Shown here one piece after another: positions 1 through 64,000 of a stretch of DNA of 64,000 nt (positions are counted from its first letter, which is position 1; every line of letters begins with the position of its first letter). The notes beneath the pieces are model-generated. The model worked only from the letters and a program-made list of their open reading frames with translations, ran no database searches and was not told the origin of the DNA. The stretch is from an uncultured Spirochaetales bacterium (GTDB lineage: Bacteria > Spirochaetota > Spirochaetia > Sphaerochaetales > Sphaerochaetaceae): positions 372,001-436,000 of the forward strand of contig CASFDA010000013.1 in assembly GCA_949293335.1 (NCBI GenBank), given 5' to 3'. A program made the position numbers and the translations under genes.

Positions 1-126
1 TTCGACGAATGTGAAGCTGCTTGATCTTGTGAGGAGTCCGAAGGCAAGAGCTGTGGTGAAGTACCCGAGAAAGATTGGAAAGCCATCTCTTATTCCTTCC
101 CTTACTTCTTTGCCTTTGTTCTCCAT
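1..126 (-). CDS. azlC: AzlC-family branched-chain amino acid exporter subunit, 5' end only
   Basis: Only the first 42 codons are in the window; the rest lies beyond the left edge. The translation has a charged start followed by EGIRDGFPIFLGYFTTALAF and GLLTR, which matches the N-terminal motif of AzlC proteins (GIRDGLPI.LGYF..AFAFGLLA), the large membrane subunit of the AzlCD exporter family. The ATG at 126 has a good ribosome binding site (GGAGGA, 5 nt upstream). The gene follows the M29-like gene in the same direction after 140 bp and may share its transcript. AzlD would be expected just outside the window. The plus-strand reading frame over this stretch is a shadow. Confidence 0.8.
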   Translation of the reverse strand, partial: MENKGKEVREGIRDGFPIFLGYFTTALAFGLLTRSSSFTFVE

Positions 127-266
127 TGCTTTCCTCCGTGCCGAGATCGTCTATGCCCGCGTACGGAAAAACGACCCCTTTGTCGTACATTTTTTGGGGA
201 TGAGAATCCCTCTGCTGGAAGAGATTGCCATATCAGAGAGTGTTTCATCCATCCTGATTTCTAGTC

Positions 267-1424
267 TTACCTGACGCTTATTATTCCATCTTCAAGGATA
301 TATTCCCCTTCGTCTGTCACAATTGATGTAGTGCTTTTTCCCACTGGTATGAAAAGATTCGAGAGGCTTTCTCCGATCTTGTCTCTCTCTATATCCTCCT
401 CCTTTTCATACAGAAGGCTTTCAGCTCTTGGGGAACCGAGTGTTATCCCTGTAGTACGCATCCTGTCCCATTCCGCATACGCGAAGAGAGGAATTCCAGA
501 TGCCCTGTTATTCTCTTCTGCAATCACGATTTCTGCTATGCGTCTGTTGTCAGGGTCGAGGGAAAGGAACTTCTCGAAATATTTTGCACTCTCTTCATCG
601 GTCTCGAATCTAACGATTTCTCCCTTCTCGAAGAAAAGCGTGATGTTGTTCACTATGTGCCCGAAGAGCATGAAGGGAAGGGAAGAAGATACATAACCTT
701 CTCCGCTTCTCTTGTCCGTTGCCCTGAAATATCCAGATGCGCAGAGAGCTGGAAAGAACACCCTTCCACTCTGGCTTCTCATCCTGTCAGATGCAAAGCG
801 TGATTTTTCGGCAAAAGAGAAGGATAGGTCCGAAGAGCCTTCGTCGTCATAAAGCCTGCATCTTATTTCCCCATGGCTGTTCAGATTGTCCTCGTCATAC
901 TGGATTGTGTCATTGATGTCCTTGTTATACCTGACGTGATCTTCTTCGTTGAGTCCAAGGAGGTCTGAGATCATGACAGCAAGCAGCCTCTCTCCGCCAT
1001 CATCGCTGTCAAGCAGGTTTCCCCAGTACTCGCTCGGGACTGGAACAGATGCGAAAGGTATTGATGGTACAGGGAGAAAGAGCGGAGATGAAAGGTGCCT
1101 GTATAGCTGTATGTCCCTTGCACTCAGATTCTCTTTTTCAAGAAATGAGGAAGGAAGCTCCTCATATTTCTGCAGGTGAAGGAACAGAGTAGGGCTTTTT
1201 GTCATCTTGAAATCGGAATAGAGTTCTGTCATCTCGCCCTCCTTTCCGTTTTCAAGGATCATCAGATAAGATCCGTTACCTGTGATTGCCTTTGCCTTCT
1301 CTGCAATAAGGCGTGCAAACTCGACATTATCTTCTTCTGTATTTATAGAGAGGATATCATCCTCGTGCAAATCAAGTGCTACGTGAAGTATTACATCTGC
1401 ATAACGATTATAGAAAGTGTTCAT
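267..1424 (-). CDS. M29 (aminopeptidase II / AmpS-PepS) family protein, active site apparently degenerate
   Basis: A 385-residue protein, the usual length of M29 metallo-aminopeptidases, which remove N-terminal residues in the cytoplasm. The start (MNTFYNRYADVILHVAL) aligns with the family N-terminus (kYAeLlvkvGLnv), so the longer upstream frame was rejected. The middle has the substrate-fold segment SIPFASVPVPSEYW, and the C-terminal part has GYVSSSLPF, ITLFFEKGEIVRF and IAEIVIAEE, matching family segments. However, the expected GEVFTAP glutamate motif reads ASGYFRA, and the DENA-x-CH histidine motif reads WDRMRTTG. By eye, several metal ligands are missing, so it may be inactive or have another role. 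It is divergent from tetR with only 33 bp between the start codons. Confidence 0.65.
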   Translation of the reverse strand: MNTFYNRYADVILHVALDLHEDDILSINTEEDNVEFARLIAEKAKAITGNGSYLMILENGKEGEMTELYSDFKMTKSPTLFLHLQKYEELPSSFLEKENLSARDIQLYRHLSSPLFLPVPSIPFASVPVPSEYWGNLLDSDDGGERLLAVMISDLLGLNEEDHVRYNKDINDTIQYDEDNLNSHGEIRCRLYDDEGSSDLSFSFAEKSRFASDRMRSQSGRVFFPALCASGYFRATDKRSGEGYVSSSLPFMLFGHIVNNITLFFEKGEIVRFETDEESAKYFEKFLSLDPDNRRIAEIVIAEENNRASGIPLFAYAEWDRMRTTGITLGSPRAESLLYEKEEDIERDKIGESLSNLFIPVGKSTTSIVTDEGEYILEDGIISVR

Positions 1425-1451
1425 GACGCTGAATATTATGTATCCTTTTAA

Positions 1452-1461
1452 CCATATATGG
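1452..1461. promoter_or_regulatory. 10-bp palindrome over the tetR start, candidate TetR operator
   Basis: CCATATATGG is a perfect palindrome in the 33-bp gap between the divergent M29-like gene and tetR, and it contains the tetR ATG. Local autoregulators of the TetR family typically bind palindromes in such divergent gaps. Ten bases is short for a TetR site, so the full operator could be larger or elsewhere. Confidence 0.3.
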
Positions 1462-2003
1462 GAAGAATTGACAGGAAGAAAGAACTTGCAGAGGGTTTCA
1501 AGAACCTGATGCAAGAGATGGATTTTGACAAGATTACGATTCAGGAGATCGCCATCCGCGCAGGGATAGAGAGGAAGAACTTCTATTATCACTTCAAGGA
1601 CAAGATCGAACTTTGTGAATGGATACTTGAAACTGAATTCGTTGCAAAGCTTACTGAAGAAGAGAGGAATAATACTGCTCTCTTTCTCGATGTTTTCCTC
1701 AACTACCTCTATGACAACAGGACTTATTACAGGAAACTGTTTATCGCATATAGAGGCAACTTTTCGTTCATAAGTTCTACTTCGCGTGCCTATTTGTCCC
1801 GTCTTCTCTCTCCATATAGGACCATAAGCTGTCCCACATACGGACACAATGCAGAGCGGAGTTTCCTGGCCTCGTTCTTCTCGGATGCTCTGATGCTGTC
1901 AATCTCGAACTGGATGATCAACGACGACGGCACACCACCTGCTGTGATGTCAAAAAGGTTCAGATATATCTCTGATTTACTGTTTCCGGGTGATACATTT
2001 TGA
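1458..2003 (+). CDS. TetR/AcrR family transcriptional regulator
   Basis: A 181-residue DNA-binding repressor of the usual TetR size. The N-terminal helix-turn-helix is clear: residues about 8-50 read KELAEGFKNLMQEMDFDKIT, then IQEIAIRAGIERKNFYYHF. This fits the ITIQEIA..AGvs..tFYyHF signature. The C-terminal ligand or dimer domain is not recognisable in detail. No good ribosome binding site precedes the ATG, so expression may be weak or leaderless. It is divergent from the M29-like gene and its stop codon overlaps a promoter-like -35 for the radical SAM gene. It probably controls one of these neighbours; the ligand is unknown. Confidence 0.85.
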   Translation: MGRIDRKKELAEGFKNLMQEMDFDKITIQEIAIRAGIERKNFYYHFKDKIELCEWILETEFVAKLTEEERNNTALFLDVFLNYLYDNRTYYRKLFIAYRGNFSFISSTSRAYLSRLLSPYRTISCPTYGHNAERSFLASFFSDALMLSISNWMINDDGTPPAVMSKRFRYISDLLFPGDTF

Positions 2004-2028
2004 CTAAAGAGTTAATTTATACTATGGT
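2000..2028 (+). promoter_or_regulatory. sigma-70-type promoter candidate for the radical SAM gene
   Basis: TTGACT and TATGGT are separated by 17 bp; the -35 overlaps the tetR stop codon. Transcription would start near 2035, giving a leader of about 75 nt before the ATG at 2109. Confidence 0.45.
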
Positions 2029-2108
2029 TTGTGGGACATTTTTCTCAAATTGTCTGATGTCAAAACATTTTTAAATTCTTATATTGTTCGGTAAGGAGTG
2101 TTAACCTT

Positions 2109-3476
2109 ATGAAAATGACTGACAAGGTAAAGGCCACAGCTCTGTCGGCAGCTATCAATTCTGCCCTCGCTTTCTTGGGAGATGACCTTGAGACAAACAG
2201 CATCAAGCTTCTTGACCTGATTGAGAAGTTCGTTTCCCCGGATTGGTTCGGCCCTGCCAGATCGATGATCAGAAAGAGCATCGAAAGCAAAGACAATTGG
2301 TATCGTTTGATGGAGAGGATGTGGAATCTTGACAAGAATGTCAGGAATACACTTTTGAGAAACTTCCTCGTCAATTCCGCACTCATCGGTAGCGCAAAGG
2401 AAAGGGAAATTTCCGAAAAAGAGGGTTGCAACGTCCCATGGGCCATGCTTATCGATCCGACAAGCGCATGCAATCTTCATTGCACAGGCTGCTGGGCTGC
2501 AGAGTATGGCAACAAACTCAACCTTACATTTGATGAGCTTGATTCCATCATTTCCCAGGGAAAGGAACTTGGAACATACATGTATCTTTTCACAGGTGGA
2601 GAACCTCTTGTGAGGAAGGATGACATAATCAGACTATGCAAAAAGCATAATGATTGTGTGTTCGTATCATTCACAAACTCAACTCTCATTGACGAGGCAT
2701 TCATCGCAAAGATGAAGGAAGTGGGAAACTTTGTTCCTGCAATCAGCCTTGAGGGTTTTGAAGAGGCAAATGACTTCAGAAGAGGTCATGGTGTATATGC
2801 CAAGGTCAGGAACGCAATGAACCTCCTGAAGAGCAATGGCCTTCCGTTCGGCATCTCGACATGCTATACGAGCAAGAATGCGGAAGACGTATCTTCTGAG
2901 AAGTTCTTCGACATGATAATCGAGCAGGGTGCGTACTTCATCTGGCTTTTCCATTACATGCCAGTCGGAGCAGGCGCTGTCACCGAGCTTCTTCCAACTC
3001 CTGAGCAGAGAGCGCATCTGATGCACAAAGTAAGGGAGTACAGGAAGACAAAAGACATCTTCAGCATCGATTTCCAGAACGATGCGGAGTATGTAGGCGG
3101 ATGTGTTGCTGGAGGAAGGAAATACCTCCACATCAATGCAAAGGGCGACATCGAGCCATGCGCGTTCATACACTATTCAGATTCCAATATCCGCGAGAAG
3201 ACAATCCTCGAGGCACTGAAGAGTCCTCTCTTTATGGCATACCACGATATGCAGCCGTTCAATGAGAACATGCTTCGTCCTTGTCCGATGCTCGAGAACC
3301 CTGAAAAGCTTGTTGCAATGCAGAAGAAGAGCAATGCATACAGCACAGAGTACGAGTCACCTGAAAACGCAGAGGATCTGGCGAAGAAGACAGAGCCGTA
3401 TGCGGAGAAATGGACTCCGACAGCTGATGATCTCTGGAGCCAGAGCCCGAGATGCAAGTGCAAGAAAAACGCATAA
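2109..3476 (+). CDS. Radical SAM protein with C-terminal SPASM-like cysteine region
   Basis: A 455-residue radical SAM enzyme. The [4Fe-4S]-AdoMet motif CNLHCTGC lies at residues 121-128 (Cys121, Cys125, Cys128), preceded by WAMLIDPTSA; FTGGEPL follows at about residue 157 as the glycine-rich SAM contact. The C-terminal segment has CVAGGRKYLHINAKGDIEPC, a SPASM-like arrangement that may bind an auxiliary cluster, and ends in a cysteine-rich CKCKK tail. About 110 residues of helical sequence precede the core. The substrate cannot be read from the sequence; it does not sit beside a recognisable peptide precursor. The ribosome binding site AAGGAG is 11 nt before the ATG. A terminator follows 16 bp after the stop. 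Confidence 0.85.
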   Translation: MKMTDKVKATALSAAINSALAFLGDDLETNSIKLLDLIEKFVSPDWFGPARSMIRKSIESKDNWYRLMERMWNLDKNVRNTLLRNFLVNSALIGSAKEREISEKEGCNVPWAMLIDPTSACNLHCTGCWAAEYGNKLNLTFDELDSIISQGKELGTYMYLFTGGEPLVRKDDIIRLCKKHNDCVFVSFTNSTLIDEAFIAKMKEVGNFVPAISLEGFEEANDFRRGHGVYAKVRNAMNLLKSNGLPFGISTCYTSKNAEDVSSEKFFDMIIEQGAYFIWLFHYMPVGAGAVTELLPTPEQRAHLMHKVREYRKTKDIFSIDFQNDAEYVGGCVAGGRKYLHINAKGDIEPCAFIHYSDSNIREKTILEALKSPLFMAYHDMQPFNENMLRPCPMLENPEKLVAMQKKSNAYSTEYESPENAEDLAKKTEPYAEKWTPTADDLWSQSPRCKCKKNA

Positions 3477-3492
3477 AAATGTCCAGTGTTAT

Positions 3493-3520
3493 GGCAGCCT
3501 GTAAAAAAGGCTGCCTTTTT
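3493..3520 (+). terminator. Rho-independent terminator after the radical SAM gene
   Basis: GGCAGCC, a 9-nt A-rich loop, GGCTGCC, then five T. Confidence 0.9.
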
Positions 3521-3525
3521 CCTGA

Positions 3526-3554
3526 TGAACAGGAACTCTTCCTGATGCTATAAT
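3526..3554 (+). promoter_or_regulatory. sigma-70-type promoter of the lipoprotein gene
   Basis: A perfect TATAAT lies at 3549-3554, with TGAACA 17 bp upstream. It sits between the preceding terminator and the TTG start at 3585. Confidence 0.65.
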
Positions 3555-3584
3555 CTCCAAGGGGAAGAACCGGAGGAACAACTT

Positions 3585-4091
3585 TTGAGGAAAACATTAA
3601 TTCTATTTTTGTCTGTCCTTATGGCATTCGCATTCTTTTCATGCGACACATCAAGAGACTATTCATCTGCCCAGAGTTTCAACATTCAAGTAAGAGCTGG
3701 AGATCATACTGATTCTTCTGTTATTGATAATTATAATAATGTCAAAGTTTCATTCAGTTACAGTACAATAACTGTTGAAGTTGTCAAAGATTTAGTTCCT
3801 TCAGACAGCACAGCTGGCATGGGAAATGGTGACTGGGTCGCCCTGCTGATAGATATTGGTATCAACGATCTGACCAACGTAAGTTTTGAGGGAGAATTGC
3901 TTGGATCTAATGGTGGAGCAAGTGAATATCAGTATTTTGTAGGTGGAAAATCAAGCGAGATAGTCCTCTGGATCAACGCAGCGGACAATCAATACATTGA
4001 TGGCAGGGATGTAAAAATCTCTGCAGATGGATTCAGGACCCGTACACTCAAAATTGTTGTCACTGATACAGGAACAACTACTGAAATATAA
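3585..4091 (+). CDS. Hypothetical lipoprotein
   Basis: A 168-residue protein with a clear type II signal peptide: basic start MRKT, hydrophobic core, and lipobox AFFSC with the lipidated cysteine near residue 20. The mature part is polar with alternating hydrophobics, as in beta-sandwich surface proteins (FNIQVRAG, VKVSFSYSTITVEVV, RTLKIVVTDTG). No family is recognised. The start is TTG, chosen because GGAGGA lies 8 nt upstream and the signal peptide begins there. It has its own promoter and stands alone between two terminators or promoters. Likely anchored in the inner or outer membrane; function unknown. Confidence 0.75.
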   Translation: MRKTLILFLSVLMAFAFFSCDTSRDYSSAQSFNIQVRAGDHTDSSVIDNYNNVKVSFSYSTITVEVVKDLVPSDSTAGMGNGDWVALLIDIGINDLTNVSFEGELLGSNGGASEYQYFVGGKSSEIVLWINAADNQYIDGRDVKISADGFRTRTLKIVVTDTGTTTEI

Positions 4092-4105
4092 TTTTTGAAA
4101 TGTAC

Positions 4106-4134
4106 TTGACGAGAAGAGGACAAATCCGTATTCT
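4106..4134 (+). promoter_or_regulatory. Promoter of tRNA-Gly
   Basis: TTGACG and TATTCT are separated by 17 bp, placing the transcript start a few bases before the tRNA 5' end. Confidence 0.7.
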
Positions 4135-4146
4135 CTTCTCTGTTGC

Positions 4147-4218
<72 letters not shown>

Positions 4219-4220
4219 TT

Positions 4221-4247
4221 GCTCCTTAGATTTAGGGAGCTTTTTTT
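4221..4247 (+). terminator. Rho-independent terminator of tRNA-Gly
   Basis: GCTCC, a 10-nt loop, GGAGC, then seven T. Confidence 0.9.
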
Positions 4248-4269
4248 GTAAATGAACAGGAGCTTTCAT

Positions 4270-4566
4270 ATGGGCGAAAGAGGTGAGGTATTTTCCTCAA
4301 GACTTGTAATAAGGGACGACAGGACATACTTTTTCAACGTCAAGGAAAACTACATGGGGGATCTTTATCTCAATATTGTCGAGTCCAGGGAGACTGATAC
4401 TCCGGGAAAGTTCATGAGGCAGTCAATCATCGTCTATCAGGAGGATCTGGGTGCATTCGTGCGCGAGATGCAGAAGTCACTTGACTATATCCAGATGAAT
4501 GGAAAGAAGGTGACTGGCAGGGCTATAAAGGAAAGAGAAGAGAGGAAGAATCAGGAGAAGGAGTGA
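4270..4566 (+). CDS. PUR-alpha-like single-stranded nucleic-acid-binding protein (DUF3276)
   Basis: A 98-residue protein starting MGERGEVFSSRLVIRDDRTY, followed by FFNVKENYMGDLYLNIVES. This is the bacterial PUR domain found in Bacteroidetes and spirochaetes; Borrelia BpuR is the studied example and binds DNA and RNA as a regulator. The ATG at 4270 is chosen over the one at 4252 because AGGAG lies 7 nt before it, and 4252 is directly against the tRNA terminator. The tail (KEREERKNQEKE) is charged and unstructured and overlaps the end of rnhB on the other strand by 44 bp. Targets are unknown here. Confidence 0.85.
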   Translation: MGERGEVFSSRLVIRDDRTYFFNVKENYMGDLYLNIVESRETDTPGKFMRQSIIVYQEDLGAFVREMQKSLDYIQMNGKKVTGRAIKEREERKNQEKE

Positions 4567-5158
4567 TCTTTTCTCTGGAGAACGTCATCCTCTCGATCTT
4601 TGATGGTCCGTACATCCTTATTGCCTCATAGTGTTTCTTAGTCGGATATCCTTTGTGTATTTCAAAACCATACAGAGGCCATTTCTTTCCGCATAATGTC
4701 ATGATCCTGTCCCTCTCGACCTTTGCAAGAATGCTGGCTGCCATTATCTCAGGCACTTTCTGATCTCCTTTGACAATCGCTCTCGTGATGACTGGCGATG
4801 CTGGAACCTTGTTTCCGTCGACATAGAATACATCAACACGTGTCAGCTTCATTACTTTCTCAAGTGCTTTTTCCATGGCAAGAAGAGATGCGTTGAGGAT
4901 ATTGATCTCGTCAATCACGAGGTGTGAGAGACTGACAATCGCGTATGCCTTTGCCCTTTCCATGATGATCTTGCTTATTTTGATTCGCTCTTTCTCGCTC
5001 AATTTCTTCGAGTCATTCAGGATACTTGTCGGAAAGTCTTTTCCCAGGACAACTGCTGCTGCAGTGACAGGTCCTGCAAGCGGACCCCGGCCAGCTTCGT
5101 CTGAACCACATATGATATAGTTTTCCTCAATCATTTCTTTGAAAAGCTCTTCTTCCAT
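4523..5158 (-). CDS. rnhB: Ribonuclease HII
   Basis: A 211-residue enzyme that cleaves the RNA strand of RNA-DNA hybrids and initiates removal of single ribonucleotides from DNA. The catalytic motif SDEAGRGPLAGPV is at residues 19-31 (Asp20, Glu21), with later conserved segments LNDSKKLSEKER, VDVFYVDGNKVP and MAASILAKVERD. The C-terminus has EIHKGYPTKKHYEAI, standard for the family. Length is normal. The last 14 codons or so overlap the end of the convergent PUR gene. It is divergent from smc; the 57-bp gap holds a TATACT element on the smc side. Confidence 0.97.
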   Translation of the reverse strand: MEEELFKEMIEENYIICGSDEAGRGPLAGPVTAAAVVLGKDFPTSILNDSKKLSEKERIKISKIIMERAKAYAIVSLSHLVIDEINILNASLLAMEKALEKVMKLTRVDVFYVDGNKVPASPVITRAIVKGDQKVPEIMAASILAKVERDRIMTLCGKKWPLYGFEIHKGYPTKKHYEAIRMYGPSKIERMTFSREKITPSPDSSSLLFPL

Positions 5159-5215
5159 AACAACTTTCCTAGATGCTATACTTCACAGTAAACCTTCTCA
5201 AGGGAGTATATCCAG

Positions 5216-7969
5216 TTGTTTCTGAAATCACTTGACATGTACGGCTTCAAAAGTTTTGCAGACCGGACTCATATTGACTTTGCTGACGGGGTCACCACAT
5301 TGCTCGGTCCTAATGGATGCGGAAAGAGCAATATCGTAGATAGTATCAAATGGGTACTTGGAGAGCAGGGGACCAAGACACTCAGGGCAGGCAGGATGGA
5401 GGATGTCATCTTCAATGGAAACGACAAGAGAAAGCCGATGCCGTATGCTGAAGTCGCCCTCACGATCGACAATAGTCAGGGAATACTGAAAAGTCCGATC
5501 ACTGAAATCGAGATCAAGAGAAGGATATACAGGGAAGGGAAGACAGAGTATTTCATCAACCGGGAACTTGCCAGGCTGAAGGACATAAAGGAACTTTTCC
5601 TCGATACTGGAATCGGTAAGAGCGCATATAGCATCCTCGAACAAGGAAGGATCGAGCAGATTCTCACAATGAGCCCTGAAAGCAGGCGAATCATATTCGA
5701 AGAAGCTGCAGGTGTAACGAGCTATAAGCTCAAATGTCAGGAAGCAGAGAACAAGATCCTCCGGACGGAAGAGAATATAAACACTGTCGGCATAACAGTA
5801 AGGGAAATCAAGAAGACATACGACAGAACGAAGGGTCAGGCAGAGAAAGCAAGGGAATACAAGGCGCTAAAGAACAGGAAATTCACGCTCGAGGTCGAAC
5901 TCAGCTGTTCCAAGATCCAGAGCTTCCAGCTAGCAAAGATGGCAAGGAACAAGACAATAGAGGAAAGCGAGAAGAGGAAATCTGAAATTTCGGAACGTCT
6001 TGGAGAAATCAGCATTGAGATCGGGAGCAGGGGAGATGAGCTGACTGATGAGAACAGGAAGCTCATGGACATGCGCACCGAGAAGACAAAACTTGAAGAG
6101 AGAGTTGCGTCAAGCAATTCTGTTCTCGACATGCTCTCCGAGCAGATGAAGGACAATGATGCATCTCTTCGCACGTTCCTTGAGAACGCAGAGAAGGCAA
6201 AGAGGCAACTGGAACAGAGTCAGGGACAGAGGGAAGAGCTTGAGGACCGGATTGAGGAGACAATGGATTCCATCAACGAGTTGGAAAACCATATCGAAGA
6301 GGCCACAAGACTTTCCCGGAAAGAACAGGAGAAGACAGGGGAAAATGACAAGGCTATCATTGCTCTCGAGAAGGAGACGCATGCCCTTGAGGAGGAAATA
6401 ATCTCTCTTGGGGATGATCTCAAGAATGTCATTGACGAGTTGCTTGGAATTGTGACAGAAGAAGAGAGCTTCTCTTTTTCTGACCTGAGGGAAAAGGAAA
6501 GAGGAATCAGGGAAGGCCTTAAAAAACTCATGTCAATTTCCAGGGAGAAAGGCAAGGACTTTGCGAAATTCTCGTCAATCCTTGATCTCGTCCTTTCTGA
6601 ATTCGACAGTTATGTGTCTCTCTTCTCTCCAATACTCGAAAAACTGTTTTCTTCTGAAGGTGTTGTCGAGAGGAAGAAGGATATAGACGAAAAAGGCAAG
6701 AGTGTGCGTCGCCGCCTTGCTGAGTGCCGCTCTGAAATAGAGAGAAGGCGAAGTGAAAATGCGGAATGCGAGGAGAAGATCAGAAATTACTCTGATCTCA
6801 TCACCCGACTGGGTGAAGAAAAAGCGCGCTCAAGCGCTGATGTGAAGGCGAGAAGGGAACAGCTCCAGACCTTCAGGGAGAGCGAGCAGTATCTTTCTTC
6901 CCAGTATCAGGATGCGGTATATGACAGCGAGAATGCGCGGCGGAAGATAGAACGCATCAGCAAGGACATGAAGAATGAAAAGGAGAAGTTCGACAAAGCC
7001 AAAGAAGATATCAAGAAGCTCTCGGAGGGTATTGACGGACTTGAGAATGCCCTGAGGGACAAGAATAGCGCTCTTCAGCAAAAGCGTGACGAGAAAGAAA
7101 GGCTTAACAATGAGCTTGTCACACTGATCGGAACAATAGAGAGCGAAAAGAACCTCATAGCATCGGCCGATTCTTCGATTGCGGATGTGATGACAGACTT
7201 CTACAACTCTACTGGCCGAAGCCTATCTGAGTTCAAGGAAATCATGGAGAAGGAGGATCTGAACAGGGAATTCATCTCCAATGAACTGATGGATGTCAAC
7301 AGAAAGATTGACAGCTATGGATATATCAACCAGATGGCAGAAGAAGAATTTGCTGAGGCTGAGAAGAGTTATAACTTCTATCAGAAGCAGCTTGATGACC
7401 TTGAGAAGGCAAAAAAAGATTTGGAGGAGGTCCTTACTGAGATCGAGGAGGAAAGCGGGAGGCTGTTCCTCGATGCATACAACAAGATCGGCGTGAATTT
7501 CCAGGAGATGTTCAGGAGAATATTCGGAGGTGGAAGAGCCGAGCTCCAGCTCATAGATGAGAACGATATCCTCAACACTGGAATAGATATCATCGCCCAG
7601 CCACCAGGAAAGAGACCTACCAACCTTTCTCTTCTTTCTGGTGGTGAAAAGAGCATGACAGCGGTTGCCCTTCTTTTTGCAACCTACATGGTCAAGCCAT
7701 CTCCATTCTGTATTCTCGATGAGATAGACGCGGCCCTCGATGACAGGAACATCGGTTATTTCCTCTCAATTCTGGAGGATTTCGGAAAGGACAGCCAGTT
7801 CATCATCATCACCCACAACAAGCATACAGTCAGCGCAGGTGATCAGCTTCTGGGCGTTACACAGGTAGAGGCTGGGGTCTCTATAACCGTAAGCTACAGG
7901 CTTGATGAGAGGGAAGGAGAGCCTGTGATACTCGATGAGAACGAGAATGAAATCGTAATAGACGATTGA
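5216..7969 (+). CDS. smc: Chromosome partition protein SMC, short form without a recognisable hinge
   Basis: A condensin ATPase that works with ScpA and ScpB (both at 27-28.6 kb). Walker A GPNGCGKSN is at residues 32-40, the ABC signature LSGGEKS at 807-813, and Walker B FCILDEIDAALDD at 831-843. Two long charged coiled-coil arms fill about 170-400 and 490-740. At 917 residues it is well below the usual 1,150-1,190. The central part (about 400-500, including FSFSDLREKERG and VLSEFDSYVSLFSPILEKL) lacks the glycine-rich hinge motifs of typical SMC. The start is TTG with AAGGGAG 9 nt upstream; MFLKSLDMYGFKSF is the canonical N-terminus. The gene has no close co-directional upstream partner. Confidence 0.93.
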   Translation: MFLKSLDMYGFKSFADRTHIDFADGVTTLLGPNGCGKSNIVDSIKWVLGEQGTKTLRAGRMEDVIFNGNDKRKPMPYAEVALTIDNSQGILKSPITEIEIKRRIYREGKTEYFINRELARLKDIKELFLDTGIGKSAYSILEQGRIEQILTMSPESRRIIFEEAAGVTSYKLKCQEAENKILRTEENINTVGITVREIKKTYDRTKGQAEKAREYKALKNRKFTLEVELSCSKIQSFQLAKMARNKTIEESEKRKSEISERLGEISIEIGSRGDELTDENRKLMDMRTEKTKLEERVASSNSVLDMLSEQMKDNDASLRTFLENAEKAKRQLEQSQGQREELEDRIEETMDSINELENHIEEATRLSRKEQEKTGENDKAIIALEKETHALEEEIISLGDDLKNVIDELLGIVTEEESFSFSDLREKERGIREGLKKLMSISREKGKDFAKFSSILDLVLSEFDSYVSLFSPILEKLFSSEGVVERKKDIDEKGKSVRRRLAECRSEIERRRSENAECEEKIRNYSDLITRLGEEKARSSADVKARREQLQTFRESEQYLSSQYQDAVYDSENARRKIERISKDMKNEKEKFDKAKEDIKKLSEGIDGLENALRDKNSALQQKRDEKERLNNELVTLIGTIESEKNLIASADSSIADVMTDFYNSTGRSLSEFKEIMEKEDLNREFISNELMDVNRKIDSYGYINQMAEEEFAEAEKSYNFYQKQLDDLEKAKKDLEEVLTEIEEESGRLFLDAYNKIGVNFQEMFRRIFGGGRAELQLIDENDILNTGIDIIAQPPGKRPTNLSLLSGGEKSMTAVALLFATYMVKPSPFCILDEIDAALDDRNIGYFLSILEDFGKDSQFIIITHNKHTVSAGDQLLGVTQVEAGVSITVSYRLDEREGEPVILDENENEIVIDD

Positions 7970-8061
7970 AAGCGCGATTTTGCCATGAGGTGATGAATAC
8001 TCTCTCCTGTTTATGACTCAAAAGAATTGACAGGAAAGGGCCTAACATGGCAAAGTAGCAT

Positions 8062-8077
8062 TGTTGTCATGACAACA
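8062..8077. promoter_or_regulatory. 16-bp perfect palindrome upstream of ffh
   Basis: TGTTGTCATGACAACA lies 13 bp before the ffh start. TTGACA occurs upstream at 8027, but with no convincing -10. The palindrome could be an operator or a small RNA hairpin; it has no T-run, so it is not a terminator. Confidence 0.4.
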
Positions 8078-8090
8078 TGGGATGAATTAG

Positions 8091-9428
8091 ATGTTCGATA
8101 GCTTAAGCGACAAGTTCTCGTCAATCATACGGGGACTTTCCGGAAAGAGTAAGATCAGCGAAAAGAATGTTGAGGACGCCGTAAGCGAGATAAAGGGCGC
8201 CCTTCTTGATGCTGACGTAAATTTGCGTGTCGTAAGAAGATTTATAAACCAGACGATGGAAGAAGCCAAGGGCGAGAAGGTCCTCAAGGCAGTAAATCCT
8301 GGGCAGCAGTTCACAAAGATCGTCTACGACAAGATGGTAGCACTCCTTTCATCCCCTGAGGGCAATGCTCTGAAACTCAAAGGTAAGGACACGACAAGTG
8401 TCATCCTGCTGATGGGTCTTCAGGGATCAGGAAAGACGACATTTGCCCATAAGCTTGCGTACAGGCTCAAGAAGGAAGGGCGATCTGTAATGCTTGTCGC
8501 GGCAGACTTGGTTAGGCCTGCAGCCATTACCCAGCTTGAACTTCTTGGCGAAAAGGCAGGTGTTCCTGTTTTCAAGATCGAAGGGGAGAAGAATCCCGCA
8601 GTTGTCGCAGCCAGGGCAATCCAGAAAGCAAGGCATGATCTGATCGATACTGTCATCATAGATACTTCTGGACGAATGAACGTCTCTGAGGAACTGATGG
8701 ATGAGATCAAGAGGATCAAGGATGCATCAAACCCTGACGAGACTCTCTTTGTCGCAGATGCGATGACAGGACAGCAGGCAGTCGAGATAGCAAAGGACTT
8801 TGAGGAGAAAGTAGGGATCTCTGGCGTCGTGCTCACGAAGTTCGATTCAGATACCCGTGGCGGTGCGGCACTTTCGCTCCGTTCTGTTGTCGGCAAGCCT
8901 ATCAAGTTCATCGGAACAGGTGAGAAGATGGAGGACCTCGATCCCTTCTATCCGGAAAGGATCGCTTCCCGTATTCTGGGCATGGGCGATATCGTATCGC
9001 TTGTAGAGAAGGCTCAGGAACAGTACGAAAAGGAAGAGGCCGAAAAGCTCCAGAAGAAAATTGAGAAGAATACTTTCGATCTCAATGACTATCTTCTCCA
9101 GCTTGAGAAGGTGAGCAAGATGGGTTCCGCGGATAAGCTTCTCGAGATGATTCCGGGTGCGAAAGGACAGATCAATGAGGACGATATCAATATGTCCGAA
9201 CTCTCTTCAGAGAAGGCGATAATCCAGAGCATGACACGTTTCGAGCGTTCGAATTACCGCATCATCGGACCTTCGCGTAGAAAAAGGATCGCAAAAGGGT
9301 CTGGTACATCGGTTGCAGATGTCAACAGACTGTTGAAGAAGTTTGAAAAGACGAGCAAGCTTATGCATAAGGTTGCTACTAATAAGAAATACCAGGCTTC
9401 CATGATGAAGATGTTTGGCAACATGTGA
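8091..9428 (+). CDS. ffh: Signal recognition particle GTPase Ffh
   Basis: A 445-residue SRP54 homologue that binds signal peptides with 4.5S RNA and docks at FtsY. The N domain is residues 1-85. The G domain has P-loop GLQGSGKTT at 109-117, DLVRPAAITQLE, the DTSGRM box and the TKFD specificity box. The C-terminal M domain includes DPFYPERIASRILGMGD, MIPGAKGQ, and an RKRIAKGSGTSVADVNRLLK RNA-binding segment. Length is typical. It is followed after 32 bp by rpsP and probably leads the ribosomal and tRNA-modification operon that runs to the terminator at 11.6 kb. No SRP RNA gene was found in the window. Confidence 0.97.
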   Translation: MFDSLSDKFSSIIRGLSGKSKISEKNVEDAVSEIKGALLDADVNLRVVRRFINQTMEEAKGEKVLKAVNPGQQFTKIVYDKMVALLSSPEGNALKLKGKDTTSVILLMGLQGSGKTTFAHKLAYRLKKEGRSVMLVAADLVRPAAITQLELLGEKAGVPVFKIEGEKNPAVVAARAIQKARHDLIDTVIIDTSGRMNVSEELMDEIKRIKDASNPDETLFVADAMTGQQAVEIAKDFEEKVGISGVVLTKFDSDTRGGAALSLRSVVGKPIKFIGTGEKMEDLDPFYPERIASRILGMGDIVSLVEKAQEQYEKEEAEKLQKKIEKNTFDLNDYLLQLEKVSKMGSADKLLEMIPGAKGQINEDDINMSELSSEKAIIQSMTRFERSNYRIIGPSRRKRIAKGSGTSVADVNRLLKKFEKTSKLMHKVATNKKYQASMMKMFGNM

Positions 9429-9460
9429 GGCCTTCACGTAGTATAAGGAGAGACTAGAGA

Positions 9461-9721
9461 ATGAGCACAACAATGCGACTGAAGAGGATGGGATCTAAGA
9501 AGAGACCGTATTACAGGATCGTTGTACAGGACAGCAGAAGGGCAAGTACAAGCATCACGATCGACGAGGTCGGAACATATCATCCGATCGAGAAGGAGAA
9601 TCAGATCAAGGTTGATGCAGAGAAGGCCAAGAGCTGGATTCAGAAGGGTGTGACTGTTTCTGACACGGTGAAGGAGATCCTTAACAAGTCAGGCGTTACC
9701 CTCGATAGAAAGGCTAACTGA
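9461..9721 (+). CDS. rpsP: 30S ribosomal protein S16
   Basis: An 86-residue small-subunit protein with the family N-terminus TTMRLKRMGSKKRPYYRIVV and the segment RRASTSITIDEVGTYHPI. It binds 16S rRNA early in 30S assembly. The ribosome binding site AAGGAGAG lies 12 nt before the ATG. It is the first gene of the conserved order rpsP-khpA-rimM-trmD-rplS. Confidence 0.97.
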   Translation: MSTTMRLKRMGSKKRPYYRIVVQDSRRASTSITIDEVGTYHPIEKENQIKVDAEKAKSWIQKGVTVSDTVKEILNKSGVTLDRKAN

Positions 9722-9737
9722 GTAGGGGAGGCTTTTG

Positions 9738-9971
9738 ATGGAAAAAGAACTTATCGAGTTCGTGGTCAAGAGCCTTGTTGATGAACCTGAAGAAGTTAGC
9801 GTGAACGTAGTAGAGGGCGAAAAATCCATCGTCCTCGAACTCCACGTTGCAAAGGATGATGTTGGCAAGGTCATTGGCAAACAGGGCCGAATCGCAAAGG
9901 CAATCAGGACGATCCTCTCTGCAAGTGCGACCAAGGACGGCAGACGCGCGAGCCTGGAGATTCTAGACTGA
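9738..9971 (+). CDS. khpA: KH-domain RNA-binding protein KhpA
   Basis: A 77-residue single KH domain with the GxxG loop in VGKVIGKQGRIAKAIRTIL. KhpA acts with KhpB/EloR as a small RNA chaperone in many bacteria and is very often placed between rpsP and rimM, as here. The ATG at 9738 is used: TTG three bases earlier is in frame, but the GGGGAGG ribosome binding site spacing fits the ATG. No khpB is in the window. Confidence 0.92.
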   Translation: MEKELIEFVVKSLVDEPEEVSVNVVEGEKSIVLELHVAKDDVGKVIGKQGRIAKAIRTILSASATKDGRRASLEILD

Positions 9972-9972
9972 G

Positions 9973-10488
9973 ATGGATGAGCGTGAATACCTTTCGACAG
10001 CAAAGATCGGAAAGACACATGGCCTTGAGGGTTATGTGAGGATCTTCTCCCTTTCAGGGGAGACTGAGCATCTTCTGAAGCTCAAGGAAGGCAGAGCCAG
10101 ATTGAAAGACGGACGAACAGTCGATGTACGCATCGCGTCAGTCCGTCTTCTTGATTCTGATGTGCTGATGAAGTTCGACACATTCGATACTCCGGAAAAG
10201 GCGAGAATCCTATCTGGGGGAATACTCCAGATCAGACGTGAAGATGCACCTCCTCTTGAAGAAGGGGAGTACTATATGGCAGACCTTTTCGGTCTCAGCA
10301 TCGTCTCTGATGGAAACATTGTCGGCACAGTCGAGGGAATTGGCGAAGGTTCTCAGGCCCCTTTGCTCATTGTCAGGAAAAAAGACGGAAAGAGTTTCCT
10401 GCTCCCTCTGATGGAGCCTTTCTGCGATCATCCTGATTTTGAGAAAGGATCGATCGAGCTTTTGGAAAAAGACCTCCTTTCCCTATGA
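9973..10488 (+). CDS. rimM: 16S rRNA-processing protein RimM
   Basis: A 171-residue ribosome maturation factor that binds S19 during assembly of the 30S head. The N-terminal RimM domain has IGKTHGLEGYVRIFS, and the C-terminal PRC-barrel domain has GEYYMADLFGLSIV and FLLPLMEPFC. The start follows the khpA stop by one base, and the 3' end overlaps trmD by 4 bp (ATGA), a sign of translational coupling. Confidence 0.95.
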   Translation: MDEREYLSTAKIGKTHGLEGYVRIFSLSGETEHLLKLKEGRARLKDGRTVDVRIASVRLLDSDVLMKFDTFDTPEKARILSGGILQIRREDAPPLEEGEYYMADLFGLSIVSDGNIVGTVEGIGEGSQAPLLIVRKKDGKSFLLPLMEPFCDHPDFEKGSIELLEKDLLSL

Positions 10489-11216
10489 GAATAACTATCC
10501 TCACATTATTTCCTGAAATTATCGAGAGCTATCTCTCTTCTTCCATAATGAAAAGATCGAGAGATAAGAATATCGTTTCCTTTGAGGTGGTCAACATCAG
10601 ATCCTTCTCTATAGGGGCATATAACAAAGTCGATGATGTGGTCTATGGAGGAGGAGCTGGCATGCTCCTCATGCCTGGGCCCTTGACAGAAGCTCTCATG
10701 TCTGTGGAGGCAAAAGGGAAGAAAGTCATCCTGACATCTGCGAAAGGAAAGAAATTCGATCAGAAAAAGGCCAGGGAACTTTCCAAGCTCAATGACATAG
10801 TTATTGTTGCAGGGCACTACGAGGGCATTGACGAACGAGTTCGGGAAGAATTTGACGCAGAGGAACTGTCTGTTGGAGATTATGTTCTCACAGGCGGTGA
10901 GCTTCCTGCGTTGATCATTGCAGATTCAACAGTACGCCTCATTGAAGATGTCATAAGCTCGGAAAGTCTTGAAGAGGAATCATATAGCGCATCGCTTCTG
11001 GAATATCCGCAATATACTCGGCCTGAAACGTATTGCTCAAAAAAGGTTCCTGCTGTATTATTATCAGGTCATCACCGACATATTGCCGAGTGGAGGGATG
11101 ACCGACGGCTGGAAAATACACTGCTCAACCGGCCCGATATGCTTCGAGATGCCTCTCTCAGCATCGAGATGCGAAGAAAACTCATACGCCTGTTAGACAA
11201 GGCAAATAAGGATTGA
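10485..11216 (+). CDS. trmD: tRNA (guanine-37-N1) methyltransferase
   Basis: A 243-residue SPOUT methyltransferase that methylates G37 next to the anticodon and prevents +1 frameshifting. Recognised by [47 protein letters not shown] and the knotted SAM site [30 protein letters not shown] and the LLSGHH segment complete the family pattern. Full length. It overlaps rimM by 4 bp and precedes rplS by 7 bp. Confidence 0.97.
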
Positions 11217-11223
11217 TGGAAAG

Positions 11224-11580
11224 ATGGACATCATTAAGGCAATTGAAGCAAAACAGATGAAAGAGAATGCGGAGAACTTCTCCGTTGGGGATACAATCAA
11301 GGTTTACTTCAAGATTGTAGAAGGTGCGACAGAAAGAATTCAGGTTTTCGAAGGCATTGTCATTGCCAAGAACAACTCTGGAATCCGCAAGACCATGACT
11401 GTTCGAAAGATCAGCTATGGTGTCGGAGTTGAGAGAATCTTCCCTATCCACAGCCCGAGAATTGAGAAAGTCGAGGTTGTTCGTTATGGTAAGGTTCGCC
11501 GCGCAAAGCTTTATTACCTCAGAAGCCGCGTAGGAAAGGCTGCAAAGGTAAAAGAGCTTATCGTGAAGAAAGCCAACTGA
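11224..11580 (+). CDS. rplS: 50S ribosomal protein L19
   Basis: A 118-residue large-subunit protein at the 30S-50S interface. Family segments are [52 protein letters not shown] and [20 protein letters not shown]. Length is normal. It is the last gene of the operon and a strong terminator starts 7 bp after the stop. Confidence 0.98.
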
Positions 11581-11587
11581 GTGATGG

Positions 11588-11611
11588 GCCCTGCTTAGCA
11601 GGGCTTTTTTT
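11588..11611 (+). terminator. Rho-independent terminator after rplS
   Basis: GCCCTGC, loop TTA, GCAGGGC, then seven T. Confidence 0.95.
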
Positions 11612-11639
11612 ATGTCCCGAAATTGAATATTCTATTTTC

Positions 11640-12095
11640 ATGGCAAAGAAAGATAATCAATTCTTCAGGAAGAAGAACGAACATAGAGAAAAGAAGAAGA
11701 GCAGCAAAGGTCAGGACAAGGGGTTTTCGAACTTGAATCAGGTGACAGGGGTTCCGAAACGCCATGCCTTTCATTCTGCAATTCCTGTCGAGGAACCGAA
11801 GAAACTTAAAAAGAGTGATGTACTCTGCCCGATATGTGGAGAAGTGGTTGAGGACATCGCATCATCATTTCTTGATGACTCTTCACGTCCGATGCATTTC
11901 GAATGTGTAATTTCAATAGTAAGAGAGAAAGAGAAAGTCAGGGAGGATGAGACCCTCAGTTATATCGGCAAAGGTAATTTCGGCATTTTCAGGAAAGATG
12001 AAGAGGGGCATTACCATCTTGAACGGACAATTCCTTTCGAGAATGCAGAGAAAAATTCCGAGATGAAAGAGTATATCGGGGGTTTGAAGGAATGA
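11640..12095 (+). CDS. Conserved-looking hypothetical protein with CPIC...HFEC zinc-knuckle-like motif
   Basis: A 151-residue protein. The first 40 residues are very basic (KKDNQFFRKKNEHREKKKSS), suggesting nucleic-acid or ribosome contact. The middle has VLCPICGEVVEDIASSF, then MHFECVISIV, a CxxC...HxxC arrangement that could bind zinc. The C-terminal part has LSYIGKGNFGIFRKDEEG. I do not recognise a named family. It overlaps coaD by 4 bp (ATGA), so the two are translated together. No promoter was clear in the short gap after the rplS terminator. Confidence 0.75.
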   Translation: MAKKDNQFFRKKNEHREKKKSSKGQDKGFSNLNQVTGVPKRHAFHSAIPVEEPKKLKKSDVLCPICGEVVEDIASSFLDDSSRPMHFECVISIVREKEKVREDETLSYIGKGNFGIFRKDEEGHYHLERTIPFENAEKNSEMKEYIGGLKE

Positions 12096-12571
12096 CAGGA
12101 AAGGCTATGTTCGCAGGCTCATTTGATCCTCTGACGCTCGGCCATGTGAACATCATCGAGCGTTCATGCCGGCTATTTGATGAGCTGCATGTAGTTCTTG
12201 CAGTCAATATGGAAAAGAAATGCCTCTTTTCAGAGGAAGAAAGGCTTTCTTTCCTCTCTGCAGCGCTAGCAAAGTTCGACAATGTGAAAATAGCAAGCTA
12301 CTCTGGCCTGATGGTCGATTACGCGAAGGAAAATGGAATAGGTATAATGATCAGGGGAGTAAGGGGACTCAGTGACTTTTCCTATGAATTTGAACTTGCA
12401 ATGAACAACAAGATGATCAATAGCAGTATAGAAACATTGTTCCTTCCTACAGACGCATCATTTTTCCTTCTCCGGTCAAGTCAGATAAAAGAGATGGCAA
12501 GCTACAAGGCAGATGTTTCCAATATGGTTACGAAAGAGGTAAACGAAGCTCTTCTGAAAAAGTTTTCCTGA
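12092..12571 (+). CDS. coaD: Phosphopantetheine adenylyltransferase
   Basis: A 159-residue enzyme that transfers AMP from ATP to 4'-phosphopantetheine, the fourth step of coenzyme A synthesis. The nucleotidyl-transferase motif is at residues 15-18 (TLGH) within FAGSFDPLTLGHVNIIERS. Downstream, GIMIRGVRGLSDFSYEFELA binds substrate, and the SSQIKEMA segment corresponds to the usual SSSxVKEVA. Length is normal. It is coupled to the upstream zinc-knuckle gene. Confidence 0.96.
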   Translation: MTGKAMFAGSFDPLTLGHVNIIERSCRLFDELHVVLAVNMEKKCLFSEEERLSFLSAALAKFDNVKIASYSGLMVDYAKENGIGIMIRGVRGLSDFSYEFELAMNNKMINSSIETLFLPTDASFFLLRSSQIKEMASYKADVSNMVTKEVNEALLKKFS

Positions 12572-12634
12572 TGTCTTCTTGCAATTGCACTGAATGAATC
12601 AGAGAGAAATTTTGAAGAAAGTTCCAATCATATA

Positions 12635-12663
12635 TTGACTAGTTTCTTTCTTTTAGCTAAAAA
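12635..12663 (+). promoter_or_regulatory. Promoter of tRNA-Tyr
   Basis: TTGACT and TAAAAA are separated by 17 bp; the transcript would start about 10 nt before the tRNA. Confidence 0.5.
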
Positions 12664-12679
12664 TACATAGGTCAATATT

Positions 12680-12761
12680 GGAGAGGTTCCCGAGCGGCCA
12701 AAGGGATCAGACTGTAAATCTGACGGCTATGCCTTCGAAGGTTCGAATCCTTCTCTCTCCA
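12680..12761 (+). tRNA. tRNA-Tyr (GUA)
   Basis: The acceptor arms GGAGAGG and TCTCTCC pair with one G-U. The anticodon loop CTGTAAA gives GUA. A long variable arm makes this a class II tRNA, as bacterial tRNA-Tyr should be. The T-arm has GGTTCGAATCC. CCA is not encoded. Confidence 0.95.
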
Positions 12762-12765
12762 GGAT

Positions 12766-12794
12766 AGCCTTCCTGAAAATGGAAGGCTTTTTTT
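12766..12794 (+). terminator. Rho-independent terminator after tRNA-Tyr
   Basis: GCCTTCC, loop TGAAAAT, GGAAGGC, then seven T. The 3' arm contains an ATG in frame with the next gene, but that start is unlikely. Confidence 0.9.
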
Positions 12795-12808
12795 GTCAGA
12801 GGTTCCTT

Positions 12809-13255
12809 GTGGAGAGATGTTTTTCCTGCCAGATGTGTTCTCATTGCTGTTCTGGAGAACCAGGTTATGTTTTTTTATCACTTGCAGACATCAGGCGTGC
12901 ATCCGGATATCTGGAGGTGAAAGAAGAGGAATTCCTTTCAATTTACTGCAGGAAACTTGATTATGGCACATATTACATTTACTCATTGAAGGAAAGGGAT
13001 GACTTTAGCTGCATATTCCTGAGGGAAAAAGGATGTACTATCTATCCTGCCAGACCTCTTCAGTGTTCCACATATCCCTTCTGGAAAGGGCTTTTTGACG
13101 ACGATGAGGCATGGGAAAGAGAAAAGCGATCATGTCCTGGAATAGATATTGGAAGGATCTATTCAGAGAGTGAGATGAATGCACTTTCTACTATGACGGT
13201 TGAAAACGATATATATAAAGAACCTAAAGAGGGTGACGATTCACTTTCGTATTAA
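12809..13255 (+). CDS. YkgJ-family cysteine cluster protein
   Basis: A 149-residue protein with an N-terminal cysteine cluster (CFSCQMCSHCC, residues 4-14) and later CIFLREKGCTIYPARPLQC, ending in SCPGIDIG. This is the YkgJ/Fli-family zinc or iron chelating pattern; the function of the family is not established. The GTG at 12809 is chosen because AGAGG lies 6 nt upstream and the cysteine motif starts at once. The earlier in-frame ATG at 12779 is inside the tRNA terminator hairpin. dnaG follows after 23 bp and could be co-transcribed. Confidence 0.8.
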   Translation: MERCFSCQMCSHCCSGEPGYVFLSLADIRRASGYLEVKEEEFLSIYCRKLDYGTYYIYSLKERDDFSCIFLREKGCTIYPARPLQCSTYPFWKGLFDDDEAWEREKRSCPGIDIGRIYSESEMNALSTMTVENDIYKEPKEGDDSLSY

Positions 13256-13278
13256 TATATTCTTTCTAGGAGGAGAAA

Positions 13279-15105
13279 TTGGCCCGGTTTTCTGAACGCG
13301 TGATAGAAGAGATAAAAAAGAGTGTGAGGCTGAGCACCCTGATCTCTGAACGCACGGAAATAGTGAAAAAAGGCTCTCGCCTTTGGGCCAAGTGCCCTTT
13401 CCACGGGGGTGGCAATGAACGTACTCCATCATTTACTTTCGATGATGAGAGGGGGACATACCATTGTTTCGGCTGTGGTGAAAGCGGCAATATCTTTTCC
13501 TTTGTAGAAAAAACTGAACATGTGACATTTCCTGAAGCTGTTAAGATACTTGCAGAAAAAGCATCCATCCAATTGGAAGAAGAGACTCCAGAAAGTCAGA
13601 GGAAAAGCAAAGAAAAAGATAATCTCAGGGAACTGTATAACAGGCTTACAAAAACATTTGAGTATTTCCTCACATCCAGGAATGAGGGAAGGAATGCGCT
13701 TTTATATCTTGAAAAGAGAAATGTCAGTGAAGAGATGAGGAAGAAGTTCCTTCTTGGCTATGCCCCGAATAATCCGGATTTCCTTTATTCGTTTCTGAAA
13801 GAAAAAGGATATTCTGATGACCTTATGATGCGTAGTGGGCTTTTCTCAGCAAGGAAGTTTCCTTATCCGCTCTTCACAGATCGCCTAATGTTTCCGATCA
13901 GGGACCTTAGGGGAAATGTTGTCGCGTTCAGTGGAAGGGATCTGTCAAACAGAGATGGAGCTCCTAAATATATTAATTCCCCTGATACTCCGCTTTATTC
14001 GAAAAAATCACTACTATTCGGGGCATATGAATCGATTAACGCTCTCAGGAAGGATGGATCCGAGGCAATACTGATAGAAGGGAACTTTGATGTCATTGCC
14101 ATGCATCAGGCTGGGTATGAGACAGCGATGGCACCTCTTGGTACCAGCTTTACAGATGAACAGAAGGATCTCATAGGGCGTTATACGCATAAAGTATCGC
14201 TTCTCTTTGACAGCGATGGGGCAGGGGAGAAAAGTACGGAAAAGGCTCTGATGATGCTTGTGCGTAGTGGCTTTGAGGTGAATGTCCATCACCTTTCGTC
14301 ATACAAGGATGCATCCGAAACACTTGAGAAAATAGGTAAGGAAGGACTTGAAAAAGAGTATTCTGCATCCCTTTCCCCATATAACTATCTTGTAGAAAAA
14401 AATATTAGGCGGTATAATATCACGATGCCTAGGGGAAAGTCTGACTTTTTGAAGTCACTCATTCCATTTCTTTCCGCACTAAACAGTTCGGTAGAGAGGG
14501 ACGGGTATATCCAAGATATCGCAATGAGGCTCAATGTTTCCGAGAATGACGTCCGGCAGGATATCAGCCGAGGGAAATTCTTTGAGGAAGATAGCGGAAG
14601 GAGAGAGAAGGAAATAAAAGATTCCTATCAGGATAATAGTCTGAATGTTGCGAAAGTGAGCATGGATCTCTATGCGATGCTCATCCTTTCGAATCACAGG
14701 GACCTTTTTCCGAGCTATAGGAACAGACTAAGGTTCTCCGATCTTGCCGACAATGATGCAAAAGTCATCTATACGGTACTGGAGAATGCAATGAGGGAAG
14801 AAGTTGAAAGCGATGAGGTTTTCCTCTCGCTCATAGGCGATGACAGATTGCGTAATTACGTTTCGACCTCCTTCTTGCTCGATGAGTTCAAAGAAGGAAG
14901 CGTCGTCGTACTTGATGAAATAGTTGATAGGATCACGCTTCGCAGCCTTGAGGAATCACGCAAGCTTCTGAATAACCAGATTGCCCTTATGTCGTCGAAC
15001 ATATCTCAAAACGAGCTGAGTGAGCTTGTTTTGCGCAAAAGCAAACTGGATTTGGAGATTAACGTGTTTCGGAACAGATTGTTCCGGAACGAGGAAGAGA
15101 TTTGA
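13279..15105 (+). CDS. dnaG: DNA primase
   Basis: A 608-residue primase that lays RNA primers at the fork. The zinc finger is Cys39, His42, Cys63, Cys66 (CPFHGGG, then CFGCGESG). The catalytic core has [18 protein letters not shown], and the TOPRIM residues are in [15 protein letters not shown] and LLFDSDGAG. The C-terminal helicase-binding part is less conserved. The TTG start is preceded by AGGAGGAG and yields the family N-terminus. It overlaps rpoD by one base, keeping the dnaG-rpoD part of the macromolecular synthesis operon. Confidence 0.96.
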
Positions 15106-17534
15106 TGGGACAGGAAGATATCAAAAACCAACCGTTTTACATTGAACTTCTTGAAAGTTCAAAAGAGACAGGCATCGTCACATTCGATGACCTGATCCAG
15201 GCAATAAAGAAGTATAAGGCACAAGTAAGTGACATTGACCAGATCGTCTCTCTCTTGAAGGAAGACGGCGTCAATTATACGGAAGAGGGGGACGATTCTT
15301 TCGATGTTCCATCCCCTGAAGATCTGGAGAATGAATTCAATCCCGATGACGAGCTCGTCGACGAGGACGAGGATGATGTTGGAGAAGAGAGCTCTGATGA
15401 GGATGTTCCGTCTTTCCTTGATGACAGCGATGTAGATGATGAGGAGAGCGAGGAAGATGAAGATGAGAAGGGCTCCGATCAGAAGGATGATGAGGATGAA
15501 GATGAGGATATCGACGATCTCTCTGACGAGGAAAGCCAGGAAGAGAGCCTTTCTGATTTCAAGGGAACTGATGATGAGAGTTTCGGTGGAGAGAGGTTCA
15601 TTGATATTTCCAACTTCTCTGAGCCTGGAATAGAACATAAGAGCCATCAGAGCGGAAAGATAGATACCAGCGTTGATGATCCTATCAGACTCTATTTGAA
15701 GGAGATCGGAAATGAGAATCTCCTTACCGGTGATCAGGAAGTCGAGCTTGCGATGCAGATGGAAAGGGGAGCTGAGATAGTCAACTCCGTGATCCGTGAG
15801 AGCGGAATCCTGCTCTCTTTCTTCACAAAGGTTCTAGATCACATGCAGACAAAGATCGATGATGAGAACGAAGAGCAGCTCTCGACAGAAGATCTGAAGG
15901 AATTCCTCTCTGTACAGAAACGTTACAACGCGAACTATCGTGAGCTCCTTAACAAGGAAACACAGAAAGAACTCAGGGACTACAATGAACTGAAGGGAAG
16001 ACTTACTATTGGCGGCGAGAATGCTGAAATGGGTGAAGAACTTCAGAAACTCAGGGAAATTCTCCTGGATAAGTTCGGTGGCCATCCGGATGAGGATAGT
16101 CCGATCTACAAGGGAAAGAAGCGGTCAGATTTCCCCACACGCGAGGAATGGCTTGAGTATTGTCATGTGATGACGAAAGAATCCTACAAAGAGGACTTGG
16201 AAAGGGAGATGAGAGACATCAAGAATGAAGAGGCCCAGATCAACCATAACATCCAGGTGGAACTTGAGGAGGCAGACAGGGAGCTTGAGAGCCAGAACCC
16301 GAATATGAAGAAGAGCGAGCTGGAGAAGGAGAAAGCCAAGCTCGTGAAGAAGATAAAGGACGACTACGCTCAGAAAGAGCAGGTGCTTGCACGTCGTTAT
16401 CATGATATCAAGCGCGATGAAGATAACATCAGAATGGGAAATTACATCCCGATCAGAGACTGGATCACACCTGTTGTGATCCAGCAGGAGGAGATCAATG
16501 ATCTTACCGAGATATTCATCAGCTCGAAGAACAAGATCAATGAGTGCATTGAAAAGCGCGACAGGGGCATCAAGAGACTCAACATCACATCGATGAAGGA
16601 ACTCAGACAGCTCGGACGTGATCTTGCAACACGCAGCAAGGCAAGCCAGATTGAAGAAGCCCTTTCGATGACAAGCGATCAGATCAAGGAAGAGATAAAG
16701 GATCTCCAGCTTACTGAGAAGGAACTGCGGAACATTGAATCTGATTTCGAGGCTCCAATCGCAAAGATCCTTGAGTCAGTGAAGCATATCGAGTACGGAC
16801 AGAGGATACTCAAAGTTGCAAAAGACAGGCTCATCAAGGCGAATCTACGTCTTGTAGTTTCGATTGCAAAGAAATACACGAACAGAGGTCTTCAGTTCTT
16901 CGATCTTGTACAGGAAGGAAATATCGGACTTATCAAGGCAGTTGAGAAATTCGAATACAAGAAAGGATATAAGTTCAGTACCTATGCCACGTGGTGGATC
17001 AGACAGGCTATAACAAGAAGCATTTCCGATCAGGCCCGTACGATCCGTGTTCCTGTGCATATGATTGAGCAGATAAATAAGGTTGTCCGTGAATCGAGGA
17101 TCCTTATGCAGCTCTATGGAAGGGAACCGACTGACAAGGAAATCGCGGAACATCTTGACTGGCCTGAAGCGAAAGTCAAGAACGTGAAGAGCGTTGCCCG
17201 TGAGCCTATCAGCCTTGAAACCCCTGTCGGAGAGGAAGAGGACAGTGTGCTTTCCGATTTTATTGAGGACAAGGATGCCGATAATCCTGCAAACAGGACG
17301 GAATTCGTCCTTCTGCAGGACAAGATAAGGGAGCTTCTTGCGGATCTTCCTGAACGTGAACAGGAAGTTCTGAGAATGCGTTTCGGCCTCGATGATGGAT
17401 ATGCGCTCACACTCGAGGAGGTCGGCCTTTACTTTGACGTTACAAGAGAGCGTATACGTCAGATTGAGGCAAAGGCGCTGAGGAGACTTCGCTTCCCGAC
17501 AAGGAGCAAGAAACTCAAGGATTGGAATGAGTAG
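15105..17534 (+). CDS. rpoD: Primary sigma factor RpoD (sigma-70)
   Basis: An 809-residue housekeeping sigma factor. Region 1.1 (about 1-65) is followed by a very acidic linker (about 65-170, almost all D, E and S), region 1.2 ([11 protein letters not shown]), a large non-conserved region (about 230-570), and regions 2-4: [53 protein letters not shown], and [20 protein letters not shown] in region 4.2. It is longer than the 613-residue E. coli protein, mostly from the linker and the non-conserved region. The ATG at 15105 overlaps the dnaG stop (TGATG); GAGGAAGAG lies upstream. Confidence 0.97.
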
Positions 17535-17594
17535 AAAAATCTATTCAAATTCGATAATATCAATTGGTCATATAGACGAAGGAAGAATAAAAGT

Positions 17595-18464
17595 ATGAAC
17601 GATAAGCTCGAATGTCTGAAGAAGTTGCAGGAAGTGTTGAAAGAGAAGTTCTCGCTTGAAGACGAAGTCAAGTCAATTCCTGCGCATCTGAGGGAAGAGG
17701 AAGCGAAACTCGAATCGGATAGGAAGAAGTATGAGGAACTTAAGGAAAACCTCGAGAACCTTACCAAGGAACACAAGTCCCTTGCTATCCGGTATGAAGA
17801 CGCATCTAGCCAGCGGATCGGATATGAGAAGCAGGTAGAGTTCATCAATACCCAAAGAGAGTTCGAAGCTCTTGCAAAACAGCTTGAGGAGGCAAAGATC
17901 CTTGAGCAGTCACTTCTTAAGCAGAGAGACAGCAAGGAACAGGAGCTCAAGGCTCTTGAGAAGGCTGTTGCCGCTGCTGAGGCTGACTTCAATTCCCAGC
18001 TGCAGGTCGTTGAGGACGAGCACAAGAAGGTTGATGGAAAGCTTTCTGACATCGAGGAGAGCATTTCGAAACTTGATGCAGAATGTGCGTCGATCAAAGG
18101 TTCTGTGATTTCCGATGAGCTTTTTGACAAGTTCTCAAACATCGTCAGGAAGAAGGGTGGGGATGGTGTTGTTCCTGTCTACGGGCAGGTATGTACTGGA
18201 TGTGACCTCATCCTCCCAATGCAGTTCGTGATAGATCTGCAGATCAAGACACAGAACGGCGATATCGAGTATTGTCCATATTGCTCAAGGATCATCTATA
18301 AAGAAGAGCTTGATGAGGATATGGAGAAGGCTTACACGTTCGAGCAGCTTGAGCCAAGCAAGGCAGAAGGAAAAGGCCAGGACAAGAAGCAGCAGGATGG
18401 TGAGCAGGGAGACGAGGACAGCGGATTCGACAGTACTCTCGGCGGAGATTTCGAAGGATTCTGA
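17595..18464 (+). CDS. Coiled-coil protein with C4 zinc ribbon
   Basis: A 289-residue protein. Residues about 5-175 form a long charged coiled coil. The segment VYGQVCTGCDLILP, then IEYCPYCSRIIYKEE, is a four-cysteine zinc ribbon (CxxC...CxxC) as in the DUF164/zf-RING_7 group. The last 45 residues are low-complexity and acidic. Family members are widespread; their role is not settled, though links to nucleic acids are often proposed. Its stop is only 12 bp before the RNase P RNA, so both may be in one transcript. Confidence 0.85.
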   Translation: MNDKLECLKKLQEVLKEKFSLEDEVKSIPAHLREEEAKLESDRKKYEELKENLENLTKEHKSLAIRYEDASSQRIGYEKQVEFINTQREFEALAKQLEEAKILEQSLLKQRDSKEQELKALEKAVAAAEADFNSQLQVVEDEHKKVDGKLSDIEESISKLDAECASIKGSVISDELFDKFSNIVRKKGGDGVVPVYGQVCTGCDLILPMQFVIDLQIKTQNGDIEYCPYCSRIIYKEELDEDMEKAYTFEQLEPSKAEGKGQDKKQQDGEQGDEDSGFDSTLGGDFEGF

Positions 18465-18476
18465 TTCCGTATTCTT

Positions 18477-18806
18477 CAAGGCCTTTGAAGTAATCGCTAT
18501 TTGAAAAAATAGAGGAAAGTCCGGGCACCTCAGGACATGACGCTGGCTAACGGCCAGGAGCAGTAATGCTACAGATAGTGCAACAGAAAATATACCGCCG
18601 GCAACGGTAAGGGTGAAATGGTGGGGCAAGAGCCCACCGCGCATCTGGTGACAGATGTGGCATGGTAAACCTCGTCAGGTGCAAGGCCAAGCAGCAATCT
18701 GGGTTGTCCTGTCCATAAGATTGCGGGTAGGCTGCTGGAGAAGATGGGTAACCATCTTCCGAGATAGATGATTACATAAACAGAACCCGGCTTATCAAAG
18801 ACCTTG
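18477..18806 (+). ncRNA. rnpB: RNase P RNA (bacterial type A)
   Basis: The catalytic RNA that matures tRNA 5' ends. The conserved 5' block GAGGAAAGTCCGGGC is at 18512-18526, and the matching 3' block ACAGAACCCGGCTTA at 18780-18794. The P1 ends pair: CAAGGCCTTTGA at 18477 with TCAAAGACCTTG ending at 18806 (11 of 12). Internal ATGGTAAACC and GGTGCAAGGCC-like segments also fit. The 330-nt length is normal. Ends are set from P1 and may be off by a few bases. Confidence 0.95.
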
Positions 18807-18832
18807 ATTCTTAATAGCAAAGGAGGAGATGT

Positions 18833-19645
18833 GTGAAAGAAAAGAATGTTCTTCTGCTTCTCCTCCTTTTTATCCTTTTTTCGTGTTCCCGCAACTCTTT
18901 TGATTACAATACCGCATTTGCCAATGGTGATTACCAGGCAATTCTCAATCAGGCGAGAATCGATCTTTCCTCGTCTCTTGATGATGAAGCAGTATACTTC
19001 CGGGCAAAGGCGTATTATGAACTCGGTGATTATCACAACGCACGTTCAAGCACTCTTTTCTATCTGCTCATCTCATCGTCAGGTGAATACACTTCGGATT
19101 GCTTCCAGATCTTGCTGCATACCGGGACGGAAGATGAAAGGATCGAGGCCGGACGATATCTTTTTGAACATGGAAAGCTTTCTTATCCGGATATGGTTGA
19201 ATATTTCAGTATTCTGAACAGCGAAGGAAGACGCGATGAGGCGACAGAGTTCTATCTGTCAATTAAGAGCAGCCTCTCCATGCGGGAGGAGCTTAATCTC
19301 CTTCTTGATGGTAGAGGGGAGAGTGCCCACATCTTGCAGGCATTTGAAAACATCTACAAAGATGAGGGCCTTTCGAGGACTTTTACTTCCAATATGATCA
19401 GGGCAATCGGAATCTTTTCTGACAGGAATGAGAGCATGCTGCTTATGCCATTGGTCAATTTGGGCACAGGGGGCGACAGTGAATATGCGCTTGCCAGTGG
19501 TGATTTCTACAGATCGGTAAATGAGCTGGACAAGGCATATGAATCGTACCTGGAGGCATATGACCGTTATCCACAGCTCACCCGTCCACGCCTTATCAGG
19601 CTCAATCGCCTTGATCAGATTCGTTATCCACTTCCTCAGTCCTAG
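18833..19645 (+). CDS. Lipoprotein with TPR-like repeats
   Basis: A 270-residue protein with a short type II signal peptide (MKEKN, seven leucines, lipobox LFSC, Cys near residue 18). The mature part is helical, with repeats resembling TPRs: DYQAILNQARIDLSSSL, AVYFRAKAYYELGDYHNARS and ALASGDFYRSVNELDKAYES. No specific family is recognised. The GTG start is supported by AGGAGGAG directly upstream. The final 44 bp overlap the 3' end of mazG on the other strand. Confidence 0.75.
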   Translation: MKEKNVLLLLLLFILFSCSRNSFDYNTAFANGDYQAILNQARIDLSSSLDDEAVYFRAKAYYELGDYHNARSSTLFYLLISSSGEYTSDCFQILLHTGTEDERIEAGRYLFEHGKLSYPDMVEYFSILNSEGRRDEATEFYLSIKSSLSMREELNLLLDGRGESAHILQAFENIYKDEGLSRTFTSNMIRAIGIFSDRNESMLLMPLVNLGTGGDSEYALASGDFYRSVNELDKAYESYLEAYDRYPQLTRPRLIRLNRLDQIRYPLPQS

Positions 19646-20486
19646 TTTTTTCTTCTACCTTAGCTTTTTGCCATAATCTTTCCATCTCGTCGATGTTTAC
19701 CTCAGAGGAGGCAAGTCCTTCTTCTTTCAATAGTTCCTCCATCCGCAGGAATCTGTTCCTGATCTTCTGGTTTGTCCTCATCAGCGCGCCAACAGGCCTT
19801 ATCTTCAACGCTCTTGACAGATTGATGACAGTAAAGAGAAGATCTCCGATTTCCTCCTCGATATCATCAGGATTTCCTTCTGCAAAGGCTGACTTTACTT
19901 CCTTAAGTTCTTCTTCGACCTTTTCAAAGACTCCGGATTGATCTGGCCAGTCAAAGCCAGCTTTCCTCATCTTCTTCTGTATCTCATAACTTTCTTCAAG
20001 AGGAGGAAGGCTCTTTGGAATATTGGAGAAGAACCCGTCATCATGCCGTCCTTCGACCTTTTCCTTCACATCATTCCAGACTTTGATCACCTCATCAGGA
20101 GAAGAAACATGTATATCTCCAAACACATGCTGATGTCTTCTGATAAGTTTGTCTGCAGCATCATTGACAGCATCCGAAGCGCTGTATGCTCCTCTTTGCT
20201 CTGCTATGATGAGGTTCATCATCAGATTGATAAGAACATCTCCGATTTCCTCTCTCATATGCCTGTCATCGCCTTCAATGACCGCATCCATATATTCGTA
20301 GCATTCATCGAGCAAAGACTCTGTTGCACTTTTCTCAGTCTGTATCCTGTCCCAAGGGCAACCTTCTGGGGAACGAAGTATAGTCATTACATCATATAGA
20401 CGTTCAATACTATCTTTCAGACTGTCTTTTCGTTCATTGATATTCATCGCCATAGAAATAGAGTCTGGGAATTCCCTTGGTATCAC
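19602..20486 (-). CDS. mazG: Nucleoside triphosphate pyrophosphohydrolase MazG
   Basis: About 290 residues with two MazG modules. The first has RSPEGCPWDRIQT, LLDECYEYMDAV and EEIGDVLINLM; the second has GFDWPDQSGVFEKVEEELKE and EEEIGDLLFTVINLSRAL. It hydrolyses NTPs, cleaning pools of damaged nucleotides or lowering ppGpp. The start is uncertain: a GTG at 20486 overlaps the stop of the upstream membrane-protein gene (GTGA), while an ATG about 11 codons later is nearer the usual family start. The 3' end overlaps the convergent lipoprotein gene. Confidence 0.93.
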   Translation of the reverse strand: MIPREFPDSISMAMNINERKDSLKDSIERLYDVMTILRSPEGCPWDRIQTEKSATESLLDECYEYMDAVIEGDDRHMREEIGDVLINLMMNLIIAEQRGAYSASDAVNDAADKLIRRHQHVFGDIHVSSPDEVIKVWNDVKEKVEGRHDDGFFSNIPKSLPPLEESYEIQKKMRKAGFDWPDQSGVFEKVEEELKEVKSAFAEGNPDDIEEEIGDLLFTVINLSRALKIRPVGALMRTNQKIRNRFLRMEELLKEEGLASSEVNIDEMERLWQKAKVEEKTRTEEVDNESDQGD

Positions 20487-20785
20487 TCCTCAATACTAAG
20501 TTTTTCTTCAATCTTTTTTACTGTAGATCCAAGCTGATGGACATCGTCATGGAGTTTTGCAAAAATAGCCAGTGTCACAAGATATAGCCATGCGCAAAAG
20601 AGCACAAGCGCAACAAGAAGGAACGCAACAATAAGGCCGAATACAAAACCTCCGGCACCACCAATAGAAGCAGCAACACCTACCCATGTGATCAAGCCGA
20701 AAATGACTGCAAAGACAATGCAGATAATGAAAATGATGTTTACAGCGCCAAGGAGCTTCTTTCCCGGATTATCAAAAATTTTCAT
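20483..20785 (-). CDS. Small two-helix membrane protein, hypothetical
   Basis: A 100-residue protein with two hydrophobic segments (about 12-45, glycine- and alanine-rich, and about 48-72), followed by a short cytoplasmic-looking helix with KLHDDVHQLGSTVKKIEEKL. No family is recognised. It overlaps mazG by 4 bp and is probably translated with it. Upstream is a 230-bp AT-rich gap to the divergent AbiEi-type gene; nothing else was recognised in that gap. Confidence 0.7.
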   Translation of the reverse strand: MKIFDNPGKKLLGAVNIIFIICIVFAVIFGLITWVGVAASIGGAGGFVFGLIVAFLLVALVLFCAWLYLVTLAIFAKLHDDVHQLGSTVKKIEEKLSIEE

Positions 20786-21015
20786 ATCAATACTCCTGAT
20801 AAGAAAATTATAGTTTAGGGCATATCATTGTTCAATGCGTTACTGTATATAAGAACAAAATCAAGTGATCAGAAGTTTATCAATATATTAATTTTAATTT
20901 TCAATTTATATATTATTATAATATATGTAAAAATGATATTTTCAAATATTATCGAATTAGAATATATTGACAATAGTTTATTTTAATATGATAATATCAT
21001 TACAAGGTCAGGAGA

Positions 21016-21615
21016 ATGTACGACGTAGAACGTTTCAAGAGGATATTCGCATCATACAAATATTTCATGCGAACCACGGAGTTGTCTCGCGAAAAGATAT
21101 TCCATGAATATATAAAGCAGCTCATGGATGATGGATATGTCGAGAAGATACGTACAGGGTATTATCACTGGAAGGAAGGCAATTCCCTCAATGAGGTCGA
21201 GCTTCTATCCTATATGTTTCCTGATGGAATTCTGTCATTTGAAAGCGCTATGTATTACTATGGCTACATAGATGAGGAGCCTGAGTATTGGGCTCTTACT
21301 TTTCCACAGAATTCCACAAAGAGCCGGTTCGAGTTCAAATATCCGCCTGTCAAACCGTATTTTGTTACAAGAGATAAAATTGATATAGGCGTGATAGATA
21401 CCGACTGGGAAGGAAAAAAGGTCAGAATAACATCCAGGGACCGTCTTATGATCGATGCACTGAGGACCCGTAACAAGATGAACAGATCTCTGTTTTCAAA
21501 AGTCCTTAAAGGGTATGTGAATGATCCCTATAAAGATATAAGCAAGATGCTTGAGTATGCTGAGAGCTTCAGGATGGTTAAGATCGCTATGGAGAGTGTA
21601 ATGATATGGCTATGA
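21016..21615 (+). CDS. AbiEi-type (type IV TA antitoxin) winged-helix protein
   Basis: A 199-residue protein matching the short Firmicutes-style AbiEi antitoxin/regulator group: FMRTTELSREKIFHEYIKQL, DGYVEKIRTGYYHW, FPDGILSFESAMYYYGYIDE, RITSRDRLMIDALRTRNKMN and YVNDPYKDISKMLEYAESF. The N-terminal 60 residues form the winged helix expected to bind DNA. In known systems the next gene is the AbiEii nucleotidyltransferase toxin, but here it is a tyrosine phosphatase with a 10-bp overlap. It is flanked by AT-rich DNA, so gain by transfer is possible. GTCAGGAGA lies just before the ATG. Confidence 0.8.
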   Translation: MYDVERFKRIFASYKYFMRTTELSREKIFHEYIKQLMDDGYVEKIRTGYYHWKEGNSLNEVELLSYMFPDGILSFESAMYYYGYIDEEPEYWALTFPQNSTKSRFEFKYPPVKPYFVTRDKIDIGVIDTDWEGKKVRITSRDRLMIDALRTRNKMNRSLFSKVLKGYVNDPYKDISKMLEYAESFRMVKIAMESVMIWL

Positions 21616-22085
21616 AAGTTGATAAAATAAAAGTGCTTTTTATATGTCTCGGGAACATATGTCGTTCACCAATGGCCGAATGTATTTTTTCCAATATGGT
21701 AAAGAGTAGGGGAGAAGAGGACAAATTTGAAATCGCAAGCAGGGGAACAAGCAATGAGGAAGAAGGAAATCCAATCTATCCCCCAGCCCGTAACGCACTT
21801 ATCAGGCACAATATTCCTGTTCTCAAACACAAGGCACAGAAAATTTCACAAAATGACCTCATTCATTATGACGTGATCTTCTATATGGAAGAATATAATA
21901 AACGAAGTCTCGAGCGTGCTTTTCCAGGTGATCCTAATCTCCATAAGCTTCGACCAATTTATGAAAAGGATATTGATGACCCATGGTACACAGGAGACTT
22001 TGAGACAACATATAACGAGATAGTCGATGGACTTGAAGCCTACCTCAAGGAAATTGATGTTGATTGTCAATCTGAAACTCCTTAA
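21606..22085 (+). CDS. Low-molecular-weight protein-tyrosine phosphatase
   Basis: A 159-residue phosphatase. The P-loop CLGNICRS has the nucleophile Cys14 and Arg20 (CX5R), preceded by KVLFICL. The general-acid motif is DDPWYTGDF with Asp125. Family members act on protein phosphotyrosine or arginine phosphate. The ATG at 21606 has GGAGAG 9 nt upstream, inside the AbiEi gene; an ATG two codons later forms an ATGA overlap with its stop. The two proteins are thus coupled. No tyrosine kinase or capsule gene is nearby. A 310-bp AT-rich gap follows. Confidence 0.92.
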   Translation: MAMKVDKIKVLFICLGNICRSPMAECIFSNMVKSRGEEDKFEIASRGTSNEEEGNPIYPPARNALIRHNIPVLKHKAQKISQNDLIHYDVIFYMEEYNKRSLERAFPGDPNLHKLRPIYEKDIDDPWYTGDFETTYNEIVDGLEAYLKEIDVDCQSETP

Positions 22086-22395
22086 ACTTGAACGTAGGTT
22101 AGATATCCCTATTGGGCTGAATCATTGTTTTCTAATGCGGAAAAATAGTTCAATTTGACAGAATATATATTATATCCAATTTTTCTGTAGGGATTTTTAT
22201 CATCTTTTAACATCAAATAAATCGTAAATTAGTGCATTATTATAATAATAAATTTTTATGTTATTCGATTGTATTTCGATAATATCAAATTTAAATTATA
22301 AAATTATCTATTATCATAGTATTTTATTAAATAAATATTTTTTATCATTATCATAATACTTTGTATTATATTTTTCACCAACAAATTTGCTTTTG
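22086..22395. other. AT-rich intergenic stretch, no gene seen
   Basis: This gap between convergent genes is very AT-rich. It holds a TTGACA at 22155 without a spaced -10, runs of TATATA, and no open frame or clear hairpin terminator. It may carry weak terminators or protein-binding sites that cannot be read by eye. Confidence 0.6.
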
Positions 22396-23223
22396 TCACA
22401 CAGATGAGAATTTTGTAATCTCAATTGAATGATATAATGAATCGGTAATTGCAGATGTAGAAGGCGGATAGAAAATTATCCTGTTTGAGTATCCTTCAAG
22501 TGTCACATATAGAAATGGAGTGATGATGACATGAAAATTGCTTGGATTATAAATAATAGATGATGAAATATCTGTCTGTGTGGAGCTAAAGTTTGATGCA
22601 TTGTTAGCAAATGTATCATTTGTGGCTCTTACAAACTCTATGCTATCGATTTCATTCCGGTTCTGATCCAGAAGAGCAATACGAATAGATGAATTTACAT
22701 GCGTATAATCAATATAATATACGCGTGACTGACCATTGGGGATACCTGAAATATCAAAGCCAGCAGTACTGATTGTCGAGAACGCATAATCAGGGGGTGA
22801 GTTTATAGTCCTGTCCTGAGAGTTTCGTAGTGAGAGTATCCTATACTCATGTGAAACGTCATTCTCAGTACTTGTATAAGTTCCTAGGACCGAACCTGGA
22901 CGCGGAATATAATTAGCGTTGTACTGAGTCCCCCAGTCTATTCTATTTCTTAGATTAGAAATCAGACTCCGTTCGTTAATAGAGAGCTGGTTGTCGTAGA
23001 ATGCATACAGAAATCCAATGGAGATGTCACACTCGTTCATCCTGTGAACAGCATCATCTGTACTTAATTCTACGTTCCTTACTGTGATCTGGGTTGCAGT
23101 TATTGTTATCGGGTCATCCTCATCGTTCTTGAAATTGAACCAGTTAGGAATGCCGCATGATAAGTTTGTGAACAAAAGAAAAAGGACAAAAAGAACAATT
23201 AATCCTTTCTTCAGATTATGCAT
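22396..23223 (-). CDS. Hypothetical lipoprotein
   Basis: A 275-residue protein with signal peptide MHNLKKGLIVLFVLFLLFTN and lipobox LSCG (Cys near residue 23). The mature part is rich in N, S, T and Y with alternating hydrophobics (ITITATQITVRNVEL, RVYYIDYTHVNSSIRIALL, FHVIITPFLYVTLEG), suggesting a beta-rich surface domain. No family is recognised. AGGAAGA directly precedes the ATG. It lies 23 bp downstream of the TPR-like gene on the same strand, so it may share that transcript. Confidence 0.7.
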   Translation of the reverse strand: MHNLKKGLIVLFVLFLLFTNLSCGIPNWFNFKNDEDDPITITATQITVRNVELSTDDAVHRMNECDISIGFLYAFYDNQLSINERSLISNLRNRIDWGTQYNANYIPRPGSVLGTYTSTENDVSHEYRILSLRNSQDRTINSPPDYAFSTISTAGFDISGIPNGQSRVYYIDYTHVNSSIRIALLDQNRNEIDSIEFVRATNDTFANNASNFSSTQTDISSSIIYNPSNFHVIITPFLYVTLEGYSNRIIFYPPSTSAITDSLYHSIEITKFSSV

Positions 23224-23246
23224 TCTTCCTGTCCTTTGTGAGAAAA

Positions 23247-23942
23247 TCAGAGCGTGAGAAGTCTTGAGGCTGCAAGAGCCGAATAGCTCGATGAAGGGAA
23301 CTCTGTTGTAAGCTGCTCATAGATTGAGCGTGCAACCTCAGTATCCCTACCCTCTTCTATCCTTGCCTGATTGAACAGTGCGCGAGGTGCTAGCGGTGAA
23401 GATGAACCATAGACATCAAAAAGAGATGAATATGCATCATATGCCGCATCTGTATCTCCCATGTTCTCAAGTGCTGCAGCTGCATTAATAAGCGCAACAG
23501 ATCCGAGGTAGTCACCATTATGGCTATCTGCTACCCTCTGATAGTTGTCATATGCATTCTGCCAGTCCTCCTCGAGGAAATATGTATCAGCGAGAAGCAT
23601 AGTAGCCTTTGCACCTGCATAGCTTGATGGATCATTGGCACCAATGAAGATGTTTGCTCTTTCAATGAATGCATCAACATTTCCCTGATACCCTTCACTT
23701 GTAGAGTCAGCATAGGCAATGTTCGTATTAAAGTCATTTTCAAGAGAAAGAAGCTCCGAATAGATCCTTTCACTATTTCTGGAATTGACAGTACTTACAA
23801 TACCAAAAACGATAAGAGCAACAACAACTACAGCAACAACAGCAATGAGGATCTTTGCATACTTTCCGACAAAGAGGTCAACATGTCTTGCTGCCTTCTC
23901 GTTGATCACAAGCTTTTCTCCATCTGTATGTTCTAATTTCAT
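23247..23942 (-). CDS. Membrane-anchored TPR-like protein (YfgM/BamD-like fold)
   Basis: A 231-residue protein with a cytoplasmic N-terminus, one transmembrane segment at about residues 32-55 (ILIAVVAVVVVALIVFGIV), and a C-terminal helical repeat region: YAGAKATMLLADTYFLEEDW, NAYDNYQRVADSHNGDYLG and ALENMGDTDAAYDAYSSLF. The arrangement resembles the YfgM/Tol-Pal-associated group, which assists periplasmic protein traffic; that link is inference. The ATG at 23942 is preferred because GGTGG lies 5 nt upstream. It follows rpsA, separated by a hairpin. Confidence 0.75.
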   Translation of the reverse strand: MKLEHTDGEKLVINEKAARHVDLFVGKYAKILIAVVAVVVVALIVFGIVSTVNSRNSERIYSELLSLENDFNTNIAYADSTSEGYQGNVDAFIERANIFIGANDPSSYAGAKATMLLADTYFLEEDWQNAYDNYQRVADSHNGDYLGSVALINAAAALENMGDTDAAYDAYSSLFDVYGSSSPLAPRALFNQARIEEGRDTEVARSIYEQLTTEFPSSSYSALAASRLLTL

Positions 23943-23962
23943 AAAAACCACCATTTTAGACA

Positions 23963-23990
23963 ATGGGGAAGAGTTCTACCCCTTCCCCAT
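23963..23990 (-). other. Intercistronic hairpin between rpsA and the TPR-like gene
   Basis: ATGGGGAAG, a 10-nt loop, and CTTCCCCAT form a strong stem. No T-run follows on either strand, so it is more likely an RNA-stability or partial-readthrough element than a full terminator. Confidence 0.6.
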
Positions 23991-24009
23991 CATGAATATC
24001 AGAGAACTG

Positions 24010-25698
24010 TTAGTTGTTCTCCTTGTCATCCTTCTTGCCCATGAGGGCTGCAAACGGATTGTATGTATCCTCATCTTCTTTGTCATCTGCCATGTACTTA
24101 GCCATTTCAGATTCCTGATTGCGCTTGATCATCTCCCTGATGGAGAGATTGAGTTTTTGAGTCTGAGGATTGACATCAACTACCATAGCGGTGATCGGCT
24201 CACCGATCTTTTCCTTGTAAGACTCGAGAACAGAGTCGTTATACTCTTCATCCGGACCTACAAGGTTGAACTTGCTGATAAGTCCCTCGATATCACCGAT
24301 AACCTTCACAAATACGCCGAAATCAGTAACAGCAGATACAGTTCCTGTGATTGTCGAGTATTTCGGATAATCCTTCTTGAGAGTCTGCCATGGATTTCCT
24401 TCAAGAGCCTTTACAGAAAGGCGGATGCGATGCATCTCAGGTTCTACCTTGGAAACCTGAACTTCAAGCACATCACCTACCTTGCAGAACTGATCCATGC
24501 TCTTGAGCTTCTTTGTCCAAGAAACCTCATCCATGTGCAAGAATCCATCAATACCCTCTTCAAGCTGGAGGAAAGCACCGCTGTTAGTGACCTTTACAAC
24601 CTCAGCCTTGAGAACCTTTCCAACCTGATAGCGTTCAGCGATTGTGTCCCAAGGATTCTCCTGAAGCTGCTTGAGACCAAGGCTTACTCTCTTCTTGTCC
24701 AGATCATATCCGAGGATCTTTGCAGAAACCACATCGCCGATATTGAGGACTTCCTTCGGATTGTTTACCTTCTTTGTCCAAGAAAGTTCGGAAATATGTG
24801 CAAGACCTTCAATTCCTGGCTCAAGTTCAATGAATGCACCGAAGCTTGTAAGCTTTGTAACAGGTTTTGTGATCACATCTCCAACCTGATACCTTTCCTC
24901 GAATGTCGACCAAGGATCTGGAGTCATGTGCTTCAGTGAAAGATTTATCTTCTGAGTCTCTGGATCGATATTGATGAGCCTGAGTTGAACAATCTGTCCC
25001 TTCTTCACGAAATCCTTTGGCCTTGTGACATGGCCCCAAGACATGTCGTTGATATGCAACAGTCCGTCAAAACCGCCAAGGTCAATGAAAGCACCGAAGC
25101 TTGTGAAGCTCTTTACCTCACCTTCGACAACATCCCCGATCTGTACAGTCTCGAAGAACTTCTTCTTGTTCTCTGCAATCTTCTGCTCGAGATATTCGCG
25201 TCTTGAAACAACACTCTTGAGCTTCTGTCCGCCATGGAACTTGTCAATAATGAAATAGTCGGTCTTTCCGATAAGGGAATCCGGCTCCTCAACGCGATTT
25301 ACATCAGCCTTTGAAAGAGGACAAAAACCTTTGTAGTCTGCTCCGAGATCAACCTCGAAACCACCCTTGATGACCTTGATGAATTTTCCAAGCACAGGTG
25401 TCTTGTCTTCTGCAGCTTTCTTGAGAACCTCAGTCCTCTCCTTCGCTTCAGCCTTCTTCTTAGATACGACAACCTGTCCGCCACTACCCTCTTTCTTGAT
25501 GATAGTAACGTTCACCTTATCTCCGATCTGTGGAAGTTCGATGAATTCATTCACGGGGATCCTTCCCTCGCTCTTGTAACCAACATCGACAAGCACATAG
25601 TCGTTATTTAACTGAACTACAGTTCCGGTTACGATCTGACCGTCTTCAATTCCAGCAAATGACTTCAGGTACTGCGTCATCTGAGTTTCATTGTCCAC
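24010..25698 (-). CDS. rpsA: 30S ribosomal protein S1
   Basis: A 562-residue protein with six S1 (OB-fold) repeats, the full set. Repeated signatures include SFTSFGAFIDLGGFDGLLHI, KLTSFGAFIELEPGIEGLAH, KVTNSGAFLQLEEGIDGFLH and AVTDFGVFVKVIGDIEGLIS. It binds mRNA and helps load it on the 30S. It lies directly after cmk, as in many bacteria. A long plus-strand open frame over this gene is an antisense shadow. Confidence 0.97.
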   Translation of the reverse strand: MDNETQMTQYLKSFAGIEDGQIVTGTVVQLNNDYVLVDVGYKSEGRIPVNEFIELPQIGDKVNVTIIKKEGSGGQVVVSKKKAEAKERTEVLKKAAEDKTPVLGKFIKVIKGGFEVDLGADYKGFCPLSKADVNRVEEPDSLIGKTDYFIIDKFHGGQKLKSVVSRREYLEQKIAENKKKFFETVQIGDVVEGEVKSFTSFGAFIDLGGFDGLLHINDMSWGHVTRPKDFVKKGQIVQLRLINIDPETQKINLSLKHMTPDPWSTFEERYQVGDVITKPVTKLTSFGAFIELEPGIEGLAHISELSWTKKVNNPKEVLNIGDVVSAKILGYDLDKKRVSLGLKQLQENPWDTIAERYQVGKVLKAEVVKVTNSGAFLQLEEGIDGFLHMDEVSWTKKLKSMDQFCKVGDVLEVQVSKVEPEMHRIRLSVKALEGNPWQTLKKDYPKYSTITGTVSAVTDFGVFVKVIGDIEGLISKFNLVGPDEEYNDSVLESYKEKIGEPITAMVVDVNPQTQKLNLSIREMIKRNQESEMAKYMADDKEDEDTYNPFAALMGKKDDKENN

Positions 25699-25725
25699 TT
25701 TCGCTTTCTCCTACCAAACAATTTG

Positions 25726-26358
25726 TTACTTTTCAATAACTTTCAAAACTCTCTCACAAACTTCATTTATCGTCAAGTAAGTTGTATCTATATATATAGC
25801 GTCATCAGCAATTTTCAGGGCTCCGTATGCTTTGTTTTTATCATTTTCATCCCGTTTCCTGATTGCAGCTATCACTTCTTCGAATCCGGGGCCGTCAGGA
25901 TGCTCCAGAAGTCTTCTTTTTGCCCTCACTTCAGCAGAGGCGTCAAAATAGAATTTGTAGTCCGCATCTGGAAACAGCAGAGTTGTCGTATCCCGTCCTT
26001 CAGTGACGATGTCCATTCCTTCTGTGGCCTTCCGGAGTACCTCATTGACGTACATTCTGAGGTCCTGATCGACAGAGATGGCAGATGACGCCTTGTCTAT
26101 TTCAGGGTTGTGAAGTTTATCCTCCACATCATTGCCATCCAGGTTGAGGCGACCATTGATGAATGAAAGATCATGCTTTCTTGCATTAGTGAGCACCTTT
26201 TCCCTGTCATAGATGTTTATCCCCTCTTCTATGGATGAAAGCGCGATCGCACGATAGAAAGATCCGGTATTAAGGAATGTATAGCCAAGCTTCTCTGCAA
26301 TGAGCTTTGCTATAGTGCTTTTCCCTGAACCGGCGGGGCCGTCAATAGCTACTATCAC
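25726..26358 (-). CDS. cmk: Cytidylate kinase
   Basis: A 210-residue kinase that phosphorylates CMP and dCMP with ATP. The P-loop IDGPAGSGKST is at residues 5-15, followed by LGYTFLNTGSFYRAIAL and the lid segments TEGRDTTTLLFPDADYKFYF and RAKRR. The start is the GTG at 26358, directly after GGAGGAAAG. The longer frame upstream is the rluB gene in another register. It overlaps rluB by 17 bp and precedes rpsA by 27 bp. Confidence 0.94.
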   Translation of the reverse strand: MIVAIDGPAGSGKSTIAKLIAEKLGYTFLNTGSFYRAIALSSIEEGINIYDREKVLTNARKHDLSFINGRLNLDGNDVEDKLHNPEIDKASSAISVDQDLRMYVNEVLRKATEGMDIVTEGRDTTTLLFPDADYKFYFDASAEVRAKRRLLEHPDGPGFEEVIAAIRKRDENDKNKAYGALKIADDAIYIDTTYLTINEVCERVLKVIEK

Positions 26359-27133
26359 TTTCTTTCCTCCTCGTCTTCTTCTGCCTTGGCCTTTCTCCCT
26401 TCTTCTCGTTCCGGAAGTGCAGAAGGTCATCGATCTCTTCCCTTCGGAGATTCCTCCATTCCCCGACTTCAAGATCTCCGAGTTCGACTGTGCCGATACG
26501 GATTCTGACAAGACTCTTCACATCGTATCCCAAGTAGGAGAAGATCTTTCTGATTTCCCTGTTCTTTCCTTCTGTCAGAGTAATACGGATATAGAGCTTT
26601 GTACGTGGCACAAAGTCGTATCTTCTTATCCTGTAAGGCTCTTTCGTGTCGATATATATCCCGTCAAGCGCTTTGTTGAGATCCTCAATGAGGCATGGTC
26701 TGTCAAACTTCACCAAATACTCTTTCTCGAGCTGGAATCTCGGATGCATCATCTTGTTCGCAAAATCCCCGTCATTTGTAAACAGGATCAGTCCGCTCGA
26801 TTCCTTGTCTAGTCTTCCCACGTTGAACAGAAGATCCTTCTCCCTCATTGAAATCAGATCACGTGCGTACTTCTCTTCATTCGGATCATAGTTCGTGCAG
26901 ACATATCCACGCGGCTTGTTCAGGGCTATGTAGTACTTGTTCTCAGAGAGTTCAAGGGTAATCCCATCGACCTGCACAATGTCATCCTCATTTACTTTTG
27001 TTCCAAGTTCCCTGATGACCTTGTTGTTGACCATTACCCTGCCCTGGAGAATAAGATTCTCGCTCTGTCTTCGAGACGCAACACCCGCTTTTGCCATATA
27101 GGCCTGCAGTCTCATCGGAAAATCACTCATCAT
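26342..27133 (-). CDS. rluB: RsuA/RluB-family pseudouridine synthase
   Basis: A 263-residue enzyme that converts uridine to pseudouridine in rRNA (RluB targets 23S). An N-terminal S4 domain (MRLQAYMAKAGVASRRQSEN) precedes the catalytic domain with ALNKPRGYVCTNYDP, the catalytic-Asp loop VGRLDKESSGLILFTNDGDF, and LTEGKNREIRKIFSYLGYDV. The last 25 residues are basic and low-complexity. The scpB-rluB-cmk order is a common arrangement. Between RsuA and RluB the assignment is by context. Confidence 0.9.
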   Translation of the reverse strand: MMSDFPMRLQAYMAKAGVASRRQSENLILQGRVMVNNKVIRELGTKVNEDDIVQVDGITLELSENKYYIALNKPRGYVCTNYDPNEEKYARDLISMREKDLLFNVGRLDKESSGLILFTNDGDFANKMMHPRFQLEKEYLVKFDRPCLIEDLNKALDGIYIDTKEPYRIRRYDFVPRTKLYIRITLTEGKNREIRKIFSYLGYDVKSLVRIRIGTVELGDLEVGEWRNLRREEIDDLLHFRNEKKGERPRQKKTRRKESDSSY

Positions 27134-27686
27134 TTTCTTCCTTTTCTTTCGAGAAGCGGCGTTCTACTTCTCCCAGTTTCGGAAGATCCGCACTCGATTT
27201 CAGATTAAATTCAAGCAAAAATTTACGGCTTGTGCTATAGAGCCTAGGATGCCCCTTCTCATCGCTCCTGCCTGTGATTTTTATGTAATCCCTCTCCCTG
27301 AGCATCCTGATCACATTGTCTGAGTTGACGCCACGGATCTTCGTGACATTCTTTCTTGTTGTCGGCTGTGAGTAGGCAATAATTGCAAGAGTCTCCATGC
27401 AGGCCTTTGAAAGCCTCTTGTCCACTTTCCGTCCGTATGCCTTTCTCAGAACATCATACAAATCCGGAGAAGGAGCGAACGAAAAACCTTCTTCATCCTC
27501 ATCGAGCACAAGACCCCTGTTTTCCGCAATGGAGCGCTCCTTGAGCTCCTTGAGGGCAGATTTCACTTCTTTCTCTCCAAGACGAGAAAGTTCAGAAATC
27601 CTTTCTATTGAGCATGGCTCGTTCTCAATGTATAGAATTGTCTCCACGATGCGGGCATTTGGGGAAAGCAATTTACTCTTCGTCAT
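27123..27686 (-). CDS. scpB: Segregation and condensation protein B
   Basis: A 187-residue winged-helix protein that binds ScpA in the SMC complex. Recognised by ARIVETILYIENEPCSIERI, METLAIIAYSQPTTRKNVTKIRG as the core motif (first wing), and RDYIKITGRSDEKGHPRLYS. Length is normal. It overlaps scpA by 14 bp and rluB by 11 bp, so expression is coupled. The partner SMC is at 5.2 kb. Confidence 0.95.
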   Translation of the reverse strand: MTKSKLLSPNARIVETILYIENEPCSIERISELSRLGEKEVKSALKELKERSIAENRGLVLDEDEEGFSFAPSPDLYDVLRKAYGRKVDKRLSKACMETLAIIAYSQPTTRKNVTKIRGVNSDNVIRMLRERDYIKITGRSDEKGHPRLYSTSRKFLLEFNLKSSADLPKLGEVERRFSKEKEENDE

Positions 27687-28563
27687 CGTCGTCCTCCAGA
27701 TCTATCTCTTCTTCTGAGCCATAGATCCCATCGTCCTCTTCTTCTGAATATTCCGTCCTCTGACGGTTTTTCTCCCTGTACTCATCCCAGACCTCATCGT
27801 CGTCAAGAGATGAATATTCCGTTGTTTCATTTCTCTTTCTTATATAGATGTTTCCGTTGGGCTCATACTGAGCAATGGTAATCATCCTGTCTTTTGTAGC
27901 CTGCAATATTGCCATGAATGAACAGAGTATGTGTTCCCTGCTCTCCGGATGTATGATGATATCTTCTATTGTTATCTCATCACGAGTCTCCAAAAGCTCG
28001 AGGATGAGTGTTATCTTCTGTTCTACCTTGACTTTCTCGAATGTGTTGTAGATCTTTCCAATCGGATTTCTCCTGAGCACTTCTTCGAAAGCTTTCCTCA
28101 GGTCATCGACAGTAATGCCCTTGAAAAGCTCCTGATCTTCAAAAGGTATTGAGAAGTAACTTTCATGGCGTGGAATGTAAAGTTTTTCTGATGTGGGGCT
28201 TCCCGATAAGAACTCCGCGTATTTCTTGTATTTCTGATATTCGATAAGCCGGTCAACAAGTTCCTTTCTCGGGTCTTCATATTCCTCATCGAACTTGACC
28301 TCGACAGGCAGGAGCATGCGGGATTTGATCAGGAGAAGATCAGCTGCCATGTGATAGAAATCCGCCATATCCCTGATTTCCGCCTCGTTCTGATGCATGT
28401 AGTCAAGAAACTGCTCGGTAATCAGGGCTATCGGGATGTCATAAATATCAATGTCATTTTCCTGGATGAGATAGAGAAGCAGTTCCAGGGGTCCGTCAAA
28501 AGCTGGGACATGGAAACTGAACTTCCCTTCCTTGATCTCTGTATTTTCTTCAGGCATTGACAA
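27673..28563 (-). CDS. scpA: Segregation and condensation protein A (kleisin)
   Basis: A 290-296-residue kleisin that bridges the SMC heads. The N-terminal motif FDGPLELLLYLIQENDIDIYDIPIA is unmistakable (residues about 19-43), followed by FYHMAADLLLIKSRMLLP. The extreme C-terminus is strongly acidic (EEEDDGIYGSEEEIDLEDDD), beyond the usual end. The start is either TTG at 28563 or ATG at 28557; neither has a strong ribosome binding site. recA lies 20 bp upstream on the same strand. Confidence 0.95.
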   Translation of the reverse strand: MSMPEENTEIKEGKFSFHVPAFDGPLELLLYLIQENDIDIYDIPIALITEQFLDYMHQNEAEIRDMADFYHMAADLLLIKSRMLLPVEVKFDEEYEDPRKELVDRLIEYQKYKKYAEFLSGSPTSEKLYIPRHESYFSIPFEDQELFKGITVDDLRKAFEEVLRRNPIGKIYNTFEKVKVEQKITLILELLETRDEITIEDIIIHPESREHILCSFMAILQATKDRMITIAQYEPNGNIYIRKRNETTEYSSLDDDEVWDEYREKNRQRTEYSEEEDDGIYGSEEEIDLEDDDDEE

Positions 28564-28583
28564 AGATTATATTTATCTTTCTC

Positions 28584-29639
28584 TCATGGGGCAACAGACT
28601 CACTGGTTGCTTTTTCCCCAAACATGATAGATCTCAGCTTCTTCTCCAGATCATCTGCAACATCCTTGTGCTCCTCGAGATACTCGATCGTCTTTTCCCT
28701 TCCCTGCCCGATCTTTTCGCCTCCAAGGCTGTACCAGGCTCCTGCTTTCTCTATCAGATCATATTTCAGCGCAGCATCAAGGATTGATCCGACATGGCTG
28801 ATTCCAGTACCGAACATCAGGTCAAGTTCACACTTCCTGAAAGGAGGAGCGACTTTGTTCTTGACGATTTTCACCTTCACTCTATTTCCGGTTATGTCGT
28901 CATTGTTCTTCCCAATTGCCTCGCTTTTCCTGACGTCCATCCTGACAGAGGCATAGAACTTAAGTGCATTGCCTCCTGTAGTCGTTTCCGGGTTTCCGAA
29001 GAGTACTCCTATCTTCATCCTTATCTGGTTGATGAAGATTATGGTGGTATTCGCTTTTGATAGAATTCCTGTGAGCTTCCTGAGGGCCTGACTCATGAGA
29101 CGTGCCTGGAGACCCATATGCGAATCTCCCATGTCCCCCTCTATCTCGGCCTGTGGAGTGAGGGCTGCAACAGAGTCAATCACGATGATGTCGACAGCAC
29201 CTGAGCGTACGAGCGATTCAGCTATCTCAAGTGCCTGTTCACCGTTATCTGGCTGGCTTATCCATAGCTCATCTATATCAACGCCAAGATTCTTTGCGTA
29301 AGTCGGATCGAGAGCGTGCTCGGCATCAATGAAAGCTGCGATTCCACCCTGCTTCTGGCATTCTGCGATCGCATGAAGGGCAAGCGTTGTCTTTCCTGAT
29401 GACTCTGGGCCATAAATTTCAATGATCCTACCCTTCGGATATCCGCCTACGCCAAGTGCCTCGTCAAGAAGAAGGGAGCCGGAAGGAATGACTTCGATAT
29501 CGAGTCTTTCCTTGTTGTCTCCGAGCCTCATCAGCGAACCCTTTCCGAATTGCTTATCTATCTGGATCCGGGCACTCTCAAGTGCTTCAAGCCTGCCCTT
29601 TTCCTTCTCTTTTTCCTTTTCTTTGTCTTCTTTTGCCAT
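28584..29639 (-). CDS. recA: Recombinase RecA
   Basis: A 351-residue strand-exchange ATPase for recombination and repair. The Walker [10 protein letters not shown] is at residues 77-85. Other signatures are [56 protein letters not shown] and [20 protein letters not shown] (L2 loop). The N-terminus begins with a lysine- and glutamate-rich run. Normal length. It is followed by scpA and preceded by dtd; an inverted repeat lies in the 46-bp gap upstream. Confidence 0.98.
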
Positions 29640-29666
29640 AACAGTTATCCTTATTTTCTATTAGTC

Positions 29667-29687
29667 AGACAGATCTCGTTACTGTCT
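29667..29687. promoter_or_regulatory. Inverted repeat upstream of recA
   Basis: AGACAG and CTGTCT are separated by 9 bp, about 28-48 bp before the recA start, partly over the dtd stop. It could be an operator for damage control, but no LexA gene is in the window and the sequence does not match a known box I can name. Confidence 0.3.
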
Positions 29688-30147
29688 ATCTCCTGATACT
29701 CTTGATCTTCTGGCTTTCCAGCATGAATGTGCAAGGTCCGTCATTTATCGATGAAACAAGCATTCCAGAACCGAAAATCCCCTTCTCTACCTTATAGCCC
29801 AGAGAACGGAGGTATTCGATAGCTTTTTCATAAAGACTTTCTGCTTTTCCAGGATTCAGGCATGTCTCGAATCCTGGCCGGTTACCTTTATAAATATCAC
29901 TGGAAAGCGTGAACTGGCTGATAAAGAGGATGTCTCCCCCACTTTCTTTCAGTGTAAGATTCATCTTCTTCCCTTCATCTTCGAAGATGCGGAGTTTCAG
30001 AAGCTTGTCAAGAAATGGAATAAGGATATCTTCCTGATCTGTAAAATCCAGTCCGAAATAGCATAGGATACCCTTTCCAATCTCTCCGACAGTCTCTCCT
30101 TCAACAGTGACAGAAGCAGAAATTACCCTCTGGACAAGTAACTTCAC
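29686..30147 (-). CDS. dtd: D-aminoacyl-tRNA deacylase
   Basis: A 153-residue enzyme that removes D-amino acids (and glycine from tRNA-Ala) from charged tRNA. It begins MKLLVQRVISASVTVEGETV, and has the catalytic-site segments LFISQFTLSSD (SQxTL motif) and SSINDGPCTFMLES (usually NDGPVTL, the cis-proline motif). Length is normal. It overlaps rpe by 4 bp. Confidence 0.95.
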   Translation of the reverse strand: MKLLVQRVISASVTVEGETVGEIGKGILCYFGLDFTDQEDILIPFLDKLLKLRIFEDEGKKMNLTLKESGGDILFISQFTLSSDIYKGNRPGFETCLNPGKAESLYEKAIEYLRSLGYKVEKGIFGSGMLVSSINDGPCTFMLESQKIKSIRR

Positions 30148-30818
30148 CTTGCTGCCTCAGCAAGCTCAGAAAGTGTTTCAACAAACTCTTTCGGGTTTTC
30201 TGCATTAAAGAAGGCAGAACCGGTAACGACCATGTCAATACCAGCTTTTGCGACATCACTGATGGTTTTCTCGCTTATACCTCCATCAATATTTATGAGG
30301 AATTCGTATCCCTCTGTGTCCCTTATCTCACAGAGTTCAGAGATCTTGTTTGTAGACTCCTTGATGAACTTCTGTCCTCCGAAACCAGGGTTGACACTCA
30401 TAATGAGCACATAATCGACGAAAGGGAGAAGCGCAGAGATTGCAGAGACAGGTGTGCCAGGATTGATTGCTATTCCCGCCTGGAGACCAAGTTCCTTTAT
30501 CTCGGAAATATCCTTGTGTGCATGTCTGGTTGCCTCCTGATGTATCGTGATGATATCACTTCCTGCATCAGCAAACGCCTTGATATACCGTCCAGGCTCC
30601 TCAATCATGAGATGAACATCAAAAATAAGGTCTGTATGTTTCCTCATGTCCTTTATGAACTTCGGGCCGAACGTGATGTTCGGAACGAATGAACCATCCA
30701 TGACATCTACATGGACATAGTCTGTTCCACTGTCCTCAATCTTCTTCAACTCCTCAGAGATTGCTGAAAAATCTGCAGAGAGAATAGAAGGTGCTACTAG
30801 CAAAGATCTGTTTTCCAT
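30144..30818 (-). CDS. rpe: Ribulose-phosphate 3-epimerase
   Basis: A 224-residue TIM-barrel enzyme of the pentose phosphate pathway. Signatures: LLVAPSILSADF, DYVHVDVMDGSFVPNITFGP, FDVHLMIEEP, VLIMSVNPGFGGQKFI and INIDGGISEKTI. The ATG at 30818 gives the normal N-terminus; a longer frame upstream adds an unlikely hydrophobic run. TATAAT lies only 9 bp before this ATG on the minus strand, so the mRNA may be nearly leaderless. It leads the rpe-dtd-recA-scpA-scpB-rluB-cmk-rpsA series and is divergent from greA. Confidence 0.93.
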   Translation of the reverse strand: MENRSLLVAPSILSADFSAISEELKKIEDSGTDYVHVDVMDGSFVPNITFGPKFIKDMRKHTDLIFDVHLMIEEPGRYIKAFADAGSDIITIHQEATRHAHKDISEIKELGLQAGIAINPGTPVSAISALLPFVDYVLIMSVNPGFGGQKFIKESTNKISELCEIRDTEGYEFLINIDGGISEKTISDVAKAGIDMVVTGSAFFNAENPKEFVETLSELAEAAR

Positions 30819-30890
30819 ACTTTTGGAATTATAAACAAATGGAAGAGAGAATGGAAGAAAACAAAAAGAGAAACGAAAGCCTTGTGCCCT

Positions 30891-30921
30891 TTGTTTTTCC
30901 ATTTTTCTGTGTTAATATAAT
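30891..30921 (+). promoter_or_regulatory. Promoter candidate for greA
   Basis: A perfect TATAAT is at 30916-30921, with a poor TTGTTT 19 bp upstream. The transcript would begin near 30928, placing the following hairpin in a leader of about 94 nt. Confidence 0.45.
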
Positions 30922-30943
30922 TACAAGAGTTAAAAACAACATT

Positions 30944-30978
30944 CCGAGCGGGTGAGATACTCCGCCCGGTTTTGTTTT
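30944..30978 (+). terminator. Terminator-like hairpin in the greA leader (attenuator candidate)
   Basis: CCGAGCGGG, loop TGAGATAC, and TCCGCCCGG form 8 of 9 pairs, followed by TTTTGTTTT. No plus-strand gene lies upstream, so it has nothing to terminate except greA itself. A second small stem, CCCT/AGGG at 31003-31014, covers part of the greA ribosome binding site. Confidence 0.65.
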
Positions 30979-31021
30979 ATCTTGAAAGGATAAGAAATTT
31001 TTCCCTCAGGAGGGTTTTGAT

Positions 31022-33748
31022 ATGCTCGATTTGAAAATGAGGATGCAGGATGAGAAAAGTCTGGGAAAGAACCCTGCGATCAACTATAAAGTCAGCACGT
31101 TCCAAGAAATAGATGGTGAACTATTTAATAAACGGACAACTACGAACAAGCTGATGAAAATCAGGAAGGAGGCAAAGAAACTCCTCAATGAACACGAATC
31201 TCTTGTTCTCAGATATATAAATGGTCGCATAAAGCTGAATCTGAATCCACATGAATTCAACATGGATCTCAACAATACATTGCTTGCATTCTATGATGCG
31301 AGGAACTGGGATGTCGTTAGATTCATTGCAGAGATGATAATCAGCAAGAGTTCCAATCCGGTTGCATACCGTGTGCTTGGTGATGTTGAGCATGAGGATG
31401 GCAACGATGGGAAGATGTGGTCCCTTTACGAACACTATGCAGTATCAGATGCAAAGGACAGGGAAATAATAATCCGTGTTGGAAATCACATAGCAGAATC
31501 AGGTGATCTGAAAAAGGCTGCGTCTTTCCTGGAAAGGGGATTGCTAAGACAGGTGCTTCCGGAAGACAGGGAAAGGGCTGTTGCTGTCTTTTCTCGTCTC
31601 ATTGAGATCGGCAAGACCGATTTCCCTTTCCTCAACAGATATATCATAGAGTCCAAAGATAAGGACAGTGAAACGGCAAAGAGATGCGGAAAGCTTCTGA
31701 AGGAGAATCTTGATAAAGCATATAATGCCCTGAAGGCGGAAGGTGGCAGGGACAGCGAGGAGGATAAGACACTATCAGATATCATTCTCGTACTTTCAGA
31801 GATCCTTTCCTCCTCTCCTGAAGATTCAGAGACACGGGAGATGCTGATCACAGCTCTGAAAGAAAGGTACAAGAAAGCGCCAAGGCTTTCTGAATGCCTG
31901 AGAAAATATGATATTCGTCGTTCGAGTGATGTCCTTTCTTCCCTTTCTCTCTTTGAAAAGGAGATTTCCTATACAAAGGGTTCTTTCTTCATTCACAAGA
32001 GGACAGGAAAGGTTGGTATCATCTCTGATATCTCGAAAGACAGTGTAATGATAAAGTACACAGGAAATGAAGCCCCGACAAAACTTACTTTCCAGGTTGC
32101 GTTTGAGACGATCGAACCTATTACAAAGCAGCATATAAAAGCAATCAAGAAGGGTGTTCCGCCACAGAAAATCAAGGAGAGAATCCTCTCCGAAGGGGGA
32201 ATTGCCTGGTTGACAAAGACACTTCTCTATTCCCTTGCAGATCCGGAAGGCACGCTTCTGAAGGACATGAAGGCGGAAATGGTTCCTTCTGTACTCTCTG
32301 AAAGTGAATGGAAGGGAATAAGCGAGAAAGTAAAGGCAGAACTGAAAAGTGATCCATACATCAGGGCACTTCCTGGCGCAACTGAAAGGTATATGCTTTC
32401 CCCCTACCCGATGACTGAAGAGGAAAAACAGCTTTCATATTTCCTTGCTACAACAGATTTTGACGAGAAGCTCAACTGCTTCATACGTTCTATCAAAAGC
32501 AAAGATGTTGACAACACAGCAGATAGCACTGTGAACATGATGAGCTACTTTGCTGAGATCGTTAACGAAGGAAAAGCTAGTTCTTACCAGATCATCTCCT
32601 CTTCTCTTGCCCTGGACATGACTGGCGATGAGAGCGACATGAACATCGAAGTAAAGAAGAGCTTTGACGAGATCTATTCCATTTATAGTGAACAGGACAT
32701 GATCGATGCTTTCCGTAAATTGCCGAATGTGGATATGAAAAAGGCATTTGTTGACAAGGTTTCGATCATTGATGAGGATCCAGAAGAGATCCTTTCGGAG
32801 CTGGTCCAGTATTATCCTTCATATGTTCCGCAGAAACTGAGGAAACTTTCTGATGGAAGTGCATATTTCAATTACCTGAAGAAGGTATTTGACTTTCCAC
32901 GCCAGAACACAGATGTATTCCTCTATTTCATGGATACTGTATCTTCTGCAGACCTGAAGGAAATTGGATTTGATGAGAAAAAACTCATCAAGACAGAGCT
33001 TACTGTACTCTCTTATGTCTCCAGGATGGATGAAGGAGCAGAGAAGAGAAAGAGGATGCAGAGTCTTCATAAGTCACTTATCGATGGAAAGAAGGCAGAA
33101 AAGTATATCTCTCTTGCAAGTGATGAGGATAAGGATGATCTCAAGACTGTGATCCTTTATAACGATGGCCTTGAGACTGAGGAGAAGAATGCGCTGAGGA
33201 AAAAACTTTATCAGCGCTGGCCAGATCTTGCCCCATCAGCAAACAAGGAAGAGGTCAAGGTGGTACGTACCCTTTCTGGTTTCCTCTGTCTGCGGTCCTC
33301 ATATGACAGGAAACAGCAGGAACTCAAGGAAATACAGACTGTGGACATGCCGAATATCCTCAAGGAGATCAATACAGCCCGAGAACTCGGAGATCTGAGG
33401 GAGAACAGCGAATATCAGTATGCCAAGGAACATAAGAGGGAACTCGAGAGGAGAATTGGAGAACTCAATAGCGATCTCAATACGGTACGCATTGTCAGAA
33501 AGGAGGATGTCCTTCCCGACTACATCGGATTTGGGACAAAAGTAATCCTCGAAGACAAGGTAAATGGCGGAGAGTGCACTTATACTTTCCTTGGACGCTG
33601 GGAAAGTGATCCAGAGAAAGGAATAATTGACTTCAATGCCCCACTTGGCAAGGCGCTTGTCAATCATAAAGTCGGTGATGATGTGAAGTTTGAAATCAAT
33701 GGCAGAGCATATGACTATGTAGTCAAATCGATTGATGTTGTCATCTGA
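31022..33748 (+). CDS. greA: Transcript-cleavage factor GreA, spirochaete-type long form
   Basis: A 908-residue protein. The last 155 or so residues are a full GreA: a coiled coil with the acidic tip in ARELGDLRENSEYQYAKEHK (about 786-803), then the FKBP-like domain IGFGTKVILEDKVNGGE to the end. GreA rescues backtracked RNA polymerase by stimulating cleavage. The N-terminal 750 residues are helical, with a small beta segment at about 315-385 (KGSFFIHKRTGKVGIISDIS) resembling a CarD-type tudor fold. Long GreA proteins of this size are known in Borrelia and Treponema. The ATG is preceded by CAGGAGGG. Confidence 0.9.
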   Translation: MLDLKMRMQDEKSLGKNPAINYKVSTFQEIDGELFNKRTTTNKLMKIRKEAKKLLNEHESLVLRYINGRIKLNLNPHEFNMDLNNTLLAFYDARNWDVVRFIAEMIISKSSNPVAYRVLGDVEHEDGNDGKMWSLYEHYAVSDAKDREIIIRVGNHIAESGDLKKAASFLERGLLRQVLPEDRERAVAVFSRLIEIGKTDFPFLNRYIIESKDKDSETAKRCGKLLKENLDKAYNALKAEGGRDSEEDKTLSDIILVLSEILSSSPEDSETREMLITALKERYKKAPRLSECLRKYDIRRSSDVLSSLSLFEKEISYTKGSFFIHKRTGKVGIISDISKDSVMIKYTGNEAPTKLTFQVAFETIEPITKQHIKAIKKGVPPQKIKERILSEGGIAWLTKTLLYSLADPEGTLLKDMKAEMVPSVLSESEWKGISEKVKAELKSDPYIRALPGATERYMLSPYPMTEEEKQLSYFLATTDFDEKLNCFIRSIKSKDVDNTADSTVNMMSYFAEIVNEGKASSYQIISSSLALDMTGDESDMNIEVKKSFDEIYSIYSEQDMIDAFRKLPNVDMKKAFVDKVSIIDEDPEEILSELVQYYPSYVPQKLRKLSDGSAYFNYLKKVFDFPRQNTDVFLYFMDTVSSADLKEIGFDEKKLIKTELTVLSYVSRMDEGAEKRKRMQSLHKSLIDGKKAEKYISLASDEDKDDLKTVILYNDGLETEEKNALRKKLYQRWPDLAPSANKEEVKVVRTLSGFLCLRSSYDRKQQELKEIQTVDMPNILKEINTARELGDLRENSEYQYAKEHKRELERRIGELNSDLNTVRIVRKEDVLPDYIGFGTKVILEDKVNGGECTYTFLGRWESDPEKGIIDFNAPLGKALVNHKVGDDVKFEINGRAYDYVVKSIDVVI

Positions 33749-33771
33749 GGAAAGCAGACATCAACGCAAAT

Positions 33772-33806
33772 GGCCTGAAGATGTTTTTTCATCGGAGGGC
33801 CTTTTT
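33772..33806 (+). terminator. Terminator after greA
   Basis: GGCC and GGCC, with an inner GATG/CATC stem, then five T. Some internal mismatches. The TATAAT at 33808-33813 overlaps its end and may serve the activator gene. Confidence 0.65.
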
Positions 33807-33834
33807 CTATAATTAATATAAAGAGAGGTTGATG

Positions 33835-35703
33835 ATGCTTAGCATTGAATTCATACTGCCCTACACCAAACTGGCACCGACAGTTGAGCAAGTCTATAAC
33901 GAACATCCGAAGAAGAATAAGATCTCGATGAGAATGTCTTTCATTTCACACGATCAGGTGAAGTCTTCTGAAATAAAGAGTGATATCGTGATTGCAAGGG
34001 GACTTACAGCACTTTATCTGAATCAGCTTCTGAAGGGAAAGTTCACAGTCCTTGAGATTCCGATGACAGGCTATGATGTGCTCAGGGCACTCAAGAAAGG
34101 GTACATGGAATATGGGAATATGGATGTCGCCCTGATCGCTCCCGAAAGTGTCATATATGGATTTGAAGAACAGATGAAAGGTGTTGACAGCAAAGTGAGG
34201 ACATATGAGATCGACTTCAATTCAGACTTCCAGCAAGTACTTACAAAGGCACATGACGACGGTGCAGGTTTCATGATAGGAGGAAATGAAGTAATCTCGA
34301 TTGCCCATAAGCTTGGCTACAAAGGAATAAGGATCGACACGGGAAGACAGGGAATCAGGCAAGTGTTCGATGAGGCCTGGAACATCCATATCTCAAAACT
34401 CGACGAGGAACTGAAGACATCTAGATTCAAGGCAGTAATTGAGAATATTGACGAAGGGATAATCGCATGTGACAGCGACAAGAGGATCACTATCTCTAAC
34501 GCATGCGCAGAAAGTCTTCTCGGACTACCAAAAGCAGAGCTTATCGGAAAGAAGCTGAGCGAGATCAATGATCTTTTCGACAACCCGCCCTTTGAGAATG
34601 TTTCAAACGCGAAAACAGAAAGTTTCATCAAGCTAAAGGGTGTTCCTGTCGCAATGAACCGTATTCCTCTGAGGATCAACATGAATTTTGAGTCCGGAAC
34701 AATAGTCTTGCAGAAACTTGACAACATTCAGAAGATGGAGGTCGCAAGTAGGAGCCTTGCTTCTGAGAAGGGACTTGTAGCTAACCATGTTTTTTCAGAT
34801 ATTATCGGAAGCAGCAATAAGATGAGGGAGACAAAACAGCTTGCAATGAACTACTCACAGGTGAATGCAAATGTTCTATTGCTCGGAGAAACTGGATCTG
34901 GCAAGGAGATGTTTGCGCAGAGCATACACAATGCAAGCGAGAGGAAGAATTATCCGTTTGTTGCAGTAAACTGTGCTGCTCTTCCTGAGTCTCTTCTTGA
35001 AAGCGAACTCTTCGGTTATGTGGAAGGAGCTTTCACTGGCGCTTCCCGCCACGGGAAGATAGGTCTTTTCGAATTGGCTCACCGCGGTACGTTGTTTCTG
35101 GATGAGATCAGTGAGATGAGTTATTCCCTTCAAGGAAGACTTTTAAGAGTTTTGGAAGAAAAATCTGTGATGAAGCTCGGTTCGGACAAGTACATCCCTA
35201 TCGATGTGCGTATAATTGCAGCAAGCAATCAGGATATCAATACTCTCGTCAAGGAAAAGAAATTCAGAGAGGATCTGTTCTATCGTCTCGATGTCCTTCG
35301 TCTTACAATTCCCCCATTGAGGGAGCGCATAAGTGACATTCCAGAGATAATGAATCATTTCATTCAGCATTTCGACAATAAGAACAGAAGGATAAACCAC
35401 ATGATCGATCCAGCGGTATTCGAGATTCTCAGGGAATACAGCTGGCCGGGAAACATCCGGGAGCTGAGGAATCTATGTGAGAGGCTTTCTGCGATTGTCT
35501 TTGAATCAATCATTACAGTCGAAGCACTTGGTAAATGCTTTGACTTCCAGAAGAGAGAACATTCCATTGCCTTTGACGAAAAAGATACTATCGTGGAAGC
35601 GATGAGAATGTATAAGGGAAACAAGAGCAAGGCCGCAATGTATCTGAAAATGGACAGATCTACTCTTTACAGGAAACTTAGGCATTATGATTTGTTGCAT
35701 TAG
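33835..35703 (+). CDS. PrpR-like sigma-54-dependent activator
   Basis: A 622-residue enhancer-binding protein. Residues about 1-190 match the PrpR_N sensory domain (segments [15 protein letters not shown] and [13 protein letters not shown]). A PAS domain follows at about 200-300 ([20 protein letters not shown]). The AAA+ domain has Walker A GETGSGKE (351-358), the sigma-54 contact loop GAFTGA (398-403), and [10 protein letters not shown]. The C-terminus is a Fis-type helix-turn-helix ([20 protein letters not shown]). It should sense a small molecule and activate the downstream -24/-12 promoter. The ATG at 35 (33835) has AGAGG 6 nt upstream; TTG and ATG codons just before are alternatives. Confidence 0.92.
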
Positions 35704-35720
35704 CCACAACAATGCAACAA
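35692..35720. promoter_or_regulatory. Perfect 10-bp inverted repeat, candidate activator-binding site (UAS)
   Basis: TTGTTGCATT and AATGCAACAA flank a 9-bp spacer. The left arm contains the last codons and stop of the activator gene. It is about 70-95 bp upstream of the -24 element, the normal placement for a sigma-54 enhancer site. It has no T-run, so it is not a terminator. Confidence 0.75.
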
Positions 35721-35785
35721 CAATATACCACAAAAAGCATCAAACATAGAAATCTAAGTTCTTTTAATATTACGATTTTTTTCCT

Positions 35786-35803
35786 TTGGCATAGAACTTG
35801 CTT
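35786..35803 (+). promoter_or_regulatory. Sigma-54 (-24/-12) promoter of the tct operon
   Basis: TGGCATAGAACTTGCT matches the consensus TGGCAC-N5-TTGCT closely, with GG (35788) and GC (35800) exactly 10 bp apart. Start of transcription is expected near 35813, just upstream of the tctC ribosome binding site. An enhancer-binding activator is encoded immediately upstream. Confidence 0.85.
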
Positions 35804-35834
35804 ATGAACTGCTGTAAAACAAAAGGAGGAAAAC

Positions 35835-36818
35835 ATGAAGAAATCTCTTCTCGTCATCCTGATGGCAGTACTCATCATCACAAGTGTATTTGCCAATGGA
35901 GCTCAAGAGGAAGGAGTATATCCTTCAAGCGCAGTTGAGTTCGTGGCTCTCGGAAATCCAGGAGGTGGATCCGATGTTCTTGCCAGAAACATTGTTGAGG
36001 TAATCAATTCAAACGACATGTGTCCTCAGCCGGTCAATGTCATCAACAAAGGCGGTGGCGGCGGTGCTGTAGGAATTGCATACTTCAATCAGAAGAAGGA
36101 TGCTGATTACGGTCTGATGACGATCAACTCCACTCACTGTCTCCTGATACACACTACTGATGTCATCCCTGCTGGTGTAAAACCTTGGACACCTATTGCA
36201 GCTGTCGCAACGGACCAGCAGACACTTGTGACAAGGGTTGAGAGTCCATACAACTCATGGGCAGACGTTGAAAAGGCTATCAAGGAAAATCCAGGAAGCA
36301 TGACGATCGGATGTTGTGACGATATTGATGCCATGACTCTGAATATCCTTGAGAGAGAAACCGGTACACAGTTCAACCATACTGCATACTTTGCTTCTAG
36401 TGAAATCTTCACATCCCTTCTTGGAGGTCATGTTGATTTCGCAATCGCAAACCCGTCCGAAATCGTCGGACTTCTCGAAGGTGGCAGGGTCAAGGTGCTT
36501 GGAACATTCTCAGCTGAACGTATTTCTGGACTGTTTGAGGATATTCCGACATTTACAGAACTTGGTTATCCAGGATGTCTGGTCGAACAGATGAGAGGTG
36601 TTGTAGGCCCTGCGAACATGTCTAGGGATGTACAGCTCTACTGGTCTGACATCATGGAGAAAGTCTGCCAGACTGAAGAATGGCAGAAGAACTATATTGA
36701 AACAAATTACCTTACACCCAACTTCATGCCGGCTGATGAATTCACATCTTACCTTGAACAGCATGAAGCTGATCTCGTCGCTTTTGCTGAACAGAGCGGC
36801 ATGAAAGTAACAAGATAA
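35835..36818 (+). CDS. tctC: Tripartite tricarboxylate transporter substrate-binding protein (TctC/Bug)
   Basis: A 327-residue periplasmic binding protein. It has a type I signal peptide (MKKSLLVILMAVLIITSVFA, cut before NGAQEE), then the Bug-family VEFVALGNPGGGSDVLARNI, NKGGGGGAVG, and the ADYGLMTI segment. Such proteins capture carboxylates for the TctAB channel. The substrate cannot be inferred from the sequence alone. AAAGGAGG directly precedes the ATG. It is the first gene after the -24/-12 promoter. Confidence 0.92.
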   Translation: MKKSLLVILMAVLIITSVFANGAQEEGVYPSSAVEFVALGNPGGGSDVLARNIVEVINSNDMCPQPVNVINKGGGGGAVGIAYFNQKKDADYGLMTINSTHCLLIHTTDVIPAGVKPWTPIAAVATDQQTLVTRVESPYNSWADVEKAIKENPGSMTIGCCDDIDAMTLNILERETGTQFNHTAYFASSEIFTSLLGGHVDFAIANPSEIVGLLEGGRVKVLGTFSAERISGLFEDIPTFTELGYPGCLVEQMRGVVGPANMSRDVQLYWSDIMEKVCQTEEWQKNYIETNYLTPNFMPADEFTSYLEQHEADLVAFAEQSGMKVTR

Positions 36819-36829
36819 TTGTTCTTCCC

Positions 36830-36853
36830 GTGGCCACAGCAAAATGTGGCCAC
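36830..36853 (+). other. Intercistronic hairpin between tctC and tctB
   Basis: GTGGCCACA, loop GCAAAA, and TGTGGCCAC form a perfect 9-bp stem without a T-run. Such hairpins can protect the tctC mRNA 3' end and make the binding protein more abundant than the membrane parts. Confidence 0.7.
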
Positions 36854-36875
36854 AATTAAAAATCAGGAGAATCAA

Positions 36876-37343
36876 ATGTTGGTTTTAGAGATTATAATGA
36901 TGGCTTTCTCTGTCCTTTTCATGGTCGTTGGAGTCAGGGACTATGGTATATGGACAGGACAGGCCCCTGGAGGCGGTCTCTTTCCTCTCATCGGAGGCGG
37001 CCTGATACTCATCTGCTGTATAGCAGATATCATAATGAGAATAGTCAAGAAGCAGTCGCTCAATGGAAGGATGTATGAGGGAGAGGACGAGTATATCATG
37101 CTTGGATTCGTTCCACGTCGCTTCAGACCACTTGCCGTAGTTATCTATGGCTTTTTCGGTATCCTTCTGCTTGAATATGGCGGCTTTGTAATCTGTAGTT
37201 TCTTCACATGCTTCATATGGCTTTTTGCCATCAGCAAGAGAACACTGCTCAGATCTGCATTGATTTCATTAGCAACGACAGCCATCCTTTATGGTATTTT
37301 CGTGGCATGGCTCAATATCCCGTTTCCCAGGGGAATATTCTAA
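36876..37343 (+). CDS. tctB: Tripartite tricarboxylate transporter small membrane subunit (TctB)
   Basis: A 155-residue protein with about four hydrophobic segments, including LEIIMMAFSVLFMVVGV at the start and LAVVIYGFFGILLLEYGGFV. The APGGGLFPLIGGGLIL segment is typical of TctB. The start at 36876 is chosen because AGGAG lies 8 nt upstream; a longer TTG frame would run through the hairpin. The order C-B-A is the usual one. Confidence 0.88.
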   Translation: MLVLEIIMMAFSVLFMVVGVRDYGIWTGQAPGGGLFPLIGGGLILICCIADIIMRIVKKQSLNGRMYEGEDEYIMLGFVPRRFRPLAVVIYGFFGILLLEYGGFVICSFFTCFIWLFAISKRTLLRSALISLATTAILYGIFVAWLNIPFPRGIF

Positions 37344-37358
37344 AAAAGAGAGGCCGAT

Positions 37359-38867
37359 ATGGTAGAAAACATCCAGAATCTTTTATTTGGCTTCCAGAGT
37401 CTTTTCACTTTCCAGAATCTGATGATGACATTCATCGGTGGAACCTTAGGTATCATTGTTGGGGCAATGCCTGGAATCGGAGCTGCTGCGGGAGTTGCAT
37501 TGCTTCTTCCTATGACGTTCAAGATGGATCCTACAACAGCGATCATCATGCTTGCCGGCATTTATTATGGTGATATGTTTGGCGGAGCTTATTCTGCTAC
37601 TCTGCTGAACATTCCAGGTGACTCTTCTGCTGTATGTACATCTCTGGACGGTTATCCACTTGCACAGAAAGGAAAAGCAGGAAAGGCACTATGCACATCG
37701 AATGTATCGTCCTTCATTGGCGGAACAATAGGAATTCTGTTCCTTACATTCTGCGGTCCAGCCCTTGCTGAGATCGGACTGAATTTTGGTCCTGCTGAAT
37801 CTGCCGCCCTCATATTCTTTGCAATGACCAGCATCGGCTGGATACTTGGAGACAATCCACTCAAAGGACTGATTGCAACAGGTCTTGGAATCATGCTTGC
37901 GACGATCGGCACGGACTCGGCAACAGGTCAGATCCGCTTTGCCTTCGGGAACTACAACCTTTATTCAGGCCTCACATTCGTACCTCTGATCATAGGTATG
38001 TTCGGTTTCAGCCAGCTTATTGATATGGCAACAGCGAAGAAAGAGAACAATGTAAGTGCTGTGACAAAGATCTCACTCAAGGAGAGCCTTCTTACAAAGG
38101 ATGAACTGATAAGCATCCTTCCTGTCAGCATCAGGAGCAGTCTTCTTGGAAACTTCGTCGGATTTCTTCCTGGCGCAGGTGGTACGACAGCTGCATTCCT
38201 TGCCTACATACTCGAGAGAAATGTGGGGCACAGAAAGGAATTCCTTGGTACTGGTGAAATAACGGGAGTAGCTGCATCAGAAGCAGCGAATAATGCTGCG
38301 GCCGTCGGATCGTTCGTCCCTCTGTTGAGTCTTGGCATTCCTGGCTCTTCAACATCTGCAGTCCTGCTTGGCGGACTTTTGATGTGGGGCCTTCATCCCG
38401 GCCCGCTGTTGTTTGAAAGCAACCCTGAATTCGTATGGAGTCTCATCGCTTCGATGTATATAGGAAATATAGTATGTTTCATTGTGGGAACACTGATGAT
38501 CCCTGCCCTTGTCTCCATCCTGAAAATCTCGGGCAAGACCATGATTCCTATCATAACGGTCATTTGTATAATTGGTTCCTATTCCTGCAACAATAACAGC
38601 TTCGATGTGCTTGTAATGCTCATTTCCGGCTTTGCGGCCTTCTATCTCGAGAAATTCGGGTTCTCGACTGCACCGCTGTTGCTTGCATTCGTACTTGCAC
38701 CAACACTTGAGCTCCAGCTCAGATTGGCTCTGGGAATATCACAGGGAAATGCAATGATATTCCTCACCCGTCCTATATCTTGCGTGATTGTGATTCTGAC
38801 TGTACTCATGCTCTTCAGTCCGCTGATTAAGAACAAAGTAGTCAGGAGAATGAAAAAGGAGAAATGA
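37359..38867 (+). CDS. tctA: Tripartite tricarboxylate transporter large permease (TctA)
   Basis: A 502-residue permease with about 11-12 membrane segments. Recognised by TFIGGTLGIIVGAMPGIGAA, AGIYYGDMFGGAYSATLLNI, PGDSSAVCTSLDGYPLAQKG and FLPGAGGTTAAFLAYILER. Solute is moved with an ion gradient, delivered by TctC. It follows tctB by 15 bp and precedes the dehydrogenase by 3 bp. Confidence 0.96.
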   Translation: MVENIQNLLFGFQSLFTFQNLMMTFIGGTLGIIVGAMPGIGAAAGVALLLPMTFKMDPTTAIIMLAGIYYGDMFGGAYSATLLNIPGDSSAVCTSLDGYPLAQKGKAGKALCTSNVSSFIGGTIGILFLTFCGPALAEIGLNFGPAESAALIFFAMTSIGWILGDNPLKGLIATGLGIMLATIGTDSATGQIRFAFGNYNLYSGLTFVPLIIGMFGFSQLIDMATAKKENNVSAVTKISLKESLLTKDELISILPVSIRSSLLGNFVGFLPGAGGTTAAFLAYILERNVGHRKEFLGTGEITGVAASEAANNAAAVGSFVPLLSLGIPGSSTSAVLLGGLLMWGLHPGPLLFESNPEFVWSLIASMYIGNIVCFIVGTLMIPALVSILKISGKTMIPIITVICIIGSYSCNNNSFDVLVMLISGFAAFYLEKFGFSTAPLLLAFVLAPTLELQLRLALGISQGNAMIFLTRPISCVIVILTVLMLFSPLIKNKVVRRMKKEK

Positions 38868-38870
38868 GAA

Positions 38871-40235
38871 ATGATAAACTTCGGGATTTTGCTTGAAGAA
38901 GCAAAGAAAAAAAAGAAATGCAAAGTTGCTGTCCTAGGCTCAAATGGAAGTTTTGGATACACATTCCTTTCCCAGCTTCTTCTCATGGAGGATTTGCTTG
39001 ATATCAGGGTTGTCTGTGATCTCGACATCGAGAAGACAAAAGAAGTCCTCAAGGAACAGGGATATGATGAAAAGAGATTCTATCCTTGCAAGAGTGAAGA
39101 GGATATCAGGAAAGCAGGTGATGATGCGATCATCATCATTGACAATGCAAGTCTTGCCAAAAAGACAGATGCTGACGTCATTGTGGAAGCCACTGGAAAT
39201 CCTGAAATGAGTGCCGTTCATGCAGAAGAGGCACTTCTGAGCGGCAAGCATGTCGTCATGGTATCAAAAGAAGCTGATGTGATCGCAGGGCCATACCTTT
39301 TTAAGCTTGCAAAGGAAAAAGGTCTTATATACTCGATTGCAATCGGTGACCAGCCTGCAAACCTCATCAACTGGATCTCATATATCAAGGCACTTGGAAT
39401 GGAGGTCATCTGCGCTGGAAAATCGAGTGAATATGATTTTGTATATGACCTTGATACAGGTGATTTCCGCTATCGTTCAGAGAGTGCCAATATTCCTGAA
39501 CTCAAGAATTACTGGCATCTGGGAAGCGATATGAGGAAGACTCTGGAGATGCGTAGCAAACTTCTGGACGCTTATCCCCAGTTTGCAGTTCCTGATTACA
39601 ATGAGATGAATGTGATTGCGAACGCAACAGGCCTTTCTCCTTCGCAAAAGCATTTCCACTACCCCATCATCAATGTAACCGAGCTAGCTGATGTCTATGC
39701 TCTTGAAGAGGATGGTGGCCTCTTAAGTCACAAGAACTCGCTCGATACATTCAATTGCCTTCACCGTCCGGATGAGGTGAGCTTTGCCGGTGGTGTATTC
39801 GTGATAGTAAAAAGTCACAATGCTACAATCACGAGAATACTGAAAGAAAAAGGACATGTAGTCAGCAGCAACAGCAAATATCTTGCGTTGTATCTCCCGT
39901 ATCATTACATGGGAATGGAAGCACCAATGTCTGTTCTTGAAGCATATTACCTCGGGATATCGAGTTACGAATCCTGTGAAAACAGGGCAGTAATGGTTTC
40001 AAGGACTACACGGGACTTCAAGAAAGGGGAAGTGCTGTCGCTACATACTCACCACCGGTGCATAATGGACCTTGATGTCACACTTGAAAAGACAGAGGAT
40101 GTGGCTCCTGATACAGCTCCCTACTACCTGATTGCAGAAAAGAAGCTGAAGAGGGATATTCCCAAGGGAACTGTAATCACAACAGATATGGTCGACTTAG
40201 AGAATTCCGAACTTTACCGGATGATCAACAGCTGA
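38871..40235 (+). CDS. COG4091-type NAD(P)-dependent dehydrogenase with C-terminal SAF domain
   Basis: A 454-residue enzyme. A Rossmann fold begins at about residue 17 (CKVAVLGSNGSFGYTFLSQL), and the segment DADVIVEATGNPEMSAVHAEEA is typical of the group called predicted homoserine dehydrogenase with SAF domain. The C-terminal 90 residues (VMVSRTTRDFKKGEVLSLH, DIPKGTVITTDMV) form the SAF fold. True homoserine dehydrogenase activity is doubtful in this group; placement after tctCBA suggests it oxidises the imported compound. Last gene of the operon, followed by a terminator. Confidence 0.8.
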   Translation: MINFGILLEEAKKKKKCKVAVLGSNGSFGYTFLSQLLLMEDLLDIRVVCDLDIEKTKEVLKEQGYDEKRFYPCKSEEDIRKAGDDAIIIIDNASLAKKTDADVIVEATGNPEMSAVHAEEALLSGKHVVMVSKEADVIAGPYLFKLAKEKGLIYSIAIGDQPANLINWISYIKALGMEVICAGKSSEYDFVYDLDTGDFRYRSESANIPELKNYWHLGSDMRKTLEMRSKLLDAYPQFAVPDYNEMNVIANATGLSPSQKHFHYPIINVTELADVYALEEDGGLLSHKNSLDTFNCLHRPDEVSFAGGVFVIVKSHNATITRILKEKGHVVSSNSKYLALYLPYHYMGMEAPMSVLEAYYLGISSYESCENRAVMVSRTTRDFKKGEVLSLHTHHRCIMDLDVTLEKTEDVAPDTAPYYLIAEKKLKRDIPKGTVITTDMVDLENSELYRMINS

Positions 40236-40249
40236 AAACAAAAAGTGCT

Positions 40250-40286
40250 GCCGTCGCATGTTGTTTTGCGACGGCATTATTTTTCC
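40250..40286 (+). terminator. Rho-independent terminator of the tct operon
   Basis: GCCGTCGCA, an 8-nt loop, TGCGACGGC, then ATTATTTTT. It is followed by about 115 bp of AT-rich DNA before the next gene, with nothing else recognised. Confidence 0.93.
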
Positions 40287-40403
40287 TAGAATCCCATTCT
40301 TTCATGTAATACGTTAATAATGTAATCGTTTATTTAGTAAAAATTAATAAAAACTACTAAATATGATATAGTTTATATATTGATAACGTTAAATCTTTGA
40401 TAA

Positions 40404-40916
40404 TTATGCTTTCTTGCTGGATAATGCTTTGCTGAAATCCTCAGCAACCTCAAGAACAAATTTTCCGAGGAACTTCTTCCTGTGCATCTTTGTTCCTATT
40501 GGAAAATCATAGATCTCATTGCCGTATGAAACTCTGACGACTACCCTTTCGATTTTCTCTGAAGACTTTTCCGAGACAATGACAGAGCTTGAAAGCGCTT
40601 TTTCATCTGGAAAACTGAAGAACTCATCCTCACAAGCGACCCCCTTTACCCCTGTTTTCTCATTGATTGCAACAAGAAAATTCGCTCCAGCATCAGATAC
40701 AAAGTGTCCGATTTTGATATCATCCGCCTTGCCCATCTTCCCAATGTTCTCCTTGAGGACCCTATAAGTCCTCGCTTTTCTTTCCTCCTGTGCCTTTTTT
40801 TCATGACGGCCGACTAAAAGATAACGGATATTGAGAATTGTAAAAGGAATAATTATAATCAGCAGAATAATTTGCAATACACTCACGTCAGTTCTCCACT
40901 GAAGAAAGTCTAACAT
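40404..40916 (-). CDS. Hypothetical protein with N-terminal membrane helix
   Basis: A 170-residue protein with one hydrophobic segment near the start (VLQIILLIIIIPFTILNIRY, about 13-32), then a soluble region with FVSDAGANFLVAINEKTGVK and RVVVRVSYGNEIYDFPIGTK. No family is recognised. It lies between the tct operon (convergent) and the AlkD-like gene (divergent) and appears to stand alone. Confidence 0.65.
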   Translation of the reverse strand: MLDFLQWRTDVSVLQIILLIIIIPFTILNIRYLLVGRHEKKAQEERKARTYRVLKENIGKMGKADDIKIGHFVSDAGANFLVAINEKTGVKGVACEDEFFSFPDEKALSSSVIVSEKSSEKIERVVVRVSYGNEIYDFPIGTKMHRKKFLGKFVLEVAEDFSKALSSKKA

Positions 40917-40998
40917 ACTACTCTCTCTTCTCCTAGCATATTGGAAACAACATCATTAAGTGCAGGGGGAAAAAGACTTTTGCTGTATAATGATCATC

Positions 40999-41691
40999 AT
41001 GAGCATCAGAATAGATTATTCCTCCTTTCCTGACAGGGAGAGGAAAAGTGCTTTTACAAATAAGCTGATCCCTGAAAGTCCTTTAAAAAGTGCCGGAGTG
41101 TCAGTTCCACATTTGAGAGAGATTGCAAGAACAATTTCAAGCGATGACATTGAAATCGTGTATATTGAAGATGTTGTCATCAAAGGAATTTGCATATTCT
41201 CAAGAAAGGAAAGTTTTGATGAAAAGAAGGAGAAGATAGAGTCCTTCCTTCCCTTGCTCTGCAGCTGGATGGTGACAGATATCGTCTCCTCTTCTCTGTA
41301 CTACAGGAAAAGTGATGAGGAGAAAGTCTATTCTTATTTTCTTTCACTGATTGATCGGGAAGAGGAGATGACAAGGCGTCTTGGCATAATTGCCCTCATG
41401 AAGAGACAATTCATGGAGAGGGAAAAAGGAGATGAAATTTTGTCAAAGCTTGTCAGGATACACACTGACCACTACTTGTTGCAGATGGCGATAGCGTGGT
41501 ATTTCGCGACAAGCTATACGTATTTCCCCGAAAAGACCCTTCCCTATTTCAGGAAACTAGACATCCCGATACAGAAAAAAGCCAGATCAAAGTGCAGGGA
41601 CTCGAGAAGAATATCAAAAGAAGGAAAAGAGAAGCTGGATGAACTTCTCACTCTCCCTTCTTGTCAAAACGATCCAGATAATCTCTCTTGA
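40999..41691 (+). CDS. DNA alkylation repair (AlkD-like HEAT-repeat) protein
   Basis: About 230 residues. Segments such as LKSAGVSVPHLREIARTI, SWMVTDIVSSSLYYRKSD (matching the NWDLVDxS motif position) and QKKARSKCRDSRRISKEGKE fit the AlkD glycosylase group, which removes alkylated bases with HEAT-like repeats. The start is uncertain: ATG at 40999 gives the normal length; ATG at 40990 and GTG at 40960 are in frame. No convincing ribosome binding site was found; TATAAT lies at 40986. The 3' end overlaps tgt by 44 bp. Confidence 0.75.
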   Translation: MSIRIDYSSFPDRERKSAFTNKLIPESPLKSAGVSVPHLREIARTISSDDIEIVYIEDVVIKGICIFSRKESFDEKKEKIESFLPLLCSWMVTDIVSSSLYYRKSDEEKVYSYFLSLIDREEEMTRRLGIIALMKRQFMEREKGDEILSKLVRIHTDHYLLQMAIAWYFATSYTYFPEKTLPYFRKLDIPIQKKARSKCRDSRRISKEGKEKLDELLTLPSCQNDPDNLS

Positions 41692-42787
41692 ATTGAGTGA
41701 ACCTATCTTCCCTTATTGCACTTTTTACCCTTTCCATGAGGTCAAACAAATATGTGAGGTTATGCTCAGTCAAAAGCATTCCTCCAAGCATCTCGTTGCA
41801 TTTGACCAGATGATGAACGTATGCTCTGGAGTATCTCTGGCAGCAAGAACAGCGGCAGTTCTCAACCAAAGGTCTGTGGTCATCCTTGAATTTCGCCTTC
41901 TTCATGACCATATATCCGTCATCTGTAAATGCAGCGCCGTTACGAGCCATACGTGTTGCTAGAACGCAGTCAAAGAGGTCAATACCATTCTCGACAGCTT
42001 CGAGAATATAATCAGGACTTCCGATTCCCATCACATATCTTGGTTTTTCAAGTGTCACATAACTGGCCGTGTGATGAAGGAAATGCCTGAATTCGCTTTT
42101 CTCTTCACCCACCGACAATCCACCGATGGCGATTCCCGGGAAATCCATTTCTGATATGACTTCCGCACTCTCTTTTCTCAAATCTTCATAGAAGTTGCCC
42201 TGACAGATTCCGAACAGGTTCCCCCTGAATTTCCCTTCATCAAGAAGTCTATTACGCTCTTCGATCGATCGCTTTGCCCACGAATGCGTTATCTCCATTG
42301 CCTCTTTTGCATTCCTGTAGTCGATCTTCGGAGGTGTGCATACATCAAGGCACATCGCGATATCGCTTCCTATTACGCTCTGTATGTCCACTACTTTCTC
42401 AGGTGTGAAGATATGTCTCGAACCATCAATATGAGACTGGAATTTCACCCCTTCTTTTCCGACCTTCCTGAGACCTGAGAGAGAAAAGACCTGGAAGCCC
42501 CCAGAGTCGGTAAGGACATTTCCCTGCCAGGAAGAGAAATTATGTACTCCATCGAATGAAGAGAGTACCTCAAGCCCCGGTCTCAGGTAGAGATGATATG
42601 TATTTGCAAGAATGAGGTTATACCCCATTTCCTTTATCTTCTCATGATAAATGCCCTTCACTGTCGCATTCGTACCGACAGGCATGAACATAGGTGTGGA
42701 AACACTTCCATGTGGAAGTGTGAGCGTACCGAGGCGCGCATTAGTATCCTTGTCTTTCTTGAAAACACTGAAGTCAAATCTTGTCAT
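41648..42787 (-). CDS. tgt: Queuine tRNA-ribosyltransferase
   Basis: A 379-residue TIM-barrel enzyme that swaps G34 for preQ1 in tRNAs for His, Asp, Asn and Tyr. Signatures: VLTDSGGFQVFSLSGLRKV (Asp94), GICQGNFYEDLRKES, GIAIGGLSVGEEKSE, ATRMARNGAAFT, and the zinc site CRCSCCQRYSRAYVHHLVKC. Length is typical. It overlaps lptG by 4 bp and ends this minus-strand series. The tRNA-Tyr at 12.7 kb, with a G at the first anticodon position, is a plausible substrate. Confidence 0.97.
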   Translation of the reverse strand: MTRFDFSVFKKDKDTNARLGTLTLPHGSVSTPMFMPVGTNATVKGIYHEKIKEMGYNLILANTYHLYLRPGLEVLSSFDGVHNFSSWQGNVLTDSGGFQVFSLSGLRKVGKEGVKFQSHIDGSRHIFTPEKVVDIQSVIGSDIAMCLDVCTPPKIDYRNAKEAMEITHSWAKRSIEERNRLLDEGKFRGNLFGICQGNFYEDLRKESAEVISEMDFPGIAIGGLSVGEEKSEFRHFLHHTASYVTLEKPRYVMGIGSPDYILEAVENGIDLFDCVLATRMARNGAAFTDDGYMVMKKAKFKDDHRPLVENCRCSCCQRYSRAYVHHLVKCNEMLGGMLLTEHNLTYLFDLMERVKSAIREDRFTQFKRDYLDRFDKKGE

Positions 42788-43863
42788 ATTCTTTTTCCCA
42801 TCAATGATAGCATATAAGAAAGGAGTATTGTCATCACCATAGGCGCAAGGACAGAGAAAAGAGGGGCCGTGAGCCCTTGCTCGGACGTAATGGAGAATAC
42901 CATGTCCGCAACGTAATACACGACGGCAATGACCAATGATTCCACTATTGAGAAAAGAAGGACATTCTTCTTGAATGTATAGTTCATTGACATGCCGATC
43001 ATCATCAGCACAAGTATTGTAAATGGCTCAAAAAGACGGGAAAGGAATTCAGTGACCTTTACCTGATAGTTTTCCCCGTCGAGAGAACGCAAGGAGCTGA
43101 GATAATCGATTGCCTGGAAGAAGTCCATCGTATCCATCTGCATGTTCTGACTGAGGAACATGTCACTTTCGACAGTGAATGAGGGTTCCACATAGCTTGA
43201 ATATGTGCTGACACTGTAACTTCCGTCACTATTCATCCTGTGGATCACCGCATTTTCAAATGTCCAAATTCCACCGCTATATGAAGCGCTAGCTGCCTCA
43301 AGCCTATAGACTGGCTTTCCTCCCTCCACAAGAATAAGGCGCGGATAAGAGAGCCTCTGATTGTCCTGATTGTATCTGTCTGCATGCACGACAAAACCGC
43401 TTTCCATATCGCTCAGGCTCACGTTTGTAGCATCCTGAGTCCCACTTCGTCCGAAGAGTTCTGTCGAGACGACATCACGGCCATTTTTCCATCTGAGGCC
43501 GAGATTCTCGTTGAAAAGAAGCATCAGGAGTGTGATGAAAATTGCGAAGAAGAAAATCGGCAATATTATCCTTCTTTTTGAATACCCTGCCGTATAGAGG
43601 GCTATGAGCTCATTGTTGGCAGAGAGGTTCGAAAGGAAATAAGAGACAGAGAATAAAAGGGAAACAGAGAGGAGCAAGAGAAAATAATCCGAAAGAGAGA
43701 AGAATGCATATAGTGCCATCTCCCTGAGCCCCAGATTATTCTGGATGAACCTATCCATATTCATGAATGTCTCAACTGCCATGACAAGGAATGAGAAGAT
43801 CAGGAAGGCCACCGTGGCAGTGACTGTTATGCTCTTTATCGTATAGCGAGTGAAGATCCTCAT
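42784..43863 (-). CDS. lptG: YjgP/YjgQ-family permease (LptG-like)
   Basis: A 359-residue inner-membrane protein with six predicted helices and a periplasmic beta domain between helices 3 and 4. Hallmarks: FLSNLSANNELIALYTAGYS and KRRIILPIFFFAIF, with a C-terminal ILVLMMIGMSMNY region. In LPS-bearing bacteria LptFG with LptB extract lipopolysaccharide from the inner membrane. Whether this organism makes LPS is unknown, so the cargo could be another glycolipid. It overlaps lptF by 4 bp. F and G assignment is by order. Confidence 0.88.
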   Translation of the reverse strand: MRIFTRYTIKSITVTATVAFLIFSFLVMAVETFMNMDRFIQNNLGLREMALYAFFSLSDYFLLLLSVSLLFSVSYFLSNLSANNELIALYTAGYSKRRIILPIFFFAIFITLLMLLFNENLGLRWKNGRDVVSTELFGRSGTQDATNVSLSDMESGFVVHADRYNQDNQRLSYPRLILVEGGKPVYRLEAASASYSGGIWTFENAVIHRMNSDGSYSVSTYSSYVEPSFTVESDMFLSQNMQMDTMDFFQAIDYLSSLRSLDGENYQVKVTEFLSRLFEPFTILVLMMIGMSMNYTFKKNVLLFSIVESLVIAVVYYVADMVFSITSEQGLTAPLFSVLAPMVMTILLSYMLSLMGKRI

Positions 43864-45131
43864 CGAGCTTTCCTCATATAAAGGTAAAGGGCAAATGCCA
43901 GTGCGCCTATTACAAGATTAGGCGAGAAGATCAGGAGATATGGGCTTGAAGTTATATTGAATATCTCCATCTGTGCAAAGAAGAGCATATACCAGAAACT
44001 GACTGCAATGAGAAGGGAAATTGCAAATCCAGCAAGCTTTCCATATTTCAGTTTTATCAGCCCAAGAGGGAGAGCGACCAGAGAAAGGAAAAAACAGGCC
44101 GAGGAGAGCGAGAATTTCTTCATCAGCTCAGCCTTGTAATACTGCCCGTAGAAATTTGTCGGAAGATTATTCCGGTTCTCTAGTTCGTCAGTATATCCGG
44201 AAACAGCATCAGAATGTGCCTCTCCTGTGCTGGCGTACTCTTTTATTGCAGATGCAATCGAAAGCTTTATATCCTCCCTCTCCCGATGGAAATTCTCCCT
44301 GTCCCTGTCCTGTATCGCGTTCCGCTCCCTGATCTGGCTGAGAAGCTCACCAGACGAGAGATTTGTCGGACTTGTACTGGTCAGGGAAGGAACCTGGTCT
44401 GAGAAGTCAAGGAAAAAGGAAGCGCTCTCACTCTCTGCAGAAAGAAAACGTTCAGGATCGGTACTATCAGTCATGAGGATCACAGGACTTGCAAGATCGA
44501 GGCGATAGATGAATGAAACATCATCAATGAGCTCAAGAGAGCCGTGGGGCGAGACGATTGTCTTGTTTTCATCGCTCCTGTCTGTATTCATAAGCACAAC
44601 ATCGCTGATCGAAGAACCGGAGACTGTTCCATTGCTGAGCATTATGTTACCGACAGTATTTATGCTATTGCTTTCGAGCTCGAATGTCGGCATATCTCGC
44701 ATCAAGAGCGTCAGGCGCTCACGATATATCCTGTTTGACCAAGGGTGAAGCACATCTGCCACAAGAAATGTAACAAGTGACAAGATGACTGCCCATATGA
44801 TGATAGGTCTGAATATTGAACCGAGTGGGACACCACTTGACCTGAATGCAAGGAGCTCGTTGTTGGAATTCATGTCGCCAAGGACCATTGACGCTCCGGA
44901 AAGAGTCGCAAAGGGAATGGTGTAGATTAAAAACTGAGGCATGCTCAGCGCAACCATCTCTAGCATTGTCATGAGCGTGATGTTCTTCAATAGGATCCTC
45001 TGAACAAGAAGAAGGATGCTGTTGACAAAGAATATCAGGAAGAAGAACACAAATGCGACAAGAAAAGAGATCAGGAATTCCCTTGAAATATACGAAAACA
45101 AGAGCGATGGCCAGAGGCGTCTTTCTTTCAC
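43860..45131 (-). CDS. lptF: YjgP/YjgQ-family permease (LptF-like)
   Basis: A 423-residue inner-membrane protein of the same family, with the motif GDMNSNNELLAFRSSGVPLG after the third helix. The central periplasmic domain is larger than in LptG and includes a long polar segment (about 225-315). The C-terminal helices include SLVALPLGLIKLKYGKLAGF. It should form a heterodimer with the next gene product. It lies 3 bp downstream of dut. Confidence 0.88.
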   Translation of the reverse strand: MKERRLWPSLLFSYISREFLISFLVAFVFFFLIFFVNSILLLVQRILLKNITLMTMLEMVALSMPQFLIYTIPFATLSGASMVLGDMNSNNELLAFRSSGVPLGSIFRPIIIWAVILSLVTFLVADVLHPWSNRIYRERLTLLMRDMPTFELESNSINTVGNIMLSNGTVSGSSISDVVLMNTDRSDENKTIVSPHGSLELIDDVSFIYRLDLASPVILMTDSTDPERFLSAESESASFFLDFSDQVPSLTSTSPTNLSSGELLSQIRERNAIQDRDRENFHREREDIKLSIASAIKEYASTGEAHSDAVSGYTDELENRNNLPTNFYGQYYKAELMKKFSLSSACFFLSLVALPLGLIKLKYGKLAGFAISLLIAVSFWYMLFFAQMEIFNITSSPYLLIFSPNLVIGALAFALYLYMRKAR

Positions 45132-45134
45132 TTT

Positions 45135-45566
45135 TCAGACTCCTGTTGACCCGAATCCACCTTCTCCCCTGCCGCTTTCTGAGAGTTCGCTCACGATCGA
45201 GAAATCCATCCTCTCCACTTTCGAAAGGACAATCTGGGCAATCCTGTCCTTGTCATGGATGACAAAAGGTGTATCAGAGAGGTTGATAAGTATTATCTTC
45301 ACCTCTCCTCTGTAATCACTGTCTATAGTTCCCGGAGTATTGAGGACAGTAATGCCATTTCTGATTGCAAGGCCACTTCTCGGACGTACCTGTATCTCAT
45401 AGCCTTCAGGAATCTCGATGTAAAAGCCTGTCGGAACCAGCACACGAGAGAGAGGAGGAACGGTAAGCTCCTCCTCCAAGTGTGCATAAACATCCATTCC
45501 ACTAGATCCTTTTGTGGAATAGGAAGGGGCTGTCGCCCCTTTTATGAGCTTTAACTTCAAGTTCAA
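45135..45566 (-). CDS. dut: dUTP diphosphatase (trimeric)
   Basis: About 143 residues. It hydrolyses dUTP to dUMP, keeping uracil out of DNA. Motifs in order: GSSGMDVYAHLEE, RVLVPTGFYIEIPEGYEIQV, RPRSGLAIRNG, NTPGTIDSDYRGEVKI, DRIAQIV, and the C-terminal GRGEGGFGSTG phosphate loop. A TTG at 45566, one base after the pnp stop and preceded by GGAAAGG, is the likely start; longer frames overlap pnp and are less likely. Confidence 0.93.
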   Translation of the reverse strand: MNLKLKLIKGATAPSYSTKGSSGMDVYAHLEEELTVPPLSRVLVPTGFYIEIPEGYEIQVRPRSGLAIRNGITVLNTPGTIDSDYRGEVKIILINLSDTPFVIHDKDRIAQIVLSKVERMDFSIVSELSESGRGEGGFGSTGV

Positions 45567-45567
45567 G

Positions 45568-47688
45568 TCAGTCAGCCTTTCCTTCACTTGTCTGTGCATC
45601 GATATAAGAAAGGTTGAGTCTTCCCATCCTGTCGATATCGATAAGCTTCACATCGACTTCCTGTCCCTGAGTAAGGACATCGCTTACATTCTTCACCCTC
45701 TTCTTCGAGAGCTTGGAGATATGGCAGAGACCCTCTTTTCCTGGAAGGATCTCGATAAAGGCGCCAAAGTCAACGATCCTCTTCACTGTACCATGATAGA
45801 TCTTGCCAACTTCCGGCTCCTCGATGATTGCGAGACAGAGCCTCTTGGCATCCTGGGCAACAGCGTTGTTCCTTCCATAGATCATGACTGTTCCATCATC
45901 ATCGATGTTCACCTCAGCACCACTTTGCGCGGCAATGCCCTTTATCGTCTTTCCGCCAGTTCCGATGATTGCACCGATCTTATCTTCAGGAACCTTGAAA
46001 GAAAGGATCTTCGGAGCTCTTTCAGAAATCTCGGCTCTAGGACCGGCAAGGGTTTCTGTCATGATGGAAAGAATGTGCATCCTACCATCTTTTGCCTGCT
46101 GGAGTGCTTTCTTCATGATCTCAGGTGTGACTCCCGCAATCTTGATATCCATCTGGAATGCGGTAATTCCATCTTTTGTTCCAGCTACTTTGAAATCCAT
46201 GTCCCCGAGATGATCTTCCTCGCCAAGGATATCGGAAAGGATTACGTACTTTGAATAGTCAGCACCTTCTGTTATGAGTCCCATTGCAATGCCAGCAACA
46301 GGCTTTGAGATTGGAACTCCAGCATCCATGAGCGAAAGACAACCGCCACATACAGAAGCCATTGAAGAAGAACCGTTGGACTCCATGATTTCAGAAACAA
46401 CCCTGATTGTGTACGGGAACTTGTCTTTCTTTGGAACGACTGCTTCAAGTGCTCTCTGAGCAAGATGGCCATGCCCGATTTCCCTTCGCCCTGTCGTGAG
46501 CCGTCCGCACTCGCCTACTGAGTATGGAGGGAAATTATAGTGAAGCATGAAATTCGAATAGCTCTTTTCTCCGTCTATGTTGTCGAAGAGCTGCTCGTCC
46601 TGAACAGTGCCAAGTGTGGTGATTGCAAGAGACTGGGTCTCTCCACGTGTGAAAAGTGCAGAACCGTGGGTAGATGGGAGCAGGCCGACCTCACATGTGA
46701 TCGGTCTTATTTCAGTAACTTTCCTTCCATCTGTCCTTACACCATCATTGAGGATGCTCGAACGAAGTATCTCGTACTCCATGTCCTCGAAGAGTTTGTC
46801 AAGTTCACCTTCCCTCTTCTCATCCTCTTCAAGAAGTGCGCTATATTTTTCCTTTACATCCCTATGTACTTTATCAAGTGCTGCATATCTGTTGGCCTTT
46901 CCCTTCACAAATGAGGCCTCTTTCTCCAGCGGATATGCATATTCTCTGATCTCATCCATCCAGGATGTATCCTTCTCCTCAATGGTCATAAGAGGCAGCT
47001 TTTCCTTTCCGCAGAGCTTCTGCATCTCCATCTGGGCTTCACAGATCTTGCTGATCACAGGCTGGGCAGCTGCAATGGCTCCGAGCATAGCATCTTCGCT
47101 CACTTCCCTAGCTCCACCTTCGACCATTGTGATTCCATCGTGCGTTCCAGCTACTACTATATCGAGCTCTGCCTGCGGGATCTCCTGGAAAGTCGGATTG
47201 ATAACATACTTGCCATCGATCAGAGCGACTCTTACTGCTGCAATAGGTCCATAGAACGGAATATCACTGATAGTGACTGCGCAAGATGCTGCGTTGATCG
47301 CTATGATGTCCGGAGTATTGATCATATCTGATGAGACGACTGTCGGAACAATCTGGATCTCTCTTCCGAAAGCCTTGTCGAAAAGAGGACGCATCGGACG
47401 GTCAATGAGACGGGATACGAGGATCTCCTTATCCTTTGGCTTGCCTTCCCTCTTCAAGAATCCACCTGGGATCTTTCCTGCCGCATAATACTTTTCGTTG
47501 TATTCAACGGAAACAGGAACATAATCAATCGGTTCACTCGGCTCTTCCCCACAACAAACTGTAGCGATTACTGCCGATCCCTTGTAATATGCATAGACTG
47601 CACCATTTGCCTGCTTTGCGATTTTCCCTGATTCGAAAACCAGTTCGCCGTCTCCGATCTGAACGGAAACCTTCTTTACATCAAACAT
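45568..47688 (-). CDS. pnp: Polyribonucleotide nucleotidyltransferase
   Basis: A 706-residue 3'-5' phosphorolytic exoribonuclease. Two RNase PH domains (GGFLKREGKPKDKEILVSRL, and the catalytic C-terminal half with TRGETQSLAI, TGRREIGHGHLAQRAL and MDFKVAGTKDGITAFQMDIK) are followed by a KH domain (IGAIIGTGGKTIKGIAAQSG) and an S1 domain (VKRIVDFGAFIEILPGKEGL). Normal length. It follows rpsO with a terminator between; AAGGAA precedes the ATG. Confidence 0.98.
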   Translation of the reverse strand: MFDVKKVSVQIGDGELVFESGKIAKQANGAVYAYYKGSAVIATVCCGEEPSEPIDYVPVSVEYNEKYYAAGKIPGGFLKREGKPKDKEILVSRLIDRPMRPLFDKAFGREIQIVPTVVSSDMINTPDIIAINAASCAVTISDIPFYGPIAAVRVALIDGKYVINPTFQEIPQAELDIVVAGTHDGITMVEGGAREVSEDAMLGAIAAAQPVISKICEAQMEMQKLCGKEKLPLMTIEEKDTSWMDEIREYAYPLEKEASFVKGKANRYAALDKVHRDVKEKYSALLEEDEKREGELDKLFEDMEYEILRSSILNDGVRTDGRKVTEIRPITCEVGLLPSTHGSALFTRGETQSLAITTLGTVQDEQLFDNIDGEKSYSNFMLHYNFPPYSVGECGRLTTGRREIGHGHLAQRALEAVVPKKDKFPYTIRVVSEIMESNGSSSMASVCGGCLSLMDAGVPISKPVAGIAMGLITEGADYSKYVILSDILGEEDHLGDMDFKVAGTKDGITAFQMDIKIAGVTPEIMKKALQQAKDGRMHILSIMTETLAGPRAEISERAPKILSFKVPEDKIGAIIGTGGKTIKGIAAQSGAEVNIDDDGTVMIYGRNNAVAQDAKRLCLAIIEEPEVGKIYHGTVKRIVDFGAFIEILPGKEGLCHISKLSKKRVKNVSDVLTQGQEVDVKLIDIDRMGRLNLSYIDAQTSEGKAD

Positions 47689-47730
47689 ACACTAATTCCT
47701 TATTCTTTGTTCTTTCTTTGTTCTTTTGAG

Positions 47731-47765
47731 AAAAAAGCGGAAAGCAACAGGCAATTGCTCTCCGC
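47731..47765 (-). terminator. Terminator between rpsO and pnp
   Basis: On the minus strand: GCGGAGAGCAA, loop TTGCCTG, TTGCTTTCCGC (11 pairs, one G-U), then six T. It probably limits read-through from rpsO into pnp. Confidence 0.9.
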
Positions 47766-47772
47766 ATTTTCA

Positions 47773-48039
47773 TTACTTTCTCAGGCCGAGATCGGAAATG
47801 AGCTTTCTGTACTCGTCAATGTCCCTCTCCCTGACATACTTCAAAAGGCTCCTTCTCTGTCCAACGAGCTTGAGTAGTCCGCGGCGAGATGCATGATCCT
47901 TTGGATTGGCCTTGAAATGAGCCTGGAGGTCATTGATTCGTGCAGTGAGGAGGGCAATCTGAACCTTGCTGTCTCCTGTGTCCTGTGAGTTCTTTCCGAA
48001 CTTCTCGATGATTTCCTTCTTCTGTTCGCTTGTGATCAT
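47773..48039 (-). CDS. rpsO: 30S ribosomal protein S15
   Basis: An 88-residue protein that binds the central domain of 16S rRNA. Family segments: KIEKFGKN-like [40 protein letters not shown] and [20 protein letters not shown]. It overlaps ribF by 4 bp (ATGA) with AGGAGAAGG inside the ribF end. Confidence 0.98.
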
Positions 48040-48842
48040 ATCCTTCTCCTAATTACGAGCGAAATGTAGTAATCACTCCTCCCCTCAGCCTCAAGCGAAA
48101 AATAGAATTTCCCAAACGTCCTATCCAGAAACAGAAGTCCAGGATAATCTTTCTTTCCATCATTCAGGCTAGCCTCGTAAGTCCCTGCCAACGGCAGGAG
48201 CTGGGGCAAGGTGGAGAGATCCAAAAACAGTACACCAGAGTGGTATGAGGAAGGAAGAACCTTCATATCCACCATGTATGACTGGCCGGAGAGGAGCGCA
48301 TATGCCTCCACATTCCCCTCTTTCAGCTTCTTTCTAACAAGAGTTGATGAAATCCTTTCTCCGGTTTGAAGGAGAGCATAATCCACATAGGATACCTTCA
48401 CTTCCTCTTTACCATCTGAAAGGGATTCTGCAAGCCCTGTTCCATCTAGCTGGGATTGGGGAGCGCCACATCGGAAATCCCTTCCGACGACCAGACGAGA
48501 TACTCTGATCGAAGATGAAAGGAGAGATGCAAACTCCAACGCCGACATTGTAGCAAAATCAGGGGAAAAGTCAATTACTGCAAGAAAATCTATACCCAGC
48601 GATGAAAACTTCTCATTCCTTATTCTCTCTGTATCCATGAACGGCAGATGTATATTCTTCGGATTGCGGTCAAACGTGATCACGAGGGAAGCACAGTCGT
48701 CCTTTCTCGAGAAATCTATTAGGCTGTTTATTATCTTCCTGTGACCAAGGTGCATACCGTCAAACACACCGATCGTAATGTCAAATCTTCTGTCCTTGAA
48801 CTTCTTTTCTCTGACAAGTTCGCTGAAAGATATTCTTTGCAT
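48036..48842 (-). CDS. ribF: RibF-type FMN adenylyltransferase, kinase domain not recognisable
   Basis: A 268-residue protein. The N-terminal adenylyltransferase domain is intact: [46 protein letters not shown] and [20 protein letters not shown]. This makes FAD from FMN. The C-terminal 90 residues should be riboflavin kinase, but the GxPTAN motif and its neighbours are absent; the sequence reads [20 protein letters not shown]. It is also about 40 residues shorter than usual. Either FMN comes from elsewhere or the domain has diverged. Located between truB and rpsO, its common place. Confidence 0.85.
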
Positions 48843-48850
48843 AACGTTTC

Positions 48851-49693
48851 CTACAAAAGGGCTATCCTCCTGAGCCTGCCATTTTCAATTTTTCCAATTG
48901 CATACGGCAAGGTTGAGAAGGAAAGGATTTTGTATTCCTTCTTTTCATCACTATCCGAGATGATCGCAGCCTGTGGTATATAGCCGTTCTCGATTACTTT
49001 TCTGTAGTGAGCATCAAGCTCAACAGATGAAAATAGAGAGGACTTTTCAAGTATCTCCATGGTATCCAGATCCAGATCAGAGAGAGTATACGGACCAATT
49101 GAAAGACGCCGGAGCTTTTCAAGTCTGGCGGAAGAAGAAAGGCGCAATCCAAGATCACGGGCAATACTTCTTATATAGGTTCCCTTTGAAACAGAGAATT
49201 CGATATCGAGATCCCTTCCGTCATAGGAAATGAATCTGATGTCATGGATCGTTATTTCCCTTTCATCCATCACGACCTCTTTTCCGCTGCGTGCAATCTC
49301 ATATGCTCTCCTGCCACCGACATGGAGAGCTGAATAGAGAGGAGGTCTCTGCATCTGATGACCTAGAAAAGATGGAAGAATTTCCCTTATTTCTCTTTCA
49401 GATGGGCAGTCTGTCTTTTTTATGACAGTTCCTTCTGGATCAAGAGTGTCTGTCTCCTCTCCGAAGCGCACCAGTGCCCTGTAGCTTTTCGAGAACGAGG
49501 AAAAAACAGGATTGAGTTTAGTACCGTTTCCGATGAGGACGATCATGAGACCTGAGGCGAACTTGTCGAGAGTTCCGGCATGGCCTACCTTCTTTCCCCT
49601 ATTCTCCTTCTTGACGGAATAGAGGGAAGAGAACGACGTCTCTCCCTCCTTCTTGTCCATCAGTCTTATTTCAAGATTGCCCGTCATTTTCAT
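48851..49693 (-). CDS. truB: tRNA pseudouridine(55) synthase
   Basis: A 280-residue enzyme that makes the conserved pseudouridine 55 of the T-loop. Signatures: KVGHAGTLDKFASGLMIVLI with the catalytic Asp, LVRFGEETDTLDPEG, MQRPPLYSALHVGGRRAYEI, and VSKGTYIRSIARDLGLRL. The start overlaps rbfA by 23 bp; ATG at 49693 or two codons later. Confidence 0.96.
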   Translation of the reverse strand: MKMTGNLEIRLMDKKEGETSFSSLYSVKKENRGKKVGHAGTLDKFASGLMIVLIGNGTKLNPVFSSFSKSYRALVRFGEETDTLDPEGTVIKKTDCPSEREIREILPSFLGHQMQRPPLYSALHVGGRRAYEIARSGKEVVMDEREITIHDIRFISYDGRDLDIEFSVSKGTYIRSIARDLGLRLSSSARLEKLRRLSIGPYTLSDLDLDTMEILEKSSLFSSVELDAHYRKVIENGYIPQAAIISDSDEKKEYKILSFSTLPYAIGKIENGRLRRIALL

Positions 49694-50048
49694 CTTTCAC
49701 GAGGGAAGAAATCAGCTCATTCAGCTTCTCTCCCTCCCGGAAAGCAGAATCAAGCTTGAAAGTGAGAACAGGAGTATTCCTTGTCTTGAGGATCTTTCCA
49801 AGCCTTCCCTGAATGAACGAAGATGCGCTGTTGAGTGCCTTCACTGACTTCTCGACAGACCCGTCAGAAAATGGGGATGAGACATACAAAGTCGCGTATG
49901 CATAGTCAGGACTCAGAGTGCAATCCGTGATTGAACAAAGGGTATTCAACCTCGGATCCTTGATCTCTCCGCTGATTATCATCATGGATACAGCTTCAAT
50001 GATTCTAGTCTTTATTCTTTCCCTCTGTACTTCACTCATTCGTTTCAA
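49671..50048 (-). CDS. rbfA: Ribosome-binding factor A
   Basis: A 125-residue cold-adaptation factor for 16S maturation. Recognised by SEVQRERIKTRIIEAVSMMI, then IKDPRLNTLCSITDCTLSPD and YATLYVSSPFSD, with the C-terminal RNTPVLTFKLDSAFREGEKL. Normal length. It overlaps infB and truB at either end, so translation is coupled; ATG at 50039 is an alternative start. Confidence 0.95.
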   Translation of the reverse strand: MKRMSEVQRERIKTRIIEAVSMMIISGEIKDPRLNTLCSITDCTLSPDYAYATLYVSSPFSDGSVEKSVKALNSASSFIQGRLGKILKTRNTPVLTFKLDSAFREGEKLNELISSLVKDENDGQS

Positions 50049-52575
50049 GCGTCCTCTTGATTTCCTCTTCCTCTACGATTTCAAGGATATCCCCGACCTG
50101 AAGATCCTGCCAGTTCTCGAGTCCGATACCGCACTCATAGCCTTCGCTGACTTCTTTCGCGTCGTCCTTGAATCTCTTCAGGGAAGCGATCTTTATGAGA
50201 TTCTGGTTCAACTGGATGCTGTCCCTTATGACGCGGACAAGTGCAGAACGCATGACTTTTCCTTCAAGCACATAACAACCTGCGATTATGCCGACCTTCG
50301 GGACCTTGAATGTATCACGGACCTCGACCTTTCCGATATCAACTTCCTTGATGTCAGGAGAAAGCATACCTTCCATAGCGCTCTTGATATCGTCCACAAC
50401 GTCATAGATGATGTTGTACTTCTTGATCTCGACCTTCTCTTTCTCTGCAAGGGCCTGTGCTTTTGGCGTCGGACGTACATTGAAGCCGATTACAATAGCG
50501 TCTGATGCACTTGCAAGCGTGATATCGCTCTCAATGATCGCTCCTGCGCTGGCTCTAAGTACAGAGAGTTTGATTTCATCGGTGCTGAGTTTTTCAAGAG
50601 CACCCTGAAGCGCCTCTACAGAGCCCTGGACATCACCTTTGATGATGACATTGAAGTTTGTGACTTTTCCTTCCTTGATCTTCTCATTGAGGTTCTCGAG
50701 TGTGATCTTATTTCCTCCGCGACCCTCTCCAAGGCGTTCAAGCTCCTGTCTCTTTGCTCCCACCATCCTTGCCTGCTTCTCATCTTCAGTAACCTGGAAC
50801 GGATCACCTGCAGATGGAATGTCTGAAAGACCGATGATCTCCACTGGATCGCTGGGACCTGCTTCCTGGATCTTCTTTCCCTTGTCATCGAACATCGCCC
50901 TAACGCGACCTGGATAGATTCCTGCTACATAGTAATCTCCCTGATGCAATGTTCCCTTTTCAATGATTACAGTTGCAACAGTACCACGCCCCTGATCAAT
51001 ACGTGATTCGATGATCTTTCCAACAGCCCTGCATTTCGGATTTGCCTTCAATTCGAGCATCTCTGCTTCAAGCAGTATCGTATCGAGCAATTCATCGATT
51101 CCTTCCTTCTTGAGCGCGGAGATCTTAACAAACAAAGTCTGGCCACCCCACTCTTCAGGCATCAGTCCGATTTCCGAAAGTTGCTGCATGACCCTCTCTG
51201 GATTCGCCTCAGGAAGATCGCATTTGTTTATTGCGACAATGATTGGAACATTTGCTGCCTTTGCATGGTCGATAGCCTCTCGTGTCTGGGGCATCACGCC
51301 ATCGTTTGCCGCAACTACAAGAACAACGATATCCGTAACCTGCGCTCCACGTGCTCTCATCATCGAGAATGCAGCATGGCCCGGAGTGTCCAGGAACACG
51401 ATGTTGCCTTTGTCCTTCACATAGACTTTATATGCTCCGATATGCTGGGTGATCCCGCCGAACTCGTGGGAAGCGACATCACTTGATCTGATTGCATCAA
51501 GAAGCTTTGTCTTTCCGTGGTCGACATGACCCATGATCGTAACAATTGGAGCCCTGGGAACAAGGTCTTCCGGCTTGTCCTCCTCACTCTCGATCACAGT
51601 CTCGTCATAAAGCGATACAAGATGGACATCACATCCATACTCTCCTGCAATGATAGCAGCTGTCTCATAATCGATCTGCTGATTAATCGATACCATCATG
51701 CCCATCTGGAAAAGCTTCGAGATGATGTCAGAAGCCTTGAGGTTCATCTTCTTCGCGAGATCTGCAACTGTGATGTTCTCCATGATGTCGATCTTCGAAG
51801 GAACAGCGAGAGTCCTGTCAGCATGTTTTTTTGCCCTGAACTGAAAATCTATCTCCTGCTGCTCCTCACGGTTAACTCTGTCAAAGTCACGTTTCTTGTT
51901 TGCGCTTGGATTTCGCTTCTGGCTTCCCTTCTGGTTGAGTTCCATCGGACTTGGCTGTGCATTCTTTGCACCAAAACCAGGTCTGAACTGTCCGCCCTGA
52001 CGATTGAAAGTCCCCTGCTGTCCCTGATTTCTTCCAGGACTGTAGGTCTGCCCATTGCGCATCTGACGCTGGCCGCTGAACTGTCCGCCCTGTCTGTTCT
52101 GTCCCTGATCTTTCTGCCTTGGCCTGAACTGTCCCTGCTGTCTGTTTCCTCCGACAGGACGTCCTCCGACAACTCCAGCCACTCTTGGGCCCTTATGTTC
52201 TGGCGTATCCACCTTCTGGCCCGGAACAGGAGGTAAGTTCGAGCTCTTGATGATCACTGGGCCATTGTGCAGAGGCGATGATATCCTCGTGCTCTGTACC
52301 GGCTGAGTATTTCTCGGCTGGAAGGTGTGGCGACCAATGACCTGACTCTTGTCGATCTCACTCTTCGCTTTTGAAGAAGGAGAAGAGGCTATGATGGACA
52401 CCTTCGGCTCTGCCTTTTCCTTCTCGGGAGCACTTTCCTTCTTCTCGACTTTCTCTTCCGGAATCTGTTCTTCCTTTACTCGGACTTTTATTACGGCGGG
52501 CTTTTTCTTGATTATTATTTTCTTTTTTCCGTCGCTTTCCGAAACTCTTACGTTATTGTTCTTCTCTTCTGCCAT
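50032..52575 (-). CDS. infB: Translation initiation factor IF-2
   Basis: An 847-residue GTPase that loads initiator tRNA. The N-terminal 230 residues are low-complexity, rich in K, E and then Q, G and R (about 120-210, RQGGQFRP-type repeats). The IF2_N motif KMNLKASDIISKLFQMGMMV comes next. The G domain has IMGHVDHGKTKLL, FGGITQHIGAYKV, LDTPGHAAFSMM and NKCDLPEANP. C-terminal domains are complete. It lies 13 bp downstream of nusA. Confidence 0.98.
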   Translation of the reverse strand: MAEEKNNNVRVSESDGKKKIIIKKKPAVIKVRVKEEQIPEEKVEKKESAPEKEKAEPKVSIIASSPSSKAKSEIDKSQVIGRHTFQPRNTQPVQSTRISSPLHNGPVIIKSSNLPPVPGQKVDTPEHKGPRVAGVVGGRPVGGNRQQGQFRPRQKDQGQNRQGGQFSGQRQMRNGQTYSPGRNQGQQGTFNRQGGQFRPGFGAKNAQPSPMELNQKGSQKRNPSANKKRDFDRVNREEQQEIDFQFRAKKHADRTLAVPSKIDIMENITVADLAKKMNLKASDIISKLFQMGMMVSINQQIDYETAAIIAGEYGCDVHLVSLYDETVIESEEDKPEDLVPRAPIVTIMGHVDHGKTKLLDAIRSSDVASHEFGGITQHIGAYKVYVKDKGNIVFLDTPGHAAFSMMRARGAQVTDIVVLVVAANDGVMPQTREAIDHAKAANVPIIVAINKCDLPEANPERVMQQLSEIGLMPEEWGGQTLFVKISALKKEGIDELLDTILLEAEMLELKANPKCRAVGKIIESRIDQGRGTVATVIIEKGTLHQGDYYVAGIYPGRVRAMFDDKGKKIQEAGPSDPVEIIGLSDIPSAGDPFQVTEDEKQARMVGAKRQELERLGEGRGGNKITLENLNEKIKEGKVTNFNVIIKGDVQGSVEALQGALEKLSTDEIKLSVLRASAGAIIESDITLASASDAIVIGFNVRPTPKAQALAEKEKVEIKKYNIIYDVVDDIKSAMEGMLSPDIKEVDIGKVEVRDTFKVPKVGIIAGCYVLEGKVMRSALVRVIRDSIQLNQNLIKIASLKRFKDDAKEVSEGYECGIGLENWQDLQVGDILEIVEEEEIKRTLETNE

Positions 52576-52588
52576 TTTCTACCTTGTA

Positions 52589-54121
52589 TCACTCGAACTC
52601 GAATTCAGCACCACAGTAAGGACAAACTGTCGAACCCTCAGGCACCATCTGATGGCAAGCCGGGCATTCGAACTCATTCTCCTCTTCGATCTCCACGCTG
52701 TCGTTCACTTCCTTGATCTCTTCTTCAGAGATTCCCTTTTTAAGGAGACTCTCCTCGTCAAGGTCGAAGAACTTCTGTACCGAATTGATGCCTACACTCT
52801 TCAGTTTCTTCGTAAGCTCTGGACTCAGATTGAGTTCATCGATTGACATCTCATCTTCCGAAAGTTCCTCTTCATATGTCTCTTCAGGCTTTTCATCCAT
52901 CGCCTCTTCTTCAACAGATGCAACAGCCGCTGCAGCTGGAACGCTTTCTTCGCTAACAGATTCCTCATCGTTGAAAAGCCCTTCTGCCTCTGTGTAGATC
53001 TTCCTGATCTCGCTCATCTGGTCAAACTGCTCTGGAGTCTTCACTTCAATGTTCCAGTCAGTTATGGCCTTTGCAAGCTTGACATTGACACCCTGCTGTC
53101 CGATAGCAAGACCGAGCTGGTTATCATCGACGACAGCGACCACATGCTTGCTGTCAAGATCTATGATCACAACCTTCTCAATCTGTGCAGGAATCAGGGC
53201 ATTAGCAATGAACTCGAGAGGATCCGATGAATAGCGAACGACGTCGATCATCTCGCCTTCGCACTCGTTCTTGACTGTCTGGATGCGTGATCCTTTTGCA
53301 CCTACCACTGCTCCGACTGGATCTATATCTGTCTTCTTTGAATCTACTGCGATCTTTGTCCTCACGCCAGCCTGACGGACAATTGCCTTGATCTCAACAT
53401 CCCCATTTCCGATCTCCGGAACTTCATTCTCGATGAGGGCCTTAATGAAATCCTTGCTTGCTCTTGTGAGGTAAATTCTTACACCACGCTGGCCTCTTCC
53501 CCTTCTCCTGCCTTCCTCTGCCTTTTCGTTCGGACTATCTGCCTTCTCTACGCGCTCGACGAGGAATTTGTACTTCTGCTGTACAGAATAGGTCTCCCTT
53601 GGAGACTGGGCCCTAGGTGGAAAGATCGCCTCGATTTCCATGTTGAGGTTTACTGAATAACCTCCGTCATCACGTTCATGGGTGATCTCTCCATAAATGA
53701 GCTTGCCTTCCTTTCTCTTTGCATCTGCATAGACCTTGTCATTGTAATATTCCTTGACGATCTGCTGGCCTCTCTGCTTAGCGGACTGCACTGAGCTTGT
53801 CTCGAATGTCTTAGGATCGAGTTCTATCTCAACTATATCCCCGACCTTGACATTTCCTTCTCCCAACAGGGCTTCTGCGTCATCAAGAGGAATCTCTGTA
53901 TGCTCGCTGTACCAGTTTTCTTCTTCAACAACCTTCTTGGACTGAATTACGCGCATAGTCCTCTTGTCATCTTCGAATACGATCTTCACATTCTCATCAG
54001 TACCGAATTTTCTCCTGTATGCGCTCTTGATCATATCTTCAATCAGGGAAAGGACCTGTTCTTCGTCCATATTCCGCTCATTGATCATCGCATCGATTTC
54101 TTCCTTAAGGTTCAAACTCAT
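52589..54121 (-). CDS. nusA: Transcription elongation factor NusA with C-terminal zinc ribbon
   Basis: A 510-residue factor that binds RNA polymerase at pauses and terminators. The N-terminal domain (1-130), S1 domain (GEITHERDDGGYSVNLNMEI) and two KH domains (GAVVGAKGSRIQTVKNECEG, GLAIGQQGVNVKLAKAITDW) are standard. After an acidic linker comes a helix-hairpin-helix-like segment (LTKKLKSVGINSVQKFFDL), then an unusual CxxC...CxxC end (Cys486, 489, 500, 503; ECPACHQMVPEGSTVCPYCG), a zinc ribbon not part of normal NusA. Its ATG overlaps the rimP stop. Confidence 0.96.
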   Translation of the reverse strand: MSLNLKEEIDAMINERNMDEEQVLSLIEDMIKSAYRRKFGTDENVKIVFEDDKRTMRVIQSKKVVEEENWYSEHTEIPLDDAEALLGEGNVKVGDIVEIELDPKTFETSSVQSAKQRGQQIVKEYYNDKVYADAKRKEGKLIYGEITHERDDGGYSVNLNMEIEAIFPPRAQSPRETYSVQQKYKFLVERVEKADSPNEKAEEGRRRGRGQRGVRIYLTRASKDFIKALIENEVPEIGNGDVEIKAIVRQAGVRTKIAVDSKKTDIDPVGAVVGAKGSRIQTVKNECEGEMIDVVRYSSDPLEFIANALIPAQIEKVVIIDLDSKHVVAVVDDNQLGLAIGQQGVNVKLAKAITDWNIEVKTPEQFDQMSEIRKIYTEAEGLFNDEESVSEESVPAAAAVASVEEEAMDEKPEETYEEELSEDEMSIDELNLSPELTKKLKSVGINSVQKFFDLDEESLLKKGISEEEIKEVNDSVEIEEENEFECPACHQMVPEGSTVCPYCGAEFEFE

Positions 54122-54600
54122 TACTTAAGCCCTCCGTCAAGCTTAGCCTTGGCAATATCTGAAAATGGGATTGTGATCTCTTTTCCCATCTCCTTCTTGT
54201 CTACAATAGTATAATCGTTCAGAGTGACCGACTCATCGTCTGAAGATGAAATCACACCTGTTATATAAGATGAGTGTGCATTTGAATATATGCGCACATT
54301 CCTGTTCTCAAATGCCTTGAACTCCAGGGTATCCTTGAAGTTCCGATCAATTCCCGGACTAGAGACCTCCATCTCGAGATCGCGTGAAATCAATACCTGA
54401 TAACGTGGATATACTGCATTATAAACATTTTCCAAGTCCTCAGTACTAATTGCACCGTCTTTCTTGTACAGGATGACACGCATGGTGACCTTGCCCTTCA
54501 CATCACTCCTGTTTACTTCTATCAGAGTAAGGCCGAGTGGTGAAATCAGTGCTTCAACCTCCTTGAATAATGGAAGGTTTTTTCCACCGCTAGATATCAT
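54121..54600 (-). CDS. rimP: Ribosome maturation factor RimP
   Basis: A 159-residue factor for 30S assembly. Motifs: LISPLGLTLIEVNRSDVKGK, MRVILYKKDGAISTEDLENV and LEMEVSSPGIDRNFKDTLEF. It is the first gene of rimP-nusA-infB-rbfA-truB-ribF-rpsO. GGAGG lies very close (3 nt) before the ATG. Confidence 0.94.
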   Translation of the reverse strand: MISSGGKNLPLFKEVEALISPLGLTLIEVNRSDVKGKVTMRVILYKKDGAISTEDLENVYNAVYPRYQVLISRDLEMEVSSPGIDRNFKDTLEFKAFENRNVRIYSNAHSSYITGVISSSDDESVTLNDYTIVDKKEMGKEITIPFSDIAKAKLDGGLK

Positions 54601-54620
54601 AATCCTCCAAACATAAACAA

Positions 54621-54640
54621 AGGGACCCTAACCGGTCCCT
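54621..54640 (-). terminator. Hairpin in the rimP leader (terminator or attenuator)
   Basis: On the minus strand, AGGGACC, a 6-nt loop, GGTCCCT, then TTTGTTTATGTTT. It is downstream of a promoter-like element and only 20 bp before rimP, so it could end mutS transcripts or attenuate the rimP operon. Confidence 0.6.
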
Positions 54641-54667
54641 TAAATTACTTTAATGAAACTTGATTTG

Positions 54668-54696
54668 AGCTTACCGATATACTATTTTCTTGTCAA
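54668..54696 (-). promoter_or_regulatory. Promoter candidate for the rimP operon
   Basis: On the minus strand, a perfect TTGACA and TAAGCT separated by 17 bp, between the mutS stop and the leader hairpin. The -10 is a weak match. Confidence 0.4.
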
Positions 54697-54703
54697 TCGG
54701 ATT

Positions 54704-57262
54704 CTAATTAAGTCTCTTCTTCAACTCGAGCAAGAACATCAGAGCATCCATAGGTGTGGAATTCTCGATATCATATGCGGTTATCTCGTCTGCAATATCC
54801 TTGTAGTCGTCTTCTTTCTCCTCTTCCTGAAAGAGGTTTCCCTGACCTGAAGAGAGAGAGTCAAATGAAGGGAAATGCCTTTTCTGGAAACTGCTCGCAT
54901 CCCTTATAACTTCCCGAGGCAGGCCAGCTATCTTTGCGACATGTATGCCATATGAACTGGTGGCAATTCCAGGCACTGCCTTTCTCAAAAATCTCACTCC
55001 GCCCTTCTCTTCATCAACCTTCATTGTAAGTAGCTGTATTCCAGTCGGATCAAGTCCTGTAAGTTCATGGTAATGAGTAGAGAAAAGAGAAATCGCTCCT
55101 ATCTTCTTCAGATAGTTCATTATCGCATAGGCAAGCGCAAGCCCGTCTTCTGTACTCGTTCCGCGTCCGATCTCGTCCATTATCACCAGAGATGAACGTG
55201 TCATGGAACGGAGTATTTCAGCACTCTCTGACATCTCAACAAGGAAAGTGGACTCACCTCTCGCAAGGTTATCCGATGCTCCTACACGGGAAAAGACCTT
55301 GTCGAATACAGGTAATACAGCCTTTTCAGCAGGTACGAAAGAACCGATCTGCATCATTATCGCAATGAGTGCAATCTCTCTGAGATATGTTGACTTACCT
55401 GCCATATTGGGTCCTGTAATGAGGGCAAAGCGACCGTTTCTGGAAGAAAAAGAGTTAGGGACGTAATCGCTTCTGTTCATGTAGCTTTCAACCACTGGAT
55501 GACGTCCTGAGACGATTTCCATCTCTCCATCGGAGGAAAGCTCTGGCCGGACATAACTCTTTTCACGAGCAAGGAAAGAAAGGGACGAAAAGAAATCGAG
55601 GGTGGAAATGAGTTTCCCTACAGCCCGTATATCATTCGACAGATCTCTGGCTCTTTCCACAAACGACCTGTAGATCTTCTTCTCAAGTTTGAACGTCTTC
55701 TCTTTAGCGTCATTTATTCGCTCTTCAAGAGCAGAAAGTTCTTCTGTAGTATATCTTTCTCCGGAAACCAGCGTCTGTCTCCTGATGAAATATTCAGGAA
55801 CCTTCACACTCTCTCTTTTCGAGACCTCCAGGAAATGCCCAATTATCCTGTTCTCCCCTATCTTGATGCTCTGTATCCCGCTCTCCTTTTTTACCTTCTC
55901 CAGATATTCCTCAAACAGTGCGGCACTTTCAGAGAGGAGAGAAAGATTCTTGTCATATTCTTCATCATATCCTCTGAGGATGATCGTCCCCTCGTTCTGC
56001 AGATTCGTGCATTCCCTGTTGATCCCTTTCTCGATATCAAGTGAAAACTGTACAAGATCATCGAGGTTCACGTCAGAAGAGAGCGAAAGCAAATCGTTTT
56101 TCTCCTCTACAAGGCCAATGAGGGCGAAAATCGAGTCAGAAAAAGCAATCAGGTCCTTTGGCTGAGTCTTTTCCATCTCCATCCGGACAGAAATCCTCTC
56201 AATGTCAAACATTGAGGAAAGAGCTGCACGTATGCTCTCAAGTTCTTCTGGATTGCTGTAAAACCTCTCGACCCAGTCAAGCCTCTTTCTGATCATTTCC
56301 ACATTTGCAAGAGGAGACAAGATCTCTTCCTTGAGTCTCCGTGCTCCCGAACTGGTCTTTGTTCTGTTGATCGCAGAAAAAAGGGTCATGTGTTCCCTTC
56401 CATCGCTCTGGTTCCGGACCAGCTCCAGACTCTTGATAGTAGCACTTGTCAGGAAAAGGTGATCATCTCCTCTATCCCATTCAATTATCTTGAGCTGTGG
56501 AAGCTCCTCTTTCCTCATTTCCTTCATATATCTGAGGAGAGCTCCTGAAGAGCGTACTACCGGATCTTTTTCTCCAATATTGCGAGAAGAGAGGATCGTA
56601 GCTGAAAATTGTGCGCAAAGTTCACGATATCCATCCTTCTGTGAAAAATAGAAAGAAGGAAGACGCGTCACCATCGCTTCTGAGTTATCAATTATTTCCC
56701 GGAGCTTCTTCTCTCCGTAATACAGGTCATCTTCAATGAGAATCTCTTTCGGATTGATTCTCATCATCTGGTCGAGAAAAAGCGAATATGTCCTGTCCAG
56801 AGGCAAATGCGATACCTTGAAACTGGCATCTGTAATGTCCGAATAGGAAATATATAATCCGCTCTTATCCTGAAAAAGCGAGAGGATGTAGGAATTTTCA
56901 AAAGATGAGAGAAAATCATCTTCCACCACTGTAGCTGGTGTGTAGATCGCAATCACTTTCCTCTCGCAAAGTTTTCTCGGATCATCAACCAGATCTGTCT
57001 GTTCGCAGATGGCAACCTTCTTGCCAACATCCAGAAGCCTTTTGATGTAACTCTTTGCCGCGTGATATGGAATTCCGCACATCGGAAAAGCCCCGCGATG
57101 TGTGAGCGTTAGGTTCAATAGTCTGGAAACCTCAATCGCATCATCTGAAAACATCTCATAGAAGTCACCAAGGCGGAAGAAGAGCACCTTGTCCTGGTGC
57201 TCTTCCTTTATAATCTTGTATTGACGCATCATCGGCGTCAGTTCATCACTTTTTGCACTCAT
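54704..57262 (-). CDS. mutS: DNA mismatch repair protein MutS
   Basis: An 852-residue mismatch-recognition ATPase. The N-terminal mismatch-binding motif is in VLFFRLGDFYEMFSDDA (Phe-x-Glu as FYE). The ATPase domain has Walker A GPNMAGKST from residue 617, SSLVIMDEIGRGTSTEDGLA (Walker B) and LFSTHYHELTGL. Normal length. Two bp separate it from bamA upstream, so it is probably co-transcribed with tamB-bamA. No mutL is in the window. Confidence 0.97.
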   Translation of the reverse strand: MSAKSDELTPMMRQYKIIKEEHQDKVLFFRLGDFYEMFSDDAIEVSRLLNLTLTHRGAFPMCGIPYHAAKSYIKRLLDVGKKVAICEQTDLVDDPRKLCERKVIAIYTPATVVEDDFLSSFENSYILSLFQDKSGLYISYSDITDASFKVSHLPLDRTYSLFLDQMMRINPKEILIEDDLYYGEKKLREIIDNSEAMVTRLPSFYFSQKDGYRELCAQFSATILSSRNIGEKDPVVRSSGALLRYMKEMRKEELPQLKIIEWDRGDDHLFLTSATIKSLELVRNQSDGREHMTLFSAINRTKTSSGARRLKEEILSPLANVEMIRKRLDWVERFYSNPEELESIRAALSSMFDIERISVRMEMEKTQPKDLIAFSDSIFALIGLVEEKNDLLSLSSDVNLDDLVQFSLDIEKGINRECTNLQNEGTIILRGYDEEYDKNLSLLSESAALFEEYLEKVKKESGIQSIKIGENRIIGHFLEVSKRESVKVPEYFIRRQTLVSGERYTTEELSALEERINDAKEKTFKLEKKIYRSFVERARDLSNDIRAVGKLISTLDFFSSLSFLAREKSYVRPELSSDGEMEIVSGRHPVVESYMNRSDYVPNSFSSRNGRFALITGPNMAGKSTYLREIALIAIMMQIGSFVPAEKAVLPVFDKVFSRVGASDNLARGESTFLVEMSESAEILRSMTRSSLVIMDEIGRGTSTEDGLALAYAIMNYLKKIGAISLFSTHYHELTGLDPTGIQLLTMKVDEEKGGVRFLRKAVPGIATSSYGIHVAKIAGLPREVIRDASSFQKRHFPSFDSLSSGQGNLFQEEEKEDDYKDIADEITAYDIENSTPMDALMFLLELKKRLN

Positions 57263-57263
57263 C

Positions 57264-60200
57264 TCACATCAGGGATGTCGATATGGCCAGTACTAACTTC
57301 ATACCGAAGATGTAACCATCTTCCCACTGGAAATCCCCATTACGGAGTGTAGCATTCTTTACAAGGTAAAGTCCAAGAGGGAAACCAGGAATTGCAAGCT
57401 TGAAACCCGCACCGATTGCCATATACCAATCAATATTGTTGAAATTAGAAAGCGCAACGAGGGTGCTGGTCGCACCAGTCATCGATGCAAACGCTTCCAC
57501 GTTCACAAGGTCTATTACAACAGGGAAAGAGAGATCGATCTGGTTGTGCCATAGGAACGAAAGATCGGTGATCGTATCAAAACCACGTCCGATGTTCATT
57601 CCATCAATGTAGAGCATCTCGTACTCTGTCGCGCCCTGACGCGCTGTATATCGTCCCCATACTCCGTTCCTGTTCCAGTACTGGTCAAACATGAAGGAAA
57701 CATTTGACGTGAGAGAAAGCACAAGACTCCTGTTCCTTTCCTCTTCGTCTATGTAGCTGTAAAGCGGAATAAAGCCCTGGGCACCTACAGAAAGCCTGTT
57801 GTAGTTCGAAAGGCCTCCGAGGAAACCGCCCGCATACATATAGTTTACAGACAAGAGATAACCTTTTGTTGTATTAGTGACGAAATCACGTGCATCCCAT
57901 ACAACCCTGAATGACAGCCTGTTCGAGAACTGCCAGTTGTCATGATACTTCAGGATAAGGTCGTTATATGGATTATACTTGTCATCGTAGAATGCCCTAT
58001 TCAGACCGATCGAGATTCCCGCGCCGAGCGTGAGATTGCCCTGGAGGAAATTGAACGTGTATCCCGTATCATAGCCAAGCGCGAACCTGAGATAGTGATA
58101 TTCCATCAGATACTCGTCCGTCGGGTACTCCATATCAGATCCATACCACTCTTCCGCGCTCGAATAACCAAGTGGATAGGTGACTTTTGCGTCATCGCGT
58201 CCATCGTAATAAGCACTTCCGTCACCTCTTTGAAGTTCATCATCAATAAGCTGATGAGTGAACGTGAAGGAAATGCCGTTCGACCACCTGTGGTCCCCTA
58301 CCCAGCCGTTGCTTATTCCGATAGTCGCAGACTGGGTATCTGGAGAAAGTGTTGTCGAGATAGAAAGTGTCCTTCCTGTTCCACCAAGGTTCTTGTCAGA
58401 CCACTGCAGGAAACCTGAGATCGGAAAGCCGTCAACAGTTCCGCCGAACGTCGCGCCGAACTGAAGCTCCATCTGATTACCCTCTTCTACCTCAAGCTGG
58501 ATAATTATTCCATTTTCCGTCTCGCCAGGATAAAGCTCAAGTCTGATGTTCTTTATCAATCCAGTGTTATAGATGTTCTGCTGGCTGCGTATTACCTGAC
58601 TTCTGTCAAAGATGTCACCTTCATGGATCGTCAGCTCACGCTCAAATACATACGGCTTTGTCTTTGTGATGCCTACAATCCTGATCGCCTCGATTACAGT
58701 CTGTCCCCCTTCAGTGATATTGATGTGATAAGAGACCGTATGATTCTCCTCATCAAAAGTCGGGACAGGGACAATATTTGCATTTATGTATCCGTTATCG
58801 TAATAAAGCGTGCTGATCTGGGCAAACACGTCAGTAAGCTTGCTCTGATCATGGATATCACCTGCACTGATGTCAATAAGATCAGAAATCTCGCTATCTG
58901 AGAAACGTTCATTGCCGGAGAAAGTTATTGGACCGAAATACCACCTATCACCTTCATCGATGGTGAATACGATATTGAGAAATCCTGTCTTATCCTTTTC
59001 CTCCGTCACATCTGGCGTATCGACAGAAACAACGCGCATATTCATATATCCTGCATTGAGATAGTGTGTCTCAAGTGCACTTATATCACTGGACAAGTTG
59101 GCTTCGACGAAATTGCCTGCAGTGAAGAATCCCTTCCTCTTGCTTGTGAGGAGCTTGTTGAGGTCCCTGGCTGAGAAAGCGCTGACACCTTCGTAGACGA
59201 TATCCCTGACTTTGAACTGCTGCCCCTCGTTCACGGTAAAATGGATAGTTTCTGTGTTCGTCGCTTCATCAAATGCGCTTTCCCCTGTAACAGTCGCATC
59301 CTTGTATCCTCTGGCAAGGTAATAGTTCCTTATTGCTTCAGCGCTCTGCGGTACATTGTTCGCACCAAGGAATGATCCGACTGTATAACTCTGTTCAGAA
59401 AGAAGTGTTCTTGAGTTATATGAGTTGTTTCCTGAGATAGTGATCTCGGAAATCATAGGATACTCGAGGAAATTGAGGCGTACGATGAGACCGCCATCTG
59501 TCTCATCCCTCTCCGCATCCATCGTCGCGTACTCCATCCAGCTCTGGCCATATAAGGTACTGAATATGCTCTGGAACGTATCGTTATTGAATATCTCTCC
59601 ACGGTAATCACGCATGAGACGGTCAACCGTTGAAACATTCACATTCTGCAGTCCGGTATATTCAAAATCCTTGATCGGCATTCCCTCATACCATGGAGCA
59701 GAAGACGAAGCACTTGCCTCTTCTGAAGAAGGATTCTCTGTCGCTGTGGCGCTTGCTGAATTTGCAGAACTCCCCTCATTGATAGTTATCTCGAAACTTT
59801 CTGTGTTCGATACCACGTCATAGCTCAACCGGACAGAACAAGTCACACCATCATATCCGTTCTGGCGATAGTAGCCTTCTATGATCCTTGAAAGGGCATT
59901 GACATCCACGTTCTTCAGATAAGAACCGACTGAGTAGCCCAGAACTGATGAAAGCTGCTGTGAAGAAAAGAGCGTATTGCCGGTAATATTAATGCCAGAG
60001 AGTGTCGGTGTCTCGAAGATCTCCAGAGTAAGCACGAGAGAATCATCGCTTCCCCTTGTCGCACCAAGAATGAAATAGTCAACGTTATCAAGACCCTCCA
60101 GATAAGACGAGATCTCACTCTCTGTCTGACTGTCAAATGGCTTTCCTACGAAGCTATCAAGAAGTGAGGAAAAAGCACTCTCATCTTCCACTCCTGTGAC

Positions 60201-60887
60201 AGAGAATGCAGAAATGGGCAGATTCCTGTACCAATCTGTTGCCACCTCGCCCTGCTGCACAGTACTTTCAGCTGAAGCCATCTGACTCGGCTGGAAGAAA
60301 TTGAGATCCTGACCTGTCTGGATCTGTCCTGATATGTCAGTGTTTTCCCCTTCAACCTTCCTCAGGTCAAGTTCAACAACAACCCCATCGCCGCTATTTC
60401 TTATATCGCTGACTGTTATCGAAGAAAGGAAAGGAAGATCTGAGAGAAGTACATCAACTTCATCAGAGAGGCTCTCATCGTTGATGTCCCTGCCAATGTA
60501 TCTTTCAAGCTCTCCATTGACCAACAGACGTTCTCCCTCGGTAAGCTCATCACCTGTGAATACGAAAGATGATATTGTCGTTGGAAGAGAAGAAGAATCC
60601 GCATTAATGGTGACTATATAATCACCATCTTCATTCTGATCAACACTTGAAACATACAGCGAAGAGAGGGAAAGCCTCGAATTTATTTCATTCTCCGCAT
60701 TCGAGATAAGCTCATCATTCAAGCTCTGATCCCGATACAGGTCCAAAATGGAATTGAGGTCCGCCCTGTCCTCTTCATTCAAATTTCCTTCTATTATTAC
60801 ATCCTTCAGGAGTCCCTCTGCAGAAAGCGTCAAGACGAAGGATGAGAACAAAATCATTGCCAGTGAAAGGATTTTCCAAACTCTCAT
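57264..60887 (-). CDS. bamA: BamA-family outer-membrane assembly protein with expanded POTRA array
   Basis: A 1,207-residue protein; typical BamA has about 800. Signal peptide MRVWKILSLAMILFSSFVLT, cut after LSA. The N-terminal region appears to hold three repeated POTRA pairs with a 180-residue spacing: the second starts at Trp219 (WYRNLPISAFSVTGV) and the third at Trp399 (WYEGMPIKDFEYTGL). Three more POTRA domains follow (FKVRDIVYEG, YFGPITFSGNERF, IEAIRIVGITKT). The barrel (about 800-1207) ends in a hydrophobic strand. ATG at 60887 has AAGGAG 5 nt upstream. The second and third pairs are linked by S- and A-rich spacers. Confidence 0.9.
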   Translation of the reverse strand: MRVWKILSLAMILFSSFVLTLSAEGLLKDVIIEGNLNEEDRADLNSILDLYRDQSLNDELISNAENEINSRLSLSSLYVSSVDQNEDGDYIVTINADSSSLPTTISSFVFTGDELTEGERLLVNGELERYIGRDINDESLSDEVDVLLSDLPFLSSITVSDIRNSGDGVVVELDLRKVEGENTDISGQIQTGQDLNFFQPSQMASAESTVQQGEVATDWYRNLPISAFSVTGVEDESAFSSLLDSFVGKPFDSQTESEISSYLEGLDNVDYFILGATRGSDDSLVLTLEIFETPTLSGINITGNTLFSSQQLSSVLGYSVGSYLKNVDVNALSRIIEGYYRQNGYDGVTCSVRLSYDVVSNTESFEITINEGSSANSASATATENPSSEEASASSSAPWYEGMPIKDFEYTGLQNVNVSTVDRLMRDYRGEIFNNDTFQSIFSTLYGQSWMEYATMDAERDETDGGLIVRLNFLEYPMISEITISGNNSYNSRTLLSEQSYTVGSFLGANNVPQSAEAIRNYYLARGYKDATVTGESAFDEATNTETIHFTVNEGQQFKVRDIVYEGVSAFSARDLNKLLTSKRKGFFTAGNFVEANLSSDISALETHYLNAGYMNMRVVSVDTPDVTEEKDKTGFLNIVFTIDEGDRWYFGPITFSGNERFSDSEISDLIDISAGDIHDQSKLTDVFAQISTLYYDNGYINANIVPVPTFDEENHTVSYHINITEGGQTVIEAIRIVGITKTKPYVFERELTIHEGDIFDRSQVIRSQQNIYNTGLIKNIRLELYPGETENGIIIQLEVEEGNQMELQFGATFGGTVDGFPISGFLQWSDKNLGGTGRTLSISTTLSPDTQSATIGISNGWVGDHRWSNGISFTFTHQLIDDELQRGDGSAYYDGRDDAKVTYPLGYSSAEEWYGSDMEYPTDEYLMEYHYLRFALGYDTGYTFNFLQGNLTLGAGISIGLNRAFYDDKYNPYNDLILKYHDNWQFSNRLSFRVVWDARDFVTNTTKGYLLSVNYMYAGGFLGGLSNYNRLSVGAQGFIPLYSYIDEEERNRSLVLSLTSNVSFMFDQYWNRNGVWGRYTARQGATEYEMLYIDGMNIGRGFDTITDLSFLWHNQIDLSFPVVIDLVNVEAFASMTGATSTLVALSNFNNIDWYMAIGAGFKLAIPGFPLGLYLVKNATLRNGDFQWEDGYIFGMKLVLAISTSLM

Positions 60888-60966
60888 CGTTGCTCCTTCG
60901 GACACTATAGCAAAAAACAGATAGAATCGAAATATCTTTTAAAGGAGTACACGCAAACAACACCCA

Positions 60967-63900
60967 TCAGAACTGGAACTGTTTTGTGACGCTGAAGCCG
61001 AGAGAGTCAATGATTTCGTAAAAATTGAAATTCTCGGGTGCTGTGAATATCTTCACCTGACACATAGGATTTGTCCATTCAAGGGATATCTCGGTCTCAA
61101 GTATCAGATCGTTTGAAAGGAAGCTTGTTCCGCTGGAACTATTGCGCCCCCACCTGTTCTCATGCCTCCTCAGTTTCCCGCTGTCTGATGAAAGATGGAA
61201 CAGAGCCTCGAAATATACTGTCGGAGAAATATATTTGCCGAGATAAAGTGATGTACCGTCAAGATAGCTTGCAAGCGGACTGATGCGGCTGCTGTCTCTC
61301 CTCGTGAATGCCTCATACACCATGTTGCCGAGAATGTTCGTATGTATGTTCACAGTATCCAGATCGAACGTTTCGCGGATAGATTCCCTGATTCCAAGGC
61401 TGCCTGTAGGAATATAACCAAAACGTGAGAGGGCCCCTACTCCGGTATTCACAAGAGAGACGACGGAAGAGAGTCCCGTGCTGTTTGGATCGTTGGATAT
61501 TATCGCATTGCCGAGGACTTCCATAATCTCGCTCAGAGGACGCTGCGGTATGGACTCGAATGTAGGATTGAAATTATCTAGCGTTGCCTCCCGGAGCACC
61601 AGATAGATATTAATCCTCTCACCGTTCGTGTCATAGTCACGAAGTTCGGCGCGCAGATTTATTACAGGTTCAAGTCCGAATCCAGTATCCCTGAAAAGAA
61701 TTCCTCCCTCACGGATTATGAACGAACGCTGGAAGTAGTAGATCTCACCTGCACGGAAATCGAGCTGCCCTGAAGCCCTGAATCCGTTTTCGTCACTGGT
61801 GAACCTCACATTCTGATCCTCCCTGAACGAAGCGGAGAGGATAGGATTTGGCCCGAGTGGGAATATGAACGAGGAGTTCTCGATCAGATGCATGTTGAAA
61901 TCAAACTCGACGTGGGCTGTCGGACGATACCAGAATGGCAGTTCGTGAAGACCATACGAGAGTTCAAATCTTGTAGAATCAAGCTCACCTTTGAGATCGA
62001 CATTCCTGTGCCCATCCTGATAAAGGGAGAAATGTCCGGAAATATCTCCGAGGATATCGATGTTCATACTCCTTAGCGGGAATCGGAAATTAAGTTCATT
62101 TCCTTTCTCTACATATGCATCAACCGTATAGTACTCAAGGCCGAGCGATGATGTGAGACTGAATGTCACGAGAACCTTTCCTCGCTTGATCCTCTCTCCC
62201 CCATTCTCGATTACAGTGACATCGGTCATGTTTGACTTCACATGGTTGTCCCATATGGACATATAGACATTGTTTGCAACAAGGTGTTCGCCAGGAAGCC
62301 AGAAGACGTCCATTCCAAGCCTCTCTGTCGTAAGGTATCCATATGTATGGAAATCGCCTGGACTGCCAGAAAGGATTATCCTTCCATCCACGAACGTATC
62401 ATCATCTATTACCACAATAGGTCCGCGGAAGAACGGATTGAGAACCTCTAGGTCAACGTTGAAAATATCGATCGTCAGATCACTTTCATCGCCAAGAACT
62501 CCAGAAAGCACTATGTCGCCCAATGGCCTGAAGAATAGCGAGAGATCAAAGGAAACGAGATCCGAAATGCCAATTCTTCCATCGATCAGAGAACCGGCAA
62601 ATGACAATGTGTTTCCGCTATAAACAAAATCTGATGAACTTTCATTTATCAGAGACATGTCATCAATTGACATGCCGTAGATAGTGATGTTTCCTCCAAT
62701 GCCACTCAGATTATCAAGGTTTCTCAATGTCGAGATGAACGAAAGGAAATCATTTTGCTTTTCGAATGTGAGGTTCAAAAGTCCAGAAAGGGAGAATGTA
62801 TGGTTCCTGTCGAAATTTATGAGCGTCCTCTGATAATCAAACGGGAAATTCAGTGTCCCCTCGTCGAGCGAGAGCATGAATTCACTCAGCTCAAGTCTGC
62901 CAAGGCCATCTTCATATATCACATCGTCAAGATAGAGAGTGTCCTTGTCGATGAATATATCAGCATTGATCAGGAATGGATCAGACTCCGAATCGATATT
63001 CTCGGCGTGCAGATTTCCATTGAAAGAGAGTGTATTGAGATCCTGTCCTCTTCCTATGAGCGCAAGTGATAGCTTCTTCCCGGGGAAAGAGAACCTTCCG
63101 AGATCCAGATTCTTTACGCTCAAGAGTCCAGAGTAGAAGTCCGCATACTCTGAAAGGGACAGAAGTATCTCCTCATCTCCACCAGAAAGTATGAATGCCA
63201 CACTGCTATCTTCACTGGAAAAATTGAAGTTTCCGCTGAGATCTGGATAATCATCACTTGTGATGAGTATATCATTCACACGGACTCCCGACTTGTCGAC
63301 GTCTACTGAGAAAGAGAGATCTGGGTATGAAGGAATGAAAGTAAGGTCCCTGATGGAGAAATTTTCAGAATAGAGATGATACTCCTGACTGACTATGTCG
63401 AAAGAGAGAGTGAAGCCGCCGTTGATGAGACCTCCGTTATCAAAAAGACTTGAGGGAAGCTCGAAAGAATCAAATGTCAGATCGGCATTGATTCCATCCA
63501 GCCAGGAAATACCAAAGAATGCCCGCTCGTTCTCGACTGTCATCGTCTTGTCATCAAAGCCAACATTGATCCGGAAGTCCATATCCCTGGAATAGATATT
63601 GAGATGCGCATCTGAAAATAGCGTGTTCTCATTCTCCCCCAGACCAAGACTGCCATAGAGCCTTCCATCTCCGAGAACAGGGATACGGAAGTCAAAATCA
63701 ACAGCATCATCCCCTTTTCTGTCCATGTTGAGGTTTATTATCTCGTTCTCCCTCGTCGAATAGATAATGATGTCAAATGAGGGCAAGAGCGTCCTGAGAC
63801 TTATATCACCATTTGCCCAGATCTGCATGAAAGGAAGAGAGAGCGAGAGGTTTTCGATTGTAAGATAGTCTCCTTCCTTAACAACTCTGGATGAAATGGA

Positions 63901-64000
63901 AGTGTCAAACGGTATTCCGTTGAACGTGAGGGAAGAGAATGTGAGGGAAGCTGTGGAATCAAGATCAAAGCCATCCTGGAAATCTCCGCTTCCGGTGGCT
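60967..64000 (-). CDS. tamB: TamB-type (DUF490) translocation/assembly protein, C-terminal part
   Basis: About 1,010 residues are visible; the frame is open to the right edge, so the start is outside. It is a long repetitive beta-rich protein (many segments such as LYGSLGLGENENTLFSDAHL) with the conserved C-terminal DUF490 region: RASGQLDFRAGEIYYFQRSF, EPVINLRAELRDYDTNGERI and the barrel-adjacent YISPTVYFEALFHL. TamB-like proteins bridge the inner and outer membranes and are linked to lipid transport or protein assembly. bamA lies 79 bp downstream. Confidence 0.9.
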   Translation of the reverse strand, partial: ATGSGDFQDGFDLDSTASLTFSSLTFNGIPFDTSISSRVVKEGDYLTIENLSLSLPFMQIWANGDISLRTLLPSFDIIIYSTRENEIINLNMDRKGDDAVDFDFRIPVLGDGRLYGSLGLGENENTLFSDAHLNIYSRDMDFRINVGFDDKTMTVENERAFFGISWLDGINADLTFDSFELPSSLFDNGGLINGGFTLSFDIVSQEYHLYSENFSIRDLTFIPSYPDLSFSVDVDKSGVRVNDILITSDDYPDLSGNFNFSSEDSSVAFILSGGDEEILLSLSEYADFYSGLLSVKNLDLGRFSFPGKKLSLALIGRGQDLNTLSFNGNLHAENIDSESDPFLINADIFIDKDTLYLDDVIYEDGLGRLELSEFMLSLDEGTLNFPFDYQRTLINFDRNHTFSLSGLLNLTFEKQNDFLSFISTLRNLDNLSGIGGNITIYGMSIDDMSLINESSSDFVYSGNTLSFAGSLIDGRIGISDLVSFDLSLFFRPLGDIVLSGVLGDESDLTIDIFNVDLEVLNPFFRGPIVVIDDDTFVDGRIILSGSPGDFHTYGYLTTERLGMDVFWLPGEHLVANNVYMSIWDNHVKSNMTDVTVIENGGERIKRGKVLVTFSLTSSLGLEYYTVDAYVEKGNELNFRFPLRSMNIDILGDISGHFSLYQDGHRNVDLKGELDSTRFELSYGLHELPFWYRPTAHVEFDFNMHLIENSSFIFPLGPNPILSASFREDQNVRFTSDENGFRASGQLDFRAGEIYYFQRSFIIREGGILFRDTGFGLEPVINLRAELRDYDTNGERINIYLVLREATLDNFNPTFESIPQRPLSEIMEVLGNAIISNDPNSTGLSSVVSLVNTGVGALSRFGYIPTGSLGIRESIRETFDLDTVNIHTNILGNMVYEAFTRRDSSRISPLASYLDGTSLYLGKYISPTVYFEALFHLSSDSGKLRRHENRWGRNSSSGTSFLSNDLILETEISLEWTNPMCQVKIFTAPENFNFYEIIDSLGFSVTKQFQF

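Follow-up and report, generated by a model that had tools for sequence, protein, structure and literature searches.

A total of five POTRA domains is usual for BamA, although it does not strictly define the protein. Reviews give a range of one to seven, the seven being found in Myxococcus xanthus (PMC6604945, PMC8292188), and a superfamily survey also lists some BamA proteins with more than five (PMC4104836). For the spirochaetes, a survey of the TAM system describes a BamA with five POTRA domains that lies in an operon with TamB (PMC4494059). Why most bacteria have a five-POTRA BamA, and what sets the number, is a question raised in reviews (PMC4890855, PMC8292188).

Here we describe a longer BamA, encoded in a 64,000-nucleotide stretch of DNA (hereafter the window) from an uncultured Spirochaetales bacterium. 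It has nine predicted POTRA domains, and its counterpart in a sister species has, judging from sequence, ten. Mentions of "eight", "nine" or "ten POTRA" were not found in the literature searched, the coverage of which was partial. With one spirochaete family fully covered, both numbers thus exceed the highest count found in that literature (seven).

A standard BamA in a standard setting

The window bamA is one intact frame, flanked by tamB (upstream) and by mutS (downstream, after a gap of a single base), and the gene order around it is the same in the window genome, the sister species, and five-POTRA relatives. An earlier note, made from the letters of the window, had given its coordinates, its length of 1,207 residues, and the matching register of Trp219 and Trp399, all of which are correct according to the open reading frame and the sequence. 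The identification as BamA was right as well: TIGR03303, the NCBIfam equivalog model for BamA, covers residues 405-1176 and scores 388.7 bits against a cut-off of 297.15. Its POTRA array (PF07244) leads into an Omp85 barrel at the C-terminus (PF01103), which carries the conserved RGF motif (here GRGF). Using hidden Markov models (HMMs) built for each domain (P1 to P5) from BamA proteins of the genus, with the extended proteins left out, the five canonical POTRA domains are located at residues 399-805 with 92-128 bits each, within a total that here comes to nine.

A profile search of the genome finds no BamA/POTRA protein other than this one. In its barrel, its POTRA1-5, and its gene setting, it is an ordinary housekeeping BamA. 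From its family and its position as the only POTRA/Omp85 match of the genome, we infer that it catalyzes outer-membrane barrel insertion and is essential. An identity as TamA, which has three POTRA domains and a TamA-type barrel, was rejected: the canonical BamA P1-P5 are present, and a TamA model is not among the profile matches. An XseA-like exonuclease VII large subunit (G000 C10:96372-96476, L006), which scores just above the PF07244 cut-off, was set aside as a false POTRA match.

Table 1. Features of the extended BamA and its neighbor, in window positions (AF2, AlphaFold2; Z, score against shuffles)
Feature	Residues	Position	Strand	Evidence and remarks
bamA	1,207 aa	57264..60887	-	ORF; TIGR03303 388.7 bits; PF01103 and PF07244
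tamB (PF04357)	~1,547 aa in full (from locus L059)	60967..63999	-	5' end beyond the window
Signal peptide	1 to ~23	60819..60887	-	sequence MRVWKILSLAMILFSSFVLTLSA/EG; probable cleavage site
Extra POTRA a, weakly P1-like	25-100	60588..60815	-	AF2 beta-alpha-alpha-beta-beta; Foldseek; P1 HMM 8.6 bits
Extra POTRA b, weakly P1-like	103-181	60345..60581	-	AF2; Foldseek; P1 HMM 5.7 bits
Flexible linker	182-216	60240..60344	-	pLDDT mostly <50
Extra POTRA c, divergent POTRA1 copy	217-295	60003..60239	-	P1 HMM 22.7 bits; Z 11.5; AF2 fold
Extra POTRA d, divergent POTRA2 copy	296-373	59769..60002	-	P2 HMM 34.4 bits; Z 14.3; AF2 fold
Flexible Ser/Ala/Glu-rich linker	374-396	59700..59768	-	pLDDT <50 over most
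Canonical POTRA1	397-479	59451..59699	-	P1 HMM 91.6 bits; aligned with five-POTRA relatives
Canonical POTRA2	480-560	59208..59450	-	P2 HMM 97.2 bits
Canonical POTRA3	561-649	58941..59207	-	P3 HMM 105.3 bits
Canonical POTRA4	650-727	58707..58940	-	P4 HMM 101.3 bits
Canonical POTRA5	728-806	58470..58706	-	P5 HMM 127.9 bits
Omp85 beta-barrel, C-terminal	807-1207	57267..58469	-	PF01103; sequence; GRGF motif (IGRGFDTI)

Four added domains

All extra domains sit N-terminal to the canonical set, in two predicted rods that disordered linkers connect to each other and to P1-P5, so that the protein reads a-b, linker, c-d, linker, P1-P5, and barrel (Table 1). For the inner pair, residues 219-295 match the P1 HMM (22.7 bits) and residues 298-373 the P2 HMM (34.4 bits), against 9.3 bits for the best shuffled extension. 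Residues 217-373 align with 397-560, which lie 180-183 residues further along, and compared with shuffled sequences c/P1 reaches a Z of 11.5 and d/P2 one of 14.3; a tblastn-type comparison of c-d with P1-P2 gives 33% identity at 72.6 bits (E 2e-20); the 180-residue repeat noticed earlier is thus significant. BLASTP of the protein against itself shows no repeat, but profile and diagonal scoring did detect one. With HMM scores above the shuffled ones, c-d is a divergent duplicate of the P1-P2 pair at that offset.

The outer unit a-b is a tandem with a spacing of ~79 residues and without the Trp. Its halves score 8.6 and 5.7 bits with the P1 HMM, which is inside the shuffle noise (best shuffled 9.3); against the sister's P1 they reach Z values of 5.4 and 5.6, and lower ones against their own P1. 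They resemble each other (Z ~5) and their sister counterparts x1 and x3 (Z 7.8 and 13.3, respectively), b being 38-41% identical to x3, and neither resembles its own P2 in diagonal scoring against shuffles. These comparisons point to a tandem of P1-like domains that is older or arose in another way, not to a third P1-P2 copy. Of the three repeated pairs that had been proposed, one clear pair duplication (c-d = P1-P2) is left.

That a and b, weakly P1-like in sequence, are POTRA domains is suggested by their predicted fold. AlphaFold2, run on residues 23-830 with 24 sequences, yields nine beta-alpha-alpha-beta-beta units. Their pLDDT is mostly 80-93 in P1-P5 and mostly 60-88 in a-d, and most of the two linkers (~182-216 and 374-396) stays below 50. 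Modelled alone, a-b keeps the same topology, and all 50 matches listed by Foldseek for this model against the PDB are POTRA-bearing proteins (BamA/Omp85, TamA, or chloroplast TOC). TM-scores of the whole a-b tandem are ~0.4, with an uncertain interdomain angle; such low values are expected because that angle is not fixed by the model. With pTM values of 0.43 and 0.46, domain orientation in the models is not reliable. The prediction of nine POTRA folds stands, in agreement with the "about nine" of the earlier note, which had named structure prediction as one check; the contrary outcome it had foreseen, repeats without a POTRA fold, is not what the models give.

Distribution and origin

Of 48 genomes of the genus that were searched, 46 have a BamA match, and two of these encode an extended protein, namely the window genome and its sister G001 (contig CALXOH010000003.1). 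In the other 44, five of which have the match on a broken contig, it starts with canonical POTRA1, and the extension is not seen. The nine/ten trait is confined to these two sister species of the genus. The sister protein, from an independent metagenome-assembled genome (MAG) of another species, is 66% identical to the window BamA, and its 1,259 residues hold three P1-like single domains, then c-d, and then P1-P5, which by sequence would make ten POTRA domains. Elsewhere, a frame of 1,027 residues (L048) reflects upstream read-through, not extra POTRA domains, and the bamA of L019 (G031) has an in-frame TAA, so that the copy is broken or the sequence is in error.

Assembly of metagenomes may merge or multiply repeats, and the array could in principle be a chimeric or expanded repeat of assembly or annotation. 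We regard such an artefact as wholly improbable: the copies, about a third identical, have diverged too far for an assembler to mix them up, GC content is uniform without a step, the gene is internal to a contig of 443 kb, and the independent MAG of the sister species has the same c-d pair and the same kind of extension. The earlier note had feared that relatives might have five domains and the length be artefactual. The relatives do have five, and what separates them is a lineage-specific gain.

A scan of the whole family (139 genomes) brings up ten genomes from five genera (g32, g36, g41, g47, and g134) with frames of ~1,007-1,029 residues. By their sequences, these proteins (L040-L047, L107, and L108) have seven POTRA domains, with one added P1-P2-type pair. 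In a tree of the core from POTRA3 to the barrel they group in one clade, apart from the nine/ten pair, whose own clade is nested inside the five-POTRA genus; parsimony on this tree gives two gains. In a tree of the P1-P2 pairs, constraints for a shared and for a separate origin are both accepted (p-AU ~0.59). As c-d is closest to P1-P2 from its own genus (BLAST, 75 bits, versus ~28 with the extra pairs from the seven-POTRA proteins; profiles agree), a duplication separate in origin from that of the seven-POTRA clade is favoured, which is not proof.

Three five-POTRA proteins of the same family (L049-L051, from G336, G386, and G212) have a low-complexity spacer, ~70-170 residues long and rich in either Ser/Ala or Asp/Glu, that separates the signal peptide from POTRA1.

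Constraint on the extra domains

Between the two extended species, identity is 82% in the barrel, 89% in P5, 71% in P4, 80% in P3, 69% in P2, and 61% in P1, and falls to 51% in c, 36% in d, 38% in b, and 29% in a. The added domains (29-51%) thus diverge far faster than P1-P5 (61-89%). In every extra domain third codon positions differ more than second ones, in a codon-position comparison that is not a dN/dS estimate, third positions being near saturation, and the frame is intact in both species. The extension is kept open and foldable, under weaker constraint or faster adaptation. The speed of this divergence may mean that a-d are of little use to the cell; the intact frames and the excess of third-position over second-position differences, on the other hand, indicate that some constraint persists.

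Such fast divergence makes near-neutral accretion a serious and strong rival to a docking role. The free N-terminus of BamA would tolerate added domains and spacers, and duplicated POTRA domains would pile up and drift with no specific function. This would fit the steep drop in identity with distance from the barrel, the different counts (nine and ten) in two sister species, and the long low-complexity spacers that L049-L051 have at the same place. It fits less well with folds and frame kept in both species despite the divergence, with position 3 differing more than position 2, and with a P1-P2-type duplication retained across the five genera of the seven-POTRA clade. All in all, we see it as possible but tentative.

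A proposed distal docking arm

Our preferred reading, to which we give a probability of about one half, is that a single housekeeping BamA has had its free N-terminal end lengthened by four POTRA domains, which would serve as a flexible distal docking arm for clients or partners. With the additions at the membrane-distal end, neither docking on POTRA3-5 nor insertion at the barrel should differ from that in other BamA proteins. The arm would present added P1/P2-type surfaces to unfolded barrel clients and to partners of the outer POTRA domains, such as a SurA-like chaperone or the C-terminal domain of TamB, and would increase the local capture of clients, not bridge a wider periplasm.

Extra docking of this kind is plausible in view of what is known about the partners. 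In Borreliella the DUF490 domain of TamB binds POTRA2 and POTRA3 of BamA (PMC11361582), BamD docks on POTRA4-5 (PMC13382580), and solved BAM-SurA complexes have the periplasmic chaperone docked on BAM. All 12 genus genomes tested, both extended ones included, encode a SurA-like protein with SurA_N and rotamase domains. Skp (PF03938) and BamD (PF13525) have no match above cut-off in 12 genus genomes (G000 and G001 among them); the two proteins are missing there or have diverged beyond the reach of the models. A link of the extension to the loss of Skp or BamD was rejected, since the five-POTRA genomes among these 12 look the same and the pattern is not specific.

A narrower version would have the added P2-type domain d act as a second site for the C-terminal DUF490 domain of TamB. 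The neighborhood speaks for it, with tamB directly upstream of bamA, and so does the reported contact with POTRA2/3, d being a P2 copy. TamB itself has no matching change in length, however, with 1,547 residues here, 1,526 in the sister, and ~1,493-1,530 in five-POTRA members of the genus for which a start could be assigned; moreover, a, b, and c resemble P1 and not P2 or P3, and POTRA3, among the reported contacts, is not duplicated. We think this version rather improbable.

An arm of nine domains and two linkers could extend far beyond one of five domains, and the earlier note had suggested that the longer arm may span a wider periplasm; it might also reach the inner membrane. This idea has fared badly, and we rate it as very improbable: TamB also crosses this space and has a normal length, and the gene order does not differ from that in the five-POTRA species of the genus.

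Returning to the docking arm, a bolder and still unlikely extrapolation, though slightly less so than the second TamB site, is that the distal POTRA array is an evolvable, modular holding arm. In this lineage, repeated P1/P2-type duplication would then have placed a second docking station for clients or partners in front of the BAM core, one that might do some of the work of a periplasmic chaperone, Skp having no match above cut-off in the 12 genus genomes tested.

Comparison with known systems

One genus with five, nine, and (by sequence) ten POTRA domains, in a family that also has seven, amounts to a natural series of otherwise closely related BamA cores, on which it becomes testable what the number of POTRA domains does. 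It also places a seven-POTRA clade within a family whose phylum, the spirochaetes, was described as having five.

With the canonical five-POTRA BamA/Omp85/YaeT of Borrelia/Borreliella and E. coli, the window protein shares the signal peptide, POTRA1-5, the Omp85 barrel, and the GRGF motif, and with other spirochaetes the tamB-bamA gene order; it differs by four POTRA domains and two flexible linkers added N-terminal to POTRA1. The seven-POTRA BamA of Myxococcus xanthus and some duplicated copies of Acidobacteria and Aquificae (PMC6604945, PMC8292188, PMC4494059) likewise have more than five POTRA domains on an Omp85 barrel, whereas here there are nine or ten, and the genome has no second BamA. 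The divergent extra POTRA domains described in PMC4494059 are internal, whereas the added ones here are distal and N-terminal. Within the same family, the seven-POTRA proteins L040-L047, L107, and L108 also have a P1-P2-type pair added in front of canonical POTRA1, but they lack an a-b pair and belong to a separate clade of the core tree.
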